Source of the DNA: Pseudovibrio axinellae
GTDB taxonomy: Bacteria > Pseudomonadota > Alphaproteobacteria > Rhizobiales > Stappiaceae
Assembly: GCF_900110875.1 (NCBI RefSeq)
Contig: NZ_FOFM01000007.1
Location: forward strand, 1 to 64,000
Direction of reading: 5' to 3'
DNA: 64,000 nucleotides
In this document: piece by piece, positions 1 through 64,000 of the stretch
Position numbering within the stretch: position 1 is the stretch's first letter
How the letters are laid out: each line of letters starts with the position of its first letter
Notes under the pieces: model-generated
Databases searched by the model: none
Told to the model about the DNA's origin: nothing
What the model saw: the letters and a program-made list of their open reading frames with translations, nothing else
Position numbers and translations under genes: made by a program

Positions 1-97
1 GCCGGGCAGATAGGGCTGGAAATGATAGCCGCATAAGGCTTGAATACAAACAATGGATCCTCACAAAAACTGGAGGAAACTTGGGTCTCAGGTCACA

Positions 98-583
98 ATG
101 ATCCGCCAGATTTTTGCAGATGACCTGGTTTTTTTTAAAAACATACGCTTAGAAGCCCTTCGTAGTGAGCCTGACGCGTTTTGTGCCACCTTGAAAGATT
201 GGCAGGATCTGAGCGATCAACAATGGCTCCAATACATAGAGCGCAGCACCATGCTTATAGCCTTTGAACAAGGCAACCCGGTGGGCATGATGGCCCTGTT
301 TCGTGAAACAGACACAAAGCGACGTCATCGTGCCAGTATCAAGATGGTTTATCTAAACAAATCACAAAGGGGGAACGGCACCGCATCCGCCATGCTCAAC
401 TGCCTGATAGACCTTGCAAGACAACAAGGAGTGACACATCTCGACCTTAAGGTGAATGCTGCAAATACCAGCGCGGTCAGGTTTTATCAGCGAGAGAAGT
501 TTGAACAGGTTGATTATATAGCAGCATCTATGATCAGCAATGGTGAGGTCATCGACGACATGTTGATGTCACGGCACATATAA
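98..583 (+). CDS. GNAT family N-acetyltransferase
   Basis: Predicted cytoplasmic acetyl-CoA-dependent N-acetyltransferase of 161 residues, a normal length for a single GNAT domain. The acetyl-CoA pyrophosphate-binding motif A is seen as Q-R-G-N-G-T at about residues 90-95, followed by the typical motif B segment with Asn121 and the Val-Arg-Phe-Tyr stretch near residue 130. The frame is open from position 53, but the ATG at 98 fits the usual N-terminus (Ile-Arg-Gln start of the fold) and has an AGGT a few bases upstream, so I prefer it. It stands alone, convergent with the chemotaxis operon. The substrate cannot be told from sequence; ribosomal-protein or small-amine acetylation are both possible. 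Confidence 0.8.
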   Translation: MIRQIFADDLVFFKNIRLEALRSEPDAFCATLKDWQDLSDQQWLQYIERSTMLIAFEQGNPVGMMALFRETDTKRRHRASIKMVYLNKSQRGNGTASAMLNCLIDLARQQGVTHLDLKVNAANTSAVRFYQREKFEQVDYIAASMISNGEVIDDMLMSRHI

Positions 584-595
584 ACAAAAACACAA

Positions 596-618
596 AAGGC
601 CAGCGATATGCCGGCCTT
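596..618 (-). terminator. Terminator of the che operon
   Basis: Stem AAGGCC/GGCCTT with a further GC/GC pair lies between the convergent GNAT and cheR genes. On the minus strand it is followed by a T-rich tail (TTTTGTGTTTTTG), so it most likely ends the cheA-cheR transcript. Confidence 0.6.
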
Positions 619-642
619 AAGTCAAGTCACGAAATTCACTTA

Positions 643-1542
643 TTATAAGCGCGATCCACCAACCAAAGCCTGTGCTGGTGCACGGCCCGTGTTGCTGAGT
701 TTGCTTCTGGAGTTCAACGGCTGGGTAGCTGTTTTTTTCTTGCGATAGACACCGCGCAACTCTGGATACGGCTCGAACCCATCCGTCAAGCCAACCACTG
801 TTTCCGCTGCACCGAGCACAAGGAACCCATCATCAGGCAACTGACGGTAGATGCGGTTCAACACATCGATTTTTGTTTGTTGATCAAAGTAGATCAGAAC
901 GTTTCGGCAAAAGATGATGTCAAACTCACCAAGGTGGCTAAAGTTCTCCAACAGATTCAGCTTGCGCCATTGCACCATGGCACGAATCTCAGGAGCCATC
1001 TGCCACAGCTCTCCCTGCTGCGAGAAGTACTTCAGCAGCATTTGAATTGGCAAACCACGCTGGACCTCAAACTGGCTGTAGATACCAGTACGAGCTTTTT
1101 CCAGCACCTCAGTAGAGATGTCAGTACCTATAATCTCAAATCTGAAGGTTCCAACCTTAGCCTTTTCTTCCTTCAGATACATGCTGAGCGAATACGGCTC
1201 CTGCCCTGTGGAAGCCGCCGCACACCAGATTCTTGCACTACGCCGCGTCTTCCTTGCATCAAGCAGATGTGGAAGCATCACATTGCGGAAGCTCTCAAAC
1301 GGCCTTTTGTCGCGAAAGAAGAATGACTCGTTTGTCGTCATAGCTTCCACCACATCGCTCTGGAGCGACATAGACCCAGCTTTACTGATCGCAAGAATGA
1401 GTTCGCTCAGTCCATTGAGGTTGTTACGACGAGCAACCGGCAACAACCTGCTTTCAACCAGATACTGTTTTTCATCAGAAAGAACGAGGCCGCTACGCGA
1501 TTTCAGAAATTTCTTCAGGAAATCATATTCAGAAGTCATCAT
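643..1542 (-). CDS. cheR: Chemotaxis protein methyltransferase CheR
   Basis: S-adenosylmethionine-dependent methyltransferase that methylates glutamates of chemoreceptors, the adaptation arm of chemotaxis. 299 residues. The substrate-binding TNESFFFRD segment is at about residues 70-78, the SAM-binding motif A-A-S-T-G-Q-E-P-Y-S at about 109-118, and FCRNVLIYFD at 211-220. It is the last gene of cheA-cheW-cheY-cheB-cheR; its start overlaps the cheB stop by 4 bases (ATGA), suggesting translational coupling. No pentapeptide-docking or TPR extension is seen. A second ATG immediately follows the first, so the start is uncertain by one codon. Confidence 0.95.
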   Translation of the reverse strand: MMTSEYDFLKKFLKSRSGLVLSDEKQYLVESRLLPVARRNNLNGLSELILAISKAGSMSLQSDVVEAMTTNESFFFRDKRPFESFRNVMLPHLLDARKTRRSARIWCAAASTGQEPYSLSMYLKEEKAKVGTFRFEIIGTDISTEVLEKARTGIYSQFEVQRGLPIQMLLKYFSQQGELWQMAPEIRAMVQWRKLNLLENFSHLGEFDIIFCRNVLIYFDQQTKIDVLNRIYRQLPDDGFLVLGAAETVVGLTDGFEPYPELRGVYRKKKTATQPLNSRSKLSNTGRAPAQALVGGSRL

Positions 1543-2795
1543 CTCGCGGCTCCTTTTAAGATACGCTTGACTTGTGCACCCATCTGATCAAGAGGCACCA
1601 CACCACTGCAATTCCCTGAACGGGCTGCAGCTCCCGGCATGCCCCAGACAACGCTGGAGGCCTCATCTTGTGCAATAACGCTACCACCCTTGCCGGAAAT
1701 AACATTTACGCCATGTGCGCCATCACTGCCCATTCCGGTTAAAACGATCGCCAGACACGCTGTGCCGAAAACTTCGGCTGCACTTTCAAAAAGTGGATCC
1801 ACAGATGGCTTACAGAAATTGACGGGAGCACCGTCTTCAAGCAGCGTTACCGCTTGCCCGTTCTGCTTACCGATTTTCAAATGAATTCCGCCTGGAGCAA
1901 CGTAGATATGACCAGGTTTCAATACATCCATGTGTTCAGCTTCTTTGGAAGGAAGTTGAAGTTGCTTATGCAAATGCTCTGCAAGAATTGTCGTAAACGT
2001 ACGCGGCATATGCTGCGTAATCAGGACAGGAACATTGAGCAAACTTTCACGCGCATCAGTCAGCACACGCTGCAACGCCTGCGGTCCGCCCGTTGAACTG
2101 CCAATCACCAGAGCCCGTGGCACGACCGACGAATAGGGCCTCAGCGTGATCTCTGGCTTCCCACTGGCAGGTTGCATGACAGAACGATTCCGCCGCATCG
2201 CGCTGCGCATGTCTGGGCGTACACCAGCCACTTCAGCACGCCCTTTGTGAGGATCGTTTACGACCTCAGCGCGCATCCGTCGTGCTGGCTCTGCTACTGT
2301 TGTAGTGCGTTTTAAACGCTTACCACCACGTCCAAGCAGTTTCAGTTTTTCCAGCAGCTCTCGCTGAAAGTCTGTCGCGCTGGCAGTTTGACCGGTTGTT
2401 TCGGGCTTAGCCACGTAGTCTGTCGCACCAAGCGAAAGTGCTTTCAAGCTAACTTCTGCATTGCGGCGCGTAAGCGTGGACGCCATAACGATGATAAGGT
2501 CGCGCTTCTTCTCAAGTAGTTTGGGAAGAGCAGTCAGGCCATCCATCACAGGCATTTCAACATCAAGCACCACCACATCGGGGTTAGAGCGCTCAACGTC
2601 TTTTACAGCCATTTCCCCGTTACGGTGAGTTGCGGCAACTTCAAGGTCCGGGTCTGCTTCAATCCATCTGCTAAACAAACCGCGTATGACAACGGAGTCA
2701 TCCACGACCATGACACGGACTGGAGCTGCTTGACCGGATTTTTGTGTTTTCGGCTCTTCAATTTTTGCATGCATGCCAAACCGGCCTATACTCAT
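1539..2795 (-). CDS. cheB: Chemotaxis response regulator methylesterase/deamidase CheB
   Basis: Removes methyl groups from (and may deamidate) chemoreceptor glutamines/glutamates; activated by phosphorylation from CheA. 418 residues, longer than the usual 350 because of a basic linker. Receiver domain at about 26-145 with the acidic pair D32/D33, phospho-acceptor D78 and K130; Arg/Lys-rich linker at 155-225; catalytic methylesterase domain from about 226 with S234 in GSSTGG, H262 in QHMP and D358 in TGMGSDG. The first ATG lies 2 bases after the cheY stop; a second ATG at codon 8 is also possible. Overlaps cheR by 4 bases. Confidence 0.96.
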   Translation of the reverse strand: MSIGRFGMHAKIEEPKTQKSGQAAPVRVMVVDDSVVIRGLFSRWIEADPDLEVAATHRNGEMAVKDVERSNPDVVVLDVEMPVMDGLTALPKLLEKKRDLIIVMASTLTRRNAEVSLKALSLGATDYVAKPETTGQTASATDFQRELLEKLKLLGRGGKRLKRTTTVAEPARRMRAEVVNDPHKGRAEVAGVRPDMRSAMRRNRSVMQPASGKPEITLRPYSSVVPRALVIGSSTGGPQALQRVLTDARESLLNVPVLITQHMPRTFTTILAEHLHKQLQLPSKEAEHMDVLKPGHIYVAPGGIHLKIGKQNGQAVTLLEDGAPVNFCKPSVDPLFESAAEVFGTACLAIVLTGMGSDGAHGVNVISGKGGSVIAQDEASSVVWGMPGAAARSGNCSGVVPLDQMGAQVKRILKGAAR

Positions 2796-2797
2796 TT

Positions 2798-3163
2798 TTA
2801 GACCAATCCAACTTCCTGAAATTTCGCCGACAGAATCTCCCTGTCAAACGGTTTCATGATGTATTCGTTCGCGCCAGCACGGATCGCTTTGGTGATGTGA
2901 GCGACATCGTTTTCTGTCGTACAGAAAACAACAATCGGTTCATCTCCACCTTCCTCTTCGCGAAGCTTAGCCAAAAACTCCAACCCGTCCATGACAGGCA
3001 TATTCCAGTCTAGCAAGACCGCATCCGGCATTGAGGCTTTACAAGCATCAAGCGCTTTCTGGCCGTCCTCAGCTTCGATGATTTCAAATCCAATGTCCTC
3101 CAGAATGCGGCGGGCCACTTTGCGAATTACGCTGGAATCGTCAACAACCAGACACTTTTTCAT
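2798..3163 (-). CDS. cheY: Single-domain response regulator CheY
   Basis: Stand-alone receiver of 121 residues that would take phosphate from CheA. The acidic pair D8/D9, phospho-acceptor D52 in LLDWNMP, T83 in CTTEN and K104 in the K-P-F motif are all present, so it should be phosphorylatable. The frame is open 17 codons further upstream, but the Met at 3163 directly precedes the conserved K-K-C-L-V-V-D-D start and gives the standard length. Tightly packed between cheW and cheB. It may act as phosphate output or sink; with no flagellar genes in the window its target is unknown. Confidence 0.93.
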   Translation of the reverse strand: MKKCLVVDDSSVIRKVARRILEDIGFEIIEAEDGQKALDACKASMPDAVLLDWNMPVMDGLEFLAKLREEEGGDEPIVVFCTTENDVAHITKAIRAGANEYIMKPFDREILSAKFQEVGLV

Positions 3164-3194
3164 TAAATCTGCTCTCTCGCTTCGCAGGTATGCT

Positions 3195-3692
3195 TTATGC
3201 AGCTTTAGGTTCAATCAAGGAGCTCAACAGGCGCTCCACATCAAGTACCACCATTAGGCGTCCATCCAGCCGATGCACTCCGCCGGAAATCTCAGCCCAA
3301 CGGAAGTCAAGATTGGATGGGTTTGCTTCCATCTCACTTTTGAGCAAGTTGAGAACTTCTCCTACGGCATCAATCACGAGGCCGTAAGACTCCCCTTTAT
3401 ACTCAATACCGACAGCCATCATGCCCTGATCAGTTTCATTTGGCTTAAGATGAAGTTTGCGACGCATATTAATGGCGGTCACAATGCGACCGCGCAAGTT
3501 CAACACGCCTTCAACTTCAACCGGTGCCAAAGGAACACGGGTCACTTTCTCAGGGACAAACACATCATGCACCTGAGAGATCGGCAGACCAAATAACTGG
3601 TCGCCAATCACCACAGTTACATATTGGATATTGTCAGCACTGCCCTGGCGGTTCTCTTCGCTGTCTACCGTTGCGAGTCTATGAGGGGTCAT
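3195..3692 (-). CDS. cheW: Chemotaxis coupling protein CheW
   Basis: Cytoplasmic adaptor that links chemoreceptors to CheA. 165 residues, one CheW domain from about residue 24 to the C-terminus, including the conserved L-N-L-R-G-R stretch at about 65-70 that marks the family. The first codon overlaps the cheA stop by 4 bases, so it is probably translationally coupled to cheA. No alternative assignment is likely. Confidence 0.95.
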   Translation of the reverse strand: MTPHRLATVDSEENRQGSADNIQYVTVVIGDQLFGLPISQVHDVFVPEKVTRVPLAPVEVEGVLNLRGRIVTAINMRRKLHLKPNETDQGMMAVGIEYKGESYGLVIDAVGEVLNLLKSEMEANPSNLDFRWAEISGGVHRLDGRLMVVLDVERLLSSLIEPKAA

Positions 3693-6424
3693 GCTGCAAC
3701 TCCAACTTCATTAGTCAAAACATCTTTGAGCGCTGCCAACAGTCCTGGACGGTCGAACTTGGCCACGTAGTCATCAAAGCCAGCCTGACGGCCTTTTTCA
3801 ATAGACGCAGGTGTCACCACAGCGGACAGGGCGATGATTGGTAAATGACGGAAGCGCGTATCACGACGCAGGCTTTCACAGAAGTCATTGCCACTGATCT
3901 CCGGCATCTCAATGTCGGTTACAATCGCAGAGAAATCGGTGCCTTTTTCCATGAGTTCAAAAGCATTTTGCGCACTTGAACAAACAGTTACCTCATATCC
4001 CGCTGCCTTTAAGACCGGCGTGAGCATGTTTCTGAAGAACGCACTGTCATCAATGAAGAGAAGCTTGCGCACCTTCGCAATCGCGTCAACTTCCTTGTGC
4101 ATGAACCAGTCATCAAAGGCGAGTGGCAGGTAATGGCCAAGGTCAATCACTTCAGTTGCACGCTCGCGTACAATTGCAGAACCAAGAACACCCTGACGCT
4201 CTGAGACAACTTCAATGTTCATCCGGTCTTCGACAATATCTACAATCTGATCAACAACCAGACCCATAGAACGCCCATTATCAGAAAACACCAGCATTGG
4301 CTGCGTGCCTTCAGACTTATGCTGAGCACCTTCATGAACGTAAACAAGTGGCATCAGAGAACCGCGGTACTGGACCAGATCACGCCCATTTGAGCGTTCA
4401 ATTTTCGCAACATCGAACTCTTCAAGACGCGTAACCAGAGACAATGGAACTGCCTTCGGTTCATCAGATCCGGCACGGAACAGCAGCAAGGAGATCGGCG
4501 CGTCAGTATCAATCACACTGAGTTCTTGCTCATATCGCTCGTCTTCAGCTGTATCACTCAGTGTTCCAGATGCATGGTTTGCCATCGCACTTGCCACGCC
4601 ATTTGGATCCACAATCATGATAACGGAGCCGTCACCCAAGATGGTATTACCAGAGAACATATTGATGTTGCGCAGCATGGAAGACATCGGTTTTACAACG
4701 ATCTCTTCTGTATGGAAGACACCATCAACAACCACACCAAAGGACTGGCTGCCAACCTGCATAACAACGATGAACCCATTGTCCTCATCAAGATCAGCAT
4801 CTTCCGTTTGACCCAGTAATTCAGACATATGCACCAACGGCAGCAGCTTACTTCGCAACCTTAAGACCGGTCGATCTTTAAGCCGCTCGATACGATGCTC
4901 GGAGTTGGACTGAACACGAACCAGTTCCACAACAGAAAGCTGAGGAATTGCATAACGATTGCCGCCAGCTTCCACAATAAGTGTGGACACGATAGCAAGC
5001 GTCAGCGGGATCTTGATAATGAAGCTGGAACCACGCCCAGGTGTCGAGCGCAAATCAATGGAACCGCCGATGAGTTCAACATTGTTCCGCACAACATCCA
5101 TGCCAACGCCGCGACCAGAGACGCTGGTAACGTTCGTGGCCGTGGAGAAGCCAGCTGCAAAGATGAACTTGTAGATCTGTTGATCCGCCATCTTTTCAAG
5201 TTCAGCTTCGGTCGTAACACCGTTTTTAAGTGCTTTTTCCTTGATCTTTTCAAGGTTAAGGCCGCGACCATCATCTTTAACTTCGATGATGATGTGACCG
5301 CCCTCGTGGTAAGCTGAAAGAGTGATGTTCCCTTTCTCTGGCTTACCAACAGCAACACGATCTGCAGGCTCTTCCAGACCGTGGTCTGCTGAGTTGCGGA
5401 TCATATGTGTTAGAGGATCTTTGATCAGCTCCAGAACCTGACGATCAAGCTCTGTTTCGGCACCAATCATTTCAAGCCCGATAGGCTTGTTCAGTTCCTG
5501 AGAAAGATCGCGAACAATACGCGGAAGCTTTTGCCATGCATTGCCAATTGGCTGCATGCGCGTCTTCATCACACCTTCCTGCAACTCGCCAGTCACATTT
5601 GAAAGGCGCTGCAAAGGAACCTTGAATTCGCTATCTTCATGACGACGAACAATTTCCAAAAGCTGGTTGCGTGTCAGCACCAGTTCCGAAACCATTGTCA
5701 TCAAATGTTCCAAAGTCTCAACATTCACGCGAATGGATTGATTGGAAACACTCTGGCCAGATGCCTTACCCTTTGCGCTTGGGTTCTTTGGCTTGGCAAC
5801 TTCTTCGTGAGGAGCTTGCGCATCTGCTGCAGGAACTTCAGCACCACCCGCTGGCTTGCCGTCTTCCTCAGTTTCATCTGCAGCCGTAGGAAGCTCGATC
5901 TCGACTTCAGCTTCCTGGAATGCACGCTCAAGATCATCAAGAGACACTTCACCGGGACGAAGAGGACGCTCCAGAACCTGATGAACATCTGCCTCATCTT
6001 CAGCTGCTTTTTCGTCTGCCATAGCCGCCGCCATGTCATCTTCTTCAGCATTCAGTGAAAGGCGCTCCAGCTCATCAATGAGATCGCGATCAGTTCCATC
6101 AGGCTCAGTGCCATTGGCCGCTTCAAGGTCCGCAAGGATGTCTTTGATTCGATCAATTGAGCCAAGAACAAGTGTCACAGCTTCATGGGTTACAGGAACA
6201 CCATCGCGGAACTTGCCCATAAGAGTTTCGGCTGCGTGGGCGATTGCTTCCAAACGCGGCAGTCCTAAGAACCCACAAGTGCCTTTGATTGTATGCACTA
6301 ACCTGAAAATGTTATCCAGAATTGTGGCGTTGTTCGGCTCTTGCTCAAACTTCACCAACTCTACGTCGACAACATCCAGGCTTTCATTGGTCTCAGTGAG
6401 AAACTCTCTGAGAAGATCGTCCAT
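3689..6424 (-). CDS. cheA: Chemotaxis sensor kinase CheA, hybrid with tandem CheW domains and a receiver
   Basis: Histidine kinase of chemosensory arrays, about 911 residues, longer than the roughly 650 of classical CheA. Order seen: HPt domain with phosphorylatable His44 in H-T-I-K-G-T; acidic linker (about 115-235); dimerisation region; ATPase domain with an N-box (Asn-Ser-Ala-Asp-His-Gly), the D-D-G-R-G-L motif and G-R-G-V-G-M; a first CheW domain; a second, more divergent CheW-like domain; and a C-terminal receiver with D-D-S and T-D-I-E-M-P. The ATG at 6424 is preferred over a GTG three codons earlier. Heads the operon. Hybrid CheA proteins of this kind are known in alternative, non-enteric Che systems. 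Confidence 0.95.
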   Translation of the reverse strand: MDDLLREFLTETNESLDVVDVELVKFEQEPNNATILDNIFRLVHTIKGTCGFLGLPRLEAIAHAAETLMGKFRDGVPVTHEAVTLVLGSIDRIKDILADLEAANGTEPDGTDRDLIDELERLSLNAEEDDMAAAMADEKAAEDEADVHQVLERPLRPGEVSLDDLERAFQEAEVEIELPTAADETEEDGKPAGGAEVPAADAQAPHEEVAKPKNPSAKGKASGQSVSNQSIRVNVETLEHLMTMVSELVLTRNQLLEIVRRHEDSEFKVPLQRLSNVTGELQEGVMKTRMQPIGNAWQKLPRIVRDLSQELNKPIGLEMIGAETELDRQVLELIKDPLTHMIRNSADHGLEEPADRVAVGKPEKGNITLSAYHEGGHIIIEVKDDGRGLNLEKIKEKALKNGVTTEAELEKMADQQIYKFIFAAGFSTATNVTSVSGRGVGMDVVRNNVELIGGSIDLRSTPGRGSSFIIKIPLTLAIVSTLIVEAGGNRYAIPQLSVVELVRVQSNSEHRIERLKDRPVLRLRSKLLPLVHMSELLGQTEDADLDEDNGFIVVMQVGSQSFGVVVDGVFHTEEIVVKPMSSMLRNINMFSGNTILGDGSVIMIVDPNGVASAMANHASGTLSDTAEDERYEQELSVIDTDAPISLLLFRAGSDEPKAVPLSLVTRLEEFDVAKIERSNGRDLVQYRGSLMPLVYVHEGAQHKSEGTQPMLVFSDNGRSMGLVVDQIVDIVEDRMNIEVVSERQGVLGSAIVRERATEVIDLGHYLPLAFDDWFMHKEVDAIAKVRKLLFIDDSAFFRNMLTPVLKAAGYEVTVCSSAQNAFELMEKGTDFSAIVTDIEMPEISGNDFCESLRRDTRFRHLPIIALSAVVTPASIEKGRQAGFDDYVAKFDRPGLLAALKDVLTNEVGVAA

Positions 6425-6574
6425 GGCCCGCACCCACTCAATGCTTAGGGGAGCCTCAAAAAGCGAGACTCCTATTAATTCACTGTGGTTGAGTGTTAAG
6501 CGAAACGGTTAACATAGGTTGAAAGATTGTAAGATTCATCCAACCTAAGATAACTGGTTGTTTTTGGCTAACGA

Positions 6575-7231
6575 TCAGACGGAGGCCGAAACGTGAGTAT
6601 TTGCCTTGCATATAACGGCGTCACCGTCTTTGCTCAGACCAATATTTAAGCCTGCTTCTTCTGCGAGTAAAACAGCATAGATTGGCTGAACAGTGTGCGC
6701 ATCAATGCGTTCTGGCTCTTGCCCGGAAAGAATCTCGCTTACAACCTGAGGGATTCGTGCGTTGGTGCCCTCAGCTTTAAGAAGAAAATCAGGAGCCTGT
6801 GCATCACCGGCCATACTGATAGAAATTGTGCCGCCGCGCGGTACACACTGGTTCATCAAAAGAAGCAGGTTCAAAATCAGCTTTACCTGATTTTTTGGCA
6901 TCAAAAGGCGTGGCAGTCCCCACTCAAGGTTTGCCTTTTCGTTACTCATATAACCAGTCGCGACTTCCTGAGCATCCCCAAGGTCAATCTCCGCACCAGC
7001 AGAGCCCGCAGCGCCAAAGGCCAAGCGAGCGAACTGCAGTTTTGCAGAAGCTTGACGTGCCGACTTGCGAATAAGGTCCATCGCAAAGTCTGCCATGTCC
7101 TCATTGCCTTCTTCATCCAACACTTCCAAGCCGTTGGTGATCGCCCCGACAGGTGAAATAATGTCGTGGCACACACGGCTTGCGACGAGTGCGGCAAGAT
7201 CAAGAGAAGACAAATCTTTAAATACTGACAT
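6575..7231 (-). CDS. chpT: Histidine phosphotransferase ChpT
   Basis: Dimeric phosphotransferase that in alphaproteobacteria passes phosphate from the hybrid kinase CckA to CtrA and CpdR, controlling cell cycle and motility genes. 218 residues. The N-terminal helix carries the phosphorylatable His22 in R-V-C-H-D-I, the motif typical of the family, followed by a degenerate ATPase-like fold without nucleotide-binding motifs. A GGAGCGG ribosome site precedes the ATG. It lies 150 bases upstream of cheA on the same strand, so joint transcription is possible. Assignment to ChpT rests on the motif, length and taxon. Confidence 0.9.
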   Translation of the reverse strand: MSVFKDLSSLDLAALVASRVCHDIISPVGAITNGLEVLDEEGNEDMADFAMDLIRKSARQASAKLQFARLAFGAAGSAGAEIDLGDAQEVATGYMSNEKANLEWGLPRLLMPKNQVKLILNLLLLMNQCVPRGGTISISMAGDAQAPDFLLKAEGTNARIPQVVSEILSGQEPERIDAHTVQPIYAVLLAEEAGLNIGLSKDGDAVICKANTHVSASV

Positions 7232-7324
7232 AACCGCTCCAGAGCATTGGCCTACTGGCCCTTTGATTGATTCGTGACGTAGCGAAAAAGCTACAATCCT
7301 GCCGATTTAATTCCAAGCTGGACA

Positions 7325-7810
7325 TCATTGATATGGACCGCATTTCACATCACCTGCATGACTTTTTGCCTTCACAAGCAAGGTATCCGGCGCTGACAGA
7401 AACAAAGCTCGATGTTCCCTGCCCTGAAATAACATTAACTGCTGGTCATAAATAAGGTATATCTTCGCCAATCCCTCGGCTCTATAGCCTTGCGCAAGTG
7501 AGAGTGCATCGCATCCCTGAAATAGTGGGGCATAAACCTCCGGTGAATGCCGAAACGCATCTCTGTTTCCCTCATTAGAGAATGCCCAGATCCGCCCGCC
7601 CCAAGAAAGCGTAATGTCCTCCCGACCTTTTTCGGGAAGCTGAGAGACCTGATAGGACACCGGATCGAACATGGAAAGCACATATGTGAATCGCTCCTGC
7701 GCATTCACAGAAACGACCACCAGCATCAAAAAAACGCCCGCTGCCCCGAGAACTTTCGTAATAACTGCTAATTTCCTGTAGAAAACCTCAGAAATCATGA
7801 GAATGTCCAT
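7325..7810 (-). CDS. Exported YHS-like domain protein of unknown function
   Basis: 161 residues with a hydrophobic N-terminal segment (about 15-35) ending in an Ala-Gln site, so probably exported or anchored. The mature part resembles YHS-domain proteins: F-D-P-V-S-Y near its start, then a Trp-Gly-Gly-Arg-Ile-Trp-Ala-Phe segment and an Asn-Arg-Asp-Ala-Phe segment followed by S-P-E-V-Y-A-P. Such domains are often found in metal-related or heme-related proteins, but the function here is unknown. Two Met codons at 1 and 5 leave the start uncertain. It is transcribed toward chpT with 93 bases between them. Confidence 0.65.
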   Translation of the reverse strand: MDILMISEVFYRKLAVITKVLGAAGVFLMLVVVSVNAQERFTYVLSMFDPVSYQVSQLPEKGREDITLSWGGRIWAFSNEGNRDAFRHSPEVYAPLFQGCDALSLAQGYRAEGLAKIYLIYDQQLMLFQGREHRALFLSAPDTLLVKAKSHAGDVKCGPYQ

Positions 7811-8039
7811 CCAGAGTCCGAATCACCTGCATTAACTAAACTGATACGTTCGCTAAAGATACAAAATCTGCAACTTGAGGCCAACGGGATCTACTGTGTT
7901 TACTCGGCTTTCCAGTGGTTAAGTGCTGGGTAGAAATAAAAGCTAGAGCTTGTGGCCAATGAAAGTTGCACTATGCCCATAACATTGGATTTGCTCTGAA
8001 CAATCCAAATTCTCAAGTTTCTTGGAAGGAGACGTTGGC

Positions 8040-8636
8040 ATGATGACGAGCCTGTTCACTAATCTGCGTAACAGAGCTGCAATTGTCCTTTGCGCCAGTC
8101 TTGCACTGCTGGTGCTCAACACACATTCATTTGCGCAATCCTCTGTTGAGCAATCGCGTTATCACGAAAAAGACATCCTCTCCACCGGCCATCAGTTCTT
8201 TGGTTCAATATCCACGGGCCTCGCCCAGGTCGTTGAGCGTGCTATCCAGCAATACGGAGAACCAAACGGATATATCCTGGGCCAGGAAGGATCTGCTGCA
8301 TTTTTTGCTGGAGCGTCCTACGGTGAAGGTACGCTATACACACGTAACGCGGGCAACCACCAGATTTTCTGGCAAGGACCATCCCTGGGCTTTGACGTGG
8401 GCGGCGACGGCGCACGCGTTATGATGCTTGTCTACGATCTGCCAAGTGTCGACGCTATTTTCCGCCGTTATGTTGGAGCAAACGGCTCAGCATACCTGGT
8501 AGGTGGCTTTGGCATGCAGGTTTTGTCCAACAACGAAATCTTTGTTGTGCCGGTACGCGCAGGCGTTGGCGCCCGCCTTGGCCTTAACATGGGTTATTTG
8601 AAATTTACTAGGAAGCCAACTTGGAATCCTTTCTGA
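8040..8636 (+). CDS. DUF1134 family periplasmic protein (EipA-like)
   Basis: 198 residues with a clear signal peptide (basic start, hydrophobic core, Ser-Phe-Ala-Gln cleavage region near residue 33). The mature part is rich in glycine and matches my memory of the DUF1134 family, whose Brucella member EipA supports envelope integrity and virulence. The open frame starts 6 codons earlier at a TTG, but GGAAGGAG sits 6 bases before the ATG at 8040, which decides the start. Monocistronic-looking, with 229 bases of upstream spacer. The molecular activity of the family is not established. Confidence 0.85.
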   Translation: MMTSLFTNLRNRAAIVLCASLALLVLNTHSFAQSSVEQSRYHEKDILSTGHQFFGSISTGLAQVVERAIQQYGEPNGYILGQEGSAAFFAGASYGEGTLYTRNAGNHQIFWQGPSLGFDVGGDGARVMMLVYDLPSVDAIFRRYVGANGSAYLVGGFGMQVLSNNEIFVVPVRAGVGARLGLNMGYLKFTRKPTWNPF

Positions 8637-8742
8637 TATAACTAACCCAACGTTAGTGATATTTTGGCAAGTTAGTGTGTGAGAGACTGCTCTCATGGCG
8701 AGTGTTGTCTCTCATACCTCTTAAACAAATCAGGCACAGCTT

Positions 8743-10062
8743 GTGATAGAAACTGCACTATACATTGCATTGGGCTTCTTCCTCGCGAGTATTCTGGCAC
8801 TCGCAGCGCTCCCATTTATTTGGGCTCGTGCGGTACGCCTCACGCGCAAAGCACTTGAGGCTTCCAACCCCATAAGCTATGCCCGCGCAGCAATGGCAAA
8901 AGATGCTCTGCGCGCGCAACACGCTATTGCAATCCGCCATATGGAGGTCCGCCTCCAGAATATGACGGAGAAACTGGCGAAGAACGCCGCCGCTCGTTCC
9001 ATCTCAGAAGCTCAACTTGCCGAGCTGAAGGAAGAACTGAGCGTTGTGCAAATCAAATCCGCGCGCGACCGCAAGAACATGGCTCAAAAAGCCACACGCT
9101 TCCTTCGCAAAGCTCGTTCTTCTGAGACGATTCCATTTTCTGCCGAAGATCGTATAAACGCAGATCCAATTCAAGAAGCCGACGGACAAGCTGACACTGC
9201 GCAGTCAGAAACCACCACACAACCCACGCAGCAGCCCACCTCTGCAGAAATCATACCGCTCAATAATCAGGCTGCGGCAGAAAAAACAAAAGAGCTGGAT
9301 GAAGAATTGAAGGATGGCGACGCTGCAGTCGGTCCAATCACTCCAGTTGACACTTCAGATCTTCAAGACACCGACAATCCGCTTGCGGAACTCGCAACAC
9401 TGATCTCCAAGCAGGTCTCAGAGATGACGGCGGAAGCTGAAACCAAACATCAGCCGACATCTCCTGCAGAAGCAGCGGAATTGGCGTCACAGTCTTTCAC
9501 CAAACTTAAAAGCCGCTACAGTTCTTTGGAGAAAGAACGCGATCAGCTCAAGCAAGAGCTACAGCTTGAAAAAGCCGCCAACGATAAGCCAAACAAGCGC
9601 ACCACTAAGAATCCAAATATCAAATCGCCTGAGCAAATGAAAAGTCTTGAAACTGATCTCGAAGCCGCAAAGACAACGATTGAAAAGCTGACAAAGCAAC
9701 TCGAGGAGAGAGTGCAAAGCACCTCAAACATCGAAGAAGCTGTCGACTTGCGCAATGAACTTAAAGATCTGGCAGCTCAGATCACAGCAAAAGCAATTGC
9801 CGAAAATCCGCCGCTCTCCGAAAAATACGACGAAGTCCTTAAGGACCTAGGTATGATCGCGGGAGGTGCCCCGAAACCACAAACACCTAAGCGAAAACCA
9901 CGCACGGCAACCAAAACAACCAAACCGCGCGCGCGCAAAACAACCACGCCGAAAAGTTCTCCTCCTGCAAAACCAGAGAAACCCGCTTCGGCCTCACCTG
10001 CTGACAGAGATCTGGCGGAGCGTATCGCTGATGCAAGGAAAACAAGCAGCTCTCGCGGTTAA
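8743..10062 (+). CDS. Membrane-anchored coiled-coil protein of unknown function
   Basis: 439 residues starting at a GTG preceded by CAGG. One transmembrane helix at about 3-26, then a cytoplasmic charged region with predicted coiled coils at about 55-105 and 250-340, separated by a Gln/Thr/Pro/Glu-rich segment. The C-terminal 80 residues are very basic and rich in Lys, Arg, Thr and Pro, reminiscent of nucleic-acid- or phospholipid-binding tails. I do not recognise a catalytic domain. The architecture (anchor, coil, basic tail) resembles scaffolding or chromosome/envelope tethering proteins, but that is only an analogy. It starts 106 bases after the DUF1134 gene. Confidence 0.75.
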   Translation: MIETALYIALGFFLASILALAALPFIWARAVRLTRKALEASNPISYARAAMAKDALRAQHAIAIRHMEVRLQNMTEKLAKNAAARSISEAQLAELKEELSVVQIKSARDRKNMAQKATRFLRKARSSETIPFSAEDRINADPIQEADGQADTAQSETTTQPTQQPTSAEIIPLNNQAAAEKTKELDEELKDGDAAVGPITPVDTSDLQDTDNPLAELATLISKQVSEMTAEAETKHQPTSPAEAAELASQSFTKLKSRYSSLEKERDQLKQELQLEKAANDKPNKRTTKNPNIKSPEQMKSLETDLEAAKTTIEKLTKQLEERVQSTSNIEEAVDLRNELKDLAAQITAKAIAENPPLSEKYDEVLKDLGMIAGGAPKPQTPKRKPRTATKTTKPRARKTTTPKSSPPAKPEKPASASPADRDLAERIADARKTSSSRG

Positions 10063-10253
10063 CCGCTGTGCCCGTGGTAAACACACAACCACCGCAAACG
10101 CCTGCGGCGCACGCTCCTGAAAAGCGAGCGCTGCTTTAGAGTCTGTATCTACATTGAAGCTGGGATTTGAGGCACCTGCTATATAGCCGAAATGGCATGT
10201 TCAAAGCATCGTATAAGCCTCAGCAACCGTCCAAGCCCCCTCAGGCGGCTCTG

Positions 10254-11024
10254 TTATGCCTGACTAACAACTTCGACACACCGCACGTCGTTATCTACCA
10301 ACAGTTGTCTGTAATCCTCAGAGACCAGAGTATCTGTTACGAAGGTATCCACCTGAGCGATATGGCCGATACGAACGGGCGCTGATCGTTCAAATTTAGT
10401 TTGGTCCGCGACGAGTATCACATGCCGTGCATTCTCGATAATCGCCTGCGCCACACGCACCTCGCGGTAATCAAAGTCAAGCAACGCACCGTCACGGTCC
10501 AGCGCAGACGCACCAATCACAGCGTAATCCACTTTGAACTGGCGAATAAAGTCGGCCGCCGCTTCCCCTACAATGCCGCCATCGGCAGCACGCACCAATC
10601 CACCAGAGATGATTACCTCGTTTTCCGAAAACGGACGCAGCGTACTCGCCACATTGAGGTTATTGGTGATAATCATCATGCCACTGCGCTGAATAAGGGC
10701 CCGCGCTACAGCTTCCGTTGTGGTGCCAATATTGACAAACAAGGACGCCCGATCAGGGATAAGGTCTGCAGCAGCCTGACCAATCACCTCTTTTTCTTTG
10801 CCAGCGAGGTCTTTACGAGCTGAATAGCCAAGGTTCTCAACACCGAAAGCCAGCAGCGCGCCACCGTGCACACGTGTCAGCAATCCCTGATCACTCAACT
10901 CCTTCAAATCCTTGCGGATCGTCTGAGGAGACACAGAGAAGCGAGCGGCAAGCTCATCGACTTCCACTTTCCCGGTCTCGCGGGCAATATCAAGAATAGA
11001 GTTATGGCGCGAAACCAGCATCAT
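10254..11024 (-). CDS. DeoR/GlpR family transcriptional repressor
   Basis: 256 residues. N-terminal DeoR-type winged helix-turn-helix at about 6-60, with S-V-S-P-Q-T-I-R-K-D-L as recognition helix and the R-V-H-G-G family signature at about 53-57. The C-terminal DeoRC sugar-phosphate sensor domain (about 75-235) has the N-I-G-T-T-T and I-T-N-N-L-N motifs that hold phosphosugars. Overall it looks closest to GlpR, the glycerol-3-phosphate regulon repressor, but no glycerol genes are adjacent, so the effector and targets stay open. Two consecutive ATGs make the start uncertain by one codon. Confidence 0.85.
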   Translation of the reverse strand: MMLVSRHNSILDIARETGKVEVDELAARFSVSPQTIRKDLKELSDQGLLTRVHGGALLAFGVENLGYSARKDLAGKEKEVIGQAAADLIPDRASLFVNIGTTTEAVARALIQRSGMMIITNNLNVASTLRPFSENEVIISGGLVRAADGGIVGEAAADFIRQFKVDYAVIGASALDRDGALLDFDYREVRVAQAIIENARHVILVADQTKFERSAPVRIGHIAQVDTFVTDTLVSEDYRQLLVDNDVRCVEVVSQA

Positions 11025-11311
11025 GTATCAAGTCCGATAATTTATGTACATTTCCATCAGCCAATAATCTGCGATGTTTCACAGTACTATAGCCAAAATC
11101 GTTGGGGCATCCAGACGACTATTAGATGAGTTCGAAACAAAAGTCCTCTTGCCTCAGCTCCCTTCCTCTTAGTATTAATAGGCAAGTTGAAGGGGACAAG
11201 CTGAACTTTTCAATCTTTAACATGATACCGCCTAAAGAGATCCAGTGGGCAACATCGGATCAACACACTTTTTTACTAAAGTACAGCTTGAAAAGCTAAG
11301 AGAGGCCAACT

Positions 11312-11581
11312 GTGACCCGCGTAATGGAACGGCATCAGAGTGACCGCAGGCTTTCTAACAGAAAGCCCAACACACTGAAAAGTAAGGTTGAAACTGCTGA
11401 GGCACGTCATGAAATTCTCGATAACATCGACGAACTAAGGGCAATGAACGCTCAACTCAGCGAAAGCCTTGCAAAAACGATCAAAACCCAGTCACAAGAC
11501 GAAGAAAAGCTCTGGAAAGACGTTGATGGTGAAAAAGACGACCACCACTTGGGTGCAGGCCTAAACGGACGCTGGTTCTAA
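11312..11581 (+). CDS. Small charged hypothetical protein
   Basis: 89 residues from a GTG with GAGG about 7 bases upstream. Very polar, with a probable short amphipathic helix or coiled coil at about 28-65 (many Glu, Lys, Leu) and a Gly-rich C-terminus. No recognised family. Codon use looks like that of its neighbours and the ribosome site is good, so it is probably real. It lies between the glpR-like gene (divergent) and the tRNA-Glu cluster; nothing suggests a role. Confidence 0.5.
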   Translation: MTRVMERHQSDRRLSNRKPNTLKSKVETAEARHEILDNIDELRAMNAQLSESLAKTIKTQSQDEEKLWKDVDGEKDDHHLGAGLNGRWF

Positions 11582-11596
11582 ATTTCAGATTATTCA

Positions 11597-11681
11597 GGCA
11601 AACTTCAAATAGGTTTGCCAGCTCACCACACGATAAAAGACGGCCAGCCGGGTATCAGCAACACAGCATACAGCGGCTGGC
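11597..11681. other. Two inverted repeats in a 200-base spacer
   Basis: The spacer between the 89-residue ORF and the tRNA genes holds a GGCAAAC/GTTTGCC hairpin (11597-11619) and an 8-bp inverted repeat GCCAGCCG/CGGCTGGC (11643-11681) followed on the plus strand by CTTTTTG. Either could end transcription from the small ORF. No gene is seen here. Confidence 0.35.
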
Positions 11682-11783
11682 AGCATAGCTTTTTGAACAT
11701 ATCAAAACTGCTCAAGCACGACATCACATTGCCCGCTAATAAAGCGCATCGTGTTCATTTATTTTGGGGAAGATAATAAGAAG

Positions 11784-11858
11784 TGGTACGCCCAAGGGGA
11801 ATCGAACCCCTGTTTCCGCCGTGAAAGGGCGGCGTCCTAACCGCTAGACGATGGGCGC
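11784..11858 (-). tRNA. tRNA-Glu (UUC), copy 3 in transcription order
   Basis: 75 nt including an encoded CCA. Acceptor 5' GCGCCCA pairs with 3' TGGGCGT; T arm GTTCGATTC; anticodon loop CTTTCAC gives anticodon UUC, closed by a CGCCG/CGGCG stem. Identical in its readable body to the other two copies. Confidence 0.97.
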
Positions 11859-11929
11859 TCACAAAGTGAGAGAACTTTTGCAAGTTCTGTCTTTGAACAG
11901 ATTGCTGTTCAAATTAATATGTTGTCCTA

Positions 11930-12004
11930 TGGTACGCCCAAGGGGAATCGAACCCCTGTTTCCGCCGTGAAAGGGCGGCGTCCTAACCGCTAGACGATGG
12001 GCGC
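11930..12004 (-). tRNA. tRNA-Glu (UUC), copy 2 in transcription order
   Basis: Same 75-nt gene with anticodon UUC and encoded CCA; 71 bases separate it from the next copy. Flanking bases are also partly conserved with copy 3 (CTCACA-AGTGAGAG-ACTTTT), showing recent tandem duplication. Confidence 0.97.
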
Positions 12005-12076
12005 TCACATAGTGAGAGGACTTTTAAAAGCCCTGTTTTCAGGCAGAGAACCGCCTGAAATCGAAACGAAAACCTA

Positions 12077-12151
12077 TGGTACGCCCAAGGGGAATCGAAC
12101 CCCTGTTTCCGCCGTGAAAGGGCGGCGTCCTAACCGCTAGACGATGGGCGC
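12077..12151 (-). tRNA. tRNA-Glu (UUC), copy 1 in transcription order
   Basis: Promoter-proximal copy of the three, same 75-nt sequence with anticodon UUC and encoded CCA. A good sigma70-type promoter lies about 30 bases upstream on the minus strand. Confidence 0.97.
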
Positions 12152-12178
12152 CTAGGCTTCGCGTTCGCGATGGACGGG

Positions 12179-12207
12179 GGTATATGGGCTAAACACACAC
12201 TTGGCAA
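12179..12207 (-). promoter_or_regulatory. Promoter of the tRNA-Glu cluster
   Basis: On the minus strand TTGCCA (-35, 12207-12202) and TATACC (-10, 12184-12179) are separated by exactly 17 bases, about 30 bases before the first tRNA-Glu. A GC-rich stretch between the -10 and the gene fits a stringent-type discriminator. Confidence 0.6.
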
Positions 12208-12241
12208 GCCCCCTCACCAAAAGAAAGGCAAGGTTATCCAC

Positions 12242-12598
12242 CTATCTCGCTACAAAATCTGTTCGCGCGATTTTCCGTCCTGTCACAGGATCAATATACA
12301 CTAGGGCTTGCGCGCTACCGTCTTTAATAAGCACAACAAGCTTTCCGTCCATCTGGGTCACGGACATAACCTGTGCCTGAGAACCAATCGCGATTGTTGC
12401 AGCCACATTATCTGCGCTAACATTGGAATTATTGGCGTTAATCTTATAGAAGATAGCCGCAAAGACAGCTAATAAGCCGAGCACCATTACCAGGCTTGAC
12501 CCCATCAAGAGGCGGCGAAGCTTCGCTTGAAGTCTCAAAGCTGCTGGATCAAGTTCGTCCTGTACAGTCTCATCGCTGTCAGTATTAGGATCACGCAT
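12242..12598 (-). CDS. Small single-pass membrane protein of unknown function
   Basis: 118 residues when started at the ATG at 12598; an upstream extension exists but runs into the divergent gene. Acidic N-terminus, one transmembrane helix at about 30-51, and a beta-rich C-terminal part of about 65 residues that would lie in the periplasm. No motif I recognise with certainty; small proteins of this kind are found beside RluA-type synthases in other alphaproteobacteria (from memory). Its start codon overlaps that of the divergent pseudouridine synthase by two bases. Transcribed toward the tRNA-Glu genes. Confidence 0.7.
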   Translation of the reverse strand: MRDPNTDSDETVQDELDPAALRLQAKLRRLLMGSSLVMVLGLLAVFAAIFYKINANNSNVSADNVAATIAIGSQAQVMSVTQMDGKLVVLIKDGSAQALVYIDPVTGRKIARTDFVAR

Positions 12599-13646
12599 GA
12601 ACGATAAATCTCCTGAGGGCACCGTGCCGCTCACAAACTCTGTAAACACCGATGAGCAACAGTCATCAGAAATCCAGACTGGTCCAGAAGACACTGGTCG
12701 CAGACTGGATGCTGTTCTCGCTGCTCATATAGATGACTTTAGCCGTAATCGGCTACAAGCCCTGATCCGTGCAGGCCAGGTTAAGGTTGGCCAACGCACA
12801 GTATTGGAGCCTAAATATAGAGTCTGTGAGGCAGATACAATCACTCTTATCGTTCCTGAACCAGAAGCTGCCGAACCGCAGCCGGAAGACATTCCACTCA
12901 ACATTGTCTACGAGGATGATGATCTGATTGTCATCGACAAACCAGCTGGCCTTGTTGTCCATCCTGGCGCGGGGAACCCGACCGGCACACTTGTGAACGC
13001 ACTGATCCATCATTGTGGCTCCTCCCTGTCAGGAATTGGTGGCGTAAAACGCCCAGGGATCGTGCACCGAATTGATAAGGACACAACTGGCCTGCTTGTC
13101 GTCGCAAAAAACGATCTGGCTCACCAGGGCCTTGCAGCGCAATTTGCAGACCACGGCCGAACAGGACCACTTGAACGCGCTTATAAAGCACTAGTATGGG
13201 GAGCCCCAGCGGTTCTAAAGGGAACAATTGACGCCAATCTCGCACGTTCAACAACAAACCGTCAGAAAATTGCAGTCCTGAAAACTGGCGGCCGCCACGC
13301 AATCACACATTGGCAAGTTAAAGAACGCTTCGGCCCTCAAGATGAGCCAACCATCGCAAGCCTTATAGAATGCCGGCTGGAAACAGGGCGAACCCACCAA
13401 ATCAGGGTTCATATGGCTCACATCGGGAATCCTCTGATTGGTGATATGGATTACGGTTCCGGTTACAGAACTAAGTATAATAAATTTCATGAACCGCTGA
13501 AGACTCAGCTTGCGGAGTTCAAACGTCAGGCCCTACACGCAGGACTTTTGGCGTTTGCGCACCCTAGAACCCAGGAATTTATGAAGTTTGAATCGGAGTT
13601 ACCTGCTGATTTTGCAAGTATTCTCCAATCATTACAAAAAGTTTAG
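12597..13646 (+). CDS. RluA/RluD-type large-subunit rRNA pseudouridine synthase
   Basis: Converts uridines of 23S rRNA to pseudouridine. 349 residues: a low-complexity N-terminus of about 30, an S4 RNA-binding domain at about 32-95, then the catalytic domain with the hallmark H-R-I-D-K-D-T-T-G-L at 157-166 (nucleophile D160) and the C-terminal R-T-H-Q-I-R-V-H motif. Overall closest to RluD (U1911/1915/1917), but RluC or RluA specificity cannot be excluded. The first ATG shares two bases with the start of the divergent gene; translation from a later codon is possible. Upstream of rpoH by 149 bases. Confidence 0.93.
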   Translation: MNDKSPEGTVPLTNSVNTDEQQSSEIQTGPEDTGRRLDAVLAAHIDDFSRNRLQALIRAGQVKVGQRTVLEPKYRVCEADTITLIVPEPEAAEPQPEDIPLNIVYEDDDLIVIDKPAGLVVHPGAGNPTGTLVNALIHHCGSSLSGIGGVKRPGIVHRIDKDTTGLLVVAKNDLAHQGLAAQFADHGRTGPLERAYKALVWGAPAVLKGTIDANLARSTTNRQKIAVLKTGGRHAITHWQVKERFGPQDEPTIASLIECRLETGRTHQIRVHMAHIGNPLIGDMDYGSGYRTKYNKFHEPLKTQLAEFKRQALHAGLLAFAHPRTQEFMKFESELPADFASILQSLQKV

Positions 13647-13795
13647 GCCAAAAAATCTGTCAATCTGGTAGCGTTTTGGCCACAATGTTCCCATATGAAG
13701 ACTTCAGGTGCGCTTCATCTGTTGGCACCAAAGTGTGTTTGCCAAAAGTCTGATAGCTCAATCAGGCGGGAACACGAAAGAAAGAGGGGTGCTTT

Positions 13796-14689
13796 ATGGC
13801 CCGGAACCTACCAGCCCTCACGGGTGGCGAAGGCGGCTTAAGCCGCTACTTAGATGAGATTAGAAAATTCCCGATGCTTCAGCCGCAGGAAGAGTATATG
13901 CTCGCCAAGCGTTTCCGGGAACATGACGAACCAAAAGCAGCCGAACGGCTGGTGAACTCCCACTTGCGCCTTGTTGCTAAGATTGCCATGGGTTATCGCG
14001 GCTATGGCTTGCCTTTGGGCGAAGTCATCTCAGAAGGCAATGTGGGCCTTATGCAGGCTGTAAAACGCTTTGAGCCCGATAAAGGCTTCAGGCTCGCAAC
14101 CTACGCAATGTGGTGGATCAAAGCCTCCATCCAAGAATACATTCTCCGCACATGGTCCCTCGTAAAGATGGGCACCACAGCAAACCAAAAACGCCTGTTC
14201 TTCAACCTGCGTCGGGTCAAAGGCAAGATTCAGGCTTTTGAAGATGGTGATTTGCGTCCTGATCAGGTCAAGCACATCGCAACAACCCTGGGCGTTTCAG
14301 AAACCGAAGTTGTTTCCATGAACCGCCGCCTTGGTGGTGACTCCTCCTTGAACGCTCCGCTTCGTTCATCAGAAGGTGAGTCAAGCGAATGGCAGGACTG
14401 GTTGGTTGATGACGCTGACAGTCAGGAAGCTGTCCTTGCTGAGCAGGAAGAGTTCGATGTTCGCCGCGAAATGCTGAAAAAAGCTATGAGTGTGCTGAAC
14501 CCGCGCGAAACCCGCATTTTCGAAGCACGTCGCCTCTCTGAAAGTCCAATCACGCTTGAAGAACTCTCCACTGAGTTTGGTGTAAGTCGCGAACGCGTGC
14601 GCCAAATCGAGGTCCGTGCATTCGAGAAAGTCCAAAAGGCCGTTCAAGAAAGCGCACTGCAAATGGCTGGTGCACAGGCAAGCGTCTAA
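13796..14689 (+). CDS. rpoH: RNA polymerase heat-shock sigma factor RpoH (sigma32)
   Basis: Directs RNA polymerase to heat-shock promoters. 297 residues with region 1.2/2 at about 15-135, including the S-H-L-R-L-V core-binding segment and the Trp-Trp-Ile-Lys -10-reading motif, the RpoH box around N-Q-K-R-L-F-F-N-L-R (about 128-137) that separates RpoH from other group-3 sigmas, and region 4 with a helix-turn-helix at about 255-282 (S-R-E-R-V-R-Q-I). Alphaproteobacteria often carry two rpoH genes; which one this is cannot be told. RBS AGAGG lies about 9 bases before the ATG. The mRNA 5' end is not long enough here to judge a thermosensor. Confidence 0.97.
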   Translation: MARNLPALTGGEGGLSRYLDEIRKFPMLQPQEEYMLAKRFREHDEPKAAERLVNSHLRLVAKIAMGYRGYGLPLGEVISEGNVGLMQAVKRFEPDKGFRLATYAMWWIKASIQEYILRTWSLVKMGTTANQKRLFFNLRRVKGKIQAFEDGDLRPDQVKHIATTLGVSETEVVSMNRRLGGDSSLNAPLRSSEGESSEWQDWLVDDADSQEAVLAEQEEFDVRREMLKKAMSVLNPRETRIFEARRLSESPITLEELSTEFGVSRERVRQIEVRAFEKVQKAVQESALQMAGAQASV

Positions 14690-14783
14690 CAGATGCTTGC
14701 CTGCATAAAGCTTGAGTTGAATTAACCTAAAATATAAATTGGTTGTCGCAACAGTCTTTTAAATCAACAGTCAGCCTTGTCGC

Positions 14784-14862
14784 CCCCTCACCCCTTACCT
14801 AAGGTTAACGATGAGGGGAATTTATGTGAGTTGGGTCACATCCCCTCAATGGGGGGAAGTAA
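14784..14862 (+). promoter_or_regulatory. Possible alternating-hairpin 5' leader
   Basis: CCCCTCA occurs at 14784-14790 and again at 14842-14848; TGAGGGG at 14812-14818 can pair with either. The second copy can also pair with the GGGGGG of the ribosome site (14851-14856). These pairings are mutually exclusive, so the leader could open or close the start of the downstream CHASE2 gene. Structure seen by eye only. Confidence 0.4.
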
Positions 14863-16920
14863 ATGTTTGACACCGGCTGGCTGTCACAAACCAACCGCGC
14901 GCTCGCTGCGGTAGTGTCTCTTTTAATCATCGCTATCGCTCTGATTACACGCACACTTTACCCGCAGGCGCTGGATGGGGTCGCATATCTCAGCCAAAAT
15001 GCATTGCAGCTGTCGTGGTCAAACACAGCCCCCGCCCTGCCGGTATATACGGTGCACCTCACACCACAATCACACCAGCAAACACAGCCCCCGGTGTATC
15101 AGCGGTTGGAGTTAGCTCAAGTCCTTCAAAATATTGGGCAATACAACCCCAAGCTCGTCCTTATTGACGTCGACCTGAGAAAGGTGGATCCAGCGTCTCC
15201 GACGCTGCGAGGCAATATCTATGACAGCTTACAACCCTCAATAAAAACCACCTATCCGAACCATGATCTGCTTCTACAGACCATAGTTTCCCACCACTCA
15301 GTTCTACTCAATAGGCCACTCTCGGATGCTGTCGCAAACAGGCCACCGCTTTCAAATTACATAAGGTTTTCGCGGGCCAGCGGGTATCAAGCCGATGAGC
15401 ACTACGCTAATGGCTCTGCATCTTTACTTTATCCTCTTCAGCACAGCAGCGGCGAGCAGCAACAACCATCGCTTGCACTAATGGCATGGAATCTAGGGGC
15501 TTCCGCTCCTCCCGTTGCAACAACAATGAGCGAGCAAAGTGGCTTCCTCAATGTCAATGGCTTCGCAGTTCCGGTTACGTCGACAAAGGAAATGTTCATC
15601 CACAAAGCCAGAGCGTCCAGCGACTACATACTCTCTGCAAACAACATACTAAATGGCACGGTTGCAGCTTCCGTGTGGCCTCCATCACCTGAGAGTTACG
15701 TGGTCATTGGAACGCAACAGAGAAGTTCGCAGCGGCATGCACAAGCGTTGCAGACACTTCAAAACGCCCGTTTCATCACCATTCCAAATTGGTCACAATA
15801 TATTGAAATAACAGCGATAATTCTTATTGGGCTCTCTGTGACTATTGTGGCTGCAACACAAACTGTCTGGTTCAGCCTGTCATTCACACTGCTTGCAATA
15901 TTTCTTGTAAACGGAGTTGCATTTCATCAGTTTGCCCTTGAGAAAATCCTGCTTGAACCGCTCTTCCCCTCTCTTATTTTGCTGCTGATATTTGCGTCGT
16001 CCTGCACGATCAGGCGAGTGACACTGAAGAGCCACCGGACACAAACCGCTGAACGATATGCAAGTATCCTTTCCCCAAAACAGATGCAAAAAATGCTCAA
16101 CACGCCAGAGCAGTTGGCACTGGAGGGACAGCAACGTGAAATCACATGCCTCTCCACACGCCTGAGGCACTTTCACCAATACTATGAAGGATTATCACCT
16201 CACGACTTAGCAAGCTTCTCAAACAGCTTCCAAACGGCACACCTTGAAGATGTTCATGCACAACATGGCACCCTCAATACGCTTCGGACCTCAGGGTTGA
16301 GCGCTTATTGGAACGCACCGCTTGACGACCCATTCCATGCGTCTCATGCCCGCCGTACAGCCGGTGACATGCAAAAGCAAATGCAACGCTTCAACACGAA
16401 GGACCGTTTCCGCTTCAGTCATAAGAACATGAAGAACCACGAAGTTACTCTGGACATTGGTATTTCGACAGGATTGGCAACACTTGGTGAGACAGGGACC
16501 CGGCGCCACTTCAGATATGCCCCATTGGGTAAATGTGTGGACTTGGCAAATGACCTTGCTCGCCATTGCAAGGAGGCCGGGCACAACCTCTTAATCTGCG
16601 AAACCACGCGCGGGCAACTGCCCGAATGTGCCACGCTTGAAACCATTCCGGTACAAACAAGCCGCTACCAGGTGCGCGCCTTTGCGCTTTTGGGCGATCC
16701 CTCGCTAGCTTTTTCAGAGGAGTTTCTCAAACTCAAACAAATGCATTGCAACATGGTTTACGCGTTGTACGAGGAAGAGGACAAAGAGAAAGCACTCACG
16801 TTGCTGGATGAGTGCAAATCACATTGTGCACCGGAATACACCGCCATCTACACAGCCTTTGAAAAACACATTCTTGACCATTTGATGCTGCACGAACCCG
16901 TTGAAGATGCTGCCCAGTAG
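14863..16920 (+). CDS. CHASE2 sensor fused to a degenerate class III nucleotide cyclase domain
   Basis: 685 residues, membrane protein. Helix at about 11-30, an extracytoplasmic CHASE2-like sensor to about 300, three further helices at about 312-383, then a cytoplasmic class III adenylate/guanylate cyclase homology domain at about 420-615. The fold motifs are visible (Tyr-Trp-Asn-Ala-Pro at 482-486; G-I-S-T-G at 533-537; Y-x-x-L-G at 552-556), yet the metal-binding aspartates appear as R433 and S477, the substrate lysine as T473, and the transition-state Asn/Arg as D560/D564. It is therefore probably a non-catalytic pseudo-cyclase acting as sensor or partner. The reading frame is intact. Stands alone downstream of rpoH. 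Confidence 0.85.
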   Translation: MFDTGWLSQTNRALAAVVSLLIIAIALITRTLYPQALDGVAYLSQNALQLSWSNTAPALPVYTVHLTPQSHQQTQPPVYQRLELAQVLQNIGQYNPKLVLIDVDLRKVDPASPTLRGNIYDSLQPSIKTTYPNHDLLLQTIVSHHSVLLNRPLSDAVANRPPLSNYIRFSRASGYQADEHYANGSASLLYPLQHSSGEQQQPSLALMAWNLGASAPPVATTMSEQSGFLNVNGFAVPVTSTKEMFIHKARASSDYILSANNILNGTVAASVWPPSPESYVVIGTQQRSSQRHAQALQTLQNARFITIPNWSQYIEITAIILIGLSVTIVAATQTVWFSLSFTLLAIFLVNGVAFHQFALEKILLEPLFPSLILLLIFASSCTIRRVTLKSHRTQTAERYASILSPKQMQKMLNTPEQLALEGQQREITCLSTRLRHFHQYYEGLSPHDLASFSNSFQTAHLEDVHAQHGTLNTLRTSGLSAYWNAPLDDPFHASHARRTAGDMQKQMQRFNTKDRFRFSHKNMKNHEVTLDIGISTGLATLGETGTRRHFRYAPLGKCVDLANDLARHCKEAGHNLLICETTRGQLPECATLETIPVQTSRYQVRAFALLGDPSLAFSEEFLKLKQMHCNMVYALYEEEDKEKALTLLDECKSHCAPEYTAIYTAFEKHILDHLMLHEPVEDAAQ

Positions 16921-16943
16921 CAGCAATTTGCCTCCAACTAAAA

Positions 16944-16968
16944 AGAGCCCCCGAAACTCGGAGGCTCT
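16944..16968. terminator. Terminator between convergent genes
   Basis: AGAGCC-c-CCGA AAC TCGG-a-GGCTCT stem-loop between the converging CHASE2 gene and thiY. Plus strand is followed by TAAATTTAGTTT and minus strand by TTTTTAG, so it may work both ways. Confidence 0.6.
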
Positions 16969-16992
16969 AAATTTAGTTTAAGCCTATAACAC

Positions 16993-17931
16993 TTAGCGCA
17001 ATTCAACCGCATAGGTTTCAACAGGCGGCGCTGTTTTAATGAGCCCCTGTTCAATCAGAAAATTCGCGAAACGCTCATAGCGACCGATATCCAGTGCAGC
17101 TGGCCGGTTCGCAAAACGTGGCAGCGTATCTGCCCATGCGCGCTTGTTCAGTTCATCATCAAGGTTTGGATAGACCTCAAGGAAACCTTTCCAGGAATCC
17201 TCTGGGTTGTTCAGCAAGTAAACTGTTGCCGCTTCGATTGCAGTGATGAACTTCTTCAAACGAGGATCATCAAGCTTGTCTTTATGAGCCACATAAATCA
17301 GCTCATCGTAAACCGGAACACCATGCTCCTCAGGATAGAACGCACGGCCTTTCGCACCCTCAATTTCCATCTGGTTCAGCTCAAAGTTACGGTAACCGCC
17401 AATCACCGCATCAACCTGCCCCGCCATCAAAGCAGGAGAAAGAGAGAAGTTCACATTGATCAGCTCAACATCGTCGGTCGCAAGGCCAGCATTGGCAAAC
17501 ATCTTCCCAAGCATCGCACTTTCAAAACCGGACGTCGAATAACCAATCCGTTTACCTTTCAGGTCTGCAATTTCTTTGATTGGGCCATCTTCCAAAACCA
17601 ACAACGTATTCAATGGCGTAGCAACCAATGTCCCAATACGCGTAAGCGGCATACCCTCATCAATTTGCGGGTGCAGAATCGGCTGATAAGAGACTGCGAT
17701 ATCCCCTTGGCCAGCAGCAACCAATTTAGGTGGCATAGAGGGGTCAGCTGGTTCAATCAATTCAACATCAAGGCCCTCTTTTTCAAAGAACCCTCGTGCC
17801 TTCGCAACAACGATTGGCGCATGATCTGGGTTAGCAAACCAATCCAGCAACACTGTCAGTTTATCAGCTGCTTGCACCTGAAGCGTACTTGCAAGCATTG
17901 CCGTCCCAAACAACATACCTAATTTTTTCAT
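16993..17931 (-). CDS. thiY: ABC transporter substrate-binding protein, ThiY-like pyrimidine precursor carrier
   Basis: Periplasmic binding protein of the NMT1/THI5-like family, 312 residues, with a signal peptide cleaved near residue 21 (Val-Gln-Ala-Ala). The L-D-W-F-A-N-P-D-H segment at about 30-38 is characteristic of ThiY and THI5-type proteins that bind thiamine pyrimidine precursors such as formylaminopyrimidine (HMP precursors). It follows the permease by 27 bases under a TPP riboswitch, which strongly supports a role in thiamine salvage. The exact ligand is inferred, and sulfonate/taurine binding (same superfamily) is made unlikely by the riboswitch. Confidence 0.85.
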   Translation of the reverse strand: MKKLGMLFGTAMLASTLQVQAADKLTVLLDWFANPDHAPIVVAKARGFFEKEGLDVELIEPADPSMPPKLVAAGQGDIAVSYQPILHPQIDEGMPLTRIGTLVATPLNTLLVLEDGPIKEIADLKGKRIGYSTSGFESAMLGKMFANAGLATDDVELINVNFSLSPALMAGQVDAVIGGYRNFELNQMEIEGAKGRAFYPEEHGVPVYDELIYVAHKDKLDDPRLKKFITAIEAATVYLLNNPEDSWKGFLEVYPNLDDELNKRAWADTLPRFANRPAALDIGRYERFANFLIEQGLIKTAPPVETYAVELR

Positions 17932-17958
17932 AGGCTTACGTCCTCATACTGTGAGAGA

Positions 17959-18717
17959 TTAGATCTCTTTTTGCCAATAGATCATCCGAGAAGTAGCGAA
18001 CTCAACAATCGCCCGAAGGCTCAGCACCATCACCGCAAGCAAAATCAATGCAGCAAACATCGTTGCTGTCTGCATCCGCGCATTCGCTTGAAGCATTATG
18101 AAAGCCAGCCCCCCTTTTGCACCTACCCATTCACCAACCACTGCGCCAATCGGAGCAAATACCGCTGCTATCCGCATGCCCGATGCCAGAGAGGGCAGCG
18201 CAGCAGGAATGCGGATAAAGCGGAGTGTTTGCCACCGGTTCAGGCGATGTAGTTTACCTAAGTCCAGCAGCGCTGTGTCTGTCCGCCGCAACCCGTCATA
18301 AAACGTTGAGGTCACGGAAAAGAAGATCACGATCACGGCCATAACCACTTTGGAGGCAAGGCCAAAGCCAAACCAAAGCACCAGCAAAGGCGCGATGGCG
18401 AACACAGGAAGGGATTGAGTAGCCGCAATCGGGGGAAGTAAAAACTGGCGCGCTTTTACCGACATACTCAGCAACAAGGCCAAGCTGGCTCCGGCGCTCA
18501 CGCCAAAGACAAACCCCAGAAGAGTCTCATAGGCCGTGATGCTGGCATGGTGCAGTAAGAACGCACCCTGATTGACGAAGGCAAAGTAAACCGCAGCAGG
18601 AGGTGGCAACAGGAACGGAGGAAGCTCCCAAATCCGAACCACCACATCCCACAAGGCGACAAAAACTGCCAACCCCAACACCGTCCGAGACATACGTATG
18701 AGAACCCGCTTCAACAT
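17959..18717 (-). CDS. thiX: ABC transporter permease, ThiX-like
   Basis: Inner-membrane permease of 252 residues, about six helices, BPD_transp_1 family. The ATPase-docking EAA loop is degenerate but seen near residues 150-170. The frame is open to a TTG at 18735, but the ATG at 18717 has a TACGAGGC site before it and is chosen. Located between the TPP riboswitch and thiY, so it should import the pyrimidine precursor of thiamine. Its start lies inside a short leader ORF that ends 7 bases later. No ATPase (ThiZ) gene is in the operon or nearby, so the pump must borrow one encoded elsewhere. Confidence 0.85.
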   Translation of the reverse strand: MLKRVLIRMSRTVLGLAVFVALWDVVVRIWELPPFLLPPPAAVYFAFVNQGAFLLHHASITAYETLLGFVFGVSAGASLALLLSMSVKARQFLLPPIAATQSLPVFAIAPLLVLWFGFGLASKVVMAVIVIFFSVTSTFYDGLRRTDTALLDLGKLHRLNRWQTLRFIRIPAALPSLASGMRIAAVFAPIGAVVGEWVGAKGGLAFIMLQANARMQTATMFAALILLAVMVLSLRAIVEFATSRMIYWQKEI

Positions 18718-18815
18718 CCAAGCCTCGTAGAACAAGAGCGTTGAATGGAATTGAAAGCACGGGACGCTTTCAAAACAGCGGAGCTCTTTATGGCTCTCAT
18801 GAAGATTTTATACAT
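18711..18815 (-). CDS. Unannotated 34-codon leader ORF overlapping the thiX start
   Basis: ATG at 18815 with GGAG 5 bases upstream (18824-18821), reading 34 codons (start Met-Tyr-Lys-Ile-Phe-Met) to a TGA at 18713-18711, in a different frame from thiX and overlapping its ATG (18717) by 7 bases. The ribosome site lies in a hairpin just after the TPP aptamer. I infer that this ORF, or just its ribosome traffic, couples riboswitch state to thiX translation. The peptide itself has no recognisable feature. Confidence 0.45.
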   Translation of the reverse strand: MYKIFMRAIKSSAVLKASRAFNSIQRSCSTRLGC

Positions 18816-18859
18816 AGGATCTCCTAGGTCGGCACATAGCAAACATGGAGATCCGGGAA

Positions 18860-18962
18860 TAATGGCTCGGGTCCCGTCCCTTCGCCGGCATTACCCGGAT
18901 CAGGTTCAAAGGGTCTAGCTCTAGGCAATCTCAGCTTCTCTGAAGAAAAGCACCCCTCGGAA
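18860..18962 (-). ncRNA. TPP riboswitch (THI element)
   Basis: Minus-strand sequence carries the conserved THI-box segments: CCGAGGGGTGC at the 5' side, CTGAGA in the pyrimidine-sensor arm, ACCCTTTGAACCTGAT and GGGTAATGCCGGCGAAGG at the 3' side. It controls the thiX-thiY operon in response to thiamine pyrophosphate. Immediately downstream CCCGGATC (18857-18850) is perfectly complementary to GATCCGGG of the aptamer (18901-18894), and the overlapping GGATCTCC (18854-18847) pairs with the ribosome site GGAGATCC (18824-18817), giving a translational off-switch layout. Confidence 0.97.
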
Positions 18963-19026
18963 TAGCGAGGAACATGCGTGTTTATGCTGGAGTTTGCAAG
19001 AAAAATTTATCATCAGAACAAGTTAA

Positions 19027-19063
19027 TAAAAAAAGCCCCGGCTCTTCACGAGCCGGGGCTTTT
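19027..19063 (-). terminator. Strong intrinsic terminator
   Basis: Perfect 14-bp stem AAAAGCCCCGGCTC/GAGCCGGGGCTTTT with a 5-base loop; the minus strand continues with a T run. It ends the leftward 591-residue gene and insulates the riboswitch transcription unit. Confidence 0.9.
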
Positions 19064-19092
19064 CAATTTAATCCAATCCAATGACGCCCAGA

Positions 19093-20868
19093 TTACTTCC
19101 AGCTCTGGATTGCTTGAGCAACAACCTGGTTGCCGGTTGTACCTTTTTCGAAGGTCAACATTGCACGGCGACCATTGAGGTAAAGCAGTGGAACATCAAT
19201 CCATTCACGCTCTGTAAGGCGCTGAAGATTCTTTGCCTTGTCCGCTTCACTATCAGACAGAGCGATCCAGAACAGAGTATCGGAAACCTTCACAGCAGCG
19301 CCATCCAATGGCTCACCTGCTTCAGACTCGGTTTTCTTCAAGATCAAGCCTGGAACTTTCTCAACGCCTTTTCCATCAAATCCCTCAGGTAGCATGAAGC
19401 TCAGCTCAAGGAGATGGCTCGCCGGCAGAGATTTGTCATTGTTCGGCTTTAACTTCATCTCAACAGAGAAGTCGCGAGATGGTAAAGTCGCAACGGCCTT
19501 GATAACCGGTATCCCGTTCTCATCATCCAACGACCAGATTACGTTACCACGAGAAGCAGAGCCCGCTGTACCCGGCGTCGAAGCTTCTTCATAAAGAATA
19601 CTCTGCTGGGCGACTGGAGAAATGGCAGTCTCTGTACCAGCGCTCTCAGCGGGTGGAACTGAGCTTGTTTCGACTGCAGCCACCTCTTGCGCAGGTTCTT
19701 TTTCCGGCAAAACCTGAGCAGAACCAGAGTTTTCGGCAGGCGCGGATGGTGTATCAACCGTCCTCAGAACAGGAGCTGTAGCAGTGCTGTCAGTGGCCGT
19801 GGCGCTGGAAGAGTTCCGCGTGATCCGCGTTGTCGTCACACGCGTTGCCTCTGGAGATACTTTCGCACCCTCATCAGATGGTAAGAGACGGTCAGTGTTC
19901 TTTTTCGGCGCGCGCTCAGGCTCAACACGCAGCGGCTCATCCCCATTTGTAGAGGCACCGTTTGCTCCACCGGTTTCACTTGTCTCTACCGGCAATATGA
20001 GAGAGAGAATTGTGCCGCGTTGACTGTAAACACCCGCAGCAACCGCCAAAATAATAGCAGCCACAATCAGCATACTCACAAAACGACGGGCATTGGAGGG
20101 CTTCAAGCCTTCCTCTTGCTCAATCGCATCGCCAACCCGCTGCGCCACAACAGGTTTACGAGAAGATGAAGGTTTTTTGCTCGCTTTCGGCTGAACCTTG
20201 GCAGGCTCGTCAATTTCAGGGCGAGTCTTTGCCCGTGTTTCTAGTTTAGAGCGGCGAGCCTCGCCTGGCACCCATGAGCGCTCTTCAGCACTGGTCTTCA
20301 CCGCACCTTTGGTTGGCAAGGATTCAGCAGCTTTGCGTTCTTCGCTCTCATCCATAGAGCCCAGATCAGGCTCTTTGCGCGCGTTAGACGCCTCTGGCAA
20401 TTGATCACGTGCGATCTGATTAGCCTGATGCGCTGCATTGCCAAGATCCTGTGCAGCGCGAACCGCCTCTTTGAAAACATCAGATTTTGAGGCAGGCGCT
20501 TTCGGCTCTTCGCGTGCTGGAGCTTTTGCCTTTGGATCCGCCGCCTTTGACTTATCCTGTGAAGGCGAAGGCGCAGCCGGACTATCCGGATTGGTAGGAG
20601 CCGGCTGCTGCGGATTTGGAGCTGGGGTAGTTTTTGGCCGCCCCAACCCAAGTGATTCCCGAGCAGCTTCAGCTTCGACCTTACGAATGGCCTCTTCAAG
20701 CTTCAGCTGCTCCTCAGTAATCTGAGAGGGAGACAGTGGAGGATCGTAACTCTTAAGTTGCTTTACAATCGCATTACGCGCGCGTTGATAAACTGCCCGC
20801 CGCGCGGAACCAGTATTCTCTTGTAAACCAGCTACCGCTTTTCTCAAAACGGAATTATAGTCCGCCAT
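19093..20868 (-). CDS. Large Pro/Ala/Lys-rich membrane protein, conserved hypothetical
   Basis: 591 residues of unknown function. An ordered N-terminal part (about 1-75, helical, with M-A-D-Y-N-S-V-L-R-K at its start), a long low-complexity Pro/Ala/Lys/Ser-rich section, one transmembrane helix at about 262-283, a second low-complexity stretch rich in Thr/Ser/Glu, and an ordered C-terminal domain at about 430-591 that contains two Trp and ends in a Gln-Ser-Trp-Lys tail. The helix would put the N-part in the cytoplasm and the C-domain in the periplasm. Transcribed after purA with a 37-base gap, so probably co-transcribed. No enzyme motif is seen. Confidence 0.75.
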   Translation of the reverse strand: MADYNSVLRKAVAGLQENTGSARRAVYQRARNAIVKQLKSYDPPLSPSQITEEQLKLEEAIRKVEAEAARESLGLGRPKTTPAPNPQQPAPTNPDSPAAPSPSQDKSKAADPKAKAPAREEPKAPASKSDVFKEAVRAAQDLGNAAHQANQIARDQLPEASNARKEPDLGSMDESEERKAAESLPTKGAVKTSAEERSWVPGEARRSKLETRAKTRPEIDEPAKVQPKASKKPSSSRKPVVAQRVGDAIEQEEGLKPSNARRFVSMLIVAAIILAVAAGVYSQRGTILSLILPVETSETGGANGASTNGDEPLRVEPERAPKKNTDRLLPSDEGAKVSPEATRVTTTRITRNSSSATATDSTATAPVLRTVDTPSAPAENSGSAQVLPEKEPAQEVAAVETSSVPPAESAGTETAISPVAQQSILYEEASTPGTAGSASRGNVIWSLDDENGIPVIKAVATLPSRDFSVEMKLKPNNDKSLPASHLLELSFMLPEGFDGKGVEKVPGLILKKTESEAGEPLDGAAVKVSDTLFWIALSDSEADKAKNLQRLTEREWIDVPLLYLNGRRAMLTFEKGTTGNQVVAQAIQSWK

Positions 20869-20905
20869 TTAACTGCCCAATGCCCCCAGAGCTTCAGTTC
20901 TAGAC

Positions 20906-22198
20906 TTAATCCTGGAACGGGTTTTGAACCAGGATTGTGTCATCACGTTCAGGACTTGTTGATAACAGAGCAACCGGGGCACCAATCAACTCTTCAACAT
21001 GCCGTACGTATTTCACAGCTTGTGCGGGTAATTCAGCCCAAGTACGTGCGCCTCGAGTTGACTCTTTCCAACCAGGCAGGGTCTCATAAATAGGGACAAC
21101 CCGCGCCTGAGCACCCTGAGATGCCGGAAGGTAATCGATTCGCTCGCCGTCTAGCTCATAACCAACACAGATCTTAATTTCATCCAGTCCGTCCAAAACG
21201 TCAAGCTTTGTCAATGCAATCCCATTGATTCCGCTGGTGCAAACCGTTTGACGGACAATCACAGCGTCAAACCAGCCACACCGACGACGACGGCCAGTGT
21301 TCGTTCCAAACTCGTGACCCTTGGTACCAAGGAACTCACCAATTTCGTTTTGTTGTTCCGTCGGGAACGGACCTTCACCTACACGTGTGGTGTAAGCTTT
21401 GGTGATACCCAGAACATAATCGATAGAGTTTGGACCAAGACCACTACCAGCAGCAGCTTGACCTGCAACTGTATTAGAAGAAGTTACAAACGGATATGTG
21501 CCGTGGTCATTATCCAGAAGAGCACCCTGGGCACCTTCAAACAACAAACGCTTTCCTGCGCGGCGCGCTTTGTCGAGCATGTACCAGGCTTTTTCCATGT
21601 ACGGCAGAATCTGATCGGCAACGCTTTCCAGCTCATTGTAGATTGCGTCCGCTGTAATTTCCTCACGACCAAGACCGCGCAGGATTGCATTGTGATGCGT
21701 CAGCAGGCGATCAATCTTTGCAGGAAGCGTGCTCATGTTGGCAAGATCCATCACGCGGATCGCACGACGGCCAACCTTATCTTCATATGCAGGACCGATG
21801 CCGCGCTTGGTTGTACCAATTTTGGTACCAGCTGGGCTTGCATCTTCACGCAGAGCATCAAGCTCGCGGTGCAAACTAAGGATAAGTGTAGCGTTGTCGG
21901 CAACACGCAAAATCTCTGGAGAGATCTTTACGCCCTGGGCTTCAAGGCGTGCAATCTCAGCCACCAGTGCATGAGGGTCAATTACGACGCCATTGCCAAT
22001 AACGGAGAGTTTGCCGCGAACAACACCAGATGGTAGCAGTGCCAGCTTGTAGCTGGTTCCATCAATAACAAGCGTATGGCCTGCATTGTGCCCACCTTGG
22101 AAGCGCACAACTACATCAGCTTGCTCTGAGAGCCAGTCGACAAGCTTACCCTTGCCTTCGTCACCCCATTGAGATCCAACAACAACTACGTTGGCCAT
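20906..22198 (-). CDS. purA: Adenylosuccinate synthetase PurA
   Basis: Joins IMP and aspartate with GTP hydrolysis to give adenylosuccinate, the first step from IMP to AMP. 430 residues, the normal length. The N-terminal [11 protein letters not shown] loop (about 8-18) with catalytic Asp and the G-G-H-N-A-G-H-T motif (catalytic His) are present, as is T-T-K-R-G-I-G-P near 130. The frame is open 11 codons upstream, but AGGAGGG lies 10 bases before the ATG at 22198, which gives the standard start. A same-strand intrinsic terminator lies about 110 bases upstream, in or before its leader. Confidence 0.97.
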
Positions 22199-22310
22199 GG
22201 TTTTCAGCCCTCCTGCGGCTGTCGGCGTCATTGATCACGCCGTCATACGATTTGCTATTTCTGTATAAAGTGGCTTGTCAGCTCAGAATACAAATCGTGA
22301 GAGACAACAT

Positions 22311-22336
22311 AAAAAACCCCGGCGTAAAAGCCGGGG
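22311..22336 (-). terminator. Orphan terminator upstream of purA
   Basis: CCCCGGC/GCCGGGG stem with a 6-base loop, followed on the minus strand by TTTTTT. It points the same way as purA and lies before its start, with no annotated gene upstream on that strand. The 230-base stretch above it (22337-22563) contains small hairpins such as CTCGTATTTACGAG but no ORF. Confidence 0.8.
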
Positions 22337-22563
22337 CGCAGTTACAGCACCTTATAGTCTGTCAATCTCGTAAATACGAGCCCTTTCACACGAATTTGGC
22401 TGAAGACCTGTAAGTTTTTTATGCCTAAACCACATGACTGTTGATTATTACACTCGCAAAACGGGTCGTCGTGCTCTCAAGTCAAATGTTAGTAATGCCT
22501 CAGCCCTCAAACATGAATTTTATGCAGCCTTTGCAATTTTTTTCGTTTCAATGAGTACACGTC

Positions 22564-23493
22564 ATGAGTGAACAGAAAACGACACTTCTAAGCTGGTCAC
22601 TTCTCATCTTGCTGGGAACCATATGGGGCGGTGCATTCTTCTTCGCCCGGATCGCCGTCGTTGAGATTGACCCGATCACACTTGTTTTCATGCGTGTATC
22701 AATCGCGGCGACTGCTATGTGGTGTTTCGTGCTTGCGTCCAAGCAAGCCGTGCCCCGATCCGTTGGTTGGATAGTGCGTCTGTTGCTGCTCGGCTTACTT
22801 AATAATGTAATACCCTTCTCACTCATCTTCTGGGCACAACAATATATTCCCTCCGGGCTGGCATCTGTACTCAATGCCTTCACACCCATTTTCACTATGT
22901 TGGTCATGCAGGTATTTCGCGGTGAGGAAAAGCTAACACCAACCAAACTGGTAGCAGCAGTGATAGGTATTTCCGGCGTGGCAATCATGGTCGGCACAGA
23001 CGCATTGAGCGGAGCAACAGACCAGATCATCCCTCAGCTGGCCGTTTTGGGAGCTGCCTTGTCATATGCTCTGGCCGCATTCCTGATCATGCGCCTGCAA
23101 AAACTACCACCTGCGACACTTGCAACAGGGCAACTTTCCGCCTCAACGCTGCTTCTTATCCCGGCATTATTCTTTACTGCGCCAACGCAGCAGCTTTTAA
23201 ACGCGTCACTCCTGACATGGGCAAGTACGCTGGTACTTGCTCTCATCTGCACTGCCTTCGCTTACATTCTTTATTTTCAGCTATTCAAGCTTGCCGGAGC
23301 AACCAAGGCAGCTTCAGTTACGCTTCTCATTCCAGTAAGCGCAATCATTCTGGGGGCTGTGTTCTTGAATGAGCGTCTGGAGGCTAACCACTGGGCCGGC
23401 ATGATAGCCATCTTCGTGGCTCTGTTATTGATCGATGGCCGGTTAAAGTTCTCATTTGCACGGCAAACAACTCGAACCGAACCCAACCACTAA
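22564..23493 (+). CDS. EamA/DMT family transporter
   Basis: Inner-membrane exporter of the drug/metabolite transporter superfamily, 309 residues, ten predicted helices in two EamA repeats (about 10-140 and 155-295). The G-T-I-W-G-G-A-F-F start of helix 1 is typical. Substrate not predictable; relatives export amino acids, purine derivatives or other metabolites. No clear Shine-Dalgarno site is visible before the ATG at 22564. Divergent from purA across 365 bases and 100 bases upstream of an amidohydrolase-like gene on the same strand. Confidence 0.88.
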   Translation: MSEQKTTLLSWSLLILLGTIWGGAFFFARIAVVEIDPITLVFMRVSIAATAMWCFVLASKQAVPRSVGWIVRLLLLGLLNNVIPFSLIFWAQQYIPSGLASVLNAFTPIFTMLVMQVFRGEEKLTPTKLVAAVIGISGVAIMVGTDALSGATDQIIPQLAVLGAALSYALAAFLIMRLQKLPPATLATGQLSASTLLLIPALFFTAPTQQLLNASLLTWASTLVLALICTAFAYILYFQLFKLAGATKAASVTLLIPVSAIILGAVFLNERLEANHWAGMIAIFVALLLIDGRLKFSFARQTTRTEPNH

Positions 23494-23608
23494 TCAATAT
23501 GACGTAATGGTAAAGCTAACTCTTCCATAAACAGGCACTTCTCGCTTACAGTCAGTCAGAGGAGTTAAGCTCCATATATATTCTGTACCTGTCTTGGGAG
23601 AAGATAGA

Positions 23609-24439
23609 TTGATTATTGACGCATGGGCACAACACCCAACGCTTAGGCATATTCAAGATCCGATTTTTGATTCATTGCGCCGCTGGACCAAAACTCCTCT
23701 TCCGCAACAAGCGCCACCGGTAAGTCTCACCGTAGCCATGATGGACGCAGCAAACATCGACATCAGCCTCATCAGCGCATGGGAAGCACCACGCAACTCC
23801 ATGATTTCTAACGATGAGGTTGCAGGCTTCGTGGCGCAAGCGCCAGATCGTCTTGTTGGAATTGGGTCCGTCGATATCTCCAAACCAATGCAGGCTGTTA
23901 AAGAGATTCGCCGCTGTGTGGAAGAACTGGGTTTCAAGGGGATCCGCGTTCTGCCATGGTTATGGGAGTTGCCACCAACGGACCGCCGCTTCTACCCAGT
24001 TTACACCGTCTGCGCCGAGCTAGGCATTCCATTTTGCACTCAAATTGGTCACACAGGGCCACTCATGCCAAGTGAAGTTGGACGTCCGATCTATCTGGAT
24101 CAGGTTGCCCTCGACTTCCCTGAGTTGACCATCATCGGCGGTCATATCGGCTACCCATGGACGGAGGAAGCAATCGCGGTGGCGACCAAGCATGAAAATG
24201 TCTATATCGACACCTCCGCCTACACAGCAAAACGCTACCCACCTGAGCTGGTGCAATTCATGAAGGGTCGGGGCAAACACAAAGTTCTGTTTGGCACCAA
24301 CTACCCCATGATTACCCCCCAACAGGCACAGGACGGATTCGACGCTCTTGAATTAGATGATAAATGCAAATCACTATTTCTAGCGGAAAATGCCATGCGC
24401 GTGTTCAAACTCGATCAACATGCAACCGTAACGGTTTAG
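23609..24439 (+). CDS. Amidohydrolase_2-like protein with altered metal-binding residues
   Basis: 276 residues, TIM-barrel amidohydrolase superfamily (PF04909-like), a family of metal-dependent hydrolases and non-oxidative decarboxylases. The canonical N-terminal metal pair (I-D-x-H-x-H) reads I-D-A-W-A-Q-H, and the usual G-S-D-Y-P reads G-T-N-Y-P; the two central His are kept (I-G-H-T-G-P and G-G-H-I-G). It may use fewer metals or another substrate set. The TTG at 23609 is chosen because GGGAGAAG lies just before it; the frame is open five codons earlier. Function unknown. Confidence 0.75.
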   Translation: MIIDAWAQHPTLRHIQDPIFDSLRRWTKTPLPQQAPPVSLTVAMMDAANIDISLISAWEAPRNSMISNDEVAGFVAQAPDRLVGIGSVDISKPMQAVKEIRRCVEELGFKGIRVLPWLWELPPTDRRFYPVYTVCAELGIPFCTQIGHTGPLMPSEVGRPIYLDQVALDFPELTIIGGHIGYPWTEEAIAVATKHENVYIDTSAYTAKRYPPELVQFMKGRGKHKVLFGTNYPMITPQQAQDGFDALELDDKCKSLFLAENAMRVFKLDQHATVTV

Positions 24440-24542
24440 CTGGCCAAAGGCTTGCGCCTCATCAAATGTCGCTCAATATCATACGCTCTGGCAATTGTTA
24501 CCCGCCAGAGCGTGCCCACCTACACAGATATGGCAAAGCGCA

Positions 24543-25589
24543 TTAAGACCGCTGCAAATAGGCTGCCAAAATATCGCGTGCGGCAAGCAGGTCGTTCTTA
24601 TGGATCATCTCTGTAACAGTGTGCACGTAACGTGTGCCAACCATGATCCCAACCGCTTTGGCACCAGCTGCCGCTTGCTGAGCCGCTGCACCATCCTGAC
24701 CACCCCCAATTAACATGGTCCGCTGATAGGGAATTTCTTCCTCCTTCGCGATTTCCTCAATGTCGCTCACAAGCTGTGTGTCGGCAATAAAGAAGCTGTC
24801 CATCACATGAAGTCCGAAGCCTTTTCCTTGCACGGTGACATGGTCTTTTTCAGGAATATCCGGGGTGTCGCAGGACAATGAAACATCCACACCGATGCCA
24901 ATATCTGGCTTCACAGAATACGCAGCGGTCTTTGCACCGCGCAAACCAACCTCTTCCTGACAAGTAAAGGCTACATAAATCTCGCTGGAATGCTTTGCAT
25001 CACCCAATGCGCGGATTGCCTCAATACCAAGCCAGCAGGCCACCCTGTTATCAAGCGCTTTAGAAACAATCTTATCGCCAATCTCGATCAAGGGCTCATC
25101 CAGAGTCACCATGTCGCCGATCTTCACCACATCCTTGGTCTTTTCGCCAAGGCCCAAATCAATGACGAACTCATTCACCTGAGGAATCTTCTTGCGCTCT
25201 TCTGGCGAGGCAATGTGAACAGGCCGCCCGGCGGTGTTCATCACTCCCTTCAAATCCTCTGTATCAGTGGATACGAGCACACGACGGGAAAACAGATTGC
25301 GTGGATCGAAACCTCCAACAGGCTGAACATAGACAAACCCCTTCTCACTAATATGCGAGACAAGGAAGCCGATTTCATCCATATGGCAGAGCAGCATCAC
25401 CTTTAGAGGTTTTTTGCCCTTCTTAGATTTCTTCCGTGGTGCACGTCGGCAAATCAAAGAACCCATAGGATCAGTTTGAACTTCGTCAAACATGCCTTCG
25501 ATTTCGTTTAAAATTATTTCTCGTACTCTGTGCTCATGGCCGGGAACACCCGGTGTTTCACAAAGACGGCGCAGCAGATCAATATTCAT
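24543..25589 (-). CDS. M42 family metallo-aminopeptidase
   Basis: Cytoplasmic dizinc peptidase of the M42 group (PepA/FrvX/YsdC, TET-like aminopeptidases), 348 residues. All expected ligands are visible: His in L-C-H-M-D-E, Asp in K-A-L-D-N-R, the general-base Glu and ligand Glu in Q-E-E-V-G, Asp in G-V-D-V-S, and the C-terminal His in R-Y-V-H-T-V-T-E. A short basic insert (R-R-A-P-R-K-K-S-K-K-G-K-K, about 49-61) is unusual. Some M42 members have been mislabelled as endoglucanases. The ATG at 25589 with AGGAAG upstream is preferred over the GTG one codon earlier. Monocistronic. Confidence 0.92.
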   Translation of the reverse strand: MNIDLLRRLCETPGVPGHEHRVREIILNEIEGMFDEVQTDPMGSLICRRAPRKKSKKGKKPLKVMLLCHMDEIGFLVSHISEKGFVYVQPVGGFDPRNLFSRRVLVSTDTEDLKGVMNTAGRPVHIASPEERKKIPQVNEFVIDLGLGEKTKDVVKIGDMVTLDEPLIEIGDKIVSKALDNRVACWLGIEAIRALGDAKHSSEIYVAFTCQEEVGLRGAKTAAYSVKPDIGIGVDVSLSCDTPDIPEKDHVTVQGKGFGLHVMDSFFIADTQLVSDIEEIAKEEEIPYQRTMLIGGGQDGAAAQQAAAGAKAVGIMVGTRYVHTVTEMIHKNDLLAARDILAAYLQRS

Positions 25590-25675
25590 CACTGACTTCC
25601 TACTGATAAATCAAACACTCCTTAGTTGAGCTTGTTTTGGATACATGAGCAACCAAATTACCTGTCTCAGCTAAT

Positions 25676-25700
25676 AAAAAAGGCGGCCCAATGGCCGCCT
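25676..25700 (-). terminator. serA terminator
   Basis: Perfect AGGCGGCC/GGCCGCCT stem with a 4-base loop, followed on the minus strand by TTTTTT. It ends the serC-serA transcript and separates it from the M42 gene. Confidence 0.9.
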
Positions 25701-25724
25701 CTTCTAATCTATGGTCCAATCAGA

Positions 25725-27320
25725 TCACTGACCCGCGAAATGAAGCAGTTTTGCCTGCTTCACTTGTTTAATCGCTTCGATCTCTGAAATCGCAGTCTCT
25801 GGCAACTCACCATCAATCTCAACAAGACAGATCGCTTCTTCACCTTCAATCTTACGACCCAGGTTGAACGTTGCAATATTGATCTTTGCATCGCCGAGTA
25901 TGGAACCCAGCTGACCAATAAAGCCCGGCTTATCTTCGTTGGTCACGTAGAGCATGTTTTCGCCAAGCTCCGCTTCCATATTGATGCCTTTGATCTGAAT
26001 GATACGCGGCTTTTGATCACCAAACACAGTACCTGCAACCGAGCGTTCCTGACGCTCTGTTATAACAGTCAGGCGAATGTAGTTTTCATAGGCACCATGC
26101 TGCTCGCGGCGAACATCTTCAATAACAATGCCACGCTCTCTGGCAACTTCTGGAGCTGAAACCATATTCACGGTTTGAAGCAACGGACGAAGAACCCCTG
26201 TCAATGCAGCAGCTGTCATCGCTTTAACGTTCATTTCAGCAACATCACCTTCGTATTCAATACGAACAGCTTTAATGCCGGTTTCAGTCGCCTGCCCTGC
26301 AAACGAACCAAGTTGCTCAGCCAGTTTAACAAACGGAGCAAGGCGCGGAGCTTCCTCAGCAGAAATCGAAGGCATGTTCAGCGCATTGGTGACAGCACCG
26401 TTGACCAAATAGTCTGACATCTGCTCGGCAACCTGAAGCGCAACATTCTCCTGCGCTTCTGAAGTGGAGGCACCAAGGTGAGGTGTACAAACAAGATTTG
26501 GCGCACCAAACAGTGCATTTTCCTTGGCAGGCTCTTCCGTGAACACATCAACCGCAGCACCAGCAACCTTGCCGCTATCAAGCGCTGTACGCAAAGCAAT
26601 CTCGTCAACCAAACCACCACGAGCACAGTTGATCAGGTAGACACCGTCTTTCATGGTCTCAATCGCTTCAGCATCAATGATGTTGCGCGTGCGGTCTGTC
26701 AGCGGTGTATGCAAAGTAATAAAGTCAGCACGCTTGAACAGGTTTTCCAACTCAACCTTCTCAACACCAAGGTCAATGGCGCGTTCTTGAGAGAGGAATG
26801 GATCGAAGGCAATAACCTTCATCTTCAAGCCAATAGCCCGGTCCGCAACGATCGAACCAATATTACCACACCCAACAAGACCAAGCGTTTTAGAGGTAAC
26901 CTCGTTACCCATAAAGCGGGATTTTTCCCACTTGCCGGCCTGCGTTGAAACATCCGCAGCCGGAATCTGACGTGTCACGGCAAACATCATCGCAATCGCA
27001 TGCTCAGCAGTTGTGATCGCATTGCCGAACGGCGTGTTCATGACCACGATACCCTTGGCAGTCGCAGCCGGAATATCAACGTTATCAACGCCAATACCAG
27101 CGCGGCCAATAACCTTCAGGTTGCTTGCAACAGCGATAATCTTTTCGGTCGCCTTAGTTGCGGAGCGGATCGCAAGACCGTCATACTGACCAATAATTTC
27201 AGCAAGCTTTTCTTTGTCCTTGCCAACGTCAGGCAAGAAATCAACATCGCAGCCACGGTCTTTGAAGATCTGCACAGCAGCAGGGGAAAGCTTATCGGAA
27301 ATAAGAACTTTAGGAGCCAT
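25725..27320 (-). CDS. serA: D-3-phosphoglycerate dehydrogenase SerA
   Basis: Oxidises 3-phosphoglycerate to 3-phosphohydroxypyruvate with NAD, the first step of serine synthesis. 531 residues, the long type with an extra intervening domain. N-terminal split substrate domain and Rossmann domain (G-C-G-N-I-G at about 151-156), the catalytic Arg, Glu and His triad (His in C-T-P-H-L-G), then the allosteric substrate-binding insert and a C-terminal ACT domain at about 455-528 that would bind serine for feedback control. Follows serC by 133 bases on the same strand and probably shares its leader-controlled transcript. Confidence 0.97.
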   Translation of the reverse strand: MAPKVLISDKLSPAAVQIFKDRGCDVDFLPDVGKDKEKLAEIIGQYDGLAIRSATKATEKIIAVASNLKVIGRAGIGVDNVDIPAATAKGIVVMNTPFGNAITTAEHAIAMMFAVTRQIPAADVSTQAGKWEKSRFMGNEVTSKTLGLVGCGNIGSIVADRAIGLKMKVIAFDPFLSQERAIDLGVEKVELENLFKRADFITLHTPLTDRTRNIIDAEAIETMKDGVYLINCARGGLVDEIALRTALDSGKVAGAAVDVFTEEPAKENALFGAPNLVCTPHLGASTSEAQENVALQVAEQMSDYLVNGAVTNALNMPSISAEEAPRLAPFVKLAEQLGSFAGQATETGIKAVRIEYEGDVAEMNVKAMTAAALTGVLRPLLQTVNMVSAPEVARERGIVIEDVRREQHGAYENYIRLTVITERQERSVAGTVFGDQKPRIIQIKGINMEAELGENMLYVTNEDKPGFIGQLGSILGDAKINIATFNLGRKIEGEEAICLVEIDGELPETAISEIEAIKQVKQAKLLHFAGQ

Positions 27321-27453
27321 CGGGCTAACCTTTCAATGCAACAAAGGCATCTCACGACACGTTTCTGGTCGTTAATAAGATACACTTCACTCGTCAGCTT
27401 AACCGGTCACATGACGCGACCGGAACTTTGTCATCTATATGAAAGTATTGGCG

Positions 27454-28626
27454 TTATGCCGAAGCAAGCGCTGCTTTTTGAGTAGCAAAAGCATAGTCCA
27501 ACCAAGGAATAAGCGCTTCAACATTGGCCGTTTCTACCGTTGCACCACACCAGATCCGAAGACCGGAAGGAGCATCGCGGTAAGCACCGATGTCAAAGGC
27601 TACTTCTTCTTTGTCGAGGAAGCTCACAATCGCCTTAGCAAATGCCGCCTGAGCGTCTGCATCCAATGCAGAGATTTCAGGATCAACAATCTTCAAACAC
27701 ACGGAGGTGTTGGAACGAGTCGCCGGATCAACAGCGAGAAAATCAACCCACTGTGTTTTCTCAGCCCAAGTCGTGATTGCTGCTGTATTTGCATCTGCCC
27801 GTGCAATGAGTGCTTTCAAACCACCAAGCTCTTTGGCCCAACCCAAAGCATCCAGGTAATCTTCAACGCAAAGCATGCTTGGCGTGTTGATGGTCGCACC
27901 ACTAAAGATGCCGTCAATCAGCTTCCCACCTTTGGTAAGGCGGAAGATTTTTGGCATTGGCCATGCTGGAGTGTAGCTCTCAAGACGCTCAACAGCACGG
28001 GGGGATAAGATAAGCACGCCATGCGCAGCTTCACCACCCAGAACCTTCTGCCAGGAATATGTCACAACATCGAGCTTATCGAACTCAAGATCCTGAGCGA
28101 AAGCCGCAGAAGTTGCATCACAGATGGTCAATCCCTTGCGGTCAGCCGGGATAAAGTCACCGCTTGGAACACGAACACCAGAGGTGGTGCCATTCCAGGT
28201 GAAGACCACATCATGATCGAAATCTATAGATGAGAGATCTGGCAGCTCACCATAATCAGCTTCAATCTTGCGAGCATCCGCTAGTTTGAGCTGTTTCAAA
28301 ACATCAGAAACCCAACCAGAACCAAAACTCTCCCAGGCAACCATGTCGACTGGGCGCTCTCCAAGCAGCGACCACAGTGCCATTTCAACAGCACCAGTGT
28401 CAGAAGCAGGAACAATTCCGATTTTGTAATCAGCGGGCACTTCGAGGACTTCACGAGTCAACTCGATAGCTTCTTTCAGCTTAGCCTTACCGATCTTAGA
28501 GCGGTGTGATCTGCCAAGCGGCGCATCCGTTAAGGCTGCGGGTGTCCATCCAGGACGCTTGGCACAAGGGCCCGAAGAAAAGTTCGGGTTCGCCGGTTTT
28601 GTCGCCGGCAACGTCATATTTGTCAT
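27454..28626 (-). CDS. serC: Phosphoserine aminotransferase SerC (alphaproteobacterial long form)
   Basis: PLP-dependent transamination of 3-phosphohydroxypyruvate with glutamate, second step of serine synthesis (and the matching step of pyridoxal synthesis). About 390 residues. P-N-F-S-S-G-P-C near the N-terminus, the catalytic Lys in S-W-Q-K-V-L-G-G, and the alphaproteobacterial R-L-T-K-G-G-K region are present. The frame is open 29 codons upstream, but these would read through the leader RNA; the Met at 28626 has GAGG 9 bases before it. A second Met three codons later is also possible. First gene of serC-serA. Confidence 0.95.
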
Positions 28627-28629
28627 TTT

Positions 28630-28710
28630 AGCTATCCTCACAGATAGGCGCCCTTCGTTGGGGAAGGGTGTCCCACGGACGGGTCTAAGCGAAACGACGT
28701 ACCTCGTCAA
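28630..28710 (-). promoter_or_regulatory. serC leader RNA
   Basis: Structured 5' UTR directly before serC, matching in position and general shape the serC motif reported for alphaproteobacterial serC-serA operons (from memory; alignment not run). Hairpins seen on the minus strand: a CCC/GGG arm at 28683-28672, CCCTTC/GAAGGG at 28668-28651, and CTATC-TGTGAG-GATAG at 28647-28632, the last holding the GAGG ribosome site. It probably controls serC translation; its ligand is not known to me. Confidence 0.8.
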
Positions 28711-28942
28711 CACGTGTTTTCAGCTAGCAAAACAAACAGACCAATAAACGCAGGGCATCATTGTGTTTATTTCACAAACCGGCCCGGTGGATAACCATTA
28801 TTTCAATAGAGTCTATAAGGCCTACAATGTCATAGGGAAGAGAGTCACATGACAGACTCATGCAATTTACACCAAGAGAGGATGCTCACCCCCTCTCCTT
28901 CCGCCAAGCAACACGTTGACAAAGCCTCTCTTCTTCGATAAG

Positions 28943-28956
28943 AGTGCATATGCACT
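28943..28956. promoter_or_regulatory. Candidate MarR operator 1
   Basis: Perfect 14-bp palindrome AGTGCATATGCACT about 90 bases before marR, with weaker outer symmetry ATAAG/CTTAT. Its core GTGCATATGCAC recurs almost exactly before the RND adaptor gene. Likely binding site of the adjacent MarR protein. Confidence 0.55.
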
Positions 28957-29047
28957 TATTTATTGCATAGCTGTGTAACTGGACTTAAATCCAAACCCAG
29001 CCATTGGCTAGGATAACGAAGACAAGGTGTAAAAGCCGAGGTGTAGC

Positions 29048-29488
29048 ATGACAAACTTAGATCACTATAGTTCAGAGACTTTTGAAGAGGCCTGTGTTTG
29101 CCAAGCAATGCGACGGGTCGCCCGTAACATTACACGCCGCTACGAGCATGCTCTAAAGCCAGTTAACCTAAAGGCTGGTCAGTTCACCATTCTTGCCTCT
29201 CTATTGCTCGATGAACCAATCAAACTGAGCGATCTGGCAAATGGCCTGGGCATGGATCGTACAACGCTGACAAAAGATCTGGCGCCTCTTGAACGGCGTA
29301 GCCTAGTAGAATCTTTGCCAAATAAAACAGACCGTCGGATCCGCGACTTAGCCCTTACAGAGCAAGGGAAGACACTTCTGAAGCAAGCGATCCCTTTGTG
29401 GGACAAAGCTCAGAAAGTCACATTAAAGCAACTGGACACCTCTGAATGGCGCTCTCTTCGTTCCGGTCTCGATAAGCTGACAGCCTGA
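29048..29488 (+). CDS. MarR family transcriptional regulator
   Basis: 146 residues, dimeric winged helix-turn-helix. The recognition region at about 62-85 (S-D-L-A-N-G-L-G-M-D-R-T-T-L-T-K-D) and the wing with D-R-R-I-R (about 96-100) fit the family. Two Cys near the N-terminus (Cys14, Cys16) might allow redox sensing, as in other MarR members, but this is a guess. GAGG lies before the ATG. It sits 100 bases upstream of an RND efflux pair with palindromic sites on both sides, so it very likely represses itself and the pump. Confidence 0.9.
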   Translation: MTNLDHYSSETFEEACVCQAMRRVARNITRRYEHALKPVNLKAGQFTILASLLLDEPIKLSDLANGLGMDRTTLTKDLAPLERRSLVESLPNKTDRRIRDLALTEQGKTLLKQAIPLWDKAQKVTLKQLDTSEWRSLRSGLDKLTA

Positions 29489-29527
29489 AGATCACCTAAA
29501 TCGGTTCACCGGTTCAACATTAATTTC

Positions 29528-29547
29528 ATAGGTGCATATCCACCTAT
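29528..29547. promoter_or_regulatory. Candidate MarR operator 2
   Basis: Inverted repeat ATAGGTG-CATATC-CACCTAT, 41 bases before the RND adaptor gene. The core GTGCATATCCAC differs by one base from the core of the palindrome upstream of marR. Confidence 0.55.
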
Positions 29548-29587
29548 CTCGTTACCCCAATACGATTGAATAGAAGGACATGAAGCC

Positions 29588-30715
29588 ATGAAACTTCGAA
29601 AGCCAACAATACTACGCAGTGGTGCAGTATTCCTTTTTCTAGGCATACTGGGTGCAGGCACTTTAACAATGCATCACTTATCTGGCTCCAAAAGCCAAGC
29701 CAGCGACTTCGCGCAGAAACTCATCCCTGTTCAAAGTGATTTCATCAAGCTTTCAGGTGGCTATCAGATTGAAGACGAATTTGTCGGTCGGCTGGAACCT
29801 GCGCAGCAGTCCAACGTTGCCTTTGAGCAAAACGGGCTTGTACTTTCTATGGAAGCCGATGAAGGAGACAGAGTCCAAAAAGGTGACATTATCGCCCGCT
29901 TGGACACGCAAATCCTAGAGGCAGAACGCACCCGACTGGAAGGCCAGCTTCAACAGGTCTCTTCTCAGCTAAGGCTCTCAGTTCTTACCGAAAAAAGACA
30001 GATAATACTGCGCGACAAAGGGCATGTGACACAACAAAAAGCTGATGAAGCAAGCTTAAACAGAGCCGCTCTGGAAGGTCAGAAAGCTGCCGTTGTCGCC
30101 GCCTTGAAGAGCAATGAAATTAGCCTGAAAAAATCCGTTTTGTATGCTCCTTTTAACGGCACCGTTGGTCAGCGTTATCTCGACACGGGCAGTGTGATTA
30201 GCGCCGGAACACCGGTTGTAAACTTACTTGAGACCGACAAGCCACAAGTACGCCTTGGTATTTCTCCTGAAGCTGTGAAAGGCCTTAAAACTGGTCAGTC
30301 TGTAGAATTCTATGCGGACAGCCAAACCTTGCAAGGCAGCATCCTCGCAATACGGCCCGACATTTCACAACAAACACGCACCGTATCCATCCTCGCCCAG
30401 ATTGAGAACAAAAAAGACGGACGTTTCGGCGACACTGTGCGTTTAAAACTCCCACGCCACATCGCCGCCAGTGGAAGCTGGGTTCCGATCTCCGCCTTGT
30501 CTGAGGGCGAAAAGGGCCTTTGGGTTGTTTTGACACTAGCCCCTCAAGAGGAAGGCCAAAGCTACCGTGTAACCAAGGATGCGGTTGAAGTTCTTTATAC
30601 AGATGGGAAGTCTGCCTATGTCCGCGGCGCTTTGAGCGAGGGTCAGCGATACATAAGCTCTGGGCGCAATCGGATTATTCCCGGCCAGCAGGTAACCCTA
30701 GCCAAAGCATCGTGA
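29588..30715 (+). CDS. RND efflux periplasmic adaptor (membrane fusion protein)
   Basis: 375 residues of the HlyD/AcrA-like family. Signal or anchor helix at about 12-30 without an obvious lipobox Cys, lipoyl half-motifs around E-A-D-E-G-D-R-V-Q-K-G-D (about 96-107) and Y-A-P-F-N-G-T-V (about 184-191), alpha-hairpin between them, then beta-barrel and membrane-proximal domains. It bridges the inner-membrane pump and an outer-membrane channel. Ends 8 bases before the pump start. No outer-membrane factor gene follows, so a channel encoded elsewhere would be used. Confidence 0.93.
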   Translation: MKLRKPTILRSGAVFLFLGILGAGTLTMHHLSGSKSQASDFAQKLIPVQSDFIKLSGGYQIEDEFVGRLEPAQQSNVAFEQNGLVLSMEADEGDRVQKGDIIARLDTQILEAERTRLEGQLQQVSSQLRLSVLTEKRQIILRDKGHVTQQKADEASLNRAALEGQKAAVVAALKSNEISLKKSVLYAPFNGTVGQRYLDTGSVISAGTPVVNLLETDKPQVRLGISPEAVKGLKTGQSVEFYADSQTLQGSILAIRPDISQQTRTVSILAQIENKKDGRFGDTVRLKLPRHIAASGSWVPISALSEGEKGLWVVLTLAPQEEGQSYRVTKDAVEVLYTDGKSAYVRGALSEGQRYISSGRNRIIPGQQVTLAKAS

Positions 30716-30723
30716 ACGGAACC

Positions 30724-33700
30724 ATGAAAACACTTCTATATAGAAATACACGTCTCCTGTTTCTAGTTCTCTCCGTGATCGTTGCACTTGCAATCTTGGC
30801 CATTAATTCAATAGGACGCCAGGAAGACCCGTCCATCACAGGCATCTATGCAACCATTGTAACGCCATATCCAGGCGCCGAACCGGCCCGGGTAGAAGCG
30901 TTGGTGACAGAGAAAGTCGAGGAGAAACTGCGCGAAATACCAGAAATTGAAGACATCAATTCGCTCTCAAAATCTGGTGTGTCCGTTGTCTCCGTCGAGC
31001 TGTCAATTTACCTGCCCCATGATGAGATTGAACAAGTCTGGTCAGAGCTTCGTGACGCAGTTGCCGAGGCATACAACAACTTCCCAAGTGGCGTTCCCGA
31101 ACCGCAAATTGATATCGACCGTTTTGGCGCTTTTACGACCATCAGCGCCATTGGTATGAACGGCTCAGTGCCTGTCAACCCAGCCCTGCAAAGGCGATAT
31201 GCAGAGCTGCTTCAAGATCAACTGCGGCAGGTTCCAGACACCAAACTGGTGCGGATCTACGGTGATCAGGAGGAAGAAATCCGCATTTCGGTTGAACCAG
31301 AGTGGATGGCTTCCCTTGGCATCACTATGGATGACATTGCAAACCTTTCACGAGCTGCAGATGTGAAGGTTCCAGCAGGGCAGCTCTACGGCAATTCTCT
31401 CACGCTTCCTCTAGAGGTTGATGGCGAAATTGATAGTCTGCAACGGGTGCGCAATATCCCGATCACGTCAGATGAAAATGGCTCCATTCTTCGGCTCGGG
31501 GACATAGCCAGAATTGAGCGCGTAACAGCAGACCCACCGCGTGAGTTGGCTTATGCCAACGGCCACCAAGTGGTTCTTGTCGGTGCGCAGATCGAAAGCG
31601 ATCGCCGCGTTGATGTCTGGATCACTGACGTCTACAAAACCCTTCAGTCTTTTGAAGCCGAACTGCCTGCGGGCCTTTCTCATGAGCTACTCTTTGACCA
31701 AAGCAAATACACTGCCGAGCGCTTTGTAACCCTTGGCAAGAATATGCTCATCGGTATCGCGCTGGTAGTCTTGGTTCTGTTTGTCTCTCTTGGGTGGCGC
31801 TCAGCAGTGGTTGTTGCGAGCATCATTCCGCTGGCGACCATGGGAACCTTGATTATTATGAACGCGCTGGGTCTTGAGATTCAGCAAATGTCCATAACCG
31901 GTCTCATCGTTGCCCTTGGCCTTTTGGTCGATGCAGCAGTCGTTATGTCAGACGAGATCAAGCGGAGAATACAAGATGGACTTTCAGCCTTAGAGGCCGT
32001 GAGAGATTCCGTTGGCCGCCTGACTATTCCGCTCTTGGCATCTACCGTGACCACCATTTTAGCCTACGTACCAATGTCTTTGCTTCCCGGCCCTCCGGGT
32101 GACTTCGTTGGCTCGATTGCCATGAGCGTTATGATCATGCTGGCCGTTTCCTTTATCCTGGCAGTGACGGTTGCCCCTGCTATTGCCGGTAAGCTGATGG
32201 CAAAAGGTCAGCGAGAGGCAACAGCATTTTGGCAGACCGGAATTTCACTACCCCGGTTAGGCCGTGCTTTTGATGCTTCAATCCGCCTTGCATTGGAACA
32301 CAAAGGACCTGCAATTGTAGGCTCACTGGTTCTGCCAATCATGGGTTTTCTGGTATTTCCAACACTAACAGCCCAGTTCTTCCCAGGTGTGGAACGCGAC
32401 CAGTTGTACATTGAGGTCAAAATGCCTGGCGACACGGCATTTGCGACAACGAAAAGCCTTGTCCAAAGGATGGATGCAACCCTTCAACAAGAAGAGGACA
32501 TCAAACGGTCATTCTGGGTTGTCGGCGAAAGCGCACCTTCATTTTATTACAATATGAAAATGAACCAGGATGGCGTCCCAAGCTATGCAGAAGCGCTAAT
32601 AACAACAGTATCGCCAGAGGCAACCGAGCGCCTCATTCCTGCCCTGCAAGATCAATTGGACAAGGACTATCCAGAAGCGCAGATTTTGGTCCGTGGTCTG
32701 GTACAAGGCCCTCCTGTGGATGCGCCAGTAGAAATCAGACTATTCGGTACGGACCTTGAAGTCCTTCGTCAGTACGGCGAAACCGTACGCCAATCCATGT
32801 CCAATGTACCTGAAATCACCCACACTCGGGCAAATTTGAGCGGTGCCGATCCAAAACTGCAATTCAAGCTGGATGAAGAAAAAGTCCGCCTCGCCGGTCT
32901 GACCCTTGGTGACGTTGCAAGACAAATTGACACGAACCTGTCAGGCACAGTCGGAGGCTCCCTCGTTGAAGCAAGTGAAGAACTGAACCTGCGCTTCCGC
33001 GTTGGCCAAACCAAGCGCGATAGCACCTATGACCTCAGATCAATGCTCATTATCCCGCTGCACACGTCGACAGCGACACAAAATGGGCAAGACCTGACCG
33101 CCATACCGCTATCAGCTTTGGGAACTCTGAATCTACAGCCATCTGATAGCCCAATTGCACGGCGCAATGGCGAACGAGTGAATACGGTTCAAGGCTTCAT
33201 CAAACAAAGCACACTTCCAGAAGAATCTTTAAAGCAGGTCATGGCAAACCTTGATGCTGTCAACTTCAAACTACCACCTGGATACCGGCTGGAGCTTGGC
33301 GGAGATTCTGACGCTCGTGCTGAGACCGCTGCAAATCTGGCAAAATCCGCCGGGCTTGTCATCATCTTGACCATCATAACCATCTTCTTGACCTACGGTT
33401 CCTACCGCCTTTCGATCATCACACTGCTGGTGGCTGGTCTCTCGATGGGGTTAAGCCTGCTGTCCCTTGCTATATTCCAGTATCCATTTGGAATTAACGC
33501 CTTGATTGGAACGATTGGATCGATAGGTGTCTCTGTCAATGCTGGCATTATAATACTCACCGGACTGCAGGCCGATGAAAACGCTATGCAGGGCGACCCG
33601 AAAGCCATACGCGGTGTTGTTAACCGCTCCTCTCGGCATATCCTATCAACCACGCTAACAACAGTTGGGGGCTTTACCCCACTGATTATTGGAGCAGGTT

Positions 33701-33891
33701 CCTTCTGGCCACCATTTGCCATGGCAATTGCAGGAGGTGTTTTCCTCTCAATGGTGATCTCGTTCTACTTCACGCCAGTCATGTTTGCCCTCACACTGAG
33801 CAAGAAACACGCAGCAGCGGACGGAGCACAGCAAAGATCTGCCGAATTTCAGGATAAGGAGCAGATCAGCATCATGGCTGCAGCAGAATAA
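30724..33891 (+). CDS. RND efflux pump, inner-membrane permease
   Basis: About 1055 residues, twelve helices with two large periplasmic loops, HAE1-like multidrug pump family. Start: the ATG at 30724 has CGGAA upstream and is preferred over an overlapping GTG at 30712. In helix 4 only one Asp is present (about D403 in L-L-V-D-A-A), where AcrB has an Asp pair; in helix 10 the proton-relay Lys position reads Val (G-V-S-V-N-A-G). This fits a subclass of RND pumps distinct from AcrB, with substrates unknown. Probably co-transcribed with the adaptor and controlled by the upstream MarR protein. Confidence 0.93.
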   Translation: MKTLLYRNTRLLFLVLSVIVALAILAINSIGRQEDPSITGIYATIVTPYPGAEPARVEALVTEKVEEKLREIPEIEDINSLSKSGVSVVSVELSIYLPHDEIEQVWSELRDAVAEAYNNFPSGVPEPQIDIDRFGAFTTISAIGMNGSVPVNPALQRRYAELLQDQLRQVPDTKLVRIYGDQEEEIRISVEPEWMASLGITMDDIANLSRAADVKVPAGQLYGNSLTLPLEVDGEIDSLQRVRNIPITSDENGSILRLGDIARIERVTADPPRELAYANGHQVVLVGAQIESDRRVDVWITDVYKTLQSFEAELPAGLSHELLFDQSKYTAERFVTLGKNMLIGIALVVLVLFVSLGWRSAVVVASIIPLATMGTLIIMNALGLEIQQMSITGLIVALGLLVDAAVVMSDEIKRRIQDGLSALEAVRDSVGRLTIPLLASTVTTILAYVPMSLLPGPPGDFVGSIAMSVMIMLAVSFILAVTVAPAIAGKLMAKGQREATAFWQTGISLPRLGRAFDASIRLALEHKGPAIVGSLVLPIMGFLVFPTLTAQFFPGVERDQLYIEVKMPGDTAFATTKSLVQRMDATLQQEEDIKRSFWVVGESAPSFYYNMKMNQDGVPSYAEALITTVSPEATERLIPALQDQLDKDYPEAQILVRGLVQGPPVDAPVEIRLFGTDLEVLRQYGETVRQSMSNVPEITHTRANLSGADPKLQFKLDEEKVRLAGLTLGDVARQIDTNLSGTVGGSLVEASEELNLRFRVGQTKRDSTYDLRSMLIIPLHTSTATQNGQDLTAIPLSALGTLNLQPSDSPIARRNGERVNTVQGFIKQSTLPEESLKQVMANLDAVNFKLPPGYRLELGGDSDARAETAANLAKSAGLVIILTIITIFLTYGSYRLSIITLLVAGLSMGLSLLSLAIFQYPFGINALIGTIGSIGVSVNAGIIILTGLQADENAMQGDPKAIRGVVNRSSRHILSTTLTTVGGFTPLIIGAGSFWPPFAMAIAGGVFLSMVISFYFTPVMFALTLSKKHAAADGAQQRSAEFQDKEQISIMAAAE

Positions 33892-33912
33892 CTGCATCCG
33901 CTAAATTATAGA

Positions 33913-33950
33913 AAAGGGAGCTATGCTTATCGATAAGCATAGCTCCCTTT
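33913..33950. terminator. Perfect 38-base palindrome, probable bidirectional terminator
   Basis: The sequence is its own reverse complement over 38 bases, centred on TATCGATA with AAAGGG and CCCTTT at its ends. It lies 22 bases past the RND pump stop and 63 bases before the end of the convergent beta-barrel gene, so it probably ends both transcripts. Confidence 0.75.
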
Positions 33951-34016
33951 AATTTTCACCGCATTTCAAGTCAGACCACAACGAACCTTGCAAATCTACG
34001 AAAAGCAGACTTTGCT

Positions 34017-34811
34017 TTAGTATTTCGTGACAATAGGCGCATCATATCTTTGGTTTGAAGAGCCACCGAATTCATAGCGCAACCCAACGCGCACTTCATG
34101 TGCTGCAAGGTTATCGTATTTGATACCTGAGACAGTTCCGTTACTTGCAAAAGACTTTGTCTTAACAGCCCCGATGTTCAGATAACGGTAGCCCGCGTCG
34201 ATATTCCAGTTGCTGTTAATTTCGTAGGAAGTGCCTGCCATGAGGGCCCACGAGAAATTCCACCAGTGCCCCTTAGGATAGTCGACCCGGGTACCATCAG
34301 GGTTGATCGCGCGTACATTTTTCACGTTCAAGGACGACGCACCAATACCTGCGCCTACATATGGCGTAAAACCATTGTAGTGACCCAAGTCAGCGTAAAC
34401 ATTCCAAAGAATTGTCCAAACGTCCAGCGTGGCAAATTCATCAGAAGCTTCGACCCCACCACTACAGGCACCAATACAATCGACTCTCCCTCGGAAGTCA
34501 GAATCCCACTCGTAGTCCACTGTGACATCAGTGCGAATATAGTCATTCATGCGGAAACCAACACCGACACCAACAACACCTGTTGGATCGAGTTCTTCAT
34601 CATTGAACTTGATGTGCGAAAACTTGGTCTTTGGGTCTCGGTAGACCTTGTAACCAATATCGCCACGCAAATACCAACCGCCACCAATTTCAATCTCTGG
34701 AAGCTCAGGCTCTTCAACAAAAACTGGTGCTGGCAGATCGGCTGCATAAGCAACTGTAGACGACACCAATGCAGCAGCAGTCAAAGACAACAATTTACTA
34801 AAATACTTCAT
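34017..34811 (-). CDS. Outer-membrane beta-barrel protein (Omp25/31-like)
   Basis: About 264 residues. Signal peptide ending Ala-Tyr-Ala-Ala-Asp near residue 24, then an acidic Pro/Glu linker and an eight-strand-type barrel with G-G-W-Y-L-R-G-D-I-G-Y at its first strand and alternating aromatic residues to a C-terminal strand. The L-P-A-P-V-F mature start and the Gly-Trp-Tyr-Leu-Arg motif resemble Omp25/Omp31/RopB proteins of Hyphomicrobiales. Two Cys close together (C-I-G-A-C, about 113-117) may form a loop disulfide. The ATG at 34811 has GAGGAC at good distance; one at 34817 is too close. Confidence 0.85.
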   Translation of the reverse strand: MKYFSKLLSLTAAALVSSTVAYAADLPAPVFVEEPELPEIEIGGGWYLRGDIGYKVYRDPKTKFSHIKFNDEELDPTGVVGVGVGFRMNDYIRTDVTVDYEWDSDFRGRVDCIGACSGGVEASDEFATLDVWTILWNVYADLGHYNGFTPYVGAGIGASSLNVKNVRAINPDGTRVDYPKGHWWNFSWALMAGTSYEINSNWNIDAGYRYLNIGAVKTKSFASNGTVSGIKYDNLAAHEVRVGLRYEFGGSSNQRYDAPIVTKY

Positions 34812-35017
34812 GCTCATGTCCTCTCAAACGGCACCGGTCCACGTGACAGTAGCCCTTGAATAAAACCTAAGCATTTTCTACAGGCAAAGAATTACCTATA
34901 AATTAACCAGTATTATTAACCCTAATATTTATTATTAACAAATAACTAATGCAGCTCTTCTTTGCTATTTCATAATAGTTAATTTACATTTACTTATGCG
35001 AAGCGCAATCATAAAAA

Positions 35018-35053
35018 CAAACAAGGCGGATATCCGAAAATACCCGCCTTGTT
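35018..35053 (-). terminator. glmM terminator
   Basis: Ten-bp stem AACAAGGCGG/CCGCCTTGTT with extra inner pairs; the minus strand continues TTGTTTTTAT. Lies 26 bases after the glmM stop. Confidence 0.8.
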
Positions 35054-35078
35054 ATTCAAAAATTTGCTTTTATTTCAA

Positions 35079-36428
35079 TTAACTAGAAGCTGCAGCCTTC
35101 ACAGCAGAGACGATACTGTCAACGACCTTATGCAGAAGCTTTTCATCGTCTGCTTCGCCCATCACACGGATGAGTGGCTCAGTACCAGAAGCACGAATAA
35201 CAAGGCGCCCCTGTTTGCCGAGTTTCTTTTCACCGGCCTTGATTACGGCCTGAACACTCTCATCATTGAGCGGTTCACCGCCTTTATAACGCACATTTAT
35301 AAGGATCTGAGGCACCGGAACGAATCGGTTACAGACTTCAGAAACCGGCTTATCCATCTTCTTCACACAAGCGAGGATCTGCAACGCAGCAACCAACCCA
35401 TCTCCGGTGGTTCCAAAGTCAGACATCACAATATGGCCAGACTGCTCTCCGCCGACATTGAAGCCAATCTCTCGCATACGCTCCACAACGTAGCGGTCAC
35501 CAACCTTCGCACGCACCAGAGTTAAACCCAGTGTTTGCAAGTAACGATCCAGGCCTAGGTTCGACATCACCGTGGCGACGATACCTGGGGCAGACAAGCG
35601 CCCCTCTTCATTCCAGGATTCTGCGATCACCGCCATGAGTTGGTCACCATCAACCACCTTGCTCTTTTCATCAACAATGATCACACGGTCAGCATCACCA
35701 TCAAGTGCGATACCAATATCAGCGCGTACTTCATGCACTTTCTGCGCCAATGCCTCTGGCGATGTAGAGCCGCAATCCTTGTTAATATTGAGGCCGTTAG
35801 GGTCGACACCCATAGGGAAGACCTCAGCGCCCAATTCCCAAAGAATTTCAGGGGCCACGTTGTAAGCAGCACCGTTCGCACAATCGATGACAACTCGCAT
35901 ACCATTGAGTGACAAGTTCCGCGGCAAAGTGTGCTTGGCAAACTCAATGTAGCGATCTCGCGTACTGGCGACGCGCGTGGCACGACCAACCACCCCGGGC
36001 TCGGAAAGGTTCAGCGACATATCGCTATCAATCAGGCGCTCGATCTGAAGCTCGACTTCATCAGAGAGCTTAAAACCATCAGGCCCAAAAAACTTAATAC
36101 CGTTGTCTTCAAACGGGTTATGACTTGCAGAAATCATCACACCAATATCAGCGCGCATGGAGCGCGTCAGCATGGCAACGGCGGGGGTTGGTGTCGGACC
36201 AAGTAAAAAGACATCCATGCCCATTGCGGTGAAACCAGCCACCAAAGCATTTTCGATCATGTAACCAGAAAGACGCGTATCCTTCCCAATTACAACCCTA
36301 TGGCGATACTTGCCGCGCCGGAAAACAACGCCTGCAGCCATACCGACCTTCAGCGCAACCTCTGCGGTCATTGGCCATATATTTGCCGTACCGCGTATTC
36401 CATCTGTGCCAAAGTATTTTCGCGACAT
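35079..36428 (-). CDS. glmM: Phosphoglucosamine mutase GlmM
   Basis: Interconverts glucosamine-6-phosphate and glucosamine-1-phosphate for UDP-GlcNAc, the precursor of peptidoglycan and lipopolysaccharide. 449 residues. The Y-F-G-T-D-G-I-R-G start, the active-site phosphoserine in S-A-S-H-N-P (about 101-106), the metal loop D-G-D-A-D-R (about 242-247), the sugar loop G-G-E-Q-S-G-H and the phosphate loop R-A-S-G-T-E-P are all present. The frame opens five codons earlier, but the Met at 36428 gives the family N-terminus. Downstream of ftsH on the same strand, an order common in proteobacteria. Confidence 0.97.
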
Positions 36429-36622
36429 CTGGTACTTCCCCAAAATTCATAAAGGCCAAGAGCACCATCCCAAGGCGATTCAATAGGTATGGTGATACAT
36501 GTTTGTTCCCGATCGGTCCTGTCAAATGATGTATCTAATTGTTACGGCTGATCTTGCAATCTATAGCAAGTCGACCTTTTACAATTCCCGATAATCACGA
36601 CCAAAACACTGGGTAACATAAC

Positions 36623-36650
36623 AAATGCCCGGCTTAATAGCCGGGCATTT
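36623..36650 (-). terminator. ftsH terminator
   Basis: AAATGCCCGGC/GCCGGGCATTT perfect 11-bp stem with a 6-base loop, 34 bases after ftsH. The flanking minus-strand run (TGTTATG) is weakly T-rich. It separates ftsH from glmM. Confidence 0.75.
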
Positions 36651-36683
36651 CAATTCTATTAAAGACACTTTAAAAACGTCGTT

Positions 36684-38606
36684 TTAGCTTTGTGGCTGTG
36701 GGTTAAGACCGTCGGAAGACGGACCACCGTGTTTCTTGCCACCAGCAGAAGGAACACCCGTTGACCGCGGTGTAGATGGTGTATCATCACCTGTATCGCG
36801 GACAGGCTGCTCACCATCGAGCATCTTGCGGATCTCATCACCTGAAAGAGTCTCATACTCTAACAGACCCTGAGCAACCAGATGCAACTGGTCTTCGTGT
36901 TCGCGCAAGAGCTTGTTTGCGGTCTCATAACCCTGGTTCACAAAGCTTTTCACTTCTGCATCAACCATCTTCTGAGTTTCGTCAGACACATTCTGGGTTT
37001 TGGCTACGGAGTGGCCAAGGAAGACTTCCTCTTGGTTTTCACCGTAAAGCAATGGGCCGAGCTTGTCGGACATACCGAACTGAGTTGCCATGGCTTTTGC
37101 AAGCTTCGTTGCCATCTGAATATCGCCAGAGGCACCGGAAGTGACTTTTTCATAACCAAAGATCATCTCTTCAGCCACGCGGCCACCCATCGCAACAGCA
37201 AGGTCAGCTTTACACTTGGCGCGGGTCAGCGAAACCTGGTCTTTTTCCGGAAGACGCATCACCATACCAAGGGCACGGCCACGAGGAATAATGGTTGCCT
37301 TATGGACAGGATCAGATGCAGGCATATGCATTGCCACAAGAGCGTGACCAGCCTCGTGATAAGCTGTTAGTTTTTTCTCTTCTTCAGTCATGATCAGCGT
37401 ACGGCGTTCTGCACCCATCATCACTTTGTCTTTTGCGTCTTCAAACTCGGCCATTGTAACCAAACGCTTGGAGCGACGAGCGGCAAGAAGAGCTGCTTCG
37501 TTCACAAGGTTCATCAGGTCAGCACCGGAGAAGCCAGGTGTACCGCGAGCAAGTGTATGCACATTAACATCCGGAGCCAAAGGCACTTTACGCATATGCA
37601 CTTTAAGGATCTTTTCGCGGCCCGTGATATCAGGGTTTGGTACAACAATTTGGCGGTCAAAACGACCCGGACGCAGAAGTGCTGGATCCAGAACATCAGG
37701 ACGGTTGGTCGCTGCAATAATGATCACGCCCTCGTTGGCTTCAAAGCCATCCATCTCAACAAGGAGCTGGTTAAGGGTCTGCTCGCGTTCATCGTTACCA
37801 CCACCAAGGCCTGCCCCACGATGACGACCAACAGCATCGATCTCATCGATAAAGATGATACATGGTGAGTTCTTTTTCGCCTGCTCGAACATGTCACGGA
37901 CACGAGATGCACCAACACCTACAAACATCTCAACAAAGTCAGAACCGGAGATGGTGAAGAATGGTACATTCGCTTCGCCTGCAACAGCACGCGCAGTCAG
38001 CGTCTTACCGGTACCAGGAGGGCCAACAAGCAGCACACCGCGTGGGATACGGCCACCAAGGCGTTGATATTTCTGCGGATCACGCAGGAAGTCAACAATT
38101 TCCTGAAGGTCTTCTTTGGCTTCATCAATGCCAGCAACATCCTCAAACGTCACCTTACCAGAAGATTCGGTCAGTAATTTCGCTTTAGACTTACCAAAGC
38201 CCATCGCCTTGCCGCCAGAACCCTGCATTTGGCGCATTACGAAGATCCAGATACCAAGGATCAACAGCATAGGCAGCCAAGAAATCAGCGCGCCGATCAA
38301 GGAGAAGTTCTCTGAAGGAGGCTTCGCGTTGATCAGAACACCCTTGTTCTGCAACACTTCAACATATTTGGCATCGCTAGGCGCATAGGTCTGGAATGTA
38401 CCGCCATTGCTATATTTGCCGGTAATCTGTTGCTCCTGTATCGTAACCTCACGGATATCGCCCTGCTCAGCTTGGTTTATAAACTGAGAGTATGCAATTT
38501 CATTCGTATTACTTCGTGAGGTCGGATTCTGAAAGAGCTGGAAAAGCGCTATCAGCAACAGACCAATAATCACCCAGAGGGCAAAATTCCGGAAATTGGT
38601 GTTCAT
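36684..38606 (-). CDS. ftsH: ATP-dependent zinc metalloprotease FtsH
   Basis: Membrane-bound AAA+ protease that degrades short-lived cytoplasmic and membrane proteins, including RpoH in studied bacteria. 640 residues. Two helices at about 4-22 and 103-122 flank a periplasmic domain; Walker A G-P-P-G-T-G-K-T (about 194-201), Walker B I-I-F-I-D-E-I-D, the second region of homology with two Arg, and the zinc site H-E-A-G-H (about 417-421). Acidic/Pro-rich C-terminus. The Met at 38606 is chosen over an upstream Met that would add 13 residues before the first helix. The rpoH gene elsewhere in this window is a likely regulatory partner. Confidence 0.97.
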
Positions 38607-38876
38607 TTCGATCCCTTTACCGCAAGGTGGCGGCGATCCTCGCACGTGTCTTTGTCAAGATCATAACAAGCTATTCAAAGCTTGCTATATTTTCCTGAGA
38701 ATGACACAGATTCTTTCTCAGTTGTCTTAAGGCCAACGGATTTGTGCAAGTCACCCCTGATAATTCAGGATTGAAGCTCCGCTAATTTCAACATTACCAG
38801 CCCAGACGTTCAAGTTGCATTCCTCTAAAGCATAAATGCATCGATTTAACAGAACGCCAGCAGAACTAAGATTTAT

Positions 38877-40202
38877 TCAAAATGTTCTGCTCACTGGAAC
38901 CATTGAAATTCCGTCGGTCTTAGATCTCACCGCTGCATCAGCAGCAGTGCGACCAATCTTCTTCCAAGGCATGTAGGATACCCCACTGGCAAAAACAATA
39001 AGCGGAGCCGTCAGAAATGCTGTTTTCAGCCAGTTAACGGGTATTTCCAGCTCAAAGTCTCCACAAAGCGCGTTCTGCACAGACGTGATTCTAAAGCTTT
39101 GGCACGAATGCTCGGCCTTATAGCGCCACCGCCTGTCCCAGATTCCCTCATCCCCTGGACTTACATTAACCTCTGACAAACCAGTACGCCCGGCTTCTCT
39201 AAAGCAAAACCAAACAGCATCACTGAGCGGCTTTGCCAAGACAAACTGCACACCACCAAGCGTCGCCGCGCGCGCGCCATCCGTTCTTTTCAAGGTCTCA
39301 TACAACCCTTCAAGTTTGGCCAAACGCGGCACATATGGAGCACCTGAGATATAGCGGACCAAACGTCCAATCAAGCGTAAGCCGATTTCGTCAGGAAGGT
39401 ACTCAAGGCATGAGCTGTCAAAGCGAACTGGCCCGGCACTGTGAAACGTGCAAGACTTTTCAGCAATTTCATCCACCCATGCATCAATAGCATCGGCAGC
39501 GCGGGCCATACGGTGAGCGGTGTCTGCCAGTTTGCTTGTCGTCAGGCCAAGTGCATCCAGCTCCTGCTGGGCTTGCCGAAACTTCACACGGGTAAACTGC
39601 TCATCTTCATTGGAAGGATCTTCAAACCATTGTACATTTGAAGCTTCAAGCGCAGCTTTCAGGCGTTCTTTCTTTATATCCAACAAGGGGCGGCAAATAT
39701 GAAAGCCATCAAGTTCGCGTTGCTTTCGAATACCAGCAAGCCCATAAACCCCGCTACCACGTGCAAGGCGCGTTAGAAATGTCTCAGCCTGATCTTCCAG
39801 ATGATGCGCAAGCACCAGCGCCTCACATCCCTGGTGCTCTGCTGCCTGCCGCAACAAGGCATGGCGGGCATCGCGGGCTTCAGACTGGATATTCGAAGAC
39901 GGCTTGTCTCCAACCCAGTTCAATATCTCATGTGGCACCTTGAGGCGCGTACAATACTGCGCAACGCCAGCAGCTTCACCGGCAGCCTCAGCACGCAGGC
40001 CATGATTGACGGTAAACGCATACAGCTCAGGCGCTGCGGCCCCAACGTCCTGCGCCCATTGCTTGAGAAGGTAAAGCAAGCCCATAGAATCAACACCGCC
40101 GGACACACCAATGGCGATCCGGCGAAAAGACTTATACTCTCCAAAAAGCGCGTCGAGCTCTTCAAAGGAAAATTGAGCAACTTGATTAGAGGCAGTTGTC
40201 AC
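38877..40202 (-). CDS. tilS: tRNA(Ile)-lysidine synthase TilS
   Basis: Attaches lysine to C34 of tRNA-Ile2 (CAU), changing its reading from AUG to AUA. About 441 residues. The PP-loop ATP-pyrophosphatase signature G-V-S-G-G-V-D-S is near the N-terminus and the A-H-H-L-E-D-Q-A-E-T segment (family H-x-x-D-Q-A-E-T) follows near residue 135. The frame is open to 40298, deep in cpoB, but a GTG at 40202 overlaps the cpoB stop by 17 bases and gives the normal length, so I choose it; the true start is not certain. The C-terminal domains are more divergent, as usual. Confidence 0.92.
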   Translation of the reverse strand: MTTASNQVAQFSFEELDALFGEYKSFRRIAIGVSGGVDSMGLLYLLKQWAQDVGAAAPELYAFTVNHGLRAEAAGEAAGVAQYCTRLKVPHEILNWVGDKPSSNIQSEARDARHALLRQAAEHQGCEALVLAHHLEDQAETFLTRLARGSGVYGLAGIRKQRELDGFHICRPLLDIKKERLKAALEASNVQWFEDPSNEDEQFTRVKFRQAQQELDALGLTTSKLADTAHRMARAADAIDAWVDEIAEKSCTFHSAGPVRFDSSCLEYLPDEIGLRLIGRLVRYISGAPYVPRLAKLEGLYETLKRTDGARAATLGGVQFVLAKPLSDAVWFCFREAGRTGLSEVNVSPGDEGIWDRRWRYKAEHSCQSFRITSVQNALCGDFELEIPVNWLKTAFLTAPLIVFASGVSYMPWKKIGRTAADAAVRSKTDGISMVPVSRTF

Positions 40203-41073
40203 GTTTTTGCTGCACCTTGGCCTGCTCCAAAACAGCCGGAGCTGCAAATTGGAAATTGGCGAGAAGCTGCTCATAGGTCTCACAAGCAGCGGGAGCATTT
40301 CCCATACCAGTTAGTGCCGTTCCAAGCTTCAGTAAACTTTCAGGGGCTAGCTCACTTTCGGGGAAATCCGTGTAGCTTTTCAAAAAGGCCTGTGCTGCAC
40401 TTTCATACTGGCGCTGAGCCAAAAGGCTCTCGCCAAACCAGTGCTGTGCATTCGCAGTCAGCTCGTGGTCTGGATACATCCCGAGAAAAGTATCAAAGCC
40501 TTCAGTGGCCGCAGGGTAGTTGCCAGCAACCATCAGGCCGTAAATCGCGTTGTAATCTGATTGCGGCTCTCCAGTCAGCAGCTCATTCACTCTGCCGGAG
40601 AATTGCAGAGAGCCAGCGCTTTGACCACTTGCAGAACCGGTCGGTGCAGCAGTATTGCCACGTGCGATCTGGGAAAGGTCCAGTGGCCCGCCACTTGTAC
40701 CTTGAGCCGGTGTACTCAAGTTCGATAGCTGCTGGCTACGGTTTGCAGGAGATGCTGCGTTCGGCGTTTGAACAGCTGGAGCTGGCACGACACGTGGTGT
40801 CTGACCCGGGTTTTCCAGTTGCTGAAGACGATACTCAACATCCTCCTGAGACCGCCGCAGCTGATCTTCTGTAAGTCGCAGCTTGTGATTAAGCTCTTCG
40901 ACCTTACCTGTCAGGAGGCGAACCTGTTCCTCCAGTTGACCAAGGCGCGCAGTATTTTGAGCGCTTTCATCATTTTTGGAAGAACCGAAAAGCTGCGCAG
41001 ACGCAGGTAAGCTTATAGAAGCTGCAAGCGTAAGAACAACAAGGCTTGTTGCAATACGTCGGTAAAGAGCCAT
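40186..41073 (-). CDS. cpoB: Tol-Pal system protein CpoB (YbgF)
   Basis: Periplasmic protein that links the Tol-Pal machine to peptidoglycan synthesis during constriction. 295 residues: signal peptide (cleavage near residue 26, Ala-Ser-Ala-Gln), an N-terminal trimeric coiled coil at about 42-92, a Pro/Ala/Thr/Ser-rich linker, and three TPR repeats at about 170-290. The ATG at 41073 is used; the frame begins one codon earlier at a TTG. Follows pal by 218 bases with a terminator between them. Overlaps tilS. Confidence 0.93.
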   Translation of the reverse strand: MALYRRIATSLVVLTLAASISLPASAQLFGSSKNDESAQNTARLGQLEEQVRLLTGKVEELNHKLRLTEDQLRRSQEDVEYRLQQLENPGQTPRVVPAPAVQTPNAASPANRSQQLSNLSTPAQGTSGGPLDLSQIARGNTAAPTGSASGQSAGSLQFSGRVNELLTGEPQSDYNAIYGLMVAGNYPAATEGFDTFLGMYPDHELTANAQHWFGESLLAQRQYESAAQAFLKSYTDFPESELAPESLLKLGTALTGMGNAPAACETYEQLLANFQFAAPAVLEQAKVQQKRDNCL

Positions 41074-41233
41074 CAATTATCTCCTGAGACACCTTCCTAG
41101 AATTGGGTCGGAATTTCTCATCTCTTGGCAAGAGGAAAAGACAAAAATAGGGCACACAATCAGTGTTTCTGGCCTATTTGGGACTTCTCCCCGACCTTCT
41201 CTCGTTTTCCTACAAGTTTGCAGCAGTTTCAAC

Positions 41234-41269
41234 AAAAAAGGCTCCCCCAAAATTGGAGAAGCCTTTTTT
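41234..41269 (-). terminator. Terminator between pal and cpoB
   Basis: AAAAAAGGCT/AGCCTTTTTT-type stem with an imperfect upper part; A and T runs on either side allow function in the leftward direction. It could end the tolQ-pal transcript or attenuate entry into cpoB. Confidence 0.65.
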
Positions 41270-41290
41270 GTTTCAACAAATCAAACTCAA

Positions 41291-41770
41291 TTACTGGCCG
41301 CTCAATACAGTCACAGCACGGCGGTTCTGGCTCCAGCAGGAAGCTGCATTGCAAACGGCGACCGGGCGCTCTTTGCCGTAAGAGATTGTCTTGAGGCGTG
41401 TTGGGCTAACACCTTTTGCCACAAGGTATTCTCTAACCGCAGCAGCACGACGTGCACCCAATGCAATGTTGTACTGACGGGTCCCGCGCTCATCAGCATG
41501 ACCTTCAATCGTAACCGAGTAATTCTTGTAGTGCTGAAGCCATTGCGCCTGCTTATCCAGCACAGCACGAGCTGCACCATTAAGGGAACTTTGATTGTTG
41601 AGGAAGAATACACGATCCCCAACATTCACAACAAAGTCCTGACCCGAGCCAGCAACTACAGAACTATTACCGGTAAGTTCAGGGCGAGTCTGCGCACATG
41701 CAGCAGCAATGAGGCACAGACCAAGCACAGCGGCAAAACGCGCCCCACGCGCGAACAGCGTCTTTGACAT
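41291..41770 (-). CDS. pal: Peptidoglycan-associated lipoprotein Pal
   Basis: Outer-membrane lipoprotein that grips peptidoglycan through an OmpA-like domain and is moved by TolB at the division site. 159 residues. Lipoprotein signal with lipobox Ile-Ala-Ala-Ala-Cys (Cys25), then the OmpA-like domain at about 50-158 with the peptidoglycan-binding G-H-A-D-E-R-G-T stretch (about 89-96) and N-x-x-L-G-x-R-R. Two late Cys (C-N-A-A-S-C) may form a disulfide. Gap of 140 bases to tolB. Confidence 0.97.
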   Translation of the reverse strand: MSKTLFARGARFAAVLGLCLIAAACAQTRPELTGNSSVVAGSGQDFVVNVGDRVFFLNNQSSLNGAARAVLDKQAQWLQHYKNYSVTIEGHADERGTRQYNIALGARRAAAVREYLVAKGVSPTRLKTISYGKERPVAVCNAASCWSQNRRAVTVLSGQ

Positions 41771-41910
41771 TTATAGAATCTCCTGTCCCTCAAACCTCGA
41801 GGATTAAAAAAAGCGGTAGACCAACTTAGTTAAGAGTAACTTGAATTTATTGGTTAATGAAGCACTAACGACCCCAAAATCCCGTAAGAAATTGGGGTCT
41901 GAGCATTTGT

Positions 41911-43275
41911 TTAGTCGAGCAGCGGCGACCATGCTGGATCTGACGCGAAGCTTGGGGTCGTAACCAGCTGTTCATTATAGCCAGTCAGATCAACCGTCCA
42001 GACCTGCGGACCACCGTGCTCTCCAACAGTATCGCGGAAGAAAGTAAGCACACGGCCATTTGGAGACCAGGCAGGCCCTTCATTGTGATAGCCCTCTGTG
42101 AGAATACGTTCACCTTTGCCATCAGGGCGAATAACACCGATCATGAAGCGCCCCTGATGCACCTTAGTAAAGGCAATCAAATCACCACGCGGAGACCACA
42201 CCGGCGTAGAATACTGACCTGGACCAAATGAAATCCGCTTTGCATCACTTCCGTTGGCATTCATCACATAAAGCTGCTGCGAACCGCCACGGTCACTTTC
42301 AAACACAATCTGGCGTCCATCCGGAGAAAAAGACGGGCTTGTATCGATGGCCGCGGTGTTGCTCAACCGGGTTGTCCGGCGGGTCCGTAAATCCATAAGG
42401 TAAAGGTTCGCGTTGCTGCCCTGCTGCAAACTCATAATGACTTTCTGGCCATCAGGGGAGAAGCGCGGCGCAAACGTCATACCAGGAAAATTACCCAGAA
42501 CTTCACGCTGTCCAGTCTCAATATTAAACAGGTAAACCTGCGGATTGCCGCCCACATAAGACATGTAGGTAACTTCCTGAGAAACAGGCGAGAACCGCGG
42601 CGTCAGCACCAAATCATCACCACGTGTCAGATAGCGCACATTCGCCCCATCCTGATCCATAATCGCAAGGCGCTTGCGGCGTGCATCCTTTGGTCCGCTT
42701 TCGTCGATGAAGACTACCCGGGTATCAAAGTAACCTTTTTCGCCAGTCAAACGCTGATAGATCGCATCAGAAATGATGTGAGCCAGACGACGCCAGTTTT
42801 CTGGAGTGGTAAAAAACTGCTGACCAATCAACTGCTGCCCAGCAAACACATCCCACAAACGAAACTCAGCACGAATCTGCCCGTTGGCTTGCTGCGCGAT
42901 AGAACCGGTTACCAAAGCTTGGGAGCCAATGGTTCTCCAGTCACCAAACCGCGGCATGGTGCTAACATTCATCTTCTGCTGGATATGTGCCGTTGGATCA
43001 ATCGGTTTGAATAAACCTGAACGTTGCAAATCAGCAGCGACAACAGATGAAATTTGTCCAGCCACATCCTCCTGCAAGCCAGAACCTGCAAAGGGAGAAA
43101 TCGCAATCGGCATAGGCTCAACGTTGCCCTGAGTGATATCAAGTTCAATCAGTGCAAAGGCAGGTTGAGAAATTACAGCAACAGCAAGGGCACCAGCAAC
43201 AACGCGGCACGCACGGCGCCACATTTGCTTCATCCCTGTTGTTTGCATTGGGTTAAGTCGTATCGCAAAGGACAT
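41911..43275 (-). CDS. tolB: Tol-Pal system protein TolB
   Basis: Periplasmic beta-propeller that binds Pal and is recycled by TolA. 454 residues. A long N-terminus with several Met choices leads into a signal sequence (hydrophobic part about 25-42, Ala-Phe-Ala), a small alpha/beta domain at about 45-185 and a six-bladed propeller at about 190-450 with repeating F-S-P-D-G and W-S-P-x-G motifs. GGAG and GAGG lie before the first ATG at 43275, but later starts at codons 10 or 15 would give a shorter signal peptide. Follows tolA by 28 bases. Confidence 0.96.
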
Positions 43276-43303
43276 CGACCTCAGCTCCTTTCAATCTCAA
43301 TAC

Positions 43304-44230
43304 CTAGTATCCAAGCATTGCGCGAGGATCAAAATTCAAGATAACGGTTTTCCAAGCATCGTATTTCGCAGCCGGTAGTGAATACGGCCCGCAGCGGAAG
43401 ACCGCTCGCTCTGCACTGCTGGCAGCAGCACGAAATGCTGGATTATTGCTTGAGTTCAGGACTCGTGTTTGCCCTTCAACCTCACCAGTACGGCTCAAGT
43501 TGAATTGCAAACGCACTGTCATATCTTCCGCACCAGCTGCCCCCACTGGTGGGTTCCAGCACTGTGCAACTTGTGAACGAAGCGCATCCAGCTCAGACTG
43601 ACTCATCTTCACATTACTCTGCCCAAGCTCGGACCCGAGCGAAGCAGGCTTTGCTGAGCTTGCCGTTCCACTAGACTTCGCATTCGTCTTGTTCAACAGC
43701 GCGGCCATGCGAGCGTTAAAGTCCTTCTTTGGCTCTTCTTTCTTCGGCCTCTTCGTACGCACCGGAGGAGTTGGTTTTGTACGCGGCCGAACCTTCACAA
43801 CGGGCTTAGGCTTTTCAGCCTTTTCAACATCCGGTCCAAGCTCAGCCGTCTCAGAAGGTGCCTTCTCTTTAGGTTGCTCCTTGAGAGCTGGCTCTGGTTC
43901 AGAAGGAGGCGGTGGTGGTGGCGTTTCTGCCTGCTGCACTTCCTTCGCTGCTTCCTGAACCTTCTTCACCTCTTTCTTAGCTTCACCAGTCTTTTTGTCC
44001 GGCTCCGGCTTTTCGGCAGGCTTTTTCGTCGGCTGAAGAGCAGCTTCCTTTATCTCGATGGCTTTTTTGGTACCGAGCTGAAGTTTTGTAAGCTCACTCA
44101 CAGGCACCAGATCCACAGGCAGTGAATCGACAAGCGAACTCGGCAGTTCCTTGCCGAAATTGAGCGAAACTGCACCGGCAACGAGCACGACCACGTGTAC
44201 AGCTAGTGATGCGATAAGACCTGCACGCAT
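43304..44230 (-). CDS. tolA: Tol-Pal system protein TolA
   Basis: Inner-membrane protein that spans the periplasm and uses the proton-driven TolQR motor to pull on TolB/Pal. 308 residues: one helix at about 4-25, a long Lys/Pro/Glu-rich domain II at about 55-195 including a run of six prolines, and a C-terminal TonB-like domain at about 215-305 with the W-N-P-P motif and paired Cys. Starts 5 bases after tolR. Domain II is shorter and more Pro-rich than in enteric TolA, as usual in alphaproteobacteria. Confidence 0.95.
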   Translation of the reverse strand: MRAGLIASLAVHVVVLVAGAVSLNFGKELPSSLVDSLPVDLVPVSELTKLQLGTKKAIEIKEAALQPTKKPAEKPEPDKKTGEAKKEVKKVQEAAKEVQQAETPPPPPPSEPEPALKEQPKEKAPSETAELGPDVEKAEKPKPVVKVRPRTKPTPPVRTKRPKKEEPKKDFNARMAALLNKTNAKSSGTASSAKPASLGSELGQSNVKMSQSELDALRSQVAQCWNPPVGAAGAEDMTVRLQFNLSRTGEVEGQTRVLNSSNNPAFRAAASSAERAVFRCGPYSLPAAKYDAWKTVILNFDPRAMLGY

Positions 44231-44235
44231 CCCGG

Positions 44236-44694
44236 TTAACCCTGCTCCTCTAGAGTAACAAGCCCAATGCGCTTGTATCCGGCAGCATTGATTTGGCCCA
44301 TGACTTTCATGATGATCCCATAATCCGCGTCCTGATCACCACGCACGTAGATACGCTCATTGTAACCATTCTCGGCAATTGCTCCGAGTTTGGCGATCAG
44401 CTCATCAACCGGGATCTCAGTATCCTGAATGTACACCTTGCCGTCCGACTTCACAGAAATCGCTATCGGCTCAGTGTCCCCTTCCATCGCTTTGGCGCGG
44501 GTTTCAGGCAAATCAATAGGAACGCCTACGGTCAGCAACGGAGCTGCCACCATGAAGATGATCAGCAGCACCAGCATCACATCCACCATTGGCGTCACGT
44601 TAATTTCGCTCATTGGTGCGTGTGAATGCCTGCGGCGACCACGTCTGCCGCCTGAGCGTCCACCTCCACCAGCTGCTCCAGTGCTCATACCCAT
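44236..44694 (-). CDS. tolR: Tol-Pal system protein TolR
   Basis: Motor component of the Tol-Pal system, ExbD family, 152 residues. A Gly/Arg-rich cytoplasmic N-terminus (about 1-25), the M-S-E-I-N-V-T-P-M-V-D motif with the proton-carrying Asp at about residue 38, one helix at about 36-56, and a periplasmic domain to the C-terminus. Starts 3 bases after tolQ; an in-frame Met at codon 3 is also possible. Tightly packed in the tolQRAB operon. Confidence 0.96.
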   Translation of the reverse strand: MGMSTGAAGGGGRSGGRRGRRRHSHAPMSEINVTPMVDVMLVLLIIFMVAAPLLTVGVPIDLPETRAKAMEGDTEPIAISVKSDGKVYIQDTEIPVDELIAKLGAIAENGYNERIYVRGDQDADYGIIMKVMGQINAAGYKRIGLVTLEEQG

Positions 44695-44697
44695 GAC

Positions 44698-45483
44698 TTA
44701 TGCTCGCTCATCAATACGGCGGGAAAGGATCGCAGAAAACTCATCTGCAAAGCCTTCCATCCGCGCAGCAAGCTTACCGGAATCGCTCTGGAGTTTGTTG
44801 TAGGCAATAACCGCTGGAATAGCCGCAACGAGACCAATGCCCGTTGCAAACAGTGCTTCAGCAATACCCGGAGCCACAACAGCAAGGCTGGTGTTTTTGG
44901 AAGCTGCGATAGAGGTAAAGGCATTCATGATGCCCCAAACAGTACCGAACAAACCGATAAACGGGGCTGCACTGCCAATGGTTGCCAGGAACAAAAGACG
45001 TTTTTCAAACCGCTCAACTTCGCGCGAAATCGTCAGGTCCATGACCCGGTCTATCCGCTGCTGAAGACTTCCAATCGCGGGGCGATCCCCTTCATGAGAG
45101 CGCTTCCACTCACGCATTGCAGCAACAAACAAAGCAGACATGCCATTGTTGGCACGCGATGAGAGTGATTTGTACAGCTCTTCCAGCGACTGGCCAGACC
45201 AGAACACAGTTTCAAACCGGCTCATCTGGCGGCGAGAGCGCGCATAAAGAACGACCTTGTCAAAAATGATTGCCCAGCTCCACACAGAAGCTGCAATCAG
45301 ACCGATCATCACAATTTTAACGACGATATCCGCTTCCATAAAAAGCGAAATATAAGACAAACCCGAACCAGCAGAAGCACCAAGCTCAACAGATTGCACA
45401 TCCTGGGCAAGTGCAGCCATTGGCATAGTGCTTGCGAGCGCTGTGCTCGCAGCCACAACGAGTTTCATTACCTTAGAGTTCAT
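44698..45483 (-). CDS. tolQ: Tol-Pal system protein TolQ with N-terminal signal-like extension
   Basis: Proton-channel subunit of the Tol-Pal motor, MotA/TolQ/ExbB family, 261 residues, longer than the roughly 230 of enteric TolQ. The first 27 residues look like a signal sequence (basic start, Ala/Thr-rich core, Ala-Leu-Ala-Gln-Asp end), then a Gly/Ser spacer leads to helix 1 at about 50-72. Helices 2 and 3 at about 160-180 and 195-220 carry G-L-F-G-T-V-W-G and the Thr-rich pore segment. Cleavable N-termini are known in some ExbB proteins. First gene of tolQRAB; 237 bases separate it from ybgC. Confidence 0.95.
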   Translation of the reverse strand: MNSKVMKLVVAASTALASTMPMAALAQDVQSVELGASAGSGLSYISLFMEADIVVKIVMIGLIAASVWSWAIIFDKVVLYARSRRQMSRFETVFWSGQSLEELYKSLSSRANNGMSALFVAAMREWKRSHEGDRPAIGSLQQRIDRVMDLTISREVERFEKRLLFLATIGSAAPFIGLFGTVWGIMNAFTSIAASKNTSLAVVAPGIAEALFATGIGLVAAIPAVIAYNKLQSDSGKLAARMEGFADEFSAILSRRIDERA

Positions 45484-45720
45484 GTAGTAAGGACCTCTTG
45501 CCCTGATAACCCAAAGACCAGCTCATGGTAGAACCCCTGCCACGAACACAACCAGTCCATTAAACATTTAGTAGCCTTCCTGCCTGTCGAATTTGGCGAA
45601 ACTTCGACTAACGCCAGCATTGAAGGCATTATTGAAAAGACATGTTTAAGGTTACTGAAGGATTAAAAGGGGTCCAGTCCCGTTTACTTTAAATGGATAT
45701 TAGGGATTTATAGCGAGGTT

Positions 45721-46191
45721 TTACTGGGCTTCTTCGCCGTTCATCTTTGCTATCAGGCCCTTGGGAAGTCGCCGTGGTTTGCCCTCTGCAGAAATAGCAA
45801 CTGCTGTCACTTTTGCAGTGATCAAAACTTCGTCACCACGCATAACCCGTTGTTGAATGATCAGCCGAACGCCTTTGCACTCGGTGATATCCGTATGCAC
45901 TTCAAGCACATCGTCGATTCGGGCGGGCTTCAAAAAGTCAATATCCATATGGCGAACGGCAAATGCCAGGCGCTCCCCATGCAGACCTGTATCCAATTCA
46001 TGGTGGTGCACACCACGCATCCGCAAAACTTCGGTACGGCCACGCTCCATGAACTTCAAATAGGAGGCGTGGTAGACGACACCAGAAAAGTCGGTATCCT
46101 CATAATATACACGCACAGGCAAAATGTGCTGCTTGCCAACAATACGGCCAGTCAGATCAGGCCAATTTGTCTCAATTTTATTTTCGCTCAT
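45721..46191 (-). CDS. ybgC: Acyl-CoA thioesterase YbgC (Tol-Pal associated)
   Basis: Hot-dog fold thioesterase acting on short or medium acyl-CoA, often encoded at the head of tol-pal operons; its role in the envelope is not settled. 156 residues. The catalytic Y-Y-E-D-T-D-F-S-G-V-V-Y-H motif with the key Asp is at about 29-41, followed by F-M-E-R-G-R-T-E. Sits 9 bases after ruvB, so it may be transcribed with ruvCAB as well as with tol genes. Confidence 0.94.
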   Translation of the reverse strand: MSENKIETNWPDLTGRIVGKQHILPVRVYYEDTDFSGVVYHASYLKFMERGRTEVLRMRGVHHHELDTGLHGERLAFAVRHMDIDFLKPARIDDVLEVHTDITECKGVRLIIQQRVMRGDEVLITAKVTAVAISAEGKPRRLPKGLIAKMNGEEAQ

Positions 46192-46200
46192 CGCTTCAGA

Positions 46201-47247
46201 TCAGTCTTCAACATGTTGAAAAAGGGCCATCTGAGGTGCATTCGGATTATTCGGCACTGCCAGACCAAGGTGCTGGAAGGCAACTGGTGTAAGGATTCGC
46301 CCACGTGGTGTACGCTGCAAATACCCATTCTGGATCAGATATGGCTCCACAATCTCTTCAATTGCATCCCGCGGTTCAGAAAGCGCTGCCGCTATGGTTT
46401 CAATCCCAACAGGACCTCCTCCAAAGTTTAATGCGATCTGCTTCAGATAGCGCCTATCCAGACTATCAAACCCGGCACTGTCCACTTCCAGTTGCCGCAA
46501 AGCCCGGTCGGCCAGCCCAGTATCGATCTCAGCATCACCTGCCACAATCGCAAAATCACGCACACGGCGCAACAAACGCCCAGCAATACGAGGGGTTCCT
46601 CGTGAGCGCTTGGCAATTTCACGAGCACCAGCATCGCTCATCCCGATGCCCAACAAGCGCGCACCACGTTTAACAATCAGCTCCAGCTCTTCTGGAGTGT
46701 AGAACTCCAGACGGACCGGAATACCAAAGCGGTCGCGCAACGGCGTGGTCAACAAGCCAATACGAGTGGTTGCCGCAATCAGCGTAAACTTGGCCAGGTC
46801 AATCTTCACAGACCGTGCAGCAGGCCCCTCACCGATGATCAGATCAAGCTGATAATCTTCCATGGCGGGGTAAAGCACTTCTTCAACAGCAGGGTTAAGC
46901 CGGTGGATCTCGTCAATGAAAAGAACATCGCGATCCTCAAGGTTGGTCAGCAAGGCAGCAAGATCGCCCGCCTTTGCAATCACCGGGCCAGACGTTGCGC
47001 GAAAGTTCACGCCCAGCTCACGCGCCATAATCTGCGCCAGCGTTGTCTTACCAAGACCGGGAGGCCCAACAAACAGCACATGGTCCAGCGCTTCACTCCG
47101 CGCTTTTGCAGCTCCAATGAAAACCTTCAGGTTCTCACGAGCCTGCGCCTGCCCTGTAAAGTCGTCCAGAGTTTGGGGACGCGTTCCACTATCAATCTCG
47201 TCACCCCGAATTTCGGGAGTAACAAGGCGATCCTCACCCTCATTCAT
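46201..47247 (-). CDS. ruvB: Holliday junction branch-migration ATPase RuvB
   Basis: Hexameric AAA+ motor that drives Holliday junction migration with RuvA. 348 residues. Walker [10 protein letters not shown] (about 61-69), Walker B F-I-D-E-I-H (about 110-115), sensor 1 A-A-T-T-R, the Arg finger region and a C-terminal winged helix that binds DNA (R-T-P-R-G-R). The start overlaps the ruvA stop (TAATG). The short N-terminal segment before R-P-x-x-L-D-D-F is normal. Confidence 0.97.
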
Positions 47248-47861
47248 TATGCAAGTTCCTTAAGGCCGAGGCGAATTAGTTTTTCAGCGCTCGCATCTTC
47301 ACCAGCAGTCTTCACAGCTGCCGCCACCGCAGCGGAAGCCTGCGCAGGTTGATAGCCAAGATTGGACAGTGCCGACACAGCGTCGGCGATCGGACGAGAC
47401 GCCACGTTTTCCTGTACAGCTTGCGAGACCGCAATCGTTTCACCTTCCACGGATGCAAACGCGGGCGCTTTATCTTTCAATTCAGAAACAATCCGCTCAG
47501 CAACACGCTTGCCCACACCGGGAGCGCGGGTCACAGCAGTTTTGTCGCCCAGCGCGATCGCATTTGCAACTTCAGAGGCCTTCATAATACCAAGAATGCC
47601 CAACGCAACCTTTGCGCCAACACCTTGTACGGTCATCAAAAGGCGGAACCATTCACGTTCAGAATCCTCGGAAAACCCGAAGAGTTTGATCATGTCTTCA
47701 CGCACCATTGTTTCAATGGCAAGCACAGCAGCTTCACCAACACGAGGCAAATGCTGCAAAACCCGCGATGGACAATGCACCTGATAGCAAACACCTTGCA
47801 CATCCAGCAGCACGAAGTCATCTCCGTAGCTATCGACAACACCTTTAAGCTTCCCGATCAT
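47247..47861 (-). CDS. ruvA: Holliday junction DNA-binding protein RuvA
   Basis: Tetramer that holds the four-way junction and loads RuvB. 204 residues: N-terminal OB fold at about 1-64 (M-I-G-K-L-K-G start), tandem helix-hairpin-helix motifs at about 70-140 (V-Q-G-V-G-A-K and A-P-G-V-G-K-R), a flexible linker, and the C-terminal RuvB-binding domain at about 158-204. Overlaps the ruvC stop by 4 bases and ruvB by 1, so the three form one coupled unit. Confidence 0.97.
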
Positions 47862-48379
47862 TTCAAGCGAGCCTCCGCTGCGGCCAGACGGCCTGTTACA
47901 CTGCCCCTATGGTGGCTATGGCAAATCGCGATCGCAAGCGCATCCGCTGCATCATCAGAGTTGAATGTTGCTTTGGGCATCAACACCTTCACCATCATAC
48001 GGATTTGTTCTTTCTCCGCATGCCCTGTTCCCACTACGGTCTTCTTCACCAGGTTTGGCGCGTATTCTGAAACCGCCAGATTATGCAGAGATGGCACAAG
48101 CAGGGCGATCCCTCTTGCCTGTCCCAGTTTAAGCGTTGCCCCCGCATCTTTGTTCACAAACGTATTCTCAACAGATGCTTCTGCCGGATCATAACGTTCA
48201 ATCACATCCTGTAAGCCAGTGTACAACTGCTTGAGCCGTTCTGCGAGGGAGTACTTGCTGTTGGATTGTATCGTGCCACTTGCAATAAAGCTGACGCGAT
48301 TGCCTTTGGCATCAATAATGCCCCAACCGGTGTTCCGCAGACCGGGGTCCACACCCATGATTCGAATTGAATGATCCAT
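47858..48379 (-). CDS. ruvC: Holliday junction resolvase RuvC
   Basis: Endonuclease that cuts Holliday junctions symmetrically. 173 residues, the standard length. RNase H-like fold with Asp in G-V-D-P-G-L (about residue 10), Glu in A-S-V-E-N-T-F, and the C-terminal acidic pair in N-S-D-D-A-A-D-A. The frame remains open 76 codons further upstream, but that part has no family similarity and the Met at 48379 gives the known N-terminus. Leads ruvC-ruvA-ruvB-ybgC. Confidence 0.96.
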
Positions 48380-48876
48380 AGAACAAACCGGTAACGAAAA
48401 ATCATTAAGGACGCTAGCCAGTAACGAACGCCAACCGCTTAATCCGCGAAAATTCGGGAGTAATCCACGCGTTCCTGCGCAATCTGCAACAAAGAACCCG
48501 CTCTGATTGAAGTAAGGAGCTCGCGCAGCCATGCAACTGCAACCCATGCCCAGAGCACCTGCACTGAGGCGAAGCCACTGTGCATCAACGCTCGATTCCC
48601 TGCCCACGCTTTAATTTCTTGCAAAACGGGTCAACAGCGAGAAGGCTGCACCCTCTGAAAGATGGTTATTGAGAAATTCTCGGCATTTCGTCCATTCGTC
48701 CTGATTGGAGGAACCAGTCATCGTATTTATAGTCTGTTGAACGAAGCAGTCCAAACCAAACAAATAGTGACAGCCGCCGCACCAGGCTCAAAAAAGTCAT
48801 TAGACCTTGCTAGAACTCGGAAAACACCTTAACTCTCGCAATAATAACCCTAGAAACAGACGAAAAATATAGTTTT
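48380..48876. other. 497-base spacer with no gene seen
   Basis: Divergent spacer between ruvC and the Lrp-type gene. Open frames here (for example 48439-48624 minus) are short, lack ribosome sites and show no family features. Promoters for both flanking genes are expected but I could not pick them with confidence. Confidence 0.5.
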
Positions 48877-49374
48877 ATGCCAAAATCATCGCTCGACAAA
48901 ATTGACCTTGAGATCCTGAAGAACCTTCAGGAAGACGGACGCCTCACCAACGTAGAGCTGGCGGGGAAGGTTGCCCTGTCTCCATCTCCATGCTTGCGCC
49001 GCGTCAAAAACCTAGAAGACAGTGGTGTCATTAACGGCTACCAGGCTTCCGTAGATCGCAAAACGGTCGGCCTTGGAATGACCGTCTTTGTTGAAATGCG
49101 CGTCGGCAAACAAAGCAAAGCTCAGATCATGATGATCATTGAGCGGGTGACATCCCAGCCAGAGGTTGTCTCCTGCCATCTGGTTTCCGGCCAGTCTGAT
49201 ATTCTCGCAGAAATCGTTGTTCCAACGCTAGAAGCCTACGACGTCTTCCTCTCAGACTTCCTGATGACTCTCGACGGCGTTGAGGATGTGCGTTCTAACT
49301 TCGCAATCCGCACCCTTAAAGCAAACGGTGCCCTGCCACTCCAGCACCTGGAGACTTTCCTCGACAACGAATAG
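48877..49374 (+). CDS. Lrp/AsnC family transcriptional regulator
   Basis: 165 residues. N-terminal helix-turn-helix at about 4-62 (D-G-R-L-T-N-V-E-L-A-G-K-V-x-L-S-P-S-P-C-L-R-R) and C-terminal RAM/ligand domain at about 68-150, ending in the I-R-T-L-K region. Such proteins sense amino acids; the C-L-R-R-V-K-N-L-E-D-S-G-V-I-N-G-Y run is typical of Lrp-like members acting on a neighbouring transporter or catabolic gene, but no such neighbour exists here. Effector unknown. Confidence 0.9.
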   Translation: MPKSSLDKIDLEILKNLQEDGRLTNVELAGKVALSPSPCLRRVKNLEDSGVINGYQASVDRKTVGLGMTVFVEMRVGKQSKAQIMMIIERVTSQPEVVSCHLVSGQSDILAEIVVPTLEAYDVFLSDFLMTLDGVEDVRSNFAIRTLKANGALPLQHLETFLDNE

Positions 49375-49525
49375 CCGCGGTTGCCGCCCACTCTCTGGCA
49401 CATACAGCCCCATTTCGGACGTAGAGGCAAAGGTGCAAAGACTGCGCTGAAGGCAGTTGCGGTTTTGAGCGATGAACAGCAACACCCGTCAGCAAGGTGC
49501 CGAGTACTTTGTGGAAGCACCACCC

Positions 49526-49563
49526 AAACAAAAAAGGCGGCACGCAACCGTACCGCCTTTTTG
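49526..49563. terminator. Terminator between lrp-like gene and yebC
   Basis: AAAAAGGCGGTACGG/GTGCCGCCTTTTT stem-loop with short loop, flanked by A and T runs on both sides, between convergent genes. Probably bidirectional. Confidence 0.85.
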
Positions 49564-49583
49564 TTCACGAGCGCACTTGGAGC

Positions 49584-50327
49584 TTAGCCAAGTTTCGCCA
49601 TAACTTCCTCGGAGATGTCGAAGTTAGAGAAGACATTCTGCACGTCATCATCCTCTTCAATCACGTCCATAAGCTTCATAAGTGTGCCAGCTTTTTCTTC
49701 ATCAACTGGAACCAGATTCTGCGGCTTCCAGATGATTTTGACAGAGTCTGCTTCACCCAAATCAGTTTCCAATGCTTTGGAAACTTCAGAGAGATCTTCA
49801 AATGCACAGATGATGGTGTGGGCTTCGTCGTCTGTTAAAACGTCTTCAGCGCCTGCTTCAATGCCAGCTTCCATCAGCTTGTCGGCATCACCAGCTTCCA
49901 GCTTGTAAGTGATCTCGCCAACACGATCGAACATGAAGGAAACTGAACCAGTTTCACCCATAGAACCACCGTATTTGGTAAAGTACGAACGAACAGCACC
50001 AGCAGAGCGGTTGCGGTTGTCAGTCAGCACTTCAACAATAATTGCAGTACCGCCCGGGCCGTAGCCTTCGTAGCGAATTTCCGTGTAGTCCGCACCATCA
50101 CCTTGCTGCGACTTGTTAATCGCACGCTGGATGTTGTCCTTAGGCATAGACTGCCCTTTTGCGTTCTGTACAGCCAGACGCAAACGCGGGTTTTTATCCG
50201 GATCAGGATCACCCATCTTTGCAGCTACGGTGATTTCCTTGGAGAGTTTGGAGAACATCTTGGAACGCACGGCATCCTGACGGCCCTTGCGGTGCATGAT
50301 GTTTTTAAATTTTGAATGTCCGGCCAT
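49584..50327 (-). CDS. yebC: YebC/PmpR family protein (TACO1-like)
   Basis: 247 residues. Starts [14 protein letters not shown], the diagnostic N-terminus of the family; an upstream in-frame extension of 19 codons is rejected. Three-domain fold; members have been described as transcription regulators and, more recently, as ribosome-associated factors that ease translation of proline runs (as mitochondrial TACO1). The TolA proline run and the EF-P gene in this window make the second role interesting, but this is context only. In other genomes yebC often sits beside ruvC; here they are about 1.2 kb apart. Confidence 0.96.
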
Positions 50328-50564
50328 AGATCTTCCCGGCTTGTGTTTATAACAATATTCTCGGCTCAAAGGAGCGCTCACCAAGCCGCAGATAGCTTGG
50401 ACAGCGCTCGCTCCGGCAGCGACAGTCGTAAAACGTCGAGTAATTTTGATGACAGCTTATAAGCCGCCTGAGCTACAAAATCCAGAGCAAGAAACATCCC
50501 GTTTTAACACGGACTTACTCTTGCCTGCCAATCTTAAAGCCCAGACCTGCAGTTAATAAGGAGG

Positions 50565-51398
50565 TTACTCGCCGGCAGTTGGCCAAAACGGTGGAATGAT
50601 CTGCGACAAACGACCACCGATGCGAACCGGGGAAACATGCTTGGCAAGGCCCGTGCGATCATCCGTTTCAACAGCAACACCACAAATGGTTGCCTCGCCC
50701 ATCGCTGGGGTAAAGCGTGCACCATTCATTTTACGCAGGAAGCGGTTGACTGGCTCTTCTTTCTCCATGCCCAGCACAGAGTCATAATCACCACACATAC
50801 CCGCATCAGACATATAAGCCGTGCCTCCAACGAGCACCTGGTGGTCAGCGGTTGGAACGTGGGTATGCGTACCAACGACAAGCGAGGCACGGCCATCACA
50901 GAAGTGACCCATCGCTTGTTTTTCACTGGTCGCCTCGGCGTGCATATCAATAATGATCGCATCAGCCATAGCGCCCAGTGGGCAGTCACCCAAAATCTTG
51001 TCAATAGCAGCAAATGGGCAATCAAGCGCGTCCATGTAAACACGGCCCATCACGTTCACCACCAGCACATCCGCACCATTCTTTGCGCGGTAAAGGTTAG
51101 CCCCCTTACCCGGTGTTCCAACAGGATAGTTGGCAGGGCGTAGAAGCTGGTTCTGGCGCTCGATGTAAACGAGTGTATCACGCTGATCCCAGATATGGTT
51201 GCCCGTCGTGACAACATCTGCCCCAGCATCAACCACATTCAGCAAAATTTCTTCGGTAATACCAAAACCCGCTGCGGAATTTTCGCCATTCACGACGACG
51301 AAATCCAAACTATTGTCCTCAACGAGTTGGGGCAGTTCGTCAATCACCGCGTTGCGGCCAGTACGTCCAACCAGATCCCCAAGAAACAGCAGCTGCAT
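50565..51398 (-). CDS. YmdB-like metallophosphoesterase (TIGR00282)
   Basis: 277 residues, calcineurin-like dimetal phosphoesterase. The N-terminal M-Q-L-L-F-L-G-D-L-V-G-R motif with its Asp, the V-N-G-E-N segment, the T-T-G-N-H-x-W-D block, H in D-M-H-A-E-A-T and G-T-H-T-H-V-P are all present. Bacillus YmdB is a 2',3'-cyclic nucleotide phosphodiesterase affecting motility/biofilm switching. Downstream of fau by 109 bases on the same strand, an arrangement seen in other alphaproteobacteria (from memory). Confidence 0.92.
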   Translation of the reverse strand: MQLLFLGDLVGRTGRNAVIDELPQLVEDNSLDFVVVNGENSAAGFGITEEILLNVVDAGADVVTTGNHIWDQRDTLVYIERQNQLLRPANYPVGTPGKGANLYRAKNGADVLVVNVMGRVYMDALDCPFAAIDKILGDCPLGAMADAIIIDMHAEATSEKQAMGHFCDGRASLVVGTHTHVPTADHQVLVGGTAYMSDAGMCGDYDSVLGMEKEEPVNRFLRKMNGARFTPAMGEATICGVAVETDDRTGLAKHVSPVRIGGRLSQIIPPFWPTAGE

Positions 51399-51507
51399 AT
51401 ATACACCCTTTCAAGCGTATTCATGACCCACAGTTCTGTAATGAAAGAATACGCGCATATCATTTTGGACTTCAGCGCCCCTTCCAATCTGGAAGGTCTT
51501 AATCGCT

Positions 51508-52098
51508 CTAGTCACCAGCTTTCAAGAACCCACGGTCACTCAGGATACCATCCAGTTGACGGTCGTGTGGTTCCATCGGAACCTCTTCTACCTGTTGCAC
51601 CGCAAATGCAACCCCAATCGCTGTCAGATCGGCAAGTTTTTCCAATTCGCTCAACGCGCGATCATAAAATCCTTTGCCATATCCAATACGATTGCAATTC
51701 CGGTCAAAAGCTGAGAGTGGCACCAGCACAACATTGGGGCGAACGGCCTGCGCATCAGGGCCAGGCGCCATGCTTCCAAATCCGGCAGGTTCCAGCTGGC
51801 CATCTTTCTCCAGGCGGCGAAACACGAGGTTTTCACCCTGCACAACCGGCAGGCAAAGAGAACATCCTCTGCGCGCTAATGCATCCATTAAAGGACGCGG
51901 ATCAACCTCATCGCGAATTGGCCAGAACCCGGCAACCATATCTCCCGGCACCACGCCCAGCGCATCAGCAAAATTAGTAAGTGCCAAAGAGTGCTCAATG
52001 CGTTCAACAGGCGAAAGGCCTGCACGGGCAGCAAGGCCTGCTTTTCGCACCGCGTGCTTGGCAAGTTCTTGCTCTGAACTTTTGCTGTCTTGGGACAT
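51508..52098 (-). CDS. fau: 5-formyltetrahydrofolate cyclo-ligase
   Basis: Converts 5-formyl-THF to 5,10-methenyl-THF with ATP. About 196 residues from the Met at 52098; the upstream ten-codon extension is unlikely. The family signature G-Y-G-K-G-F-Y-D-R and the preceding V-P-L-x-A-F-D region are present near residues 130-150. Lies directly downstream of a probable 6S RNA, the classic 6S-ygfA arrangement. Confidence 0.94.
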   Translation of the reverse strand: MSQDSKSSEQELAKHAVRKAGLAARAGLSPVERIEHSLALTNFADALGVVPGDMVAGFWPIRDEVDPRPLMDALARRGCSLCLPVVQGENLVFRRLEKDGQLEPAGFGSMAPGPDAQAVRPNVVLVPLSAFDRNCNRIGYGKGFYDRALSELEKLADLTAIGVAFAVQQVEEVPMEPHDRQLDGILSDRGFLKAGD

Positions 52099-52200
52099 CA
52101 ACGCCCACCTCTTTCGATTAAACTGCATATTCGCAAAGTAAGCCGGTTTCCCAGTGAGGGACCAGAATACGCATTAAAAAAGGATAGGCTAGAAGAGAAG

Positions 52201-52359
52201 TGCGTGCCGCCTCGGCCGTCAGAGTGTATGTAATCCCGGAAACCTACTATGTAGGTGGGCGCCGTGTGCCCAAGCCCACGAGCGAGGACAGGTACAGCTC
52301 CCAAAGGAAAACGTAAGGCCCGGGGATGTGACACTCCTCACGAACCGCGCAGCGACGCA
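52201..52359 (-). ncRNA. ssrS: Probable 6S RNA (SsrS)
   Basis: About 159 nt on the minus strand just upstream of fau and downstream of zapA (with one inserted opposite-strand gene). Long closing arm seen by eye: TGCGT/ACGCA at the ends, GAGTGT/ACACTC, then ATCCC-GG/CC-GGGAT; inside lie an apical GTGGGC/GCCCAC stem and a small ACCTAC-ATA-GTAGGT hairpin on the 3' side of the central region. Size, rod-like fold and the zapA-6S-fau order fit 6S RNA, which binds and regulates sigma70 polymerase. Covariance search was not possible, and ends are approximate. Confidence 0.7.
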
Positions 52360-52525
52360 AGGGCTGATATAGGTCACAGCCACTGGAATTACCAGCCCCT
52401 GTGATCATACCGCGCACATTTATTCCAAGAGAAACTGCCCGATTAAAGTTCCAGTACCTGATTGTCTGGAAAGAACCCTTTGAGCTCCTATAGATAATCT
52501 GCAAAGCGTCATCTACCATGAGCCC

Positions 52526-52936
52526 ATGACCCAATGCACTTTTTGTGAAATCGCGGAAGGCCGATTGAAGCCGGATGCTACAGTCTTCGAGAATGAAAGT
52601 GTAATAGCTTTCTTTGATCGCGGGTCAATCTCGCCATATCACACGCTGGTCGTGCCTAAACGACATTCGACCAATATCTTTGATGTGCAAGAAGATGACC
52701 TGATCAAGCTAACCTGCGCCATTAGAGAGATTTGCCTGATCTACAAAGAAAAATTGAATATAAACAATATCCAGATTGTCAGCAGCAATGGCGCTGAAGC
52801 GCAGCAGGATGCATTTCATCTGCACTTTCACATTGTACCGCGCAGCAAAGGCGATGGACAGGATATTGAATGGACACCTGATCCAACTTTACCCGGGCGC
52901 TTCCAAAGCCTGCTTTCAAAGCTAAAGGCCAAATGA
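52526..52936 (+). CDS. HIT family nucleotide-binding protein
   Basis: 136 residues, histidine-triad hydrolase or transferase. The triad H-L-H-F-H-I-V-P-R is at about 109-117, an N-terminal C-T-F-C-E-I-A-E-G at 4-12 with two Cys (a metal site often seen in HIT proteins) and S-P-Y-H-T-L-V-V-P-K-R-H at about 36-47. Substrate not predictable. It lies on the plus strand between zapA and the 6S gene, so it interrupts the usual zapA-6S-fau order. Confidence 0.92.
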   Translation: MTQCTFCEIAEGRLKPDATVFENESVIAFFDRGSISPYHTLVVPKRHSTNIFDVQEDDLIKLTCAIREICLIYKEKLNINNIQIVSSNGAEAQQDAFHLHFHIVPRSKGDGQDIEWTPDPTLPGRFQSLLSKLKAK

Positions 52937-52971
52937 AGTGAAAACGATACTCAGCCAATCAATCGCCCGAG

Positions 52972-53409
52972 TTAAGCAGCGCTTTCTGCTTCACGCTGCT
53001 CACCGTCCAGCTCGCTACTAAGCTGCTCGATCTTTTCTGCTCTTTCCAAAAGCCGCGCAATAATCTTGGCTTCTTTTTCCCGGTGCTCTTTTTCGATGGT
53101 TTCGATACGGGTCGTGAATCGCTGTTCCTGAGCTGCAAGGCGCTCTTCAACAGAAGCCTCTGCCTTGCCCAGCTCTTCGATACGCCCTTCAGCAGCCTTA
53201 AGCTTGCGCTCAACCTCAGCAAGGTGATCCGTCACCATTATACCTGCCATAACGGTCAAACGCTGGTCACCGATCTCGCCGAAATTATCTCTCAAGCTGT
53301 TGATATTGTCGTCAAAACGCTGAGCCAGACCGAGAAGTCGTTCTTCTTCTCCGTCATCGCATGCCATCCGAAAGCTACGATCGTTGATTGTTACTGTTAT
53401 TTGCGCCAT
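52972..53409 (-). CDS. zapA: Cell division protein ZapA
   Basis: Cytoplasmic FtsZ-ring stabiliser, 145 residues. The N-terminal ZapA domain starts A-Q-I-T-V-T-I-N-D-R-S-F and continues to about 65; the C-terminal 75 residues form a long, strongly charged coiled coil, longer than in enteric ZapA, as common in alphaproteobacteria. Preceded by a DUF4164 gene with 5 bases between. Convergent with the HIT gene. Confidence 0.93.
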   Translation of the reverse strand: MAQITVTINDRSFRMACDDGEEERLLGLAQRFDDNINSLRDNFGEIGDQRLTVMAGIMVTDHLAEVERKLKAAEGRIEELGKAEASVEERLAAQEQRFTTRIETIEKEHREKEAKIIARLLERAEKIEQLSSELDGEQREAESAA

Positions 53410-53414
53410 TGATC

Positions 53415-53711
53415 TTAGCTCTCCTGTCCGTCGAGAACAGTACGTATGGATTCCATGGCAGCAACAAGGCGGCGCGAAACATCTTTGTTGACATCTTCAA
53501 GGCGAGCACCACGTGCTTCAGCCTGATCCAGCTTTGCCGCCAACTGCGTGCGATCCTCACCAATTCTCTGCACATCACTTTCGAGCGCATCAAGGGTCTT
53601 GTCACGGGACGATCTGCGATGAAGCGCGCCTTCAAGCTTTGTGATAGAGGCAGAAAAACGATCCAGTGCCTGATCCAGATCTTGCCCACTATCCATCTTC
53701 ACCTTCGACAT
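53415..53711 (-). CDS. DUF4164 coiled-coil protein
   Basis: 98 residues, almost entirely helical coiled coil (heptads of Leu and Ala from about 10 to 85). Matches my memory of DUF4164, a small alphaproteobacterial family encoded just upstream of zapA. Its location with zapA suggests a division role, not proven. Start taken at the Met at 53711; the codon before it is also Met. Confidence 0.85.
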   Translation of the reverse strand: MSKVKMDSGQDLDQALDRFSASITKLEGALHRRSSRDKTLDALESDVQRIGEDRTQLAAKLDQAEARGARLEDVNKDVSRRLVAAMESIRTVLDGQES

Positions 53712-54020
53712 CAAACTGTATCCGTACTCACGATAACATCAGCCACCAGCATAAAATAGCAGCTCGACCTCGTCCCATCTAGGGAAGCGGAAGACAATTA
53801 TCCATTAGATCGAGGGAATCGTCGACCGTTATTCACATCATATCTTAGGAATCTGCGAGAACCATCTCATTTATCGGTGATTCTAGAACTTACCAGCACC
53901 CAGACCCTAAAATTTAGATCAACGCAACATTAGAGAACATAATACGAGTACGGCCCCTATAAAAATCTAATGTACACGCATTTTACGCTAAGCAAATTCA
54001 CTCACTGAAGAGACCTTGGC

Positions 54021-54035
54021 AACATAACTTATGTT
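54021..54035. promoter_or_regulatory. Palindrome upstream of tkt
   Basis: AACATAA-C-TTATGTT, a perfect 7-bp inverted repeat with a one-base centre in an AT-rich stretch of the 556-base spacer before tkt, and about 70 bases before a candidate promoter. Possible operator for the tkt-gap-pgk genes. Confidence 0.35.
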
Positions 54036-54105
54036 AACAAATGCTATTCAAATTTCAAAAGCGCTCAACTTACGCAATAAACACCTTTAGATGAGCTCCA
54101 TTTCA

Positions 54106-54133
54106 TTGACTCAACCGACCGACCTGCTATGTC
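54106..54133 (+). promoter_or_regulatory. Candidate tkt promoter
   Basis: TTGACT (54106-54111) and TATGTC (54128-54133) are 16 bases apart, leaving a leader of about 130 bases before tkt. By-eye match only. The rest of the 53712-54267 spacer shows no gene. Confidence 0.4.
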
Positions 54134-54267
54134 TCCTTTCGTTATACGTTCGTAGACAACTGCCACATCGCAAAAGTCTGGGGCAAAGACTTTGGCACCT
54201 GTCCTCGAATCTACACTAGCTAATGGTAAAGACCCGGCTGCCCACCCGGGGCGACAGCGGGAATAAG

Positions 54268-56262
54268 ATGACCGATCTCGAAAAGCACTCTCGCATGGCG
54301 AATGCGATACGCTTTCTTTCAATGGATGCCGTTGAAAAAGCAAAATCTGGCCACCCTGGACTTCCAATGGGTGCCGCCGACATCGCAACGGTCCTGTTTT
54401 CCAAGTTTTTAAAATTTGATCCTAACTCCCCGAACTGGGCAGATCGAGATCGCTTCGTGCTCTCCGCAGGGCATGGCTCTATGCTCCTGTATTCCACACT
54501 TTACCTGCTGGGATACGAAGACTTCTCCATCGATCAGCTTAAGCAGTTCCGCCAGCTTGGCGCACGTACGTGCGGCCACCCGGAATATGGCCATGGCGCA
54601 GGTATCGAAACCACAACTGGCCCTCTCGGTCAGGGCCTTGGCAACGCTGTAGGCATGGCGATCGCAGAGCGCATTCAAGAAGAGCGCTTTGGTAAAGAGC
54701 TGGTGAACCACTACACCTACGTTCTTGCTGGTGACGGCTGCCTTATGGAAGGCATCTCCCAGGAATCCATCAGCCTTGCAGGACACCTGAAGCTCAAAAA
54801 ACTTATCCTGATTTGGGATGACAACGGCATCACCATTGATGGCGCTGTAAGCGTTTCAGACTCCACCAACCAGATTGCACGCTTTGAAGCATCCGGCTGG
54901 AACACAATCCAGATCGACGGTCATGACCCTGAGGCGATCGAAGCAGCGCTGACTGAAGCGCGCAAGAGCGACCGCCCAACCATGATTGCAGCAAAAACCA
55001 CCATTGGTTTTGGCTCTCCGAACAAAGCAGGCACCAACAAAGTGCACGGCGCACCGCTTGGCGCTGAAGAGATTGCAGCAACCCGCGAACAGCTGAACTG
55101 GTCAAACGAGCCGTTCGAAGTTCCGAGCGACGTGCTTGACGCATGGCGCATTGCTGGCCTTCGCTCTGCAAACGCTCGTAAAGAGTGGGAACAACGCTTC
55201 AAAGAAGCAAACCCTGAAGTTCGTGGCGAATTTGAACGCCGTTGCCGTGGCGACCTGCCATCTGGTTTCGACGCTGCAATCGACACCTACAAAAAAGAGC
55301 TTGCTGAAACACAGCCAAAAATCGCGACCCGTAAGGCGTCCCAGGCTGTATTGAAAGTCATCAACGGTACTGTTCCAGAAACCATTGCCGGATCAGCAGA
55401 TCTGACAGGTTCTAACAACACCGACACCGAGCACACTGCATCCATCACACCGGACGACTTCTCCGGTCGCTTCATTCACTGGGGCATCCGTGAACACGGA
55501 ATGGCTGCAGCAATGAACGGCATGGCACTGCATGGCGGAGTTATCCCCTACTCCGGTGGCTTCCTGATCTTCTCAGATTACTGCCGTCCATCTCTGCGTC
55601 TGGCAGCTCTGATGAAGCAGCGCGTCATTCATGTCATGACCCACGACTCCATTGGTCTTGGTGAAGATGGTCCAACGCACCAGCCTGTCGAGCATTTTGC
55701 AGCTCTACGGTGTATTCCAGAACTTCTGTTCTTCCGCCCTGCGGACATTACAGAGACACTGGAATGCTGGCAGCTGGCAATGAAAGCCACTGATAACCCA
55801 AGCGTTTTGGCTTTGACTCGTCAAAACCTGCCGTCCCTTCGCCCTCACTATGAAAGCGAAAACCTGTGTGCTAAAGGCGCATACGTTATTGCTGACTGTG
55901 AAGATGAAGCGACTGTAACTTTGTTTGCAACTGGCTCAGAAGTTGAGATCGCAGTGGAAGCAAAGAAAGAGCTTGATGGCAAAGGCATTGCAACCCGTGT
56001 GGTTTCAGTACCAAGCTTTGAGCTCTTTGAGCAGCAATCTGACGCATACAAGAATGCCATCATTGGTGGTAGTCCGGTGAAGATCGCAGTTGAAGCGGGT
56101 GTTCGCATGGGCTGGGATCGCTTTGTAGGGTCTGATGGTGGTTTTGTAGGCATGACCGGTTTTGGTGCTTCTGGCCCTTACCAGGAACTCTATGAGCATT
56201 TCGGGATTACTGCCAATGCAGTAGTCCTAGAGGCCGAAAAGCGCCTTGGCGATAACGCCTAA
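54268..56262 (+). CDS. tkt: Transketolase
   Basis: Thiamine-diphosphate enzyme of the pentose phosphate pathway, moving two-carbon units between sugar phosphates. 664 residues. The N-terminal H-P-G-L-P-M-G motif, the ThDP-binding G-D-G-C-x-M-E-G-x-x-x-E with the Asp-Asn at D-D-N-G-I-T-I-D-G, and the G-I-R-E-H-G-M segment with the catalytic Glu are visible. The Met at 54268 starts the normal M-T-D-L-E-K-H; a 15-codon extension upstream is rejected. First gene of tkt-gap-pgk; its cofactor links it loosely to the thiamine import operon in this window. Confidence 0.97.
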
Positions 56263-56383
56263 AGCTGATGTGCGCAGGCGTCTGTCTCAATAAAGTCAGA
56301 CGCCTTGCAAGGAGACGGCCGGCAAGAGCTGGCACACGTAAACGCGGGCGTTAAAAAACGCTGTACCGAAAGAGGTTTTTAAA

Positions 56384-57391
56384 ATGGCAGTCAAGGTAGC
56401 CATCAACGGCTTTGGCCGTATTGGTCGTAATGTTCTTCGTGCAATCATCGAATCTGGTCGCACCGACATCGAAGTTGTAGCCATCAACGATCTCGGCCCG
56501 GTTGAAACAAACGCACACCTGCTGCGTTTTGACTCAGTACACGGCAAGTTCCCAGCAACTGTAACAGTAGACGGCGACACAATTGATTGTGGTCGTGGTC
56601 CGATCAAAGTGACCGCAATCCGCGATCCAAAAGATCTGCCATGGGGCGAGCTTGGTGTTGACGTTGCGATGGAATGCACCGGCATCTTCACCGCAAAAGA
56701 AAAAGCTGCTCTGCACCTGGAAGCAGGCGCAAAGCGCGTTCTGGTATCTGCTCCTGCAGCAGGCGCTGACAAGACAATCGTTTACGGTGTAAACCACGAC
56801 ACACTGACCTCCGACGATCTTGTTGTTTCCAACGCCTCTTGCACCACCAACTGCCTGTCCCCAGTCGTATCTGTACTGGACAAAGCTGTTGGCATCGAAA
56901 AAGGCTTCATGACCACCATTCACTCTTACACTGGTGATCAGCCTACCCTCGACACAATGCATAAGGATCTGTACCGCGGCCGCGCAGCAGCTCTTTCCAT
57001 GATTCCAACCTCCACTGGTGCTGCTAAGGCTGTTGGCCTGGTTCTGCCAGAGCTGGCTGGTAAACTGGACGGTGTTGCAATCCGCGTACCTACTCCAAAC
57101 GTTTCCGTTGTTGACCTGACCTTCACCGCGAAGAAAGACACTTCCGTTGAAGAAATCAACGCAGCAATCAAAGCAGCGGCTGACGGCGAACTGAAGGGCG
57201 TTCTGGGTTACACCGAAGTGCCTAACGTTTCTTGCGACTTCAACCACGACCCACACTCCTCTATCTTCCACATGGACCAGACAAAGGTCATGGAAGGTAC
57301 AATGGTTCGTATCCTGACTTGGTACGACAACGAGTGGGGCTTCTCCAACCGCATGGCAGACACTGCTGTTGCGATGGCAAAGCTCATCTAA
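56384..57391 (+). CDS. gap: Glyceraldehyde-3-phosphate dehydrogenase, type I
   Basis: Phosphorylating NAD-dependent GAPDH of glycolysis/gluconeogenesis, 335 residues. Rossmann motif G-F-G-R-I-G at about 8-13 and catalytic Cys in S-N-A-S-C-T-T-N-C; His in the H-S-Y-T-G-D segment. Very regular, codon-biased sequence suggests high expression. AGAGG lies about 9 bases before the ATG. Followed by its own terminator. 121 bases after tkt. Confidence 0.98.
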
Positions 57392-57396
57392 ATTAA

Positions 57397-57424
57397 AAAA
57401 GGGCCGCTGCGAAGCGGCCCTTTT
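57397..57424 (+). terminator. gap terminator
   Basis: GGGCCGCT/AGCGGCCC stem with a 4-base loop, preceded by AAAAAA and followed by TTTT, right after gap. pgk probably has its own promoter in the following 150 bases. Confidence 0.85.
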
Positions 57425-57574
57425 CTCACATATACCTGTGCGGAGTGGTTAAATCGAAAAATGCAGCTCCTTTCTGCAGCGCAGTTTTTCCTCCTGATTT
57501 AGTCCTAAACTCCGCAATGTTTTCTGTAAGAATGCAGACCAATAAGGTCGCACACAGGAAATCCGGAGATTTTC

Positions 57575-58765
57575 ATGTCTTTTAAAACCCTCAATGATGC
57601 CGAGCTTTCCGGCAAACGTGTTCTGGTCCGCGTAGACCTCAACGTCCCAACGAAGGATGGCAAGGTAACCGATACAACTCGTATCGAGCGTGTACTGCCA
57701 ACCATCCGTGAAATCTCAAAGGCTGGCGGTAAAGTCATCCTTCTTGCTCACTTTGGCCGTCCAAAAGGCAAAGTGGTTGCAGATATGAGCCTGGCACCAG
57801 TTGCTGGCCCTGTTGCAGAGTTGCTTGGCGAGCCAGTCGCGTTCGCATCTGACTGCACCGGCGATCTCGCGAAAGCTGCTGTTGATGCAATGGCTGACGG
57901 CGATGTTCTCCTGCTGGAAAACACCCGCTTCTACGCTGGTGAAGAAAAGAACGATCCTGAGTTCGCAAAAGCTCTTGCAGCAAACGGTGATATGTTCGTC
58001 AACGACGCATTCTCCGCAGCGCACCGCGCCCACGGTTCTACTGAGGGCATCACCAAACTGCTTCCATCCTACGCTGGCCGTACAATGCAGGCGGAACTGG
58101 AAGCACTTGGCGCAGCTCTTTCCACCCCGCAGCGTCCTGTTCTGGCTGTTGTTGGCGGTGCAAAGGTTTCCTCCAAGATCGACCTGCTCGAAAACCTCGT
58201 GTCCAAAGTGGACATCTTGGTCATCGGCGGCGGCATGGCGAACACCTTCATGGCTGCAAAAGGCGTGAATGTTGGCAAATCCCTTTGCGAGCATGATCTG
58301 GCCGACACAGCAAACCGCATCATGGCAGCAGCTGAAAAAGCAAACTGTGAAATCGTTCTGCCTGCAGATGCCGTTGTTGCATGGGAATTTGCAGCAAACA
58401 CCAAGAACGAGACCGTTGCTCTGGACGCGATCCCATCTGATGCAATGATGCTCGACGTTGGCGCAGCTTCTATCGAAGTTGTGAAGCAGAAGATCGACGA
58501 AGCAAAGACCCTCGTCTGGAACGGTCCTCTGGGTGCATTCGAAATCGCACCGTTCGACAAAGCAACCGTTGCAGCAGCACAGCACGCAGCAGAACGCACC
58601 AAATCCGGCGATCTGAAAACAGTTGCAGGCGGCGGCGATACCGTTGCAGCCCTCAACCACGCTGGCGCAGCTGACGACTTCTCCTACGTTTCCACCGCTG
58701 GCGGTGCATTCCTGGAGTGGCTGGAAGGCAAAGAACTTCCAGGCGTTGTCGCGCTAGAAGCATAA
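57575..58765 (+). CDS. pgk: Phosphoglycerate kinase
   Basis: Makes ATP from 1,3-bisphosphoglycerate; 396 residues, two Rossmann domains. The V-R-V-D-L-N-V-P signature (about 18-25), H-F-G-R-P-K at about 61-66, and the nucleotide-binding G-G-G-D-T-V-A in the C-terminal domain are present. Strong codon bias as in gap. CCGGAG precedes the ATG. In many relatives a fructose-bisphosphate aldolase gene follows pgk; none is present here. Confidence 0.98.
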
Positions 58766-58780
58766 AGCTCACCTTCCAAA

Positions 58781-58810
58781 AAGCGATCGATTTTCGGATC
58801 AAAATACGCT
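58781..58810. repeat. Short copy of a GCG-TTTTCGGA-CGC intergenic repeat
   Basis: The stretch with GATTTTCGGATCAAAATACG resembles a part of the longer element at 61721-61766 (GGTTTTCGGACAAGAAAACG). Both look like the small palindromic intergenic repeats common in Hyphomicrobiales genomes (from memory). Confidence 0.4.
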
Positions 58811-58898
58811 TGGCGGATATGTTTTAGAGCCCGACGTGTGATTACACTTGACGCGCCGCGCTCAAAGAAGCATCAAGTTTTATGAGAATTCCTGAATT

Positions 58899-58930
58899 GA
58901 GGGGCCAAATTGGTCCCTCTTTTCGTTTTA
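58899..58930 (+). terminator. pgk terminator
   Basis: GAGGG-g-CCAA/TTGG-t-CCCTC stem-loop followed by TTTTCGTTTTA. Confidence 0.85.
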
Positions 58931-58950
58931 TTGGCAGTTTCGCCTAGATA

Positions 58951-59175
58951 TTGACACAGCCTCTTGAAAAAGAGATCAAGACGCTGTTTAGAAACAACGC
59001 GCGTTTTGCTTTGCTGGGCACTGTGCCCGAAAAGCGCGTGCACAAGAATCAGACCAGCGCTCAAACTGTATATGACAAAGCGCGGTCTGGACCCACAAAT
59101 GGGCCGGAGACTGAACGTAGGTTACACTGCGCAAAGGCATCTTCGACTATCGGAACTTTATCAGGAGCAAACTAC
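58951..59175 (+). other. Structured stretch before the ThiE-like gene
   Basis: Begins with TTGACA (58951-58956) and contains CTCTT-GAAA-AAGAG (58961-58974), a long hairpin at 58997-59039 with ACGCGC/GCGCGT, TTTT/AAAA and GGGCAC/GTGCCC steps, and a weaker one around CCCACAAATGGG. The in-frame upstream extension of the ThiE-like ORF through here has no protein similarity, so it is probably a structured leader or a small RNA. Confidence 0.4.
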
Positions 59176-59817
59176 GTGCATCCGCGTCTGTACCTTGTTA
59201 CCCCACAGTCCTTTGACCTCGACCAGTTCGAAGGGCAACTCAAGCAAGCTTTGGAAGGCGGCGATGTCGCAAGCCTTCTGATTTCTATGCCGGATGCAAA
59301 CGAGGTAGAGCTTCAAACTGCCGCAAAGCGCCTTGTGCCAGTTGCACAGGCGCATGATGTTGCGGTCATGATAGAAAACAACACCCAGATCGTTGGCCGC
59401 TCCGGCGCTGATGGCCTTCATGTCACCGGCACAGACAAAGAGCTGGAAGAAACTCTTGATGGCTTCCAGGATGACAAAATCATCGGTCATGCAGGTGTAA
59501 AAACACGCCACGAAGCGATGGTTGTTGCCTCTATGGGCGTTGACTACATGTTCTTTGGCCTGCTCTCTTTGAAACAAGAGGAAGAGCCGCATCGCAAATC
59601 TCTGGACTACGGCATCTGGTGGTCAGAAGTGTTCGAAACTCCATGTGTCGTGCTCGCAGGTACTGCGCTGTCCTCAGTGGACACAGCAGCAGCAACCGGA
59701 GCTGAGTTCGTAGCGGTGCGCGAAGCAGTCTGGAACCACCCAGAAGGGCCAAAGGCAGCCGTTGAGCAGGCAAACGCTATCCTCTCAACACATACACTTT
59801 CAGAAGAAGAAGGTTAA
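59176..59817 (+). CDS. Thiamine phosphate synthase/TenI-like protein
   Basis: 213 residues, TIM-barrel of the ThiE/TenI superfamily. Begins H-P-R-L-Y-L-V-T-P; middle segment A-D-G-L-H-V-T-G and a late V-L-A-G-T-A are seen. The usual ThiE phosphate and pyrimidine motifs are weak (no clear G-x-H-L-G-Q), so it may be TenI-like or have another activity rather than being a true ThiE. The GTG at 59176 is chosen because CAGGAG lies 8 bases before it; the frame is open 75 codons further up. It follows pgk and precedes the Sel1-repeat gene. Confidence 0.8.
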   Translation: MHPRLYLVTPQSFDLDQFEGQLKQALEGGDVASLLISMPDANEVELQTAAKRLVPVAQAHDVAVMIENNTQIVGRSGADGLHVTGTDKELEETLDGFQDDKIIGHAGVKTRHEAMVVASMGVDYMFFGLLSLKQEEEPHRKSLDYGIWWSEVFETPCVVLAGTALSSVDTAAATGAEFVAVREAVWNHPEGPKAAVEQANAILSTHTLSEEEG

Positions 59818-59824
59818 TCTCTTG

Positions 59825-60913
59825 ATGTTGTTGTGTTCTAAAAAGCTTCTGTCAATTGTAGCGAGCATCACCCTGCTTGGTTCCTATGGCATGGTTGCAG
59901 CACAAACAAATGCCGGCAGCAGAACCAACACACCTCAAGCGTTTAACCCACAGGACCCGTATAACCCACGCGGTACCCTTCTTCTACGCTCGCCTCTTAA
60001 TCAGGCCCCGGTGATCGCGCCCAACGGGCCAACACCAGAGACGATTGTTGGCGATCCTGCCTATGGCGCATTCCAGCGGGGCTGGTACCTAACCGCCCTC
60101 GCTTTGGCCACACGTCAGGCACAAGCTGGCATCACCAGCTCCAAAACCTTGCTGGGTGTGCTTTACGAATCCGGTAAAGGCATCCCCCGGGACCTGCCCT
60201 TGGCTGCCAGCTGGTATGAGCTGGCTGCAAGCGACGGCGACCCGCAAGCAGCCCTGCGTCTCGGGCTGCTTTACTTATCTGGAGCCGGTGCTGAATTGAA
60301 GGCCGACCCCGAAAAAGCCGCAGAGCAACTGGAAAAAGCGGCAGCCGCAAACATCCCCGAGGCCCTGTACAACCTTGCACTTCTTCATCAGGAAGGCAAA
60401 GTACGGCCCAATGATCCAAAAATCATCAAGTCACTGCTGGAGCGCGCCTCAGAAACGGGTGATATCGACGCGATGCTGGAGCTTGGCATCTACCTGAAGG
60501 ATGGACCGCAAGAGATCCGCGATCCTCGTCGCGCAGCCTTCTGGATGGGCCGCGCTGCCCGCCGCGGTCTGGTCCCGGCACAAATCTACTACGCAACCTT
60601 ATTGTTTAAAGGCGAAGGTGTCGTTCCCAACGAGGCAGAAGCAGCCGATTGGTTCGAGCGCGCAGCCGCCAAAGGCAACCCGATCGCAATGAACCGCCTT
60701 GCCCGCATCTACGCCAACGGACGAGGCCGCCCCATTGATACGATCGAAGCCTCAGCCTGGCAGTTCCACGCAGGCCGACAAGGCATTTTGGACAGCAAAC
60801 TTGAAGCGCTTTCCAAGTCATTATCACTTGAGCAACAAGAACAAGCAAGCAAACGCGCTGCAGAAATCGGCATCAAGATCGGTGCCTCTCCAGTTCTGCA
60901 GCCAAAGCAGTAG
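59825..60913 (+). CDS. Secreted Sel1-repeat protein
   Basis: 362 residues. Signal peptide (hydrophobic part about 8-25, Val-Ala-Ala-Gln), a Pro/Asn-rich linker, then about six Sel1-like repeats from about 95 to 330 with recurring L-x-x-L-Y-x-x-G-x-G-x-P and A-x-x-W-F/Y-x-x-A-A patterns. Such alpha-alpha repeats bind proteins, so a periplasmic scaffold role is likely, specific partner unknown. The ATG at 59825 is used; a TTG one codon before gives better ribosome-site spacing. Starts 7 bases after the ThiE-like gene, so they form one operon. Confidence 0.85.
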   Translation: MLLCSKKLLSIVASITLLGSYGMVAAQTNAGSRTNTPQAFNPQDPYNPRGTLLLRSPLNQAPVIAPNGPTPETIVGDPAYGAFQRGWYLTALALATRQAQAGITSSKTLLGVLYESGKGIPRDLPLAASWYELAASDGDPQAALRLGLLYLSGAGAELKADPEKAAEQLEKAAAANIPEALYNLALLHQEGKVRPNDPKIIKSLLERASETGDIDAMLELGIYLKDGPQEIRDPRRAAFWMGRAARRGLVPAQIYYATLLFKGEGVVPNEAEAADWFERAAAKGNPIAMNRLARIYANGRGRPIDTIEASAWQFHAGRQGILDSKLEALSKSLSLEQQEQASKRAAEIGIKIGASPVLQPKQ

Positions 60914-61110
60914 AGCCTCAGACACCACCCTTAAGCTTTATCAAGCTTGTGGAAACATGGACTAAAGCAACTATGGGCAGCTGATGCGCTCTTTTTCCTT
61001 GAAAATGGCGTGAAATTATGTTGCACAGACCCCAAGACGGGCTGCGACCCTAGGCTCAGCGCCAATCCGTGACAGCCTTGCAATACATTATCAAACTGAT
61101 TGGTAGTTCT

Positions 61111-61677
61111 ATGAAACTCAATGGCAACGAAATTAAGCCAGGCCACGTGCTTATGCACCAGGACACTCTTTGGGCCGCAGTTAAGGTTCAGCACGTTAAG
61201 CCAGGTAAAGGCGGCGCGTTTGCGCAGGTCGAAATGAAAAACCTGTTGGACGGCCGCAAGTTGAACGAACGCTTTCGTGCAACAGAATCCGTTGAGCGTG
61301 TTCGTCTTGAGCAGAAAGACTTCCAGTTTCTCTATGAAGAAGGCGACATGCTGGTATTCATGGATAATGAAACATACGAGCAGCTTGAACTGCAAAAAGA
61401 ATTCGTTGGCGAGCGAGCAGCATTCCTTCAAGATGGCATGACCGTAACGGTTGAGCTTCATGAAGAAAAGCCAATCGGCATCTCTCTTCCAACACACGTA
61501 ACACTCGAAATTGTCGAAGCAGACGCAGTTGTAAAAGGTCAGACCCAGTCGTCCTCTTACAAGCCAGCAGTGCTGGAAAACGGCGTACGTTGTATGGTGC
61601 CTCCATTCATCACCTCCGGTGAGAAGATCATCGTAGACACAGACAACGTCGAATACGTTCGTCGCGCAGACAAATAA
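61111..61677 (+). CDS. efp: Elongation factor P
   Basis: Translation factor that rescues ribosomes stalled at proline runs, 188 residues. KOW-like N-domain, then two OB domains; the tip loop reads [10 protein letters not shown] with Lys at about residue 34, the site modified by EpmA/EpmB in some bacteria. C-terminal G-E-K-I-I-V-D-T matches the family pattern. The frame is open 14 codons earlier, but the Met at 61111 gives the family N-terminus. A likely client in this window is TolA with its run of prolines. Confidence 0.97.
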
Positions 61678-61694
61678 TCTAAAAGCAACAAGTT

Positions 61695-61717
61695 TGAGGC
61701 AGCATACGGCTGCCTCA
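61695..61717 (+). terminator. Hairpin after efp
   Basis: TGAGGCAGC/GCTGCCTCA 9-bp stem with a 5-base loop, 18 bases past the efp stop. No T run follows, so it may stabilise the 3' end or be a weak terminator. Confidence 0.4.
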
Positions 61718-61720
61718 TGA

Positions 61721-61766
61721 AAGCGCTTTCCCGAAAAGTGGATACGGTTTTCGGACAAGAAAACGC
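61721..61766. repeat. Palindromic intergenic repeat element
   Basis: Contains GCGCTTTCCCGAAAAGTGG and CGGTTTTCGG, with CCGAAAA/TTTTCGG arms. Strongly resembles short repeats scattered between genes in Hyphomicrobiales (from memory); a shorter relative is at 58781-58810. Confidence 0.5.
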
Positions 61767-61768
61767 AC

Positions 61769-61823
61769 AAAAGAAAAAAAATAAAGCAGTGAAACCTCTC
61801 AGTATTAAAGCTCACTGCTTTAT
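61769..61823 (-). terminator. Minus-strand terminator just upstream of suhB
   Basis: A perfect 12-bp stem ATAAAGCAGTGA/TCACTGCTTTAT with a 19-base loop (61781-61823) followed, on the minus strand, by TTTTTTTTCTTTT. It points away from suhB and no gene lies upstream of it on that strand until the MFS gene beyond 62845. Confidence 0.65.
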
Positions 61824-61845
61824 CTTTCAGGAACGGTGAAGAAAA

Positions 61846-62640
61846 ATGGCACGTACGGCCCTTCTAAACGTTATGGTTCAGGCTGCGACAAAAGCTGGTC
61901 GCTCACTGGCACGGGACTTCGGCGAAGTAGAAACCCTGCAAGTATCCCGCAAGGGCCCAGGTGACTTTGTTTCGCAGGCAGACCACCAAGCAGAAAAAAT
62001 TGTCCGCGAGGAACTTCAAAAAGCGCGCCCGACCTACGGCCTGCTGATGGAAGAATCTGGCGAGATCGAAGGTACAGACGGTCAGCACCGCTGGATCGTT
62101 GATCCCCTCGACGGCACAACAAACTTCCTTCACGGTATTCCGATCTTCTGTGTTTCCATTGCATTGGAACGCGCTGGCCAGATCGTTGCCTCCGTGATTT
62201 ACAACCCAATCATGGATGAGCTCTACACCGCTGAAAAAGGCTCTGGCGCATTTTGTAATGACCGCCGCCTTCGCGTTGCATCTCGTAAGAACATGACCGA
62301 CTGCCTCATCGGCACCGGCATTCCATTCATCGGCGTTGGCGACCATGGTCGTGCGCTGAAAGAGATCCGCCATGTGATGGGTGAAGTTGCAGGCATCCGC
62401 CGTGCAGGTGCAGCAGCACTTGACCTGGCTTGGGTCGCCGCAGGTCGTCTCGATGCATTCTGGGAAAACGGACTGCACCCATGGGACATGGCAGCAGGTA
62501 TCCTGCTTATCCGTGAAGCCGGTGGTTTTGTTTCCGATGACAAGGGCAAAGAGAACATGTTCGAATCCCGCTCCATCATCGCAGGCAACGAGTTCACCCA
62601 CCTTCAGATGCGTGAACTTCTGGCAAAAGCCAAGGCATAA
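61846..62640 (+). CDS. suhB: Inositol monophosphatase family protein SuhB
   Basis: Mg-dependent phosphatase of the IMPase superfamily, 264 residues; SuhB also acts in rRNA antitermination in E. coli. Metal ligands are seen in E-E-S-G, W-I-V-D-P-L-D-G-T-T-N-F (about 83-94) and the late H-P-W-D-M-A-A-G. Whether its main substrate is myo-inositol-1-phosphate or another phosphoester cannot be told. GGTGAAG precedes the ATG. The upstream region holds a repeat element and an opposing terminator. Confidence 0.94.
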   Translation: MARTALLNVMVQAATKAGRSLARDFGEVETLQVSRKGPGDFVSQADHQAEKIVREELQKARPTYGLLMEESGEIEGTDGQHRWIVDPLDGTTNFLHGIPIFCVSIALERAGQIVASVIYNPIMDELYTAEKGSGAFCNDRRLRVASRKNMTDCLIGTGIPFIGVGDHGRALKEIRHVMGEVAGIRRAGAAALDLAWVAAGRLDAFWENGLHPWDMAAGILLIREAGGFVSDDKGKENMFESRSIIAGNEFTHLQMRELLAKAKA

Positions 62641-62683
62641 GTGCTGACAGGCTGAGCCAACAGGCCCGCCATAAAGAATCTTG

Positions 62684-62724
62684 AAAAGCAGCTTGCACCG
62701 GACACCCCGGCAAGCTGCTTTTTT
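62684..62724 (+). terminator. suhB terminator
   Basis: AAGCAGCTTGC/GCAAGCTGCTT perfect 11-bp stem with a 13-base loop followed by TTTT, 46 bases after suhB. Confidence 0.9.
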
Positions 62725-62844
62725 GTGCACAGCCCATTGCAAGAATAAGCAACGTTCAAGAGGCAGTCGATAAGTTTATGCAGCTACACGACAAAGGGAA
62801 TCAAACACCAATAATTCTTACGGTTGTTATAGCTGCTTATTGGT

Positions 62845-64000
62845 TTATCTCTTACCCATACCTGACGGCAAGAACCAGACAAGTGGCAATGACACCAATA
62901 CAAAGAGGGAGGTGCAAATTGCGAGCCAGCCGAAGTCTGGGCCTGTTAGAACTGAATGACCAGTTATACCCTGCCGCACGTGCAGAACGGCAGCAGCCAC
63001 CCCCACAGCAAGCGAATTGGAGAGCTGCTGAGACAGACCTGCGAAACTCACGCCATGATTGACAAGCGGAACGGGGAGATCTGCATAACACGCCGTATTC
63101 GTAGCCGTGAAAACAAGCCCTCTGAAGAAGCCTCCGCTAAGAATGACAAGCGCAATAATCACAATCCAATTCGCCAGCCAAACAAAACCAATGGCCAGTG
63201 TTGCAAAACCGAGGAAGACGACAAAAATCTGGAGTATTCTGCGAAATCCATTCCGCTTAATCAACGGGTGAACCACAGCTCGTGAAAGCAGCCCGCCAGC
63301 AGCTGCAAAACCCATCAGTACACCCGTGGTCATAACATCAAAACCCAGAAGAATTTGCAGCATCAAAGGTGCAACGAACGCAAATGAACTTGCCCCCATG
63401 CGCAGCAACACCCCGACACCGGTAGCAAGCCGATAACCGACATTTGCAAAGATCTGAAGATCAATAAGAGGATGGGGTGAACGGCGTATATGTCCCACAA
63501 AAGCCAAGCCACACAATAAACTGGCGGCTAAAAGGCTCGCTGAGATAAACCCATTTCTTGTTATATCAGGCAATGCCGATATGGTAAAAAGCAAGAGTGA
63601 GGCAAAGCCTCCCAGTAGAATAAAGCCGAGAAAGTCAAGCGGCACTTTTTCCTTAAGTTGAAGGTTTCTGAAGTAGTAACTGCTCATTACTGCGATGGCT
63701 ATGCAAACAGGCACATTGATCAAAAAGATCCAGCGCCAGCTTAGAAAATTGATAACCAGACTTCCAAGGAACGGGCCAAACACAAAGCCGAAAGCTGCAG
63801 GTGTTACAATCCAAACCATCGCCGCAACAAGGTTCTGAGAACCCGCCATACGAATGACCGTCAACCGTCCAATCGCCATCAAAAACGCCCCTGATGCCCC
63901 TTGAACAGAGCGCGCAAGTAACAAGGAGGTCAGGTCTTTCGACAATGCACAAGCAATAGACATGCTCAGAAACAAAGCGCAGGACCATACGAACAAGCGC
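62845..64000 (-). CDS. MFS transporter, DHA2/EmrB-like, 5' end beyond the window
   Basis: Partial: 383 or more residues, continuing past the right edge. At least ten helices visible. The L-L-L-A-R-S-V-Q-G-A-S-G-A motif (MFS motif B) and F-G-P-F-L-G-S-L (motif C, antiporter signature) near the window end support a drug:proton antiporter. The number of helices and the W-R-W-I-F-L-I-N-V-P segment are typical of the 14-helix EmrB/QacA group. Substrate unknown. Convergent with suhB. Confidence 0.88.
   Translation of the reverse strand, partial: RLFVWSCALFLSMSIACALSKDLTSLLLARSVQGASGAFLMAIGRLTVIRMAGSQNLVAAMVWIVTPAAFGFVFGPFLGSLVINFLSWRWIFLINVPVCIAIAVMSSYYFRNLQLKEKVPLDFLGFILLGGFASLLLFTISALPDITRNGFISASLLAASLLCGLAFVGHIRRSPHPLIDLQIFANVGYRLATGVGVLLRMGASSFAFVAPLMLQILLGFDVMTTGVLMGFAAAGGLLSRAVVHPLIKRNGFRRILQIFVVFLGFATLAIGFVWLANWIVIIALVILSGGFFRGLVFTATNTACYADLPVPLVNHGVSFAGLSQQLSNSLAVGVAAAVLHVRQGITGHSVLTGPDFGWLAICTSLFVLVSLPLVWFLPSGMGKR

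Follow-up and report, generated by a model that had tools for sequence, protein, structure and literature searches.

Ordinary CHASE2 cyclases sense the outside of the cell and change cAMP; according to PMC13001267, CyaD1, CyaD2, and CyaK of S. meliloti respond to a plant ribosomal protein via outer-membrane NsrA. Class III cyclases act as dimers, and PMC8815786 describes eukaryotic cyclase dimers with one degenerate site, including mammalian tmAC heterodimers, whose halves complement each other into one site. Pseudoenzymes are already known as a kind. In c-di-GMP signalling, LapD and CsrD are degenerate GGDEF/EAL membrane receptors in which a sensor is joined to a nucleotide-enzyme fold that is dead and exerts its effect by contact, and they provide an analogy for contact output. 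Searches of open-licence papers gave us no bacterial CHASE2 receptor with genus-wide loss of six catalytic residues and canonical relatives at the same locus.

We analyzed a 64,000-nucleotide stretch of DNA (the window; positions 1 to 64,000 of contig NZ_FOFM01000007.1) from Pseudovibrio axinellae (Stappiaceae), whose genus has been found in marine sponges and in other animals. One of its genes encodes a protein with the same order of parts as CyaD1, CyaD2, and CyaK (PMC13001267): an N-terminal helix, CHASE2, membrane helices, and a cyclase fold. Relatives with the full set of catalytic residues occupy the same locus in sister genera, whereas the Pseudovibrio protein has none of these residues, a much diverged CHASE2, and residues that are newly invariant, among them D104, H134, and those at 617-622. 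It resembles the tmAC heterodimers of PMC8815786 in having a cyclase fold that lacks catalytic residues, but it has lost both sets of residues, and its neighborhood encodes no partner. LapD and CsrD share with it the coupling of a sensor to a dead nucleotide-enzyme fold, although fold and messenger are unrelated and action by contact is a proposal for Pseudovibrio. The evidence presented below makes it probable that a CHASE2 adenylate cyclase lost its active site on the Pseudovibrio stem and was kept throughout the genus as a pseudoenzyme, a transmembrane receptor acting by contact.

A CHASE2 receptor with a degenerate cyclase domain downstream of rpoH

The gene, its neighbors, and the parts of its product are as follows.

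13796..14689, + strand: rpoH (heat-shock sigma factor), conserved upstream neighbor (Sigma70 domains; synteny)
14813..14856, + strand: putative leader with a conserved hairpin, a GGGGGG ribosome site, and TGTGA-N6-TCACA
14863..16920, + strand: 685-aa CHASE2 receptor whose class III cyclase domain is degenerate (ATG-started open frame; homologues in 13 other Pseudovibrio genomes)
14887..14967, + strand: membrane helix 1, aa 9-35 (hydropathy, 9-35; model helix, 4-32)
14956..15762, + strand: CHASE2 sensor domain, aa 32-300 (Pfam PF05226; predicted to lie outside the inner membrane)
15793..16059, + strand: three membrane helices, aa 311-332, 335-360, and 367-399 (hydropathy, 311-388; model helices)
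16120..16698, + strand: pseudo-cyclase domain, aa 420-612
16693..16728, + strand: junction motif GDxSxAFSExFL, aa 611-622 (F617, S618, E619, and L622 invariant in 14/14 Pseudovibrio copies, variable in active sister proteins)
16993..17931, - strand: NMT1/THI5-like substrate-binding protein gene, downstream neighbor (PF09084; synteny)

The protein has the makeup of a CHASE2 receptor, a domain above the Pfam cut-off followed by membrane helices. The PF05226 match scored 28.2 bits against a cut-off of 26.3 (21.9 bits in the genome-frame search), about 28 bits versus 197 in the active sister protein L063. The PF00211 match fell below its cut-off (14.3 versus 21.9 bits). The cyclase fold is present in the predicted structure of the single chain (pTM 0.53), with its strands and loops arranged as they are around the pocket of relatives. 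The intact fold and the intact 685-codon frame described in the initial annotation were thus both recovered, and none of the 14 Pseudovibrio frames has an internal stop.

Occurrence was analyzed in 16 Pseudovibrio genomes, the window's genome included, and the gene is present in 14 of them. The 13 further homologues cover most or all of the 685 residues; all 13 lie in the order rluD-rpoH-gene, with the NMT1-type gene downstream (about 3.6 kb further in G001). The upstream neighbor is taken to be RpoH by resemblance. A targeted scan returned 17 related loci, of which 10 carry Pseudovibrio names (including P. ascidiaceicola, P. denitrificans, P. japonicus, P. stylochi, P. hongkongensis, and P. 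flavus). In genomes G007 and G011 (loci L128 and L129), the gene is cleanly missing, and 61 and 99 bases separate rpoH from the NMT1-type gene; there, at least, the cell can do without it. G011 also has a second rpoH-like gene (L091, G011:C6:231312-232163) with one stop codon within the matched stretch.

The CHASE2 model gave at most one match per Pseudovibrio genome, in 12 of the 16, and its sensitivity is limited, since the copies in G003 and G010 escaped it. In the window's genome, a profile search found no second CHASE2 match. This genome encodes four further class III cyclases above the Pfam cut-off, and no CHASE2 was found in them, two having been scanned with Pfam and the others read as translations. 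A sub-threshold HAMP was seen in one of the two scanned (L031).

All six catalytic residues are absent from the Pseudovibrio copies

The residues at the six catalytic positions of the window protein are listed here.

16159..16161, + strand: R433, at the first metal Asp
16279..16281, + strand: T473, at the substrate-specifying Lys
16291..16293, + strand: S477, at the second metal Asp
16531..16533, + strand: K557, at the adenine-specifying Asp
16540..16542, + strand: D560, at the transition-state Asn
16552..16554, + strand: D564, at the transition-state Arg

These six substitutions had been read from the single sequence in the initial annotation, and HMMER and MAFFT alignments agree on each of them. 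This agreement rejects the idea that the catalytic residues moved to other positions, and the same loss in 13 further genomes rejects an oddity of one genome. In the alignment, the two metal Asp, the substrate-specifying Lys and Asp, and the transition-state Asn and Arg are missing from all 14 copies. Ten closer (core) species have mostly R/T/S/K/D/D at these positions, and the four deeper copies have KRGNDS, KRGNEE, QFKPKK, and GTCHED. The deep and core copies thus carry different replacements, and no replacement is fixed across Pseudovibrio. The question of whether orthologues share the substitutions therefore has a divided answer: loss of all six is common to 14/14, but there is no single signature. 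A loss common to all copies argues that catalysis was lost, as first proposed from the window alone.

The 22 active homologues share 49 invariant columns. Of these, 10/10 core copies retain 27 and 14/14 copies retain 13, and the structural columns W483-P486, G542, G545, Y552, and G556 are kept in all 14. None of the six catalytic columns is unchanged in the core copies; with 22 columns changed there, all six would be among them by chance with a probability of 0.005 (calculated by hand). On these alignments, residue loss is targeted at the active site. A model built from active proteins alone, used as a control, still recovered all 14 Pseudovibrio copies (worst E, 2e-35).

Two readings would leave the altered pocket with a function of its own. 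That the protein remains catalytic through an unusual active site is scarcely credible: the pocket strands and loops are modelled in the relatives' arrangement, yet all six residues differ from those of active enzymes and differ again among lineages. A degenerate site that binds a new small molecule, a nucleotide or another compound, and so makes the protein a ligand-gated sensor on both faces, is improbable, though somewhat less so. In the ten core species, some of the chemistry at 557, 560, and 564 persists (K or R in 10, D in 10, and D in 8, respectively), but the four deep copies differ there (N, N, P, and H at 557; D, E, K, and E at 560; S, E, K, and D at 564), so that no pocket is conserved over the genus, and both the metal-binding and the base-binding pairs have disappeared.

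A further reading makes the protein a dominant-negative subunit, which would form mixed dimers with an active class III cyclase and lower cAMP upon CHASE2 engagement. The dimeric habit of class III cyclases, the heterodimers with degenerate sites covered by PMC8815786, the four possible dimer mates in the genome, and the structural columns kept in 14/14 copies are all compatible with it. Complementing subunits keep one set of catalytic residues, and here both sets are lost; no complete site could form, which makes an activating role impossible, and a mixed dimer could only inhibit. In addition, no second CHASE2 match was found in the genome, the four potential mates included. We consider this reading unlikely, and the earlier suggestion of dimerization with an active cyclase is correspondingly weakened.

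Related loci in the Stappiaceae and the order mostly encode canonical cyclases

The best homologue in each of six genomes from sister genera (Stappiaceae) has DKDDNR at the six catalytic positions. Five of the six come after rluD-rpoH, and four adjoin the NMT1-type gene on the other side; near the homologue of G020, the NMT1-type gene is present and no rpoH lies within the stretch read. No gene of this kind was found beside rpoH in G016, G017, and G022. We also searched 87 Stappiaceae genomes with L063 as the query and took the 30 best loci. All 30 read DKDDNR, in a first reading that chose frames partly by FWNA or DKY motifs and so leans toward intact copies; match coordinates gave DKDDNR again in 29/29 readable loci, L123 having it in the first reading only. 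Together, after removal of three genomes counted twice, DKDDNR was found in 33/33 other Stappiaceae genomes, a sample that favors copies resembling the active query and in which rpoH linkage was examined in six.

For the order, 199 genomes were searched, and 90 CHASE2 matches were sampled non-randomly, the 30 best plus 60 picked by hand down the list; one of the 90, L188, is from the Stappiaceae. Counting the best cyclase hit per locus, whether or not in the CHASE2 frame, 86 of the 90 have a cyclase domain, and the other four end, by eye, like EAL or histidine-kinase proteins. Among the 86 CHASE2 cyclases, 73 are DKDDNR, 12 are altered at one or two positions with both Asp kept, and one, L229 (G039), shows partial loss (QRDDGR). 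Loss of all six was seen in none of these 86. Four loci from planctomycete MAGs (L079-L082; DDDSNR, DDDNNR, DDDANR, and DDDKNR) have Asp at the substrate-Lys position and retain both metal Asp, the Asn, and the Arg. A general link to rpoH outside the Stappiaceae was not borne out, as loci L021-L030 gave no rpoH hit; these loci mostly include about 0.4-0.7 kb of upstream sequence, so only a directly adjacent rpoH is excluded.

A maximum-likelihood tree (36 proteins, 682 columns, LG+F+G4) unites the 14 Pseudovibrio copies in a monophyletic group, separated from the active proteins by 1.18 substitutions/site (UFboot 100). The 14 sister proteins have a stem of 0.13. Deep branching within Pseudovibrio is less certain (81-84). 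The genus joins the tree on its long branch where the sister genera meet other families, so the tree alone gives no proof of kinship with the sister genera, and that link rests on synteny. The rpoH linkage is older than the residue loss. The shared rpoH locus, the intact sister cyclases, and the loss in 14/14 copies indicate that an active cyclase became a pseudoenzyme, on the simplest reading once, on the Pseudovibrio stem. The Pseudovibrio protein would accordingly descend from an active CHASE2 cyclase, the activity of the sister proteins being deduced from their residues.

The degenerate domain is under purifying selection

Pairwise omega was calculated by the simple NG86 method for five close pairs of 45, with some sequences shared between pairs. 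For residues 401-600, the values were 0.021, 0.022, 0.040, 0.059, and 0.065; in the same pairs, they were 0.127-0.227 for CHASE2, 0.121-0.254 for the membrane part, and 0-0.194 for the C-terminal part. The dead cyclase domain is therefore the most constrained large domain of the protein. Two active sister pairs gave 0.048 and 0.063 for the cyclase part and 0.041 and 0.120 for CHASE2, and nine comparisons of the flanking rpoH, rluD, and NMT1-type genes gave 0-0.062. The ten core copies have a median identity of 0.82 in the dead domain, 0.82 in the C-terminal part, and 0.62 in CHASE2.

A gene dying because its signal had been lost could show several of the features seen here: fast divergence of the stem and deep branches, absence from 2/16 genomes, and the low CHASE2 score relative to L063. 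This explanation is very improbable, contradicted as it is by the open frames of all 14 copies and by omega in the dead domain (0.02-0.07) about as low as in the two active sister pairs. Fold and frame are kept under purifying selection, as expected of a pseudoenzyme, and, to judge from the substitution patterns, the pseudo-cyclase is not decaying. The strength of this selection on the dead domain also supports the earlier idea that the gene is retained for another role.

Newly fixed residues and the leader

Fifty-two positions are invariant in all 14 Pseudovibrio copies, and 11 of them are held by no more than half of the 14 sister proteins. Five of the 11 lie in CHASE2 (T63, D104, Y120, H134, and L138); the others are E588, F617, S618, E619, L622, and A665. 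None falls in the core fold (395-587), so no new contact surface is visible there. F617, S618, E619, and L622 sit at the junction from the cyclase fold to the C-terminal helices; this cluster of four at 617-622 is suggestive (permutation, 0.058 among invariant positions and 0.003 across all positions). We infer that the sensor was retuned and that a new constraint arose behind the cyclase fold, and it is on this account that signalling by contact is preferred.

The leader contains a hairpin that is kept in ten species (GAGGGGA...GTGA...TCAC...TCCCCTC; GTCA...TGAC in one species). Covariation is thin, with one of 21 pairs changed on both sides and U-G for U-A in three. Its C-run could pair instead with the GGGGGG ribosome site, which would make the two folds mutually exclusive. 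A perfect CRP-like palindrome, TGTGA-N6-TCACA, lies at 14825-14840, 22 bases before the start codon; 0.07 such sites were expected in shuffles of the window, and the genome holds six versus three for a reversed control. Another of the six precedes a CRP-family gene (L156) by about 100 bases. The palindrome was found in none of the six sister leaders examined, and no Rfam match was obtained in 14500-15000 at E 1. The changes in the leaders of relatives appear to fit an RNA hairpin as well as a candidate CRP site.

A second lineage of pseudo-cyclases

The targeted scan covered seven loci outside Pseudovibrio, four of them the planctomycete loci L079-L082. The other three encode further CHASE2 receptors with five or six catalytic residues lost.

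L076, 3720-5990: second-lineage pseudo-cyclase (GRAKIK, six lost; MAG titled Rhizobium sp. Q54)
L078, 4347-6692: second-lineage pseudo-cyclase (GRAEVK, six lost; MAG titled Rhizobium sp. Q54)
L077, 3909-6140: second-lineage pseudo-cyclase (GRADME, five lost; Beijerinckiaceae MAG)

Like the Pseudovibrio protein, all three retain WNAP. They differ from it in having a strong CHASE2 (177-185 bits, with a Guanylate_cyc match below the cut-off or none), in genomic setting (an Exo_endo_phos gene 8 bases upstream in L076 and L077, and no adjacent rpoH within the available stretch), in the AFSE motif, which was not found in the three proteins, and in looser constraint (omega 0.17-0.21 in the cyclase part, three pairs). 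A tree including them groups them with other families (clade UFboot 100), apart from Pseudovibrio, on a branch of their own of 1.21; their closest placement has a support of 62 only. As they are separate from Pseudovibrio, the loss arose at least twice.

Discussion

An active site that is lost within a preserved shape suggests that the protein probably signals by contact with a partner, and a CHASE2 receptor with the cyclase fold as its protein-contact output is the best remaining mechanism that the comparisons point to. The periplasmic CHASE2 would still sense a signal, which would pass through the membrane helices and linker to a presumably dimeric cyclase fold; the rearranged fold, with its newly constrained junction at 611-622, would then, in place of cAMP synthesis, alter how it touches a partner protein. 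A more detailed version is possible but distinctly more tentative: the genus turned a one-component cAMP receptor into a protein-contact receptor by retuning the CHASE2 input at T63, D104, Y120, H134, and L138, with output via GDxSxAFSExFL, perhaps on RpoH or another cyclase. RpoH enters as a candidate partner as a neighbor only.

Signalling by bacterial class III cyclases is attributed to the cAMP or cGMP that they produce. At this one locus, sister genera carry a canonical cyclase and Pseudovibrio carries a strongly conserved version without catalytic residues, which amounts to a natural experiment on non-catalytic roles of the fold. The second lineage suggests that such loss recurs, and CHASE2 receptors may have gone this way more than once. 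Counts of cyclases by CHASE2 or by fold alone would overstate cAMP signalling in Pseudovibrio.
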